The translations under genes were made by a program, and so were the position numbers. From a virus, in IMG/VR virus record IMGVR_UViG_3300009151_000303, positions 1 through 27,539 of that record: 27,539 bases of DNA; one strand, given 5' to 3'. Each line of letters starts with the position of its first letter. The stretch's first letter is position 1. Shown here in pieces: positions 1 to 27,539 of the stretch. The notes beneath the pieces were generated by a model. It had not been told where the DNA came from. It searched no databases and saw nothing but the letters and a program-made list of their open reading frames with translations.

Positions 1-53
1 GTTTTGCAGATGATAGAGTTAAATCACATTTAATTTCTATAAATGAAGAATAG
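1..53 (+). CDS. 3' end of an upstream gene, probably terminase large subunit (partial)
   Basis: Only the last 16 codons are inside the window. The third reading frame is open from the left edge to TAG at 51-53 and reads FADDRVKSHLISINEE; the other two + frames stop at or before base 33. The fragment is too short to carry a motif. The assignment rests on synteny: in phages with this gene order the large terminase subunit lies directly upstream of the small pre-portal protein and the portal. Another packaging or head gene is possible. Confidence 0.45.
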   Translation, partial: FADDRVKSHLISINEE

Positions 54-73
54 ACAACAGAACCATAAAGTGG

Positions 74-79
74 TATCAT
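74..79 (+). promoter_or_regulatory. Possible -10 box for leaderless expression of the small pre-portal gene
   Basis: TATCAT fits the TANNNT -10 pattern and ends 6 bases before the ATG at 86, which would put the transcription start at or next to the start codon. No purine-rich Shine-Dalgarno precedes this ATG. There is no recognisable -35 box. A match this short arises easily by chance in AT-rich DNA. Confidence 0.3.
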
Positions 80-85
80 AGTGGT

Positions 86-418
86 ATGACAAATAAAAAA
101 AATGGACTTTCTGTGGTACAAAGCACCGCAGATTTTGGTGTTTATGTATGGCAGTTGCCAGATGGACAGTATTTTGAAGATGAAGATGGTAATGTATTGA
201 ATATTCCATCTATGAGATATGATCTTGAAAAAATGAAGCATATTGGTGAAGCAGCAAAACATTATGGTCAACCAGATGGTCAGCCTTTATTTTTGGCTGG
301 TGTTGGTAGAGTATCAGATGCAACAGCTAGAGAAGATATAGATCGTATGGCTGAGGGATTAACTCCATATGGAGATACAGATAACTGGAGAGAGATTTTT
401 AATAATGCAGGAAGATGA
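86..418 (+). CDS. Small conserved phage protein between terminase and portal, function unknown
   Basis: A 110-residue soluble, acidic protein without signal peptide or membrane segment. The pattern GVYVWQLPDGQYFxDEDGN, then AAKHYGQPDGQPLFLAG, then RMAEGLTP resembles, from memory, a family of unnamed proteins encoded just before the portal in many actinobacterial phages. The position between packaging and portal genes suggests a role in head assembly or DNA packaging, but I know of no demonstrated function. The ATG at 86 has no clear Shine-Dalgarno; a TATCAT box six bases upstream may give leaderless expression. The stop at 416-418 overlaps the start of the portal gene. Confidence 0.8.
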   Translation: MTNKKNGLSVVQSTADFGVYVWQLPDGQYFEDEDGNVLNIPSMRYDLEKMKHIGEAAKHYGQPDGQPLFLAGVGRVSDATAREDIDRMAEGLTPYGDTDNWREIFNNAGR

Positions 419-2003
419 CAATTCTTATACAATTAATGGTAGAGATATTGGATTAGATAGATTAATATTACCAGATTATGTTGAAACTGATGAGTTTAAA
501 AAACCAACAGAAGAAATCCTTAAATATAAAGGGATTAATCCTAATTTTAAAAGAAATGTTAAACGCAAACTAGAAAAGGCAATAACTCCTGGAGCACAAT
601 TTACTCCTCCAAATAATGGTATTGGTGGAGATGATGCAGAGTCAAAACAGCTTATCGCATTACAGTGGGGCTACGGTCTTTTTGATGTTGTAGAGCCTCC
701 ATATAATCCAGTAACTCTTGCAAAAGTATATGAAGTATCATCTGCAAACTATGCAGCAATTAATGCTAAAGTTGCAAACATTGTTGGTCTTGGATATAAA
801 TTAGAATATACCCTTAAAACAAAACAAAAACTTGAGGCTATGACAGATCAGGAAAAAGTTGCTAAAGTAAGACGTAAACTTGAAGGTGCTAAAGAAGAAG
901 TTCTTGATTGGCTAGATAGTAGAAATGACGATAATACTTTTACATCAACTCTTACAAAATTGTATCTTGACTTAGAAGCAACAGGTAATGGTTTTCTTGA
1001 AATCGGTAGAAAAACTACTGGAGAGATTGGATATATTGGTCATATTCCAGCAGCAACTATGCGTGTACGCAGACTTCGTGATGGATTTGTTCAAATGGTT
1101 ATGGGACAGTTTGCTTACTTTAAAAACTTCAACGATGATGAAGAGTTATCACCACCATTTGGTTTAGATCCAAGACCAAATGAAATAATTCATATTTATA
1201 ATTACACTCCAACAAATACCTATTATGGTATTCCAGCTATTATTTCTGCACAAAATGCTATGGCTGGTAATGAGTTTTCATCTAAGTTTAACCTTGAATA
1301 TTTTGAAAATAAAGCAACTCCTAGATATATTTTCTGGGTTAAGGGTGCTAAATTAAGCAGAGATGCAGAAGCAAAACTATTTGAGTTTTTCCAAAATAAT
1401 CTTCGTGGTCAAAGCCATAGAACACTTGTTGTTCCACTTCCTGGAGATGAGGCTGGTAGCAAGGTAGAAGTAAAAATGGAAGCCGTTGAAAATGGTGTTC
1501 AAGAAGGATCATTCGATAAGTATCGCAAAACTAATCTACAAGAAATCCTTATGGCACACCGTGTTCCTATGTCTAAGATTGGAAGTGCGGAAGGTATTTC
1601 TCTTGCTGCTGCTAAAGATGCAGACAAGACATTTAAAGAGCAAGTTACAAGACCTGCACAAGATGTTTTACAGAAAAAGATTCAGGGGATTATTGCTGAA
1701 AAGACTGATTTATTTAGACTTGTATTTAATGAATTAACTCTTACAGATGAGGACACTCAGTCAAAGATTGATGAGCGTTATCTTCGTATGCAAGTTATTC
1801 TTCCGAATGAAGTTAGAACTAGACTTAACCTTCCTCCAATCCCTAGTGGAAATACTCCTGTTAAACTAACTGGTCAGCAAGCAGCCGATCAAACAGCACA
1901 AGGAACTGGCAATAGACAACGTGATCAGCAGAGACAAGCAAATGCTGGTGATGGTGAAACTGGTCAAAGAAATCCACAAGGCGATGGAAGACAACAAGCC
2001 TAA
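405..2003 (+). CDS. Portal protein, PBSX-type
   Basis: The portal forms the dodecameric ring at the capsid vertex through which DNA is packaged and ejected and on which the tail is joined. From the ATG at 405 it has 532 residues, normal for the family. Supporting features are the N-terminal linker, the central alpha/beta region with the GNGFLEIGR strand, the stretch NKATPRYIFWVKG, and the conserved PBSX-portal segment FDKYRKTNLQEILMAHRVPMSKIG read in pieces around residues 370-395. The C-terminus is a low-complexity Q/G/R/N-rich tail. An in-frame ATG at 369 would add 12 residues. I prefer 405 because GGAGAGAG lies about 10 bases upstream, but the GAGGG before 369 keeps the longer form possible. 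It overlaps the preceding gene by 14 bases. Confidence 0.88.
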   Translation: MQEDDNSYTINGRDIGLDRLILPDYVETDEFKKPTEEILKYKGINPNFKRNVKRKLEKAITPGAQFTPPNNGIGGDDAESKQLIALQWGYGLFDVVEPPYNPVTLAKVYEVSSANYAAINAKVANIVGLGYKLEYTLKTKQKLEAMTDQEKVAKVRRKLEGAKEEVLDWLDSRNDDNTFTSTLTKLYLDLEATGNGFLEIGRKTTGEIGYIGHIPAATMRVRRLRDGFVQMVMGQFAYFKNFNDDEELSPPFGLDPRPNEIIHIYNYTPTNTYYGIPAIISAQNAMAGNEFSSKFNLEYFENKATPRYIFWVKGAKLSRDAEAKLFEFFQNNLRGQSHRTLVVPLPGDEAGSKVEVKMEAVENGVQEGSFDKYRKTNLQEILMAHRVPMSKIGSAEGISLAAAKDADKTFKEQVTRPAQDVLQKKIQGIIAEKTDLFRLVFNELTLTDEDTQSKIDERYLRMQVILPNEVRTRLNLPPIPSGNTPVKLTGQQAADQTAQGTGNRQRDQQRQANAGDGETGQRNPQGDGRQQA

Positions 2004-2017
2004 TACAAAAAACACTG

Positions 2018-2023
2018 TATAAT
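2018..2023 (+). promoter_or_regulatory. -10 box (TATAAT) for near-leaderless expression of the protease/scaffold gene
   Basis: A perfect TATAAT, preceded by TG, sits in the 29-base gap after the portal gene. It ends 9 bases before the ATG at 2033, so an RNA starting at the usual distance would have only about 0-3 leader bases. No Shine-Dalgarno exists before this ATG and no -35 box is recognisable. Leaderless genes with this promoter spacing are common in Actinobacteria. Confidence 0.5.
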
Positions 2024-2032
2024 TAAAATGTT

Positions 2033-3778
2033 ATGTTAAATATACAAAAGGCATCCCTATTAACTAACGGCAATCAAGTTACTTTGACAATGCCTATTTC
2101 TAAGGTTGATGCTGAAAAACGTATTGTTTCAGGCTTTGCTACACTTGATAATATTGATAAACAAGGTGATCGTGTAGATTCTTCAGCATCTGAAAAAGCA
2201 TTTGCTAACTTTCGTGGTAATGTAAGATTAATGCATCAACCTATTCCTGCTGGAAAGATTGTATCATTTAGAACAGATTCATTTTATGATCCAGAAACAC
2301 AAAAAACATATAACGGTGTTTATGTAGATGCTTATATCTCAAAAGGTGCATCTGACATTTGGGAAATGGTTCTTGATGGTACACTTACTGGTTTTTCAAT
2401 CGGTGGTGCTGTAAAAGATTCAACTAGTGAGTTTGATGAATCATTAGATAAAACAGTTCGTGTAATTAAAGAATATGACTTGGTTGAGTTATCCCTTGTC
2501 GATTCTCCAGCAAATCAACTCGCTAATATTTTTTCTATTCAAAAGACTATTGATGGCGATGTAGCTACTGGTATCTTTAATAAGTCACATATTCAAAATG
2601 TATTTTGGTGTGAGCAAGATGATATTGCTTTTACATCATCTGATGATAACTATACTTGTGTTAATTGTAATAATGATTTAACTGCAGTCGGTTGGGTAGA
2701 TGAACTTGAAAAATCAGATATTGAAAAAGCAATTAATGACTTAGTGTCTATAGTTAAAGATACTGCTGCAGGTGCAGTTACAAATAATGAAACTATTAAT
2801 AGATATCCCAAACAAAATCCTTATAAAACAAAGAAAAAACCAGAAGAAGATATGACAAAAGCTGGTTCTCATTCTACTGGAGATTTTGTTCAGTGGGGAT
2901 CATCGGGTGGTACAGCAAGAGGAAAGATAACAAGAGTAGTAACTAATGGTAAAATAAAAGTACCGAACTCTGACTTTTCAGTTACTGGAACTAAGGATGA
3001 TCCAGCGGTTGTTATTAGAGTTTATCAGAAAGATGGAGATTCTTGGAAACCATCACAAACACTTGTAGGACATAAAATGAGCAGTTTGAAGGGATGGTCT
3101 ACTAAAGTTAAAAAATTCTTTAGTCCATCAGACACACAAGTTTTACTGAACAATGATTCAGTAGATATGGCAATTAACAAGGATATGTCGGTTGCCACCC
3201 AAAATAATGAAGGAGGTGTTGAAATGACTGACAACACAGAGGCTACAGAAGTAGCAGAAGAAGTAATTGTTGACGAAGTTGTTGAGGCGGAAGAGGTTGC
3301 TGTAGAAGCAGCAGATGAAGTTCCAGCAGAAGCTCCTGCAGAAGAGGCTGCAGTAGAAGTTAACGAAGAAACAGTCGAAGAAGCTGCAGAAGCAGTTGAC
3401 GCTTCCACCGATTCAGGTGAAGCGACTGACCTTGAAAAAACACTAAGCGAAATCAAAAATTTTGTTGGCGAAGCACTCGTAAAGAATGCAGATGCTAATG
3501 TTGAAGCTGTATCTAATGTTGCAAATACATTGGCAGAAGTTACAAAAGCTCTTACAGAAAAACTAACAGAAACAGAAAATCGTTATGAAGAGTTAAACAA
3601 AGGTTTGGCAGACATCACAAAGGCTCTGACTCAAGTAAATGGAAGACTTGAATCAGTAGAGAATGATACTGCTGTTAAAAAGTCTGGAGAACTAGATAGT
3701 TCTTCAGAAACAACTATAGAGAAATCAGAATCTCTATGGGGGGGACGCTTCCTCGGCTCCGCTCAATACTTAAACTGA
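2033..3778 (+). CDS. Prohead protease fused to capsid scaffold (XkdF/HK97-type protease domain)
   Basis: A 581-residue multidomain head-maturation protein. Residues 15-170 match the XkdF/HK97 protease pattern: GFATLDNIDKQGD, then LMHQ with candidate catalytic H68, then GFSIGG with candidate S122, then ELSLVDSPAN with candidate E152. Residues 185-215 hold C193 and a C209-x2-C212 pair, a possible small metal site. Residues 275-350 form a compact beta-rich domain (GDFVQWGSSGGTARGKI to VGHKMSSL) of a small Tudor/SH3-like type. Residues 398-470 are strongly acidic (Glu/Ala/Val), 470-555 are predicted coiled coil, and the end is SLWGGRFLGSAQYLN. The protease would process scaffold and capsid inside the prohead. 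No Shine-Dalgarno precedes ATG 2033. A strong internal ribosome site suggests the scaffold is also made alone. Confidence 0.85.
   Translation: MLNIQKASLLTNGNQVTLTMPISKVDAEKRIVSGFATLDNIDKQGDRVDSSASEKAFANFRGNVRLMHQPIPAGKIVSFRTDSFYDPETQKTYNGVYVDAYISKGASDIWEMVLDGTLTGFSIGGAVKDSTSEFDESLDKTVRVIKEYDLVELSLVDSPANQLANIFSIQKTIDGDVATGIFNKSHIQNVFWCEQDDIAFTSSDDNYTCVNCNNDLTAVGWVDELEKSDIEKAINDLVSIVKDTAAGAVTNNETINRYPKQNPYKTKKKPEEDMTKAGSHSTGDFVQWGSSGGTARGKITRVVTNGKIKVPNSDFSVTGTKDDPAVVIRVYQKDGDSWKPSQTLVGHKMSSLKGWSTKVKKFFSPSDTQVLLNNDSVDMAINKDMSVATQNNEGGVEMTDNTEATEVAEEVIVDEVVEAEEVAVEAADEVPAEAPAEEAAVEVNEETVEEAAEAVDASTDSGEATDLEKTLSEIKNFVGEALVKNADANVEAVSNVANTLAEVTKALTEKLTETENRYEELNKGLADITKALTQVNGRLESVENDTAVKKSGELDSSSETTIEKSESLWGGRFLGSAQYLN
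3211..3218 (+). promoter_or_regulatory. Internal consensus ribosome binding site for a nested scaffold
   Basis: AGGAGGTG matches the 16S anti-Shine-Dalgarno over eight bases and is followed, after TTGAA, by an ATG at 3224 in frame with the surrounding gene. It lies at the junction between the beta-rich domain and the acidic scaffold region, and is stronger than any site found at ordinary gene starts here except that of the tail tube gene. Confidence 0.7.
3224..3778 (+). CDS. Nested in-frame scaffold protein (internal start of the protease gene)
   Basis: Translation from the ATG at 3224 would give the last 184 residues of the protease-scaffold protein: an acidic Glu/Val/Ala-rich segment, a heptad-like helical region (for example TLAEVTKALTEKLTETENRY) and a C-terminal WGGRF-containing tail that could contact the capsid protein. 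Composition and length are typical of siphovirus scaffolds, which direct capsid curvature and are then removed by the protease. The arrangement parallels phage lambda, where Nu3 starts inside and in frame with C. The evidence is the near-perfect Shine-Dalgarno plus the domain boundary. Expression as a separate product is an inference. Confidence 0.6.
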   Translation: MTDNTEATEVAEEVIVDEVVEAEEVAVEAADEVPAEAPAEEAAVEVNEETVEEAAEAVDASTDSGEATDLEKTLSEIKNFVGEALVKNADANVEAVSNVANTLAEVTKALTEKLTETENRYEELNKGLADITKALTQVNGRLESVENDTAVKKSGELDSSSETTIEKSESLWGGRFLGSAQYLN

Positions 3779-3810
3779 AAATAAAAAAGAAAAGGTAGGT
3801 GAAATAAATA

Positions 3811-4872
3811 ATGAGTGATATTTTAGAAAAAGCAACTAACTCTGGTACAGTGGTAACACAAGGTACCAAGAATGGTGATATGTATTCATTCGGTAATACC
3901 CAAGACGGTACTCAAGGTGGTGTATTGCAACCAAAACAGTCTGCACAGTTTATCGATTACGTCTTTGATCAGATGGTGCTTGCACAAGATGGTCGTAAGG
4001 TTTTGATGACAGCTAATACTATGGAACTTGATAAAATTCGTGTTGGTACACGTTTGGTATCTAAGGCTACTCAGGCTGATCAGTCTGATGTTTTTGGTTA
4101 CACAAACAAAGGTGCAATCTTCACAAAGTTGGATCTTACAACAACAAAGTTCCGTCTAGATTACGAACTTTCAACAGAATCTCTAGAAGATTCAATCGAA
4201 GGTTCTTCTCTTGAGGATCACGTTGTACGTTTGATGGCAACTCAGTTCGGTAACGATCTTGAGGATATTGCTATCAATGGTCGTACAGGTACTTCTGGTA
4301 ATGGTTCTTACGATAATACTATTGCAGGTTTCTACAATAGAGTACTTGATACATCAGCAACAGGTCACGAAGCAGCAGCTAATTCAGCAGCTATGGCAGG
4401 AATCTGGGCATCTGGTGCAGCAAGTACAGCTAAGTTCAGTCTAGATGCCCTTGAAGCAATTTACAATGCATTGCCTCGTAAATTCAAGGCTCGTAGACAG
4501 GATCTTAAGTTCTATATGAACAGCCAGCATATCCAAGAATTGTTGACAGAACTTCGTACAGTTAATCAGGCTACAAAGTCTGTTCCGTTCGAAACTGCAC
4601 AGCGTGTTCTTGATGGTGTTACACCAAGAATTGGTGGTCCAGCAGGTGCAACTTACTCTGTATTTGGTCTTCCAGTACAGGAAGTTCCTTTGTACCCAAC
4701 TGGTTTCGTAGACATTACGTTCCCGCAAAACAGAATCTGGGGTTTCCAGAGAGATGTTACGGTGCACAAGTTCTTCGTACCAAAGAAAGATTCTATCGAA
4801 TATACAGTGTATGTTCGTTTGGGTCTTGCGTTGGAAGAAAAGTCAGCTATTGCCTACGGCAAGCAGGTTTAA
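3811..4872 (+). CDS. Major capsid protein
   Basis: A 353-residue protein directly after the protease/scaffold gene, the expected place for the shell protein. The region TTTKFRLDYELSTESLEDSI followed by GSSLEDHVVRLMATQFGNDLEDIAINGRTG (residues about 110-165) is the spine helix and following strand pattern of HK97-fold capsid proteins. GSSTEL-type connector motifs are absent, and the C-terminus (VYVRLGLALEEKSAIAYGKQV) is typical of the family. AGGTGA lies 8 bases before ATG 3811. Codon use differs from neighbouring genes: Phe is mostly TTC, Lys often AAG and Arg often CGT, as expected for a very highly translated gene. A strong hairpin terminator follows. Confidence 0.9.
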   Translation: MSDILEKATNSGTVVTQGTKNGDMYSFGNTQDGTQGGVLQPKQSAQFIDYVFDQMVLAQDGRKVLMTANTMELDKIRVGTRLVSKATQADQSDVFGYTNKGAIFTKLDLTTTKFRLDYELSTESLEDSIEGSSLEDHVVRLMATQFGNDLEDIAINGRTGTSGNGSYDNTIAGFYNRVLDTSATGHEAAANSAAMAGIWASGAASTAKFSLDALEAIYNALPRKFKARRQDLKFYMNSQHIQELLTELRTVNQATKSVPFETAQRVLDGVTPRIGGPAGATYSVFGLPVQEVPLYPTGFVDITFPQNRIWGFQRDVTVHKFFVPKKDSIEYTVYVRLGLALEEKSAIAYGKQV

Positions 4873-4889
4873 TCCAAACAACTTTAAGC

Positions 4890-4923
4890 AAGGGTTACAG
4901 AAATGTAACCCTTGTTTATTTTT
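4890..4923 (+). terminator. Rho-independent terminator after the capsid gene
   Basis: A perfect 10-base-pair stem has left arm AAGGGTTACA (4890-4899), loop GAAA (4900-4903) and right arm TGTAACCCTT (4904-4913). It is followed by GTTTATTTTT. The stem begins 17 bases after the capsid stop codon. GAAA is a stable GNRA tetraloop, so the hairpin may also protect the capsid mRNA 3' end. Confidence 0.9.
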
Positions 4924-4927
4924 GGTG

Positions 4928-4933
4928 TATAAT
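4928..4933 (+). promoter_or_regulatory. -10 box restarting transcription after the capsid terminator
   Basis: TATAAT, preceded by TG, lies 5 bases past the T-tract. It predicts an RNA start near 4940 with AGGAGG (4942-4947) almost at the 5' end, then ATG 4952. No -35 hexamer is visible; its expected place falls in the terminator stem. Confidence 0.55.
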
Positions 4934-4951
4934 ATTTAAATAGGAGGAATT

Positions 4952-5362
4952 ATGTTAAATACAAAAACTATTGCAGAATTAAAACAGTTTTGTGATGACT
5001 TTGGACTTGAATATACAAAGAATGCAAGAAAACAAGATGTAATTGCGGTAATTGAAGAATCAGGATTAACCTTTGATGATTATGAAGGATCATCTTTAGG
5101 GTTTAAAGATTATGTAGAACCAGAAAAAGAACAAGTTATTGAATCTGATATAACTGAAGAAATAATGCCAGTTTCAGATGAACAAATACTTTTAACAACT
5201 ATTGCTGGTATCGGTGCCTATATAAAAGGTATTAACTTTGAGTATGATGATCCATATGTTTTTGTTGAAAAAAATCTGGCAGAGTTTCTTTTAAATGAGC
5301 CATTATATGGTGTTAGGGAGGCATCACTAGAAGAGTATAATGCTTTTCATAGTGTAAGATAG
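4952..5362 (+). CDS. Small post-capsid protein with SAP/HeH-like N-terminal helical domain
   Basis: A 136-residue protein. Residues 4-38 (TIAELKQFCDDFGLEY, then KQDVIAVIEESGL) have the two-helix layout of SAP/HeH or Rho-N-like motifs, which bind nucleic acid or act as protein-protein clamps in phage head proteins. A charged acidic linker follows. The C-terminal 60 residues (ILLTTIAGIGAYIKG onward) look like a separate small domain of unknown type. AGGAGG precedes the ATG at 5-base spacing. The position between capsid and connector suggests a head-associated or neck protein. The stop TAG overlaps the next GTG start (TAGTG). Confidence 0.65.
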   Translation: MLNTKTIAELKQFCDDFGLEYTKNARKQDVIAVIEESGLTFDDYEGSSLGFKDYVEPEKEQVIESDITEEIMPVSDEQILLTTIAGIGAYIKGINFEYDDPYVFVEKNLAEFLLNEPLYGVREASLEEYNAFHSVR

Positions 5363-6606
5363 TGAAAGAATATTTAAGAACAGACGGTGCTAGTTTAAAT
5401 ATTTTATATACCGCACCAGCAAATACAGTAAGTATTGTTTATAGTGTTTATGACCTAGATAATAATCAATATATTCAGCAAGATCAAACAAATACTGTTG
5501 TGTCAAATATATTTACTTTAACATTAAATTCAGATACAACAGCATATGATCGTAAGCTAAAGATTGAAATTCAAGGTATTAAGACAAATGATTCTTTTAC
5601 CGATGAATTATATATTAGTTTAGTTAGACCATATGCAACCGCAAAAGAAATAGCTGAATATGCTGGAATTAATTTATTACCAGATATTACTATTGGAGAT
5701 TATGATTTATACTGGGGAAATGGTTTTTTAAACTCAAATGAAGTTTTTCCAGAGTACACATTTGATTCTCCTAAAAAATATATTTCTTTGAATAATTATG
5801 GAACAGATCCTTACACTGGATCATATATTGTTGGAGATAAAGTATTAATTTCACATATTAGTATTCCAGATGATTCAACTATAAATTATGCTGTTGGAAC
5901 AATAACACATATAGAAAAAGATTATAGTATTACAGTAAAAATTACAGACTTTGGAACTAATTTTTCTGGAAGTAGCTGGAAATTTTCTTTTATATCTCAT
6001 CAAGCAGAAGACTCTAATAATTTAAATCAATCAACTATTGAAAAATTTGAAAAAAAAGCAAGACTTTTAATTAATTCAAGAACAAATGATAATTTTTATT
6101 TTGAATATAAAACAGTGCCAACTCTTGGAATAGGTACAGATCTTTTACATCTTGGTGAAAGAATTGAATCATATGATAAAGTAACATCTGATGATGTTGT
6201 ACTTTACGATAGCTCACTTTATGAAACAATAGATGATTTGAGTTTGCCATTAATTATTTCAGAAAGTCATTATGGATTAAGAACATATCAAGAAAGTGTA
6301 AACATTTCTGAATGGAAAGACATTAATCCTATTTATACACAAAGATTTTTTGCGGAAGGTAGCTCGTTTAATATTCGTGGTGAGTATGGTTGGAAAAATG
6401 TTCCAGATGCAATTAAACAAGCAACTATGGAATTATTTATAGACCTCATCTGCTCTGACTTTGTTTATCGTAATAAAGGTTTTAAATCAATTAAGAATGA
6501 TTCATTTGATATTACCTTCCAAGACGGTATTCTTAATAGTACAGGAAACCTTTATGTAGATGCCTTACTTGAACCATATAAACGATGGGATTTGCGGGCG
6601 ATTTAA
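5362..6606 (+). CDS. Head-tail adaptor (connector) with N-terminal Ig-like domain
   Basis: A 414-residue protein with a GTG start overlapping the previous stop. The C-terminal part (about 325-414: FNIRGEYGW, VPDAIKQATMELFIDL, FVYRNKGFKSIK) matches the pattern of head-tail connectors of the HK97 gp6/SPP1 gp15 type, which attach under the portal. Residues 1-90 form a beta-sandwich-like domain (SIVYSVYDLDNNQYIQQDQ to LKIEIQG). RPYATAKEIAEYAGI (93-107) begins the adaptor helices, and residues about 110-220 appear to be a beta-rich insertion. At over 400 residues it is much larger than the usual 100-200 residues. The extra domains may decorate the neck. The adaptor function is inferred from the C-terminal pattern and gene order. 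Confidence 0.65.
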   Translation: MKEYLRTDGASLNILYTAPANTVSIVYSVYDLDNNQYIQQDQTNTVVSNIFTLTLNSDTTAYDRKLKIEIQGIKTNDSFTDELYISLVRPYATAKEIAEYAGINLLPDITIGDYDLYWGNGFLNSNEVFPEYTFDSPKKYISLNNYGTDPYTGSYIVGDKVLISHISIPDDSTINYAVGTITHIEKDYSITVKITDFGTNFSGSSWKFSFISHQAEDSNNLNQSTIEKFEKKARLLINSRTNDNFYFEYKTVPTLGIGTDLLHLGERIESYDKVTSDDVVLYDSSLYETIDDLSLPLIISESHYGLRTYQESVNISEWKDINPIYTQRFFAEGSSFNIRGEYGWKNVPDAIKQATMELFIDLICSDFVYRNKGFKSIKNDSFDITFQDGILNSTGNLYVDALLEPYKRWDLRAI

Positions 6607-7050
6607 ATGTCTTGTTTAGTAGCATCTAACTATACAATGCAAGCAGATATTTATACAAATACTGTAACAAGAAATGCAATAAATGGTATGGTATCTAAAA
6701 CTTGGACATTAACAGAAACAATTAACTGTCGTGCTAGAGGTTTGCTTGGATCAAAAATGGGTGGAGATTCAGGTCAAATAGATATTAATAATCAAATAAA
6801 TATAGATAAGAACTTTATCAAAATAAGATCACCTAAAGCAATATCTTCATCTACTCGTGTTGTGGCAATAAGAAGTGGTATGGATATAATCTGGAAAGAA
6901 GACTTTATTCCAAATAGTAAGGGTGGAGTTAATGGTGCAACTATATTTGAACCTAGAGGATTTACACCAATAATTGATTTTAATGGAAAAGTTATTGAAT
7001 ATGAAATAACTTTAGAAAGACAAGAAATACAACAGCTTGAGGGCATTTAA
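6607..7050 (+). CDS. Head closure (stopper) protein
   Basis: A 147-residue beta-rich protein starting immediately after the adaptor stop. ADIYTNTVTRNAINGMVSKTW near the N-terminus, followed by INCRARG, resembles the head-tail joining proteins of the SPP1 gp16/lambda gpFII-like class, in which a small barrel seals the DNA exit channel. The C-terminal ITLERQ strand fits that fold. It overlaps the next gene by one base (TAATG), consistent with coupled translation. The assignment depends largely on order: adaptor, stopper, tail completion protein, tail terminator. Confidence 0.6.
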   Translation: MSCLVASNYTMQADIYTNTVTRNAINGMVSKTWTLTETINCRARGLLGSKMGGDSGQIDINNQINIDKNFIKIRSPKAISSSTRVVAIRSGMDIIWKEDFIPNSKGGVNGATIFEPRGFTPIIDFNGKVIEYEITLERQEIQQLEGI

Positions 7051-7727
7051 TGAGTAAAATAGATACTGGAAAAATGCCAGAAAAAATTATGGCTGTAGCA
7101 CAATATCATAGTAAATTATTGACAGAATTACATGAAAATAGTTCTAACAAAAATTCAATAATTGAATCAGCATTGCAAAAAATAGGAAAATATTTTGGAT
7201 CATATATTGACAATCTAGCAAGAAGAGATCATATGTCTTTTCATCACATTTATGAAACAGGAAGAACTGGAGATGAAAATGCTAGATTATTTAAATATAC
7301 AATATCTACTGGTCAATCTCCAAAAATACAATATAATTTTATAGAGGCTTCATCCCCTGAAAAAAGTGGCAGTGTCTTTAAAAGAAAAGCTTTTATTATG
7401 GAAGAAGGACAGTCTTTAACTATTACTCCAAAAAACAATAAATTTTTGGCTTTTCAAATAAATGGAGAACAAGTATTTTCTAAAAAAGTATTTGTTCCAA
7501 ATCCTGGTGGTACAAGAGTAGCAGGTTCTTTTAAATCCGCTTTTGATTCCTTTATGCAAAATAACGCAAATCAAGTTTTAACAGATATTGGTTTTTATGA
7601 TAAAATTAATGAAGCTACAAGAATAGAATCAGATATAGCTGTTTCAAGTATTAATAAAGGAAATTTAAATGGATCTTCTCTTGCAGATGCATCAGCAAAG
7701 AAAATAGTTAGAAGGGCAAGTATTTAA
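7050..7727 (+). CDS. Tail completion / head-tail joining protein (HK97 gp10-like)
   Basis: A 225-residue protein. The N-terminal 60 residues are helical (LQKIGKYFGSYIDNLARRD). Residues 105-165 carry the most recognisable part: KRKAFIMEEGQSLTITP, then FVPNPGGTRVAGSFKSAFDSFM, a pattern seen in HK97-gp10-type neck proteins. The C-terminal segment is Ser/Asn/Ala-rich. It lies between the stopper and tail terminator genes, where such proteins help complete the head-tail interface. The exact role is inferred from synteny and the partial motif. Confidence 0.55.
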   Translation: MSKIDTGKMPEKIMAVAQYHSKLLTELHENSSNKNSIIESALQKIGKYFGSYIDNLARRDHMSFHHIYETGRTGDENARLFKYTISTGQSPKIQYNFIEASSPEKSGSVFKRKAFIMEEGQSLTITPKNNKFLAFQINGEQVFSKKVFVPNPGGTRVAGSFKSAFDSFMQNNANQVLTDIGFYDKINEATRIESDIAVSSINKGNLNGSSLADASAKKIVRRASI

Positions 7728-7728
7728 A

Positions 7729-8220
7729 ATGGATTATACAAAACTACCAATTATATTAATTGGAAACTATCTTTGGGATAAAGCCAGTGGTGCCATTTCT
7801 GGGTCCTCTAAACTACCTACAGCCGTTTGGAATGTAGACCAGTATACAATTACACCCCCTATTTTTGCTATTAATGATGCTAATGCTGTAACCGATAAAA
7901 CTCCATATATTTTATATGATTATGTATATACGGGGGTAGATGCAAAAACATTTCCAATAATTAAAGAAGAAGCAACCCTTTCTATTGTTGCTCCCTGGAA
8001 TGAGTTATATCCAATTAAAAACTTTATTTATGATGTTTTAAGTCAGTTTGATATATCTGCTCAGGCTATGAATAATCATTTGAGGGATCAAGAAATTAAC
8101 TTTAAATGCATTAAAGTAAGACAAGATAATTATTCAATAAATGAAAAGGCTCCAATTAGTTTGGAATCTGGATTATATATTTCTACGTTATATTTAACTT
8201 ATGAATATACTAGAAAATAG
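7729..8220 (+). CDS. Tail terminator protein
   Basis: A 163-residue protein directly upstream of the tail tube gene. The core pattern PYILYDYVYTGVDAKTFPI, then KEEATLSIVAP, then IKNFIYDVLSQFDISAQAMN resembles tail terminator proteins (lambda gpU/SPP1 gp17 class) of gram-positive-type phages, which cap the tail tube and set its final length with the tape measure. Length fits the class. The start is separated from the previous stop by one base, and AGAAGGGC upstream may serve as a ribosome site. Confidence 0.65.
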   Translation: MDYTKLPIILIGNYLWDKASGAISGSSKLPTAVWNVDQYTITPPIFAINDANAVTDKTPYILYDYVYTGVDAKTFPIIKEEATLSIVAPWNELYPIKNFIYDVLSQFDISAQAMNNHLRDQEINFKCIKVRQDNYSINEKAPISLESGLYISTLYLTYEYTRK

Positions 8221-8272
8221 AATGTATGGTATTATATTAATGAGGAAGCCCCCAAAGCTAATTCAAAAATGC

Positions 8273-8281
8273 AAGGAGGTG
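8273..8281 (+). promoter_or_regulatory. Strong ribosome binding site of the tail tube gene
   Basis: AAGGAGGTG lies 10 bases before ATG 8292. With the internal scaffold site it is the best Shine-Dalgarno in the window, fitting the need for hundreds of tail tube subunits per particle. Confidence 0.7.
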
Positions 8282-8291
8282 CAAAAATAAA

Positions 8292-9005
8292 ATGGCAAAT
8301 AGTTCAAAAAATATTATCGTTGGTGCTGGTGTTGTTTACGTTGGTAAAACAACAGGTACAGAATACACAGAGACAGATATTCACGCAGATTATGCTCTAA
8401 ATACAGCTGGTTCTTATCAAGATCCAAGCGTTGTTGGATCATCAAAGTTTAGACACGTTGGTTACACATCTGAAGGTGTTACTTTTGACTTCACTCCAGA
8501 TTACGGTGAAGTTCAGGTTGATCAACTTCTAGATGTTGCTAAGATTTACAAGCAAGGTCAGAAAGCTATGATTAAGACAACTTTCACAGAAGCTACACTT
8601 GAGAATCTTTTCACTGTGATTGGATCACAAGATTCAGATTACAACTCAACAGCTTCACAGGTAGCTACATCAAAAGGTACTCTCCAGAAGTTCGAAATTA
8701 ATGGTGGTGCTCTAGGTCTAACTCCTTTGGAGCGTTCAATCCTAGTTGTTGGTCCTGGACCAGAAGTTGTAACAGCAAATGCAAACGGTGGAACTAAATC
8801 AGAAAGAATTTATCTTGGTTATCGTGCAGTTTCTATGGAAGCTGCTTCGGTTGCTATCAAGAGAAATGAAGCTACAGTTTTCCCTGTAACATTCCGTCTT
8901 TTGGCTTCAAATACCCAAAAGAATAATCAAGGAAATGCTGGTTCAACCGCATCGGGTACAAACGCTCTTTATGGAAAGATCGTTGACCGTGTATACGTTG
9001 GTTAA
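8292..9005 (+). CDS. Major tail tube protein
   Basis: A 237-residue protein expected to form the stacked hexameric rings of the tail tube. It starts NIIVGAGVVYVGKT and contains GVTFDFTPDYGEVQVDQ (residues about 60-76) and, near the C-terminus, RAVSMEAASVAIKRNEATVFPVTFRLL, a pattern typical of siphovirus major tail proteins of the tube fold. It sits just before the chaperone frameshift pair and the tape measure gene, which is the conserved place. Codon use is adapted as in the capsid gene (many TTC, AAG, AAC). It is followed by a strong hairpin, so it may be the last gene of its main transcript. Confidence 0.85.
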   Translation: MANSSKNIIVGAGVVYVGKTTGTEYTETDIHADYALNTAGSYQDPSVVGSSKFRHVGYTSEGVTFDFTPDYGEVQVDQLLDVAKIYKQGQKAMIKTTFTEATLENLFTVIGSQDSDYNSTASQVATSKGTLQKFEINGGALGLTPLERSILVVGPGPEVVTANANGGTKSERIYLGYRAVSMEAASVAIKRNEATVFPVTFRLLASNTQKNNQGNAGSTASGTNALYGKIVDRVYVG

Positions 9006-9025
9006 TAAAACTAAATAACTTAATG

Positions 9026-9057
9026 TAATGTGGTGGGTAGAAATACCCACCACATTG
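9026..9057 (+). terminator. GAAA-tetraloop hairpin after the tail tube gene
   Basis: A perfect 13-base-pair stem lies between 9027-9039 and 9044-9056, with loop GAAA at 9040-9043 and one G-U pair at the base. The sequence after it is GCTATATATAAAC, not a T-run. It is therefore a very stable 3'-end or partial-termination hairpin and possibly not a fully efficient intrinsic terminator. Confidence 0.8.
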
Positions 9058-9079
9058 CTATATATAAACAAAATTAGGC

Positions 9080-9085
9080 TATAAT
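9080..9085 (+). promoter_or_regulatory. -10 box upstream of the tail assembly chaperone gene
   Basis: TATAAT lies 23 bases after the hairpin and 24 bases before ATG 9110, whose ribosome site is AGGAG at 9101-9105. The layout repeats that seen after the capsid gene. No -35 box is visible. Confidence 0.5.
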
Positions 9086-9109
9086 ATAAAAGAGGACATT
9101 AGGAGAAAA

Positions 9110-9442
9110 ATGGCTACAAAAATATACGAATCTATTGAGATGGAATTACAGGACGGCACAGTAATTACCGTTAAACCACTCAATCTTAAAAACTTAAGAG
9201 AAGTAATGAAGAAGTGGAAAGAAATCGAAACTAAAGATAGTGAAGATGGTTTCTTGGAGACTCTCATTGAATGTACATCTATTGCTATGAAGCAATTCGC
9301 ACCTGAGCTTTCGGAGATTGACAAACTTGAAGAAGTTTTAGATCTTCAATCTATGTATAAAATATTGGAGGTTGCTGCAGACATCAAGCTTAACGACCCA
9401 AACCTACTAATGGCAGCTCAGGAACTAGCTGGAACGAGCTAG
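9110..9442 (+). CDS. Tail assembly chaperone, short product (gpG-like)
   Basis: A 110-residue acidic protein beginning MATKIYESIEMELQDGTVITVKPL, followed by helices rich in Glu and Lys. This is the form of the small tail assembly chaperone that coats the tape measure protein while the tube polymerises. It lies between the tail tube and tape measure genes, the conserved location. The reading frame stops at 9440-9442. Forty-three bases before the stop codon is a slippery heptamer from which a fraction of ribosomes should move to the -1 frame and make a longer form. Confidence 0.85.
   Translation: MATKIYESIEMELQDGTVITVKPLNLKNLREVMKKWKEIETKDSEDGFLETLIECTSIAMKQFAPELSEIDKLEEVLDLQSMYKILEVAADIKLNDPNLLMAAQELAGTS
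9397..9403 (+). promoter_or_regulatory. Programmed -1 ribosomal frameshift site
   Basis: CCCAAAC is in the correct phase (C CCA AAC) for tandem slippage of the chaperone mRNA. The -1 frame has its last upstream stop (TAA) at 9391-9393, just before the site, and is then open to 9774. I saw no obvious long downstream stem; one was not needed for the call. Confidence 0.85.
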
Positions 9443-9774
9443 ACTTAGCTGCCTTGGAATCAGAAGTATTCCTATTAGGTCACTGGAAAGACTATGAAGA
9501 ACTGGAAAACAGTTTATCAATGTCAGAGCTTATTGCTACACTAGGGGCTATGCACGAAAAAGAAAATCGTCAAAATAAATTTCTTGCTGCTATACAAGGT
9601 ATAGATATTTCTGGATCAGAACAGCCTGTGGATAACTCTTTGCCAACATTAGAAGATATTGTTGGAAGAGCAGCTGCAAAAGTTAGTGGAAATATGGAAC
9701 AAGCAAATGCAATAACTTTTGGTATTCACGAAGATGAAGGTCTTGGATACAGTATGATGGGATATGATCTATAG
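9403..9774 (+). CDS. Tail assembly chaperone, -1 frameshift extension (gpT-like)
   Basis: This is the second half of the gpG-T-type fusion. Ribosomes that slip at 9397-9403 add 123 residues after residue 98 of the short form, giving a product of about 221 residues. The extension reads GTSWNELDLAALESEVFLLG, then HWKDYEELENSLSMSELIATL, then MHEKENRQNKF, a pattern familiar from chaperone C-terminal parts in gram-positive-type phages, where this part recruits tail tube subunits to the tape measure. A TTG at 9454 could in principle start it independently, but no Shine-Dalgarno precedes it and conserved-looking residues extend upstream of it, so frameshift expression is preferred. The stop TAG overlaps the GTG start of the tape measure gene. 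Confidence 0.82.
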   Translation, partial: PTNGSSGTSWNELDLAALESEVFLLGHWKDYEELENSLSMSELIATLGAMHEKENRQNKFLAAIQGIDISGSEQPVDNSLPTLEDIVGRAAAKVSGNMEQANAITFGIHEDEGLGYSMMGYDL

Positions 9775-12700
9775 TGACTGGTATTGATGCTTATTTTAAA
9801 TATAATGCTGATTTTGGTCCAGTCATTAATCAAATGCGTTTGTTACAAACGCAAGCAAATCTTTTAAATCAAACACTTCAAAATTTTGATAAACAAGCAT
9901 CTTCATTAAAAATGAGTCTTGGAGACTCTCTTGCTAGTGATATTGGTAAGATGGGTGGCTGGAATGCCAAAGTCGTAGAACTATCTGACTCTGTTGGACA
10001 GTTTGGTAAATCCCTTGAGAAACAAGAATTAACTTTAAAGCAATATGCAAAAGAAGGAATTGGTGCTTTTAGTAAAGCATCTAATGCACACAAACTAGCA
10101 GTTCGTGAAGTTTCTCGTGAAATGTCACAACTTGCTGTCCTTGGTGAAAAGGGTGGCAAGCAACTGGGTATGATGATTACCCCACAAAATATTAATCTAA
10201 ATGATTTTAATACAAAGCTTGCTGTTTCTAGAAAACAGTTTGATATCTTTAATACTCTTGTTCAAGATGGTGCAACAAAGTTAATTAACTTTGGTAAAAA
10301 TACACAGTGGGCTGGTAGACAGATTACTGTTGGTCTTACAGTACCATTAGTAACTTGGGGAACTCAAATGTCAAAGATTTTTCGTGAAGTTAATGTTGAA
10401 TTAACTAGATTCCAAAAAGTTTATGGTTCTGGTCTTATGTCTTCTGCAGATCCAGAAACATTAAAAATGACAGAAAATGTAAAGCAACTAGCTATTGAAT
10501 TTTCCAAAACTATGGGTATTGCTGCAAAAGATACCGCATCCCTTGCTGCTGATTTAGCAGCAACAGGTGCTGAAGGAGAAAAACTTCTTGCATCATTAAG
10601 AGAAACAACAAGACTTGCTGTACTTGGAGATGTGTCAAATGCAGATGCAATGAAAACTACACTTTCTCTTACAAATGCTTTTAAAATTAAAACAAATGAA
10701 CTTGCACACTCTGTTGACTTCTTAAATGCTGTAGAAAACCAAACATCTCTTTCTTTGCAAGATTTGACAGCAGCTATTCCAAAAGCTGGTCCAGTCGTTA
10801 AAGCACTTGGTGGAGATGTAAAAGATTTATCTCTTATGATGGTTGCTCTTAAAGAGGGTGGTATTTCTGCAGCAGAAGGTGCTAATGCTGTTAAATCTGC
10901 TATGGCATCTATGATAAATCCTACAACAAAAGCAAAAAAGGTTGCAAAGGAATATGGTATTGATGTTGAAGGTATCGTTAAAGCAAATAAAGGTCAACTT
11001 ATGCCAACAATTATTGCTTTCAAACAACAACTTGAGTTACTTAATGATTTTGGTAAATCTCAGGTTATTGAAAATATATTTGGTAAATATCAGTTTGCCC
11101 GTATCTCTGCTCTTTTTGATAACCTAGATGCAAGTGGTTCTCAAACAAGACAAGTTATGGATTTGATGGGTAAGTCTGCAAAAGACCTTGCTGCTAATTC
11201 ATACATGGAAATGGATACACTTATGAATAGTGGTGCTAAGAGATTTCAAAGAGCAACAGAATCTATTAAAGCACAGTTCATTGATATTGGTGGTTCTATT
11301 ACAAGTGCTATTACTCCAATTATTGAGAATGTAAGTAAAAAAATTGGTCAGGTTATAAAGTTTTTTGAAAAACTTCCTGCTCCTGTTAAATCTTTCTTAA
11401 AAGTAGCTGCTGGTCTTGCTGTAATTGCTGGTCCAATTATTATGATTGCTGGTGTTTTTGCTAACTTTTTAGGTTATGTAACTAAGGGTGCTATGAGTAT
11501 AGTAAATCTTGGTAGAAAAATGGCTGGCGTTCCTGTTGATAAATTTAAGATGCTTGATGATACACAACTTATGGCACAAAAGTCTACAGATGCATTATCT
11601 ATGGCTTTTGATCAACAAAAAACAAGTGTAGAAAAACTTAATGCAGTTCTTGAAGTTTACAAAAAACATCTTGGCGATGCTATTACATTAAATCCAGGAT
11701 TTGTTAATCAACAAGTTTCTGCTCAAACTACTACTGGTCAACCACCAGTCGCTAAGTTTCAAACTGGTGGATCTGCTTGGGTTCCAGGAAGTGGTAATGG
11801 AGATAAAGTTCCAGCAATGCTTGAGCCTGGAGAATATGTTGTAAATAAAAAAGCAGCATCCCAACACTCTGGACTTCTTGATGAAATTAATTTTAAACAA
11901 GCACCTCGTTTTCAAACTGGCGGTAGAATAAATGGATATGCAAATAAATCATTTTTTGGTGATGCAAAGTTTACTCCAGAAGATCTACAGATTGCATTAA
12001 AATCTTGGATTTCTCCAATGATGACTGGTCTTAGACCATTTAATGATCCATTAAAACGTGGAGGCATTCAACCATATGGTGAAAGATATCCTGGATTCTT
12101 TGCTGATATATTTAATCAATCAATGACACCACAAGAAAATAAGCACTTTATGCGAGCAATGCAGTTTGATAAAAAAGGTGGTAACTGGTCTCCAACTGCT
12201 GGAAGCATTATGGAAGACATTCAAATGGCTCAAAATGGAACTGTAACCTCTCCTAGATTAGGATATAGCAATGCACCATTTAGTCATACCACAACAAGAT
12301 TTACATCATTTAGTACAGTTCAAGAAGCAGAGTTTTACAAACGATTTATGTCTATGTTTGATAAACCAAAAAACAAACGTAGTGCAGAGTCTCGTGCAGC
12401 AAAGATTGAATCTGGACAAATATTCCCATACCTCCTTGATTTATGGACTGGTAAAGGTAATGGTATTAATGGTATTCCAGTGTCTGATTTATTCCAAGGT
12501 CAAACTCAATATGGAAATGAAGGTGAAACAGTTCTTCCAGGTGGTATAAAAATGCCAATAACTGGGTATGGTCAAGACATTGCATCAAGAATGCTTATGC
12601 TTCATTCTGTAATGCCAGGAGCTACTAAAACTATTAATGGTCGTGAAGTTCCTATATTCCAAACTGGCGGTAGAGTTAATAACTATGCTGATCAATCATT

Positions 12701-15700
12701 ACTTGAAACATTAAGAGATTGGCAATCTAATCCACAATATGTGAGACAAGATCCAGAGCGTACTGGACAAATATTATCTGCATTATCTCCAATTCAACAA
12801 TCAATGATGCTTAGAAGAAAAACAGAACTTGGTGTTCCTGGAGAAATGCCAAAAGCACAACAATTAATGATTCTTAAAGCAATAGAGTCTGGAAATTTTG
12901 ATAAAGTTCTTGGCAAAGAATTTTCATTTTCTGGAAAGTTTTCTTCATATACAGACAAAGGTTTAGATTGGCTTTCAAATAAAGAGTTTGTTCCAAGTAA
13001 ATTAAGAGAAATGTTTTTCAAAAAAGACAGTCAAAAAAATATTGAAAAATGGTATGCTGGAATGGAAAGAGCATATGAACAATATAAAAGCAAAGATTCT
13101 ATGCAACATATGCTTGGAAAACTTTATCTTACTAGAGATTATAATTTTGGTAATCGTAATGATGAGGTTGATGAAGAAGCAGTAATTCAAGCATTAACTG
13201 TTGGAAAACAAAGATCATTAGCCAGTAGTCAAAAAGAAATAGATGCTGCAAGACCATTTGGTATGGATCCAAAATCTGTAATTCTTCAAAGAATGTTCCA
13301 ATCTGGAAGTAGAATGCTTGATGTTTCATCAGCAAGTCCAGATGGAACACATATGGGAAATCCTCTTAATGAAGGTGAGTGGCTTGCTGGTAAAGGTAAA
13401 GGAACTTTAGATGCAGTATCTCAATTATGGATGCCACCAGATAAATTTATTGGTGGACAAAAAGCATATGATGAAAGAAAAATGCATATGCCAATGCTTC
13501 TTAACTTTAAACAAATGGGTGGAAGAATAAATAATTATGAATCCAAGTCATTAATGCCTGAAAAGTTTGCTACAAGAATGGAAGATATAAATGCTGTTCT
13601 TGCTGCAACTCATCAAGAAGCAACTACTGGTGAATATTCATCAATGCCTCTTACAGATATTGGTCAAAAGATTTCTGGAATGGGTGGATTTAGTTCTGTT
13701 ATTCCAGGTGCTAATGGTATTTATGAAATCGGTGGTAAAAAGTATGTAGTTAAAACTCATAACACCGCACAGTCTGCAAGAATTGAAGCAATATCATCAC
13801 AGATTACAAGAGACCTATTTGGTCTTGATTCTCCAGCACAAGAATTAATTAAGTTCTTACATCCAGAAACAAGCCAACACGTATTTGGTGTGCGTTCACC
13901 ATTTGAAGAAAGATTTGGAAAAACAACTAATAATGTTGGAGTTGAGCATTTCTTTACACAAGCACTTGCAGCAATTATTAGAGGAGATTCTGATTTACAA
14001 CCAGATAATTTATTTGATGGAATGGTTGTTGATCAAGGTGCAGGTTATGCAGCAGATAGAGCATCACAACCACGTTCATTAACTGGAAAAAAATATTCAG
14101 TACTTGACCAAGCAAGAGTTAACTTCCTTATGCAAACAGGTGCTTCAAAGAAATGGTTTACACAAGCAACTGCTGGTCTTGCTGCAGGTATGACAGATGA
14201 ACAATATACATCTGGCTTCCTGAATGCTATTGCTCAAGCTCAAGGAAATCTTCCAAGAGCTATGGCTAACATTGAAAAGTTTGGATTAACTCCACAAGAA
14301 AAAGCTATTTATGGATTAATTTCTGGAGATCTAGAAGCTGCTAAAGCAATTAATTGGGCAGAAATTAGACAACATCATGCAGGTGTTACTGTTCCAATAG
14401 TTAAGCCAAAGACACAAGCAGCTATTGATAAAGCAGCAGCAAAGAAAATAACAGATAAAGCAGAGTTACAACAAGCACTTGCAGCAGGATTCCCAGAATG
14501 GATGCTTCAGGGTGGAAATAAAAATGCTTCAACGGTTAAAAGTGCTGCTAGTGGTATGGGTGCTCAATCAAAGAGTCTTGTAACAACATTTGCTAGAATG
14601 AACCCTCCACACGCTGGTCATGGAATATTACTAGATGAAGCAGCTAATTATGCAAAACAGATAGGTGCTGACTTTAGATTTAGTCTTTCATTAAAAGAAG
14701 GTGATGCAAAGAATCCATTCTCAGTATCTGAAAAGTATGACCTATTTAAAATGATGTTCCCACAATATGTTGGAAACCTTGAGCCAAACTCTGGTGCAAA
14801 AGGAATTAAGGGACAGATTGAAGAATGGGCAAAAGCTGGCTATAATCAAGCACACTTATTCTTAGGTTCTGATCAAGTTCCAAAGTTTGGTAACTTTTTT
14901 CCTAGACAAGCAAAAGATTTTGGTATAGATGCATTTGTTCATTCTGTTGGAAGAACAGAAGGTGGTATGTCTGCAACACAACTTCGTGAAGCAATCGCAA
15001 GTGGCAATATAAATGCTCTTATGCCATTTATTCCAGCAGGACTACCACAATCACAAAAAATGGCTATTGCAAATAAACTAATGGGCAAGAAAGATATCAT
15101 TGCTGGCTTTGCTGAAAAAGCACAAAGTAGAAGAGTTAAGAGTGCTGCAAATGGAATGGCATTTGCACATATTGTTCCAGGAACAGATCTTGGCTCAAAT
15201 ATTAATTTAAAATATCCTCTTGGGTTTGATGTTCCTAGTTCAATAAATAAAACCCTTAATAATAATAATCCATTGGTAGATAAAAAAGAACTTATTAGTA
15301 ACTTTAAAGAACCAAAAGCAATAGAAACAATGAAAAATGCTTTTAGAACATTTTCAAAAAAATATCCAGAATCAAGTATTAAAGCAGGAATGGAAACTGG
15401 TATACAAGAAGCTGCAATAAACACTCTTAAAGATGCCGAACCAAAACTTAATGATTCAATGTTATATGCAGAATCTTTCCAAGAACCTTTAATAAAACAA
15501 GCATTTAATGAGTTTAAAAAATATGAATATCTTGCTGGATTTAGAGCAAATGTTAGCCCAACAACTCTTAAAGAAGCTAACTTTACAACAGATGGAAGTT
15601 GGGATAAGGTAGAAAATGGAGATATACTTACCTCTCCAGATGGAAAAATTAAAGTTAGAGTTAAAAAAGTTGGTGATAGAACTAAATTTGTAGATGCAGA

Positions 15701-18700
15701 AACTGGAAAAATAAATATGTTAGGTTCACCTTCACAATCATCAGATACTAGATCTTTAACAAATAAGCCTTTACTTAATTATTTAACAGGAAGAGGTGAA
15801 TTTAGCGATAGAATAAACAATTTTGCTGATGATTCTATGATTATTAGAAATCACACTTGGGCAAAGAAAGCATCTGCACCAAAACAATATGAAGGTATCT
15901 TAAGAACATTACCAGATTGGGCTACAAAAGGTACAGAAGCACAAGCTATATTAGCAGCATTACAATCTGCAGGTGTTAGTGGTTCAGATAGATTAGCTTC
16001 ATATTATGTACAAGATGTATTAGCTCATATTAATCCAACATCTACAAATACTGGTGAAGTATATACAAAGGTTTGGGAAGCTGCAAATCTTATGAAAGAT
16101 TCTCAGCTTTATAACGTATTCCTTGAAACTATTAAAACTAGAAAAGATATTCAAAGTCGTGGTGGTCTTGTAGCCCCACACGTTGTTGAAGCAGTTATGG
16201 CACAAACAGGATTGCCACAAGGCATTGTAATTCAAGAACTTCAAAGTCTTTCTAATGGTAAGCATCCAAATACTAGACAAGGTGCTATGGTCATGCTTGC
16301 TCTTGCAAGAATATTCCCACAATCTACAAAAGCTGGAAGAGGTCTTCCAATCGGTGTAGCAGCAGGTTTACAGGCAAGATTACAAGGTAATTTTTATGAA
16401 ACTTTACAATCTAGAGAGTTGCCTTCTAATCTTCCAACAGTTAAAGTTGTTGCTACAAATACAGGAACTAAAACACCTCAATCAAGAAGTCGTACAACTC
16501 TTCCAGGAACACCTACAATGCCAAAGATTGTTTATCCATCTATGGCAGGTGGCGGAGATAGAATTAGTGGCACTGGAGCAACAGTTAATGTAAGTCCTGA
16601 TGGAAAAATTCTTTCAAGCACTATTGATGATATGTTAGTTACATCTGCAAGTGGTCAACCTATGGCTGTTTCAAGTCGTGAACTTTTGGCGGTTACTCCA
16701 GATGGTAAAGTAGCAGGTGTTACAAGTCCAGGAGATGAAGCAAGAAAGAAGATTGTTCATCCATTTGGAACATCATTAATTCGTGGTAAAAACTTTAGAG
16801 CACAATCTGCAGCAGATGGAACTTTACCAGTATATATGGATAATATACAAGGCGGTAGTATGACTAACTTCCTTGGAAGCCTATCTGAAATGACTGGAAT
16901 TGTTGGTCAGTTACAATTTGCAGTTTCATCATTTACCAATGAAGTAGAAAATGGAAAACAAAAATGGCTTGCTGGTATTGAATTAGGTGCAACTTCACTT
17001 CAAAAAATTGCAGATTCTGGTATGGGTGCTTTTGGAGAAAGATTAAAAACTAAAGGTCAAGAAATGCAAGTTCAAGGTGCATTAGATCCTAAAAAATGGA
17101 GAGGTAGTTTACAAGGTGGTTTAGGTAAAGCAGCTTCTGGTATTGGTGGTGCAATTAGTGGAATTGGAAACTTCCTTGGTGGTCCAGTTGGACAAATTGC
17201 ACTTCAAGGAACTATTGCTCTTATTAATAAAGGTGTTGAGACATATAATGCTGAAATGGAAAAAGCAGCAAAAGCAGGTAAAGCAGCATTTGCAGAACCA
17301 ACTGAAACAGCAAAATATCTTGGTATTCAATTAAAATCATTAACTGGAGATACAGAAAGATATGCTAAATTTGCAGAATCTATGTTTGGTGCACTTGGTA
17401 AAGGTGCATATGATATAGGTTATTCAAAAGTTGTTAAAAAAGATTATGGTGACTTAATAGATGTTGTTAGAAATACTAATACGGAACAAGAAAAATCTAA
17501 TCAATTAATGACTGCATATTCTAATTTAATTATGAAGGGTATGGATCCTAAGAATGCAAAACAAGTAACTGCTGAAATAGCTAGACAATCTGGTTCATTG
17601 GGAGCATATTTAAAAATTAAAGATCAGTTTGGCAAAAAAGATACAGTAAGAGATGCAATGGCAAATGAACAAAAAACATTGCAAAGTCAAATAGATATTC
17701 TTCAAAAAAGAAGAATGCAAGCAGAAACAACAAAAGATTATAGTGTAAATGCTGATGCTGTAAATAAAGCAGTATTTGGAAAAAATCAAGGAACTTGGTG
17801 GGCAAAAGCATTAACTGGAACAAGTTTAGATAGAACTTCATTGGTTCAATGGATGGGCAAGAGTTTAATTCAAGAGCAAACTAGAAAACAGATTGCTGTT
17901 CAGATTGGACAAACGTTACAATCTGCATTCTCTATAGCAGCACAAGATCCAAAAGCATCAAATGATGCAACAAAGGCAATCATTGCACAGTTTAAAAATG
18001 CTGACTGGGCAAAATTAGGTAAAGAAGTATCTCAGATAGCAGAAGGTTTAGGTTTTGGAGCAACATCTAATATTGGACAATACATTGCTGATACAAGTTC
18101 TGAAGGGTTTAGAAATGCAGGTAATCTATCTCAAGAAGTATTTTTAAATGCTTTAAAGTCTGGATTAGGTCCAGAAATAGAAAAAATGCTTAGAGATGGA
18201 TATCTTACATACACAGAACAGGCATTGATTTCACAGAAGACATTAGAAGCACAAAGTGCTATGAAAATTGATTTTGAAGTTGATTTGCAAATAGATCAAA
18301 GTATTAAACAAATGGATGATTTAAAAGCAAAAGTCCAAGATACTTTTGATGCTGCTATTGCTGTAAAACAAAAAGATTTAGATGCAGAAGATAAGCGTCA
18401 TGATAAAGCACTTACAAACCTCGATAAAGAAGCTGAAAAGATTGGCAAGAAAAAAGATTTACTTCAAGAAAATACAGACTATTATCTTAAAGAACTACAA
18501 AGAGAAAAAGAAGCAGAAGATTATTATGCAAAGCAGAGAGAAACCGCTATTGGTGGATTAAAGTCTTTAGCTTCTGGAGATGTATTTGGATTTATTGGTG
18601 CTCAACAACAAGCAGCATCTCAAGCAGATCAATTCGGTAGAGATCGTTCAATTCAAAATATTCAAGACACTGCTGATGAGGAGCAAAAGAAACTTGATAA

Positions 18701-21077
18701 TGCATTAAAGGGTATTGATGATAGAAAGAAAGCAGAAGATGATAGACATAAAGCTGAAACAGATAATATCAATAAAGAGATTGAGTTTTTGCAAAAAAAA
18801 CGTGCTTTAACTGTTGGAGATATTAATGAGGCTGTTAAACTACTTGAAGATGCAAAAGCAATGGGACCTGTACAAAATCTTGATAAAAAAAGCAAAGATG
18901 TATATAATAAAAAAATTGCTCAAGCCTATGCAAAAGCTGGTACTGCAATAGATGATGTAAAGGCAATGGCTGGTTATCTTCCAACAAAAGGTGGAGATAA
19001 AGATACTATGACTGCTCTTAAAAAAGCAGAAACCGCACAATCAAAATCTTTAGCAGCATTCCAAAATGATACAGAAACTGCTATGCAATATGTTGCAACA
19101 CAAGTTAATGGTAAATGGAAAGTTATTGTTGGTGGTTTAACAACGGCATCAAAGAAAATATTTGATGAAACAGCAACAAGTTTAGGTATATCTATTGGAA
19201 CAAAGCTATATCAAGCAGCTATGAATAATGTTATTGCTGGTCAAAATAGTAAAGCTGGTGTATATGGTGCTACAACAAATGAAAAAGGTGTAACTACTAC
19301 TACTAAGGGAGCATCAGATCTTTTAACAGGAGCATTAACTCAGTTTACAACATATCTTCAAGAAAATAACATAAAACCACCAGAGTGGAGTCAAGTTATT
19401 AGTAAGGGTGGCATGACAGATGGTATGGCAGAATATAACTCATTTTATGAAGATCCAAATCACCCAGGTAAATTTTGGAGATTAGATAAGGGTAAGAATT
19501 TTAAAGGAACTGAAGGTTATCATAGTGAAGAGCAAGCAAGAAGAATGGCTGGTATGGGTGATTATATTTATTCTTGGAGTGAAAGTACAGATGGAAAATA
19601 TACAGAATTGCCACGTTTAAAGGATGGTGGTCCAATATATGGTGCTGGCACATCTAGATCAGATTCTATACCAGCTATGCTTTCAAATGGAGAGTTTGTT
19701 GTTAATGCAAATGCAGCACAAAATAATATGGGTCTATTGCATTCAATTAATAATGGAGATGTTCCAAGATTTGGATGGGGTGGATGGGTAGGAGACATCT
19801 TTGATTCTGTTAAAAATAAAGTTACTAGTACTGTCTCTAGTGTTGGAAAAACTGTAAGTTCTGCTATTCATAACCCTGGTGCTTTTATAAAAAATACTGT
19901 ACAGTCAGGAATACAAGCAGCAAAAAATACTATTAATTCTGTTAAAAAATATGGACCAACACTATGGAATGGAATTAAAAAAGTTGGCTCATATGTAGCA
20001 GATAATTTCTTGGGCGTAGATGATTTTAGAAGTATGTATAATCACTTTAAAAAAGGTGAATGGGGTGCTGGATTTAAATCACTAGGTACTGGAGTACTTG
20101 AATTAGGTGGAACTGCCCTTATGTTTGTTCCAGGTGCTGGACAAGTAGCTATGGCTGCAAAAATAGCAAACTTAGCAAACAAAGCAACAAAAATAGGAAA
20201 ACTTGGAAAAGTGATAGCTGGAATTAATGATATTAAATCTATGGCAAAAGTTGGGACAGAAGCAGAAAATGTTATTGGTGGAATTAGAACAGCAAAAGCA
20301 ATGAGAAAAATATCTAGTATGGGATCTCAGGCATTAAAAGGATATGAGATATATGATAAAGCAAATACTGCAATTTTAGGAACAAATGCATTATATGATG
20401 TTGCTACTGGACAAATGACAGAAAAAGATGCAGAAGTTTTTCTGTCAAATACTTCAAGATTTGGTCTTACTAAATTTTTCAAAAAGCATGAAAATCTTAT
20501 GGGGCTTGAAAATGGCATCACTGAAACAATTAATACTGTTAAAGAAACTCAATCAGAGGGGTCCGACCCAATTCTTAGTGGAGTTAAAGATATTTTTTCA
20601 AAAAAGAAATCATCTATAACTACCGAACCTAGTTCTTCTTTGAACTATTTTACTAAATCTTTGTTTGCTAGTGGTGGACATATAAGCGGTCCTGGAGGTC
20701 CTCGTTCAGATGTAATACCAGCAATGCTTTCAAACGGTGAGTTTGTAGTTCAAGCAGATGCTGTTTCAAAATATGGCGTTCCATTTATGAATGCTATAAA
20801 TAGTAAAAAATATGCAAATGGTGGTGGTGTTGGAGTAATGCCAAGAACCTCAGTTCCGTCTTCTCCTACATATAGTATTCCTTCAACACCATCCATTTCT
20901 CCATCTGGTATAGCATCTATTGCACAATATAATGGCGGTGGATATGCAGAAGGTAATAGCAATAATCCAACATATCATTTTAACTTTAATGGTGCAGGTA
21001 TGGATATGGTTATGGGTCACGTTAATAAAGCTATGGGTGGTACAATAAATAATAACTCAAGAGGGGTTTACTGTTAA
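9774..21077 (+). CDS. Giant tape measure protein with embedded enzyme-like domains
   Basis: This 3767-residue protein would set tail length and occupy the tail lumen. The GTG start overlaps the chaperone stop. Residues 1-150 are helical. Residues about 175-510 look like the TP901-type core (SLAADLAATGAEGEKLLASL, TNAFKIKTNELAHSVDFLNA). Residues about 533-570 are a hydrophobic membrane segment after LPAPVKSF. Residues about 660-2340 hold modular insertions: two ADP-ribosyltransferase-like modules, a kinase-fold module, a nucleotidyltransferase and two regions of unknown type. Residues about 2420-2450 are a second Gly-rich hydrophobic stretch. Residues 2833-2930 and 2970-3031 are coiled coils rich in Lys, Glu and Asp. 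The C-terminal part has another hydrophobic region (about 3440-3475) and Gly/Asn-rich ends. Ordinary siphovirus tape measures are about 700-2000 residues. The base composition of the inserts resembles the rest, so there is no sign of very recent transfer. Confidence 0.93.
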   Translation: MTGIDAYFKYNADFGPVINQMRLLQTQANLLNQTLQNFDKQASSLKMSLGDSLASDIGKMGGWNAKVVELSDSVGQFGKSLEKQELTLKQYAKEGIGAFSKASNAHKLAVREVSREMSQLAVLGEKGGKQLGMMITPQNINLNDFNTKLAVSRKQFDIFNTLVQDGATKLINFGKNTQWAGRQITVGLTVPLVTWGTQMSKIFREVNVELTRFQKVYGSGLMSSADPETLKMTENVKQLAIEFSKTMGIAAKDTASLAADLAATGAEGEKLLASLRETTRLAVLGDVSNADAMKTTLSLTNAFKIKTNELAHSVDFLNAVENQTSLSLQDLTAAIPKAGPVVKALGGDVKDLSLMMVALKEGGISAAEGANAVKSAMASMINPTTKAKKVAKEYGIDVEGIVKANKGQLMPTIIAFKQQLELLNDFGKSQVIENIFGKYQFARISALFDNLDASGSQTRQVMDLMGKSAKDLAANSYMEMDTLMNSGAKRFQRATESIKAQFIDIGGSITSAITPIIENVSKKIGQVIKFFEKLPAPVKSFLKVAAGLAVIAGPIIMIAGVFANFLGYVTKGAMSIVNLGRKMAGVPVDKFKMLDDTQLMAQKSTDALSMAFDQQKTSVEKLNAVLEVYKKHLGDAITLNPGFVNQQVSAQTTTGQPPVAKFQTGGSAWVPGSGNGDKVPAMLEPGEYVVNKKAASQHSGLLDEINFKQAPRFQTGGRINGYANKSFFGDAKFTPEDLQIALKSWISPMMTGLRPFNDPLKRGGIQPYGERYPGFFADIFNQSMTPQENKHFMRAMQFDKKGGNWSPTAGSIMEDIQMAQNGTVTSPRLGYSNAPFSHTTTRFTSFSTVQEAEFYKRFMSMFDKPKNKRSAESRAAKIESGQIFPYLLDLWTGKGNGINGIPVSDLFQGQTQYGNEGETVLPGGIKMPITGYGQDIASRMLMLHSVMPGATKTINGREVPIFQTGGRVNNYADQSLLETLRDWQSNPQYVRQDPERTGQILSALSPIQQSMMLRRKTELGVPGEMPKAQQLMILKAIESGNFDKVLGKEFSFSGKFSSYTDKGLDWLSNKEFVPSKLREMFFKKDSQKNIEKWYAGMERAYEQYKSKDSMQHMLGKLYLTRDYNFGNRNDEVDEEAVIQALTVGKQRSLASSQKEIDAARPFGMDPKSVILQRMFQSGSRMLDVSSASPDGTHMGNPLNEGEWLAGKGKGTLDAVSQLWMPPDKFIGGQKAYDERKMHMPMLLNFKQMGGRINNYESKSLMPEKFATRMEDINAVLAATHQEATTGEYSSMPLTDIGQKISGMGGFSSVIPGANGIYEIGGKKYVVKTHNTAQSARIEAISSQITRDLFGLDSPAQELIKFLHPETSQHVFGVRSPFEERFGKTTNNVGVEHFFTQALAAIIRGDSDLQPDNLFDGMVVDQGAGYAADRASQPRSLTGKKYSVLDQARVNFLMQTGASKKWFTQATAGLAAGMTDEQYTSGFLNAIAQAQGNLPRAMANIEKFGLTPQEKAIYGLISGDLEAAKAINWAEIRQHHAGVTVPIVKPKTQAAIDKAAAKKITDKAELQQALAAGFPEWMLQGGNKNASTVKSAASGMGAQSKSLVTTFARMNPPHAGHGILLDEAANYAKQIGADFRFSLSLKEGDAKNPFSVSEKYDLFKMMFPQYVGNLEPNSGAKGIKGQIEEWAKAGYNQAHLFLGSDQVPKFGNFFPRQAKDFGIDAFVHSVGRTEGGMSATQLREAIASGNINALMPFIPAGLPQSQKMAIANKLMGKKDIIAGFAEKAQSRRVKSAANGMAFAHIVPGTDLGSNINLKYPLGFDVPSSINKTLNNNNPLVDKKELISNFKEPKAIETMKNAFRTFSKKYPESSIKAGMETGIQEAAINTLKDAEPKLNDSMLYAESFQEPLIKQAFNEFKKYEYLAGFRANVSPTTLKEANFTTDGSWDKVENGDILTSPDGKIKVRVKKVGDRTKFVDAETGKINMLGSPSQSSDTRSLTNKPLLNYLTGRGEFSDRINNFADDSMIIRNHTWAKKASAPKQYEGILRTLPDWATKGTEAQAILAALQSAGVSGSDRLASYYVQDVLAHINPTSTNTGEVYTKVWEAANLMKDSQLYNVFLETIKTRKDIQSRGGLVAPHVVEAVMAQTGLPQGIVIQELQSLSNGKHPNTRQGAMVMLALARIFPQSTKAGRGLPIGVAAGLQARLQGNFYETLQSRELPSNLPTVKVVATNTGTKTPQSRSRTTLPGTPTMPKIVYPSMAGGGDRISGTGATVNVSPDGKILSSTIDDMLVTSASGQPMAVSSRELLAVTPDGKVAGVTSPGDEARKKIVHPFGTSLIRGKNFRAQSAADGTLPVYMDNIQGGSMTNFLGSLSEMTGIVGQLQFAVSSFTNEVENGKQKWLAGIELGATSLQKIADSGMGAFGERLKTKGQEMQVQGALDPKKWRGSLQGGLGKAASGIGGAISGIGNFLGGPVGQIALQGTIALINKGVETYNAEMEKAAKAGKAAFAEPTETAKYLGIQLKSLTGDTERYAKFAESMFGALGKGAYDIGYSKVVKKDYGDLIDVVRNTNTEQEKSNQLMTAYSNLIMKGMDPKNAKQVTAEIARQSGSLGAYLKIKDQFGKKDTVRDAMANEQKTLQSQIDILQKRRMQAETTKDYSVNADAVNKAVFGKNQGTWWAKALTGTSLDRTSLVQWMGKSLIQEQTRKQIAVQIGQTLQSAFSIAAQDPKASNDATKAIIAQFKNADWAKLGKEVSQIAEGLGFGATSNIGQYIADTSSEGFRNAGNLSQEVFLNALKSGLGPEIEKMLRDGYLTYTEQALISQKTLEAQSAMKIDFEVDLQIDQSIKQMDDLKAKVQDTFDAAIAVKQKDLDAEDKRHDKALTNLDKEAEKIGKKKDLLQENTDYYLKELQREKEAEDYYAKQRETAIGGLKSLASGDVFGFIGAQQQAASQADQFGRDRSIQNIQDTADEEQKKLDNALKGIDDRKKAEDDRHKAETDNINKEIEFLQKKRALTVGDINEAVKLLEDAKAMGPVQNLDKKSKDVYNKKIAQAYAKAGTAIDDVKAMAGYLPTKGGDKDTMTALKKAETAQSKSLAAFQNDTETAMQYVATQVNGKWKVIVGGLTTASKKIFDETATSLGISIGTKLYQAAMNNVIAGQNSKAGVYGATTNEKGVTTTTKGASDLLTGALTQFTTYLQENNIKPPEWSQVISKGGMTDGMAEYNSFYEDPNHPGKFWRLDKGKNFKGTEGYHSEEQARRMAGMGDYIYSWSESTDGKYTELPRLKDGGPIYGAGTSRSDSIPAMLSNGEFVVNANAAQNNMGLLHSINNGDVPRFGWGGWVGDIFDSVKNKVTSTVSSVGKTVSSAIHNPGAFIKNTVQSGIQAAKNTINSVKKYGPTLWNGIKKVGSYVADNFLGVDDFRSMYNHFKKGEWGAGFKSLGTGVLELGGTALMFVPGAGQVAMAAKIANLANKATKIGKLGKVIAGINDIKSMAKVGTEAENVIGGIRTAKAMRKISSMGSQALKGYEIYDKANTAILGTNALYDVATGQMTEKDAEVFLSNTSRFGLTKFFKKHENLMGLENGITETINTVKETQSEGSDPILSGVKDIFSKKKSSITTEPSSSLNYFTKSLFASGGHISGPGGPRSDVIPAMLSNGEFVVQADAVSKYGVPFMNAINSKKYANGGGVGVMPRTSVPSSPTYSIPSTPSISPSGIASIAQYNGGGYAEGNSNNPTYHFNFNGAGMDMVMGHVNKAMGGTINNNSRGVYC
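11811..11843 (+). repeat. PAMLEPGEYVV motif, copy 1 (residues 680-690)
   Basis: This motif, preceded by GSGNGDKV, is known from many tape measure proteins of actinobacterial and other phages. Its function is undetermined. Here it lies just before the insert cassette. Confidence 0.75.
11910..11951 (+). repeat. Linker repeat copy 1: FQTGGRINGYANKS (residues 713-726)
   Basis: This copy precedes the first ADP-ribosyltransferase-like module. A shorter partial copy, FQTGG, occurs 51 residues earlier at 662-666. Confidence 0.8.
11964..12647 (+). other. Tape-measure module 1: ADP-ribosyltransferase-like domain (residues about 731-958)
   Basis: The module lies between two FQTGG linkers. R842-FTSFST (S845-F-S847) followed by VQEAEFYKRF fits the STS-strand/helix pattern of R-S-E class ADP-ribosyltransferases. 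NEGETVLPGG at 915-924 fits the ExE catalytic turn (E916-G-E918) and its usual continuation (ExEVLLPxG), followed by a strand KMPITGY. The first-strand arginine is ambiguous (LKRGG or SPRLG). If the reading is right, the domain transfers ADP-ribose from NAD+ to a target, as phage T4 Alt does after injection. An unrelated domain with a chance ExE is possible. Confidence 0.45.
12657..12698 (+). repeat. Linker repeat copy 2: FQTGGRVNNYADQS (residues 962-975)
   Basis: This copy separates modules 1 and 2. Its bases CAAACTGGCGGTAGA are identical to those in copy 1, which points to duplication or recombination, not chance. Confidence 0.8.
12726..13502 (+). other. Tape-measure module 2: possible second ADP-ribosyltransferase-like domain (residues about 985-1243)
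   Basis: After the second NNYA linker comes a helical region, then LYLTRDY, then RSLASSQKEIDAARPFG (around 1147-1160), then SGSRMLDVSSAS and NEGEWLAGKGKG (E1200-G-E1202). The order R, S-rich strand with A..F, then ExE followed by WLxxxG matches the layout of the same fold as module 1. NEGE occurs at the equivalent place in both. Overall similarity between the modules is low, so this is a weaker call resting on motif order only. Confidence 0.33.
13506..13547 (+). repeat. Linker repeat copy 3: FKQMGGRINNYESKS (residues 1245-1259)
   Basis: This copy separates module 2 from the kinase-like module. It has one extra residue before GGRINNY and is more diverged at the DNA level than copies 1 and 2. 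Confidence 0.75.
13641..14273 (+). other. Tape-measure module 3: kinase-fold (HipA/PI-kinase-like) domain (residues about 1290-1500)
   Basis: GANGIYEIGGKKYVVKTH gives a Gly-loop-like hairpin with a candidate ATP-binding lysine K1327, followed by ARIEAISSQITRDLFG, which would place E of helix C. RGDSDLQPDNLF gives D1407xxxxN1412, and VVDQGAG gives D1420-x-G, the catalytic and metal-binding pattern of protein-kinase-fold phosphotransferases such as HipA or phosphatidylinositol-kinase-like enzymes. Spacing K to D (80 residues) and N to D (8 residues) is compatible with an active compact kinase. The substrate cannot be read from the sequence. Confidence 0.5.
14535..14558 (+). repeat. VKSAASGM repeat, left border of the nucleotidyltransferase module (residues 1588-1595)
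   Basis: This eight-residue motif recurs exactly 200 residues later as VKSAANGM. A weaker relative, AQSAADGT, is at 2343-2350. Confidence 0.65.
14568..15131 (+). other. Tape-measure module 4: nucleotidyltransferase, NMN-adenylyltransferase-like (residues about 1599-1786)
   Basis: This is the best supported insert. TTFARMNPPHAGH (1604-1616) is the N-terminal strand and HxGH nucleotide-binding signature of the HIGH superfamily. KEGDAKNPFSVSEKYDLFKMMFP, read as the usual KNP..VSEK..L...MFP block, follows. LFLGSDQ matches the GSD strand, and GGMSATQLREAIASGN (1730-1745) is the second signature (SxTxxR). Together these define enzymes that join a nucleotide to a phosphate, for example NMN plus ATP to NAD+. 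Phages encode similar proteins as free enzymes; here it is part of a tail protein. Both His residues and R1738 are present, so activity is likely. Confidence 0.85.
15135..15158 (+). repeat. VKSAANGM repeat, right border of the nucleotidyltransferase module (residues 1788-1795)
   Basis: The DNA of the two borders differs at several third positions, so the duplication is not recent or is kept by protein-level selection. Confidence 0.65.
15810..15836 (+). repeat. Linker repeat copy 4: RINNFADDS (residues 2013-2021)
   Basis: This degenerate copy lacks FQTGG and is preceded by YLTGRGEFSD. It begins a helical region (about 2022-2230) whose function I cannot read. Confidence 0.6.
19671..19703 (+). 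repeat. PAMLSNGEFVV motif, copy 2 (residues 3300-3310)
   Basis: It is preceded by GAGTSRSDSI and lies in the C-terminal part after the coiled coils. The residues are the same as in copy 3. Confidence 0.75.
20718..20750 (+). repeat. PAMLSNGEFVV motif, copy 3 (residues 3649-3659)
   Basis: It is preceded by GPGGPRSDVI. Copies 2 and 3 are near-identical at the DNA level, with only a few third-position changes, which suggests internal duplication. Confidence 0.75.
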
Positions 21078-21616
21078 TGTCATATAATTATTTAAGATCA
21101 AAATATTCAAGACCTACTTTAATTATTTTTACTGACAATGAACCAGTTCGTGGAAAAGCAGAAGACGGTAGAGAAAATAAGTGGGATCTAGGAACACCTT
21201 ACCTATACCTTTCTGATAATAATAGATCAGACTTGGCTGTATCTTTTGAAAGAATTGAACATAGACAAAGAATGGTCGATGGTACTATGAGGTCTTATCA
21301 TATTGCAGATAAAAAAACATATTCTACTTCTTGGAAAAAATTACCTTCTAGAAATAATTATGTAACAGAATATGATGTATTTAGTTATAAAACTGGAATT
21401 GGTGGAGGTCAACAAATATTAGATTGGTATAATTCTCATCCTGGAAATTTTTGGGTGTTATTTGTTTATGATATATCCTCAGATACTGATAAAGATAATA
21501 TAGAATATAATGTTGAGCCAGTAAATGTATTTTTTGAAAGTTTTTCATATAATGTTGTTACTAGAGGTACAGATAGTGATCTTTGGGACATAAACTTAAG
21601 TTTAGTGGAGGTTTAA
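21077..21616 (+). CDS. Distal tail-type minor tail protein
   Basis: A 179-residue protein directly after the tape measure gene, where siphoviruses encode the distal tail protein that starts the baseplate. Residues 70-95 (RMVDGTMRSYHIADKKTYSTSW) and 115-135 (GGGQQILDWYNSHPGNFWVLF) are distinctive, and the C-terminus (YNVVTRGTDSDLWDINLSLVEV) is a beta-hairpin typical of tail tube-like folds. The ATG overlaps the tape measure stop by one base, and GAGGGG upstream can serve as ribosome site. Its stop overlaps the next ATG. The assignment is by position and fold impression; I do not recognise a named family with certainty. Confidence 0.6.
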   Translation: MSYNYLRSKYSRPTLIIFTDNEPVRGKAEDGRENKWDLGTPYLYLSDNNRSDLAVSFERIEHRQRMVDGTMRSYHIADKKTYSTSWKKLPSRNNYVTEYDVFSYKTGIGGGQQILDWYNSHPGNFWVLFVYDISSDTDKDNIEYNVEPVNVFFESFSYNVVTRGTDSDLWDINLSLVEV

Positions 21617-24600
21617 TGTTACTAACAGGTAATGCTGAAGTTGATAAAAAAATTAAACAATCAATAGCTGGGGATCAAAAATTAAATTCAAGTCATCAGG
21701 TAATGGTTGAATGGAATTATAATGCCTATACTCCAATATTAGAAATAGGATGTTTTTATTTAAATCGTAAAACATATAAAAAAGATCCACATTATGGTGG
21801 ACAGGCATATTATTATTCTGATGATGTAACTGAATTAGATAAAAACAGAGAAACATATACACCACTTAGAAGCATCTTTGATATAAATAGACCAAAAGCT
21901 GGAATTATTCATTCAGTTTATATGGAAAATAGGGCAATAAATGGAGAACCTGATGCTGCAAAAAGTTTATCTATAAAAGATATGTTTAATATTTCTGCAG
22001 ATCATCCAAGGTTATATCCATTAAGTAAAGATTCAGTTTTTAAATATTGGTCATCTGTTAGAACATCTGAACTAAAAGTAGTTGGTTTATCAGAAAAAGA
22101 CTATACAATTAATTATGCTGCACCATATATTGAATATTCAGACCCTATATATATAAATAAGGTTGTAGTTAAAACACAAAAACATTTAGGATATGCTACA
22201 TCATTCAGGGTTGATGTAAAAACAAGTTTTGATGATAAAGATTGGGAAACTATTTATTCAGATACCAGTTCAGAAAGTTTATTAAATGGTGAATTAAATA
22301 TCTATTATGATTATGAAAATAATAAATGGACAATACATTCTAATGTTATAGATCAGCCAGATGAAAAATCAGTAATAGATTTTAGTAAAACAGAATCACA
22401 TACAAAAAAAATATATGGTTTAAGATTTATTGCAAGAAAAATGTCAAAAACATATATACCTTTAGAAATGATTGAATTAAGTCCAAGATTAGTTGCTGAT
22501 TTAACAAGCTCAACCACATCTTTTGAAGTATCTTCTTCTGTATCTGGATCAGCTTATGGATTACCAATCGGATCTGTTATATCTTCAAATGGATCAATTA
22601 CTCTTTCAAATGAAAATGGATATTTCAGTAAAAAAAATACAAACTCAATCATTGCAAATGTATTAAAGCCAAATGTAGAAATGCGGTTATATCAAAAACT
22701 TGTTGTTGATGGAAAAACATATAGATTCCCATTAAAAACTTTGTATACTGATCTATGGAATGAAGAAGATGGATTTACGGTATCTACTCAACTAGAGGAT
22801 TATTTTAAATTTTTTAAAGAACAAAAAGCTCCAGATATAATGATTGCTAATAAGAATGGTATTCCAACATCTGCAGCAATGCTTATTTTTATGGATAATA
22901 TTGGTTTTAATAATTTTAGGTTTGAAAAAGTTGATAGCAGTCAGTATATAGATGATGAAGATATAGTTTTAGATTTCTTTTATTCTAAAAAAGAACAAAC
23001 TGTTATGGAGGTAATTGAATCTCTTGCTATTTCTACACAAACTGCAATTTATATGGATGTAGATAATGATTTAGTTGCTATGACAAAAGAAAAAATGATA
23101 TCTGGTCAATATGTAAAAGATTTTTGGATGACTGGAGATAAAAATTCTCACACAAAATCAAGTTTTTATGATGGCACCGAGACTACAACAATTAAATATA
23201 TTTCAAATATAGAAAGTTTTCAAGAATCACTAGAGCCACCAATTACAGATATAACTGTTCAATATAATGGTCTTGGCTTTCAAAAACAAAGTGTGGCATT
23301 AGTCGGTACAGGTCAACAACAAATTAAGGAAAATCAAGACTTTTTAGAAAGCCCCACATTTGGAGCTAGTACAACAAATGAAAATTTAAGATACAGCCTT
23401 GATATATTATGGCAACCAGGAAATGACAAAAATTCTTCAGATAGTTATTTAGCAGCAGCAGCATTAATTGAAGAAGTACCAGATACTGGTCCATATAAGT
23501 TATTACTTAATTCAAAAGCTTTAAGTTCAAAATATACAGATTATAATAAAGAAAATGTAATTAAAAAATTGGCAAACTCTACTAATGATTCTTTAAGAAA
23601 AGCAATGTGTATTTATTTAGACAAACAATATATAAATACATTTAAAAATAGTTTTTCTGGATATGTTCTTATAGATGCTGAATTAATTAAATACTATGGA
23701 ATTGTTTATGTAATTAATGATCCAATAAATAAATCTTTATATAGAGAGGTATTATTTAGTATTGATCAGTATCAGGCTGCTAGAGCAAAACTAGGTCAAG
23801 GTGGGTCTATTCAGCCAGAAGCACTGGTATTAGATTTAGATTTTACATATTATGAGTCAACAAATAATTCAGCACAAAAAGATTTTAATATTGTGGGTGA
23901 CGGAAGAGGACAAAATAGAACAAAAATTACTGCTCATAAAGCAATAAATACACATAAAGATTTTCTTCTTGCAAATACAGATTGGCATAAAAATGGTACA
24001 AATCTTTGGGGATCAACAAAATCATTATCAAGAGTTATTGTAAATAATTTAACTGTTACTGATAGAAAAGAAACATATCTTTCAACTAAAACAATGCATT
24101 ATAATTCTATTCAACAAAGTTTTAGTGGACATTTACGTCTTAGTGGACCAAAATGTAGTAATATTATTAAATCTACAAAAACATATAAAGACTCTGTAAA
24201 GGCTCTAATTCCTACAAGTAACTCGTCAGAACAAATTATAACTGGTATTGTAAAAACTGTTAAAAATGTAAACGGAAAAAATATGCCAATTCATAAAATT
24301 GGAACAAGAATGAGGCTAGTTAGCGATGTTCCAAAAAATGTTAATCCAGGAGATAAACCAATCAATGAAGGTATTATTGCTGGTGTTGGTTGGAGCATTG
24401 GAGAATCACCTCATGGAACTGGAATGACTGGTTACTTTCTTGAAATTGAAGATGTTGGTACAATAGATCCAAAATCTTTGCATGAGGCTAAATATAGAAA
24501 TATGAGATTATACCGAGTTGATTCTATTAATGGAAAACTTATACCATCTTTACTTGGTAATTCTTGGGTAAATGCATCTCATACACCACAAATAGGACTT

Positions 24601-25587
24601 GACTGGTTAAGAAGTCCTGCGGATACTAAAACGTCTCATTCTCAAATTTTTGATTTAGAAATAATAATAAAAGAATCTGGTAAATATAAAGAATATCAGG
24701 TATTCTGGGAAAATCAAAATGTACTTACTATAAATGAACTTGCATCAAAAGCTTTAGAAACATCAAATGTTTGTTTATTTGTTCGTGGTGAATCTTCTGC
24801 AATTTATGAACATTTATATGTTGCATCAAGTCCATATGGAATAAATTTAAAAAATAGTACAGATATAAATATTGATTATCTTTCTGGAAATAAAGATATG
24901 TCTAGTAGAGGATATTTGCCAACTGGAGTTACAAAACTTTTTGATGTAGATGGAAAACCAATGTCTTTATATTTTGAAGAGTTTGGCAGATTTGTTAGAG
25001 AAGTTAAAAAATTTGATGTAAGGTTTAGTAAGCCAAACGCACTTAAGCCACAATTACTTACTTTATCTGGTATAAATACAAACTATTGTGTTTCTGACTT
25101 TGAAGCATCATCTAATGGTGCAAGTTTTTGGTTATATAATACTTCAAATGGACCAATCCAACTCTCTGATTCTACAGCAACACCGCTATCAATCAATGGG
25201 TATCCTTTGGTACAAGTAAGTCCAAGCAGTATTCAATCTAGTAAATTATTAGAAAGAGAAGATTATAGCAAAGCATTAGATGATGAATATGAATTAAATA
25301 GAAAAATTTATGGAAAACAAGAGCTTCAATTATCAGGTGAGTTTATTAATAATCGTGCACAAGCAGAAAAACTAGCAAAATGGATAGGAACAAAATTAAA
25401 AAAAGAAAGAAAAACTCTTAATTTATCAATATTTCCAAATCCAATATTAAAACTTGGAGATAAGGTTGGTGTTGCATATGAAGCTAAATACTATGAAGGT
25501 AGCGAATCATATACTATTACATCTATAAATCATTCTATTTCTAATAATGGACCAGCTATGAATATTGAATTAAAGGAGTGTGTATAA
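21616..25587 (+). CDS. Large baseplate hub / tail-associated protein with carbohydrate-binding-like domains
   Basis: A 1323-residue protein from ATG 21616, with GGAGG four bases upstream; an in-frame TTG at 21583 is inside the preceding gene and is not preferred. Residues about 170-295 resemble a discoidin/F5/8-type C sandwich (YINKVVVKTQ, SFRVDVKTSFDDKDWETIY, IYGLRFIARK). Residues about 300-640 are beta-rich hub-like sequence. Residues about 735-1075 (beginning ALVLDLDFTYYE, ending YEHLYVASSPYG) look like a concanavalin/LamG-type sugar-binding domain. The last 100 residues (LKLGDKVGVAYEAKYYEGSESYTITSINHSI) match the end of tail hub proteins. It probably forms the tail tip and contacts the host surface. 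No peptidoglycan hydrolase motif is visible. Confidence 0.65.
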   Translation: MLLTGNAEVDKKIKQSIAGDQKLNSSHQVMVEWNYNAYTPILEIGCFYLNRKTYKKDPHYGGQAYYYSDDVTELDKNRETYTPLRSIFDINRPKAGIIHSVYMENRAINGEPDAAKSLSIKDMFNISADHPRLYPLSKDSVFKYWSSVRTSELKVVGLSEKDYTINYAAPYIEYSDPIYINKVVVKTQKHLGYATSFRVDVKTSFDDKDWETIYSDTSSESLLNGELNIYYDYENNKWTIHSNVIDQPDEKSVIDFSKTESHTKKIYGLRFIARKMSKTYIPLEMIELSPRLVADLTSSTTSFEVSSSVSGSAYGLPIGSVISSNGSITLSNENGYFSKKNTNSIIANVLKPNVEMRLYQKLVVDGKTYRFPLKTLYTDLWNEEDGFTVSTQLEDYFKFFKEQKAPDIMIANKNGIPTSAAMLIFMDNIGFNNFRFEKVDSSQYIDDEDIVLDFFYSKKEQTVMEVIESLAISTQTAIYMDVDNDLVAMTKEKMISGQYVKDFWMTGDKNSHTKSSFYDGTETTTIKYISNIESFQESLEPPITDITVQYNGLGFQKQSVALVGTGQQQIKENQDFLESPTFGASTTNENLRYSLDILWQPGNDKNSSDSYLAAAALIEEVPDTGPYKLLLNSKALSSKYTDYNKENVIKKLANSTNDSLRKAMCIYLDKQYINTFKNSFSGYVLIDAELIKYYGIVYVINDPINKSLYREVLFSIDQYQAARAKLGQGGSIQPEALVLDLDFTYYESTNNSAQKDFNIVGDGRGQNRTKITAHKAINTHKDFLLANTDWHKNGTNLWGSTKSLSRVIVNNLTVTDRKETYLSTKTMHYNSIQQSFSGHLRLSGPKCSNIIKSTKTYKDSVKALIPTSNSSEQIITGIVKTVKNVNGKNMPIHKIGTRMRLVSDVPKNVNPGDKPINEGIIAGVGWSIGESPHGTGMTGYFLEIEDVGTIDPKSLHEAKYRNMRLYRVDSINGKLIPSLLGNSWVNASHTPQIGLDWLRSPADTKTSHSQIFDLEIIIKESGKYKEYQVFWENQNVLTINELASKALETSNVCLFVRGESSAIYEHLYVASSPYGINLKNSTDINIDYLSGNKDMSSRGYLPTGVTKLFDVDGKPMSLYFEEFGRFVREVKKFDVRFSKPNALKPQLLTLSGINTNYCVSDFEASSNGASFWLYNTSNGPIQLSDSTATPLSINGYPLVQVSPSSIQSSKLLEREDYSKALDDEYELNRKIYGKQELQLSGEFINNRAQAEKLAKWIGTKLKKERKTLNLSIFPNPILKLGDKVGVAYEAKYYEGSESYTITSINHSISNNGPAMNIELKECV

Positions 25588-25588
25588 T

Positions 25589-26677
25589 ATGCCAGCAGGT
25601 AATTTTGAAATATATGATTATAATAAAAAACATAAAGATCAATATGGAAAAGTTTTGTTTTGGAATGTCTCTGACAATAAGTGGTATTTAGATAAAGCAC
25701 ATACAAAGATTGCAAAATATCAAGAAGACTTATCAATGCCATATCTTTTAGAAACAAGAAATAATCCATTATATCCATCTACATTAGACGCTGATCCAAG
25801 TACTCTAGGAATACAGCCATTTACTGAATCAAATTATAAACCACAACATTGGACCTCAAAAAATGGAATGCAGTCATATACTACAACATCAGAAGGAAAT
25901 TGGATAGGTATTAATTTTGATGAAACTAATCCAGATCATGGTTATGCACAAAATTGGAATATTGAAACATCTAGATGGGAAATTAATGGAAAACCACTTA
26001 CTTATCAAATGCAACCACCGCCAATGCTTAAATACGAAAAACCAAAAACTGTTAATCCACCAAAACCACCACAATCATCTCCATCCATAACCTCTGGATC
26101 TGAACATAGACCAAAATCTGGAACAACAAGAACATATAGCGGGTCTACTAAATCTAAAATAACTCCAGGACGAGATAAAGTAATTAAAGAAAAACCTGCT
26201 CAATATGATTTATTATTTAATTCTTTAGCATATATGAATACGCTAGAATCTTTAACAGAGGAAATAGGTATGGATCTGATTGCATCTGGAGATGATTTAT
26301 TAACAAACTTTAATTATATGAGTGTAGACTATTTACCAGATTTTGATGTACAAACTAAAGATAAATATAATGATTATGTGGATGCTGTAGATTTATTAAA
26401 ACAAACAGAGATTTATGATACAGAAGCTAATAAAACCATTGGTTCAAGCCTTGCCGATCCAATATTATTAGATAATGTAATTGATGACCTTATTGAAGAA
26501 TTAAAAAATAACTTACAAGGAAAGACTTTTTCTCAAACTATAAAATATTTTGGCACTATAAAAACACCTGATGGATTTAATTCTGGATTTTCTAAAGGCA
26601 GTAAAGTAGATTTTAGGTATCCTCTTAGTAAAAAATATGATAAATATGACATAGTAATAGATTTTAATCCTATTTAG
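25589..26677 (+). CDS. Minor tail protein with Pro/Ser-rich hinge, function unknown
   Basis: A 362-residue protein. AAGGAG lies 10 bases before ATG 25589. A GTG at 25580 would overlap that ribosome site too closely and is rejected. The N-terminal 150 residues are rich in aromatic residues with repeated W-containing beta turns (LFWNVSDNKWYLD, NWNIETSRWEING). Residues 150-205 form a Pro/Ser/Thr/Lys-rich flexible hinge (PPPMLKYEKPK, NPPKPPQSS). The C-terminal 150 residues are helical and acidic. A hinge between two folded parts and a position after the hub gene fit a tail-tip accessory or fibre-attachment protein. I do not recognise the family. Confidence 0.7.
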   Translation: MPAGNFEIYDYNKKHKDQYGKVLFWNVSDNKWYLDKAHTKIAKYQEDLSMPYLLETRNNPLYPSTLDADPSTLGIQPFTESNYKPQHWTSKNGMQSYTTTSEGNWIGINFDETNPDHGYAQNWNIETSRWEINGKPLTYQMQPPPMLKYEKPKTVNPPKPPQSSPSITSGSEHRPKSGTTRTYSGSTKSKITPGRDKVIKEKPAQYDLLFNSLAYMNTLESLTEEIGMDLIASGDDLLTNFNYMSVDYLPDFDVQTKDKYNDYVDAVDLLKQTEIYDTEANKTIGSSLADPILLDNVIDDLIEELKNNLQGKTFSQTIKYFGTIKTPDGFNSGFSKGSKVDFRYPLSKKYDKYDIVIDFNPI

Positions 26678-26681
26678 GTGG

Positions 26682-26687
26682 TATAAT
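26682..26687 (+). promoter_or_regulatory. TATAAT between ribosome site and start codon of the last gene
   Basis: TATAAT lies between AGGTGG (26676-26681) and ATG 26689; a similar TATAAT at 25583-25588 directly precedes ATG 25589. As promoters these would start RNA inside the coding sequence, so they may only be the AT-rich spacer of a standard ribosome site. Confidence 0.2.
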
Positions 26688-26688
26688 A

Positions 26689-27539
26689 ATGAGTATGTAT
26701 GGAACTTATAAAATATATAAAGATGGAAATTTAATATCAGAACAAAAAAATAAATTAACAGTATTGGGTAGAGCTAATGCTTTAAAAGCTATGCTTGGTC
26801 AAAATCAATATTTTGCTAATTCTTTTGGTATTGGTGTTTCTAGTAAAGCAAATGCATCAACTAAATTTTTAGATATGACTGATTTAGATTTTACTGTTGG
26901 AAAATTTCCAATATCTATGGGAACGTTGGGTACAACACAAGATTCATCAACAGATGGATTAGTTTATACTGCAAGAATTACCGATACATCAAGATATTAT
27001 ATTACTGAAATAGGTTTATTTTCTAATATTATTAATGGTGCTGTTGACATTGATGATTTAACAATATTTGATTTTGAAGATGGAGAGCAAATTAAAGAAA
27101 CACCGTCAACTTTTACTGCTACTATTTCAAATGGAAACCCATCTGTATTTACATCTAATTCTCATGGTTTAGTTAACGGAGACTCAATAACTTTGACAAC
27201 AACCAATACTTTACCTGGTGGACTACAAACTAATACAACATATTATGTTATAAACTCTACTATTAATACATTCAATGTCTCACTTACTTATGGTGGAGAT
27301 GCTGTTGCTACTAATACTAATGGAAGTGGAACACATACAATAAATCCAACTACAGTTTATGTAAGTGAATCATTATTTTCAAATAGACGTGGATCAAGTC
27401 TAGTTTCAGACCTTTTATATTATAGAATTGGAAATGATGCTGTTAAAATAACTGGAAATAAAACTATTTTTTATGATGATACATATACAAATTTATCAAA
27501 TGTTGGTCCAAAAGATAATTTTACACTTGCTGCATATAA
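26689..27539 (+). CDS. Tail fibre-like protein, 3' end cut by the window edge
   Basis: The frame from ATG 26689 is open for 283 codons to the window end. The final TAA of the window (27537-27539) is not in this frame, so the gene continues beyond. AGGTGG upstream acts as ribosome site. Residues 1-140 (YGTYKIYKDGNLI, NALKAMLGQ, DTSRYYITEIGLFS) look like the beta-rich start of a phage tail or fibre protein. Residues about 141-220 form an inserted small domain with the pattern NPSVFTSNSHGLVNGDSITL, LPGGLQTNTTYYVIN, GSGTHTI, common in many unrelated phage proteins. After it the first domain seems to resume (VYVSESLFSNRRG, LLYYRIGNDAVKITG). The position at the end of the tail module suits a fibre or receptor-recognition protein. 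Confidence 0.75.
   Translation, partial: MSMYGTYKIYKDGNLISEQKNKLTVLGRANALKAMLGQNQYFANSFGIGVSSKANASTKFLDMTDLDFTVGKFPISMGTLGTTQDSSTDGLVYTARITDTSRYYITEIGLFSNIINGAVDIDDLTIFDFEDGEQIKETPSTFTATISNGNPSVFTSNSHGLVNGDSITLTTTNTLPGGLQTNTTYYVINSTINTFNVSLTYGGDAVATNTNGSGTHTINPTTVYVSESLFSNRRGSSLVSDLLYYRIGNDAVKITGNKTIFYDDTYTNLSNVGPKDNFTLAAY

What the first reader, a model, noticed from the sequence alone, without database searches (positions are those of the whole stretch)
9774..21077. Tape measure protein carrying an internal multi-enzyme cassette
Between a normal TP901-like core with membrane segment (residues 175-570) and a normal coiled-coil C-terminal half (from about 2340) lies a run of modules, four of which show enzyme signatures: two ADP-ribosyltransferase-like, one kinase-fold and one nucleotidyltransferase. 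Tape measures are extruded from the tail at infection, so these could be effectors that enter the cell or its envelope ahead of or with the DNA. Phage T4 Alt, an ADP-ribosyltransferase injected from the virion, is an established functional parallel. The idea that this tape measure works as a polyprotein of effectors is inference.
Basis: partly seen in the sequence, partly recalled or inferred. Interest (0 to 1): 0.92.

Follow-up and report, generated by a model that had tools for sequence, protein, structure and literature searches.

The report
Tape measure protein carrying swappable enzymes
A phage protein that sets tail length and is pushed out at infection has, spliced into its middle, a row of enzyme domains (a kinase, at least one ADP-ribosyltransferase and a nucleotidyltransferase) that related phages swap like cassettes, so the tail itself may deliver several enzymes into the bacterium.

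Summary
The 3,767-aa ORF at 9774-21077 is a real tape measure protein (TMP). A core (res 147-655) and a C-terminal helical region (from ~2360) flank ~1,700 inserted residues. A kinase domain (1276-1560) is confirmed: AlphaFold pLDDT 92.8, nearest solved folds CtkA/CotH/MavQ/HipA, with Lys, Asp, Asn, Asp of the active site invariant in 43 relatives. ART2 (993-1250) is confirmed at fold level: all 50 listed structural matches are ADP-ribosyltransferases. The nucleotidyltransferase (1582-1809) is confirmed by sequence (E 4.5e-28) and intact motifs. ART1 (718-964) rests on homology and motifs only; its model failed. The core-to-C-terminus interval ranges from 436 to 1,963 aa in relatives. Blocks are present or absent in TMPs otherwise 91-92% identical, and joints fall on a repeated 'QxGGR(I/V)NGYAD' linker. 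Other TMPs carry a PNKP-like phosphatase, an ABC1/APH-like kinase or three tandem ARTs. Close homologues show dN/dS 0.08-0.33. Most likely a swappable effector set delivered with the TMP at infection; delivery is inferred. Closest known: polyvalent proteins, TMP hydrolase domains and TMP-like contractile-injection effectors. I found no described phage TMP with cytosolic enzymes.

The parts
9774..21077 (+). Tape measure protein gene, 3,767 aa, GTG start
10212..11738 (+). Conserved TMP core (res 147-655), with hydrophobic segment at res 538-570
   Evidence: phrog_10030 E 1.5e-101; PhageMin_Tail; hydropathy
11751..11888 (+). First 'GGS.WVPGSGNGDKVPAMLEPGEYVVNKKA' separator (res 660-705); same motif again near res 3283-3330 and 3632-3681
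11925..12665 (+). ART1 module (res 718-964): SFST at about res 845-848, E-G-E at 916-918; probable ADP-ribosyltransferase
   Evidence: homology to relatives' ART-A modules; model uninformative
12750..13523 (+). ART2 module (res 993-1250): R1015, SSYT 1057-1060, E1200-G-E1202; ADP-ribosyltransferase fold
   Evidence: model m0d09654b47aa and VIA-align: 50 of 50 listed rows are ADP-ribosyltransferases, Z 9.5-7.9; family alignment
13599..14453 (+). KIN module (res 1276-1560): HipA/CotH/PI3-4K-like kinase; K1327, E1338, D1407, N1412, D1420-x-G1422
   Evidence: pLDDT 92.8; Z 11.7-8 to CtkA, CotH, MavQ, HipA, PI3K; 43-sequence alignment
14517..15200 (+). NTase module (res 1582-1809): HIGH-type nucleotidyltransferase, 'RMNPPHAGHG' and 'MSATQLR' motifs
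   Evidence: phrog_3041 E 4.5e-28, phrog_395 E 4.8e-16; motifs kept in 3 TMPs; cytidyltransferase/NMNAT-annotated relatives in cyanophages
15267..15824 (+). M5 module (res 1832-2017), unknown, shared with L002/L003/L006
15888..16460 (+). M6 module (res 2039-2229), unknown, found at other positions in many TMPs
11910..11939 (+). Inter-module linker copy 1 FQTGGRINGY
12657..12686 (+). Inter-module linker copy 2 FQTGGRVNNY
13509..13538 (+). Inter-module linker copy 3 KQMGGRINNY
15810..15836 (+). Degenerate linker RINNFADDS between M5 and M6
   Evidence: seen in the sequence; position
16851..18971 (+). Conserved C-terminal helical domain (res 2360-3066), right anchor of the insertion zone
19791..20663 (+). 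Second variable zone between separators 2 and 3 (res 3340-3630); in relatives this zone carries further domains

Best explanation
The TMP doubles as a carrier. Between its membrane-inserting core and its helical ruler it holds a cassette of independently folded enzyme modules (ART1, ART2, kinase, nucleotidyltransferase, plus M5/M6). These are gained, lost and swapped as blocks by recombination at repeated linker sequences. Because three copies of TMP fill the tail and are expelled at infection, the modules most likely emerge with it and act on host targets at or just inside the membrane in the first moments of infection (protein or nucleic-acid ADP-ribosylation, phosphorylation, nucleotide transfer), like virion-borne polyvalent proteins and T4 Alt. 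Shown here: the anatomy, the kinase and ART2 folds, the NTase family match, conserved catalytic residues, block exchange, purifying selection. Inferred: delivery into the cytoplasm, catalysis, targets, and whether the linkers are also cleaved.
For: Kinase model and fold matches and invariant active-site residues. ART2 fold: all 50 listed matches are ADP-ribosyltransferases. NTase. Insertion zone 436-1,963 aa between the same two homologous anchors in 20 TMPs. Block presence/absence and breakpoints at linkers. dN/dS 0.08-0.33 for pairs of modules above 80% identity. Every KIN copy whose ORF reaches the core lies in a TMP. Relatives carry other enzymes in the same places: PNKP-like phosphatase, ABC1/APH-like kinase, three tandem ARTs. 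ART, kinase and NTase use NAD+, ATP or NTP, which are cytoplasmic (established biochemistry). Lambda TMP is labelled at the inner membrane by ManZ-TurboID during injection (PMC13190303). A TMP-related cargo (Sle1) with exchangeable functional domains is packaged in a contractile injection system (PMC13277306).
Against: No virion, expression or activity data exist. A tail lumen of about 40 A (general knowledge) leaves no obvious room for three sets of folded 25-30 kDa domains, so they would have to be unfolded, thin, or housed elsewhere. In some models (JBD30, PMC11445458) much of the TMP stays as a membrane channel, which could leave the cassette outside. ART1 has no usable model; the ART family has no sequence match to known ARTs. 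Foldseek itself gave no match at E <= 0.001 in PDB for either model. dN/dS for the most divergent pairs is higher (0.56-0.59).
Confidence: 0.6

Rival explanations
1. The enzymes act late, in the cell that makes the phage: the TMP is translated in large amounts and the cassette works in the producing cell (or is cut out of the TMP during tail assembly), and is not carried in the virion.
For: TMP maturation cleavage is known in lambda (general knowledge) and TMP fragmentation was noted for 80alpha (PMC11661146). Repeated GG-containing linkers lie between modules. It avoids the lumen-size problem.
Against: No reason why late-acting enzymes should be kept inside the TMP reading frame in so many phages rather than as free genes. 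No protease site or intein could be identified here.
Confidence: 0.2
2. The modules act outside or in the envelope during penetration (protein or lipid modification at the membrane), not in the cytoplasm, as TMP hydrolase domains do for the wall.
For: TMPs commonly carry wall-active domains, and relatives here carry OmpA, SLT, NlpC/P60, M15 and M23 domains. Structural relatives of KIN include a lipid kinase.
Against: ART, kinase and NTase need NAD+ or ATP, scarce outside the membrane. In relatives the wall-active domains were mostly found in the C-terminal part, whereas the ART/kinase/NTase set sits mostly in the first zone.
Confidence: 0.12
3. The modules are remnants that merely fill length or tune the tail; enzyme folds kept without catalysis.
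For: TMP length sets tail length, and TMPs tolerate insertions (general knowledge; PMC13277306).
Against: Active-site residues are invariant across 43 kinase modules and the NTase motifs are kept across 3; purifying selection; globular domains are a poor ruler.
Confidence: 0.06
4. Assembly chimera or mis-called frame joining a TMP to unrelated genes.
For: The record is a 27.5-kb environmental virus contig.
Against: Single open frame; the same modules occur in TMPs on many independent contigs from different metagenomes, with synteny to Streptomyces phage tail genes.
Confidence: 0.01

Closest known systems
Polyvalent proteins of phages and conjugative elements (Iyer et al. 2017, PMC5512222)
   Same: Very long multidomain proteins combining ARTs, kinases, nucleotidyltransferases and other enzymes, with cassette-like recombination; predicted to be injected.
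   Different: 'Tape measure' does not occur in that paper. Its kinases are protein-kinase-like with the C-terminal subdomain lost and its NTases are Pol-beta type, whereas here the kinase resembles HipA/CotH/PI3-4K and the NTase is HIGH-type.
Phage T4 Alt (virion-injected ART)
   Same: ART of a phage particle thought to act at the very start of infection.
   Different: Alt is a separate protein packaged in the head; no sequence similarity was detected to the ART family here.
TMPs with peptidoglycan hydrolase domains (e.g. mycobacteriophage TM4; M23 in Streptomyces phages BoomerJR and Gilson)
   Same: Enzyme domains embedded in a tape measure protein.
   Different: Those act on the cell wall; here ATP/NAD+-type enzymes sit in a swappable run between core and helical half.
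TMP-related effectors of contractile injection systems: Sle1 and Tme (PMC13277306)
   Same: TMP-like coiled coil carrying a functional domain that is diverse between species; packaged in a tail-like particle; actinobacterial setting.
   Different: Not phage infection; one C-terminal functional domain, not several internal enzymes; no ART or kinase is mentioned there.

Membership tests
Siphophage tape measure protein | Conserved TMP core with hydrophobic segment, placed among tail genes before minor tail protein genes | tested here: met
   same gene order in Streptomyces phages
Siphophage tape measure protein | Fills the tail and sets its length; expelled at infection | not testable with these tools
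   needs virions
Atypical kinase superfamily (HipA/CotH/PI3-4K-like) | Bilobal kinase fold | tested here: met
   CtkA Z 11.7, CotH 11.3, MavQ 11.2, HipA 9.5; no Foldseek match at E <= 0.001 in PDB
Atypical kinase superfamily (HipA/CotH/PI3-4K-like) | Catalytic Lys, Asp, Asn and metal-binding Asp | tested here: met
   K1327, D1407, N1412, D1420 invariant in 43 sequences; E1338 at least 90%
ADP-ribosyltransferase superfamily, R-S-E class (ART2) | ART fold | tested here: met
   50 of 50 listed VIA rows are ARTs, Z 9.5-7.9, 140-159 residues aligned; region pLDDT about 45-92 by block; Foldseek E-values not significant
ADP-ribosyltransferase superfamily, R-S-E class (ART2) | Arg, S-x-T/S and E-x-E motifs | tested here: met
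   R and one E invariant in 9 family members, SFS/SSY pattern at the expected place
ADP-ribosyltransferase superfamily (ART1) | ART fold | tested here: inconclusive
   model pLDDT below 50
ADP-ribosyltransferase superfamily (ART1) | Arg, STS and E-x-E motifs | tested here: inconclusive
   SFST and EGE aligned with ART-A modules; the Arg (near res 794) is uncertain
HIGH-superfamily nucleotidyltransferase | Profile match and HxGH plus SxTxxR motifs | tested here: met
   no PDB sequence match
Polyvalent protein | Several enzyme domains of conflict type in one long phage protein | tested here: met
Polyvalent protein | Carried in the virion and injected | not testable with these tools
   needs virion proteomics

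The most novel reading that the evidence does not exclude
Some phage tape measure proteins are modular effector carriers: a ruler protein with a recombining cassette (and a second zone near the C-terminus) that delivers a set of ATP- and NAD+-using enzymes into the bacterium ahead of the genome, possibly cut apart at the repeated linkers. This would make the tail, and not only the head, a vehicle for early host take-over or counter-defence.
Probability: 0.45. Interest if true: 0.9.

Novelty: new variant of a known kind. Interest (0 to 1): 0.78.

Why it matters
If the cassette is delivered, the phage tail carries its own early effectors, explaining how siphophages could disarm a host before any gene is expressed, and offering a natural protein-delivery scaffold with interchangeable cargo. 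It also poses a sharp physical question: near-identical TMPs differing by about 490 residues (L085 against L002) should differ in tail length by some 70 nm if the cassette counts towards the ruler at 1.5 A per residue, and not at all if it does not.

Tried and rejected
Sequence searches for ART: Pfam, PHROGs, PDB profile search and a profile comparison with T4 Alt all gave nothing usable; a weak DUF6287 match (18 residues, below cut-off) was set aside. PDB and Pfam profile searches with KIN gave only sub-threshold kinase hits. PDB sequence search with NTase gave nothing. KIN in cultured phages: no match; in GTDB genomes: one weak hit in an Acetatifactor contig among ordinary chromosomal genes, taken as chance. 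A scan with window ART2 alone found no relative. Profile comparison of the C-terminal half with the Streptomyces phage TMPs was weak (probability 72, 46 columns), so the estimate that the cassette is an insertion relative to those phages rests mainly on lengths (2,093 and 2,100 aa against 3,767) and on nearer relatives. The first ART structure job failed and had to be repeated. Mis-assembly was rejected.

Full report
OBSERVATION. The ORF at 9774-21077 is a 3,767-residue protein with a GTG start. It lies in a virion gene block: portal, head protease, head proteins, connector, TMP, then minor tail proteins. Its N-terminal part is a TMP core by Pfam (PhageMin_Tail, res 238-437, E 7e-27) and PHROGs (phrog_10030, res 147-655, E 1.5e-101), with one hydrophobic segment at res 538-570. 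Portal and TMP core are closest to Streptomyces phages (53% and about 34% identity), which suggests an actinobacterial host; window G+C is about 0.34. The record is an environmental virus contig with no end repeats.

THE CASSETTE IS AN INSERTION ZONE. Using the core and the conserved C-terminal helical domain as anchors in 20 related TMPs, the interval between them is 436 aa in L015, 460 in L013, 505 in L018, 871 in L086, 1,783 in the window and 1,963 in L166 (L002 is cut at its start and does not count). Streptomyces phages BoomerJR and Gilson have TMPs of 2,093 and 2,100 aa in which Pfam finds only the core and an M23 peptidase; the window TMP is about 1,670 residues longer.

MODULE: KINASE. 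The KIN module was found in 12 of 80 TMP loci fetched by their core and in 80 loci of a dedicated scan (338 candidates); wherever the ORF reaches the core region it is in a TMP, starting anywhere from res ~740 to ~1355. In 43 diverse copies the catalytic Lys, Asp, Asn and second Asp are invariant and the Glu nearly so. The AlphaFold2 model has mean pLDDT 92.8. VIA-align gives CtkA Z 11.7 (rmsd 4.1, 202 aligned), CotH kinase 11.3, MavQ lipid kinase 11.2, HipA 9.5, PI3K about 8.8. Foldseek alone has no match at E <= 0.001 in PDB, but among viral predictions its best matches (3.7e-5) are long phage proteins, one annotated as a portal protein.

MODULE: ADP-RIBOSYLTRANSFERASE. An ART-like family with R, SFS and E-x-E patterns recurs in these TMPs, up to three tandem copies in L009, L166 and L167. 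No sequence search links it to known ARTs. The model of ART1+ART2 is poor for ART1 but usable for ART2, and all 50 rows listed by VIA-align for model residues about 253-535 (window res 968-1250) are ADP-ribosyltransferases of the C3/VIP2/iota type, Z 9.5-7.9. Foldseek E-values for this model are not significant, so the evidence is the uniformity of the structural list together with the R1015, SSYT, E1200-G-E1202 pattern. ART1 is tied to the same family by homology of its second half to ART-A modules of L002, L006, L009 and L085.

MODULE: NUCLEOTIDYLTRANSFERASE. Res 1582-1809 match phrog_3041 (E 4.5e-28) and phrog_395 and cyanophage proteins annotated cytidyltransferase or NMNAT. The motifs RMNPPHAGHG and MSAxxLR are kept in three TMPs. 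A more distant copy sits in the L076 TMP. Homologues elsewhere lie in phage proteins that do not match the TMP core, most of them of 600-880 aa.

OTHER MODULES. M5 and M6 have no assigned function; M6 occurs in many TMPs at other positions.

BLOCK EXCHANGE. L085 and L002 are 91-92% identical on both sides of a 489-residue block that only L002 has (L002 about 619-1108). L166 is 92% identical to L167 (97% to L009) up to about res 1758 and then 81% identical to L002 from res 1746 on. The joints lie at copies of a linker, roughly QxGGR(I/V)(N/Q)(G/S/N)(Y/H)xxxS, that recurs between modules within each TMP and is similar at DNA level. In the window GGR[IVL] occurs 3 times against 0.19 expected in shuffles. 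This fits homology-assisted shuffling of cassettes; a role as a cleavage site is possible but untested.

SELECTION. dN/dS between homologous modules above 80% identity is 0.08-0.33, against 0.08-0.19 for the core; KIN at 61% identity gives 0.29, and the two most divergent pairs (ART2, NTase) give 0.56-0.59.

RELATIVES EXTEND THE THEME. L096 (full TMP 4,698 aa, L173) carries KIN, a PNKP-like HAD phosphatase and an ART2-like module, with a weak Arr-like ART match near its C-terminus (E 0.016). L119 carries an ABC1/APH-like kinase signature near the C-terminus (E 5e-4, below cut-off). Wall-active domains (OmpA, SLT, NlpC/P60, M15, M23) also occur.

HOW IT MAY WORK. In siphophages a TMP trimer fills the tail with its C-termini at the baseplate and, in 80alpha, its N-termini next to the DNA end (PMC11661146; PMC11445458). 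Lambda TMP is found beside ManYZ at the inner membrane during injection (PMC13190303). Because ART, kinase and NTase consume NAD+ or ATP, the cytoplasm or its membrane face is the likely site (inference). The main difficulty is space in the tail lumen; conformational adaptation to the lumen before ejection has been proposed for Sle1 (PMC13277306).

KNOWN OR NEW. Polyvalent proteins, T4 Alt, TMP hydrolase domains and TMP-like contractile-injection effectors are the nearest kinds. Neither the polyvalent-protein paper nor the viral NAD+/ADPr survey mentions tape measures, and literature searches found no phage TMP with such cytosolic enzymes, within a library that lacks most subscription journals. 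I rate it a new variant of a known kind.

Noticed in passing
L119 TMP res ~3000-3240; L126 likewise: ABC1/APH-type phosphotransferase signature (HGDMHPGNLLL...AFDWG) near the C-terminal end of the TMP, a second effector-like zone.
   Followed up: partly
L173 (TMP of L096) res 1655-1788, about 2270-2330, 2620-2660 and about 3900-3960: HAD/PNKP-like phosphatase, a duplicated Cys/His-rich segment (CGEFGGIT..GMPC.NP..GQRCYLH), and a weak Arr-like ART near the C-terminus.
   Followed up: partly
L172 (TMP of L076) res ~3090-3190 and 3700-3800: Segments that by eye look like a GNAT acetyltransferase and another ART (YRGL...SPT...HEGI); not tested.
   Followed up: no
window 19791-20663 (TMP res 3340-3630): Segment between the last two VPAML/PGEFVV separators resembles the hydrophobic stretch that precedes extra domains in relatives, but no such domain was recognised here.
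   Followed up: no
model of KIN against viral predicted structures: Nearest viral models are very long phage proteins, one annotated portal, one head morphogenesis, several PI3/4-kinase: related kinases may ride on other virion proteins.
   Followed up: no
window 9110-9442 and 9454-9774: Two short ORFs in the position of tail assembly chaperones; a programmed frameshift between them was not examined.
   Followed up: no
L177-L195: Relatives of the NTase module lie mostly in 600-880 aa phage proteins that are not TMPs; their other parts were not identified.
   Followed up: partly
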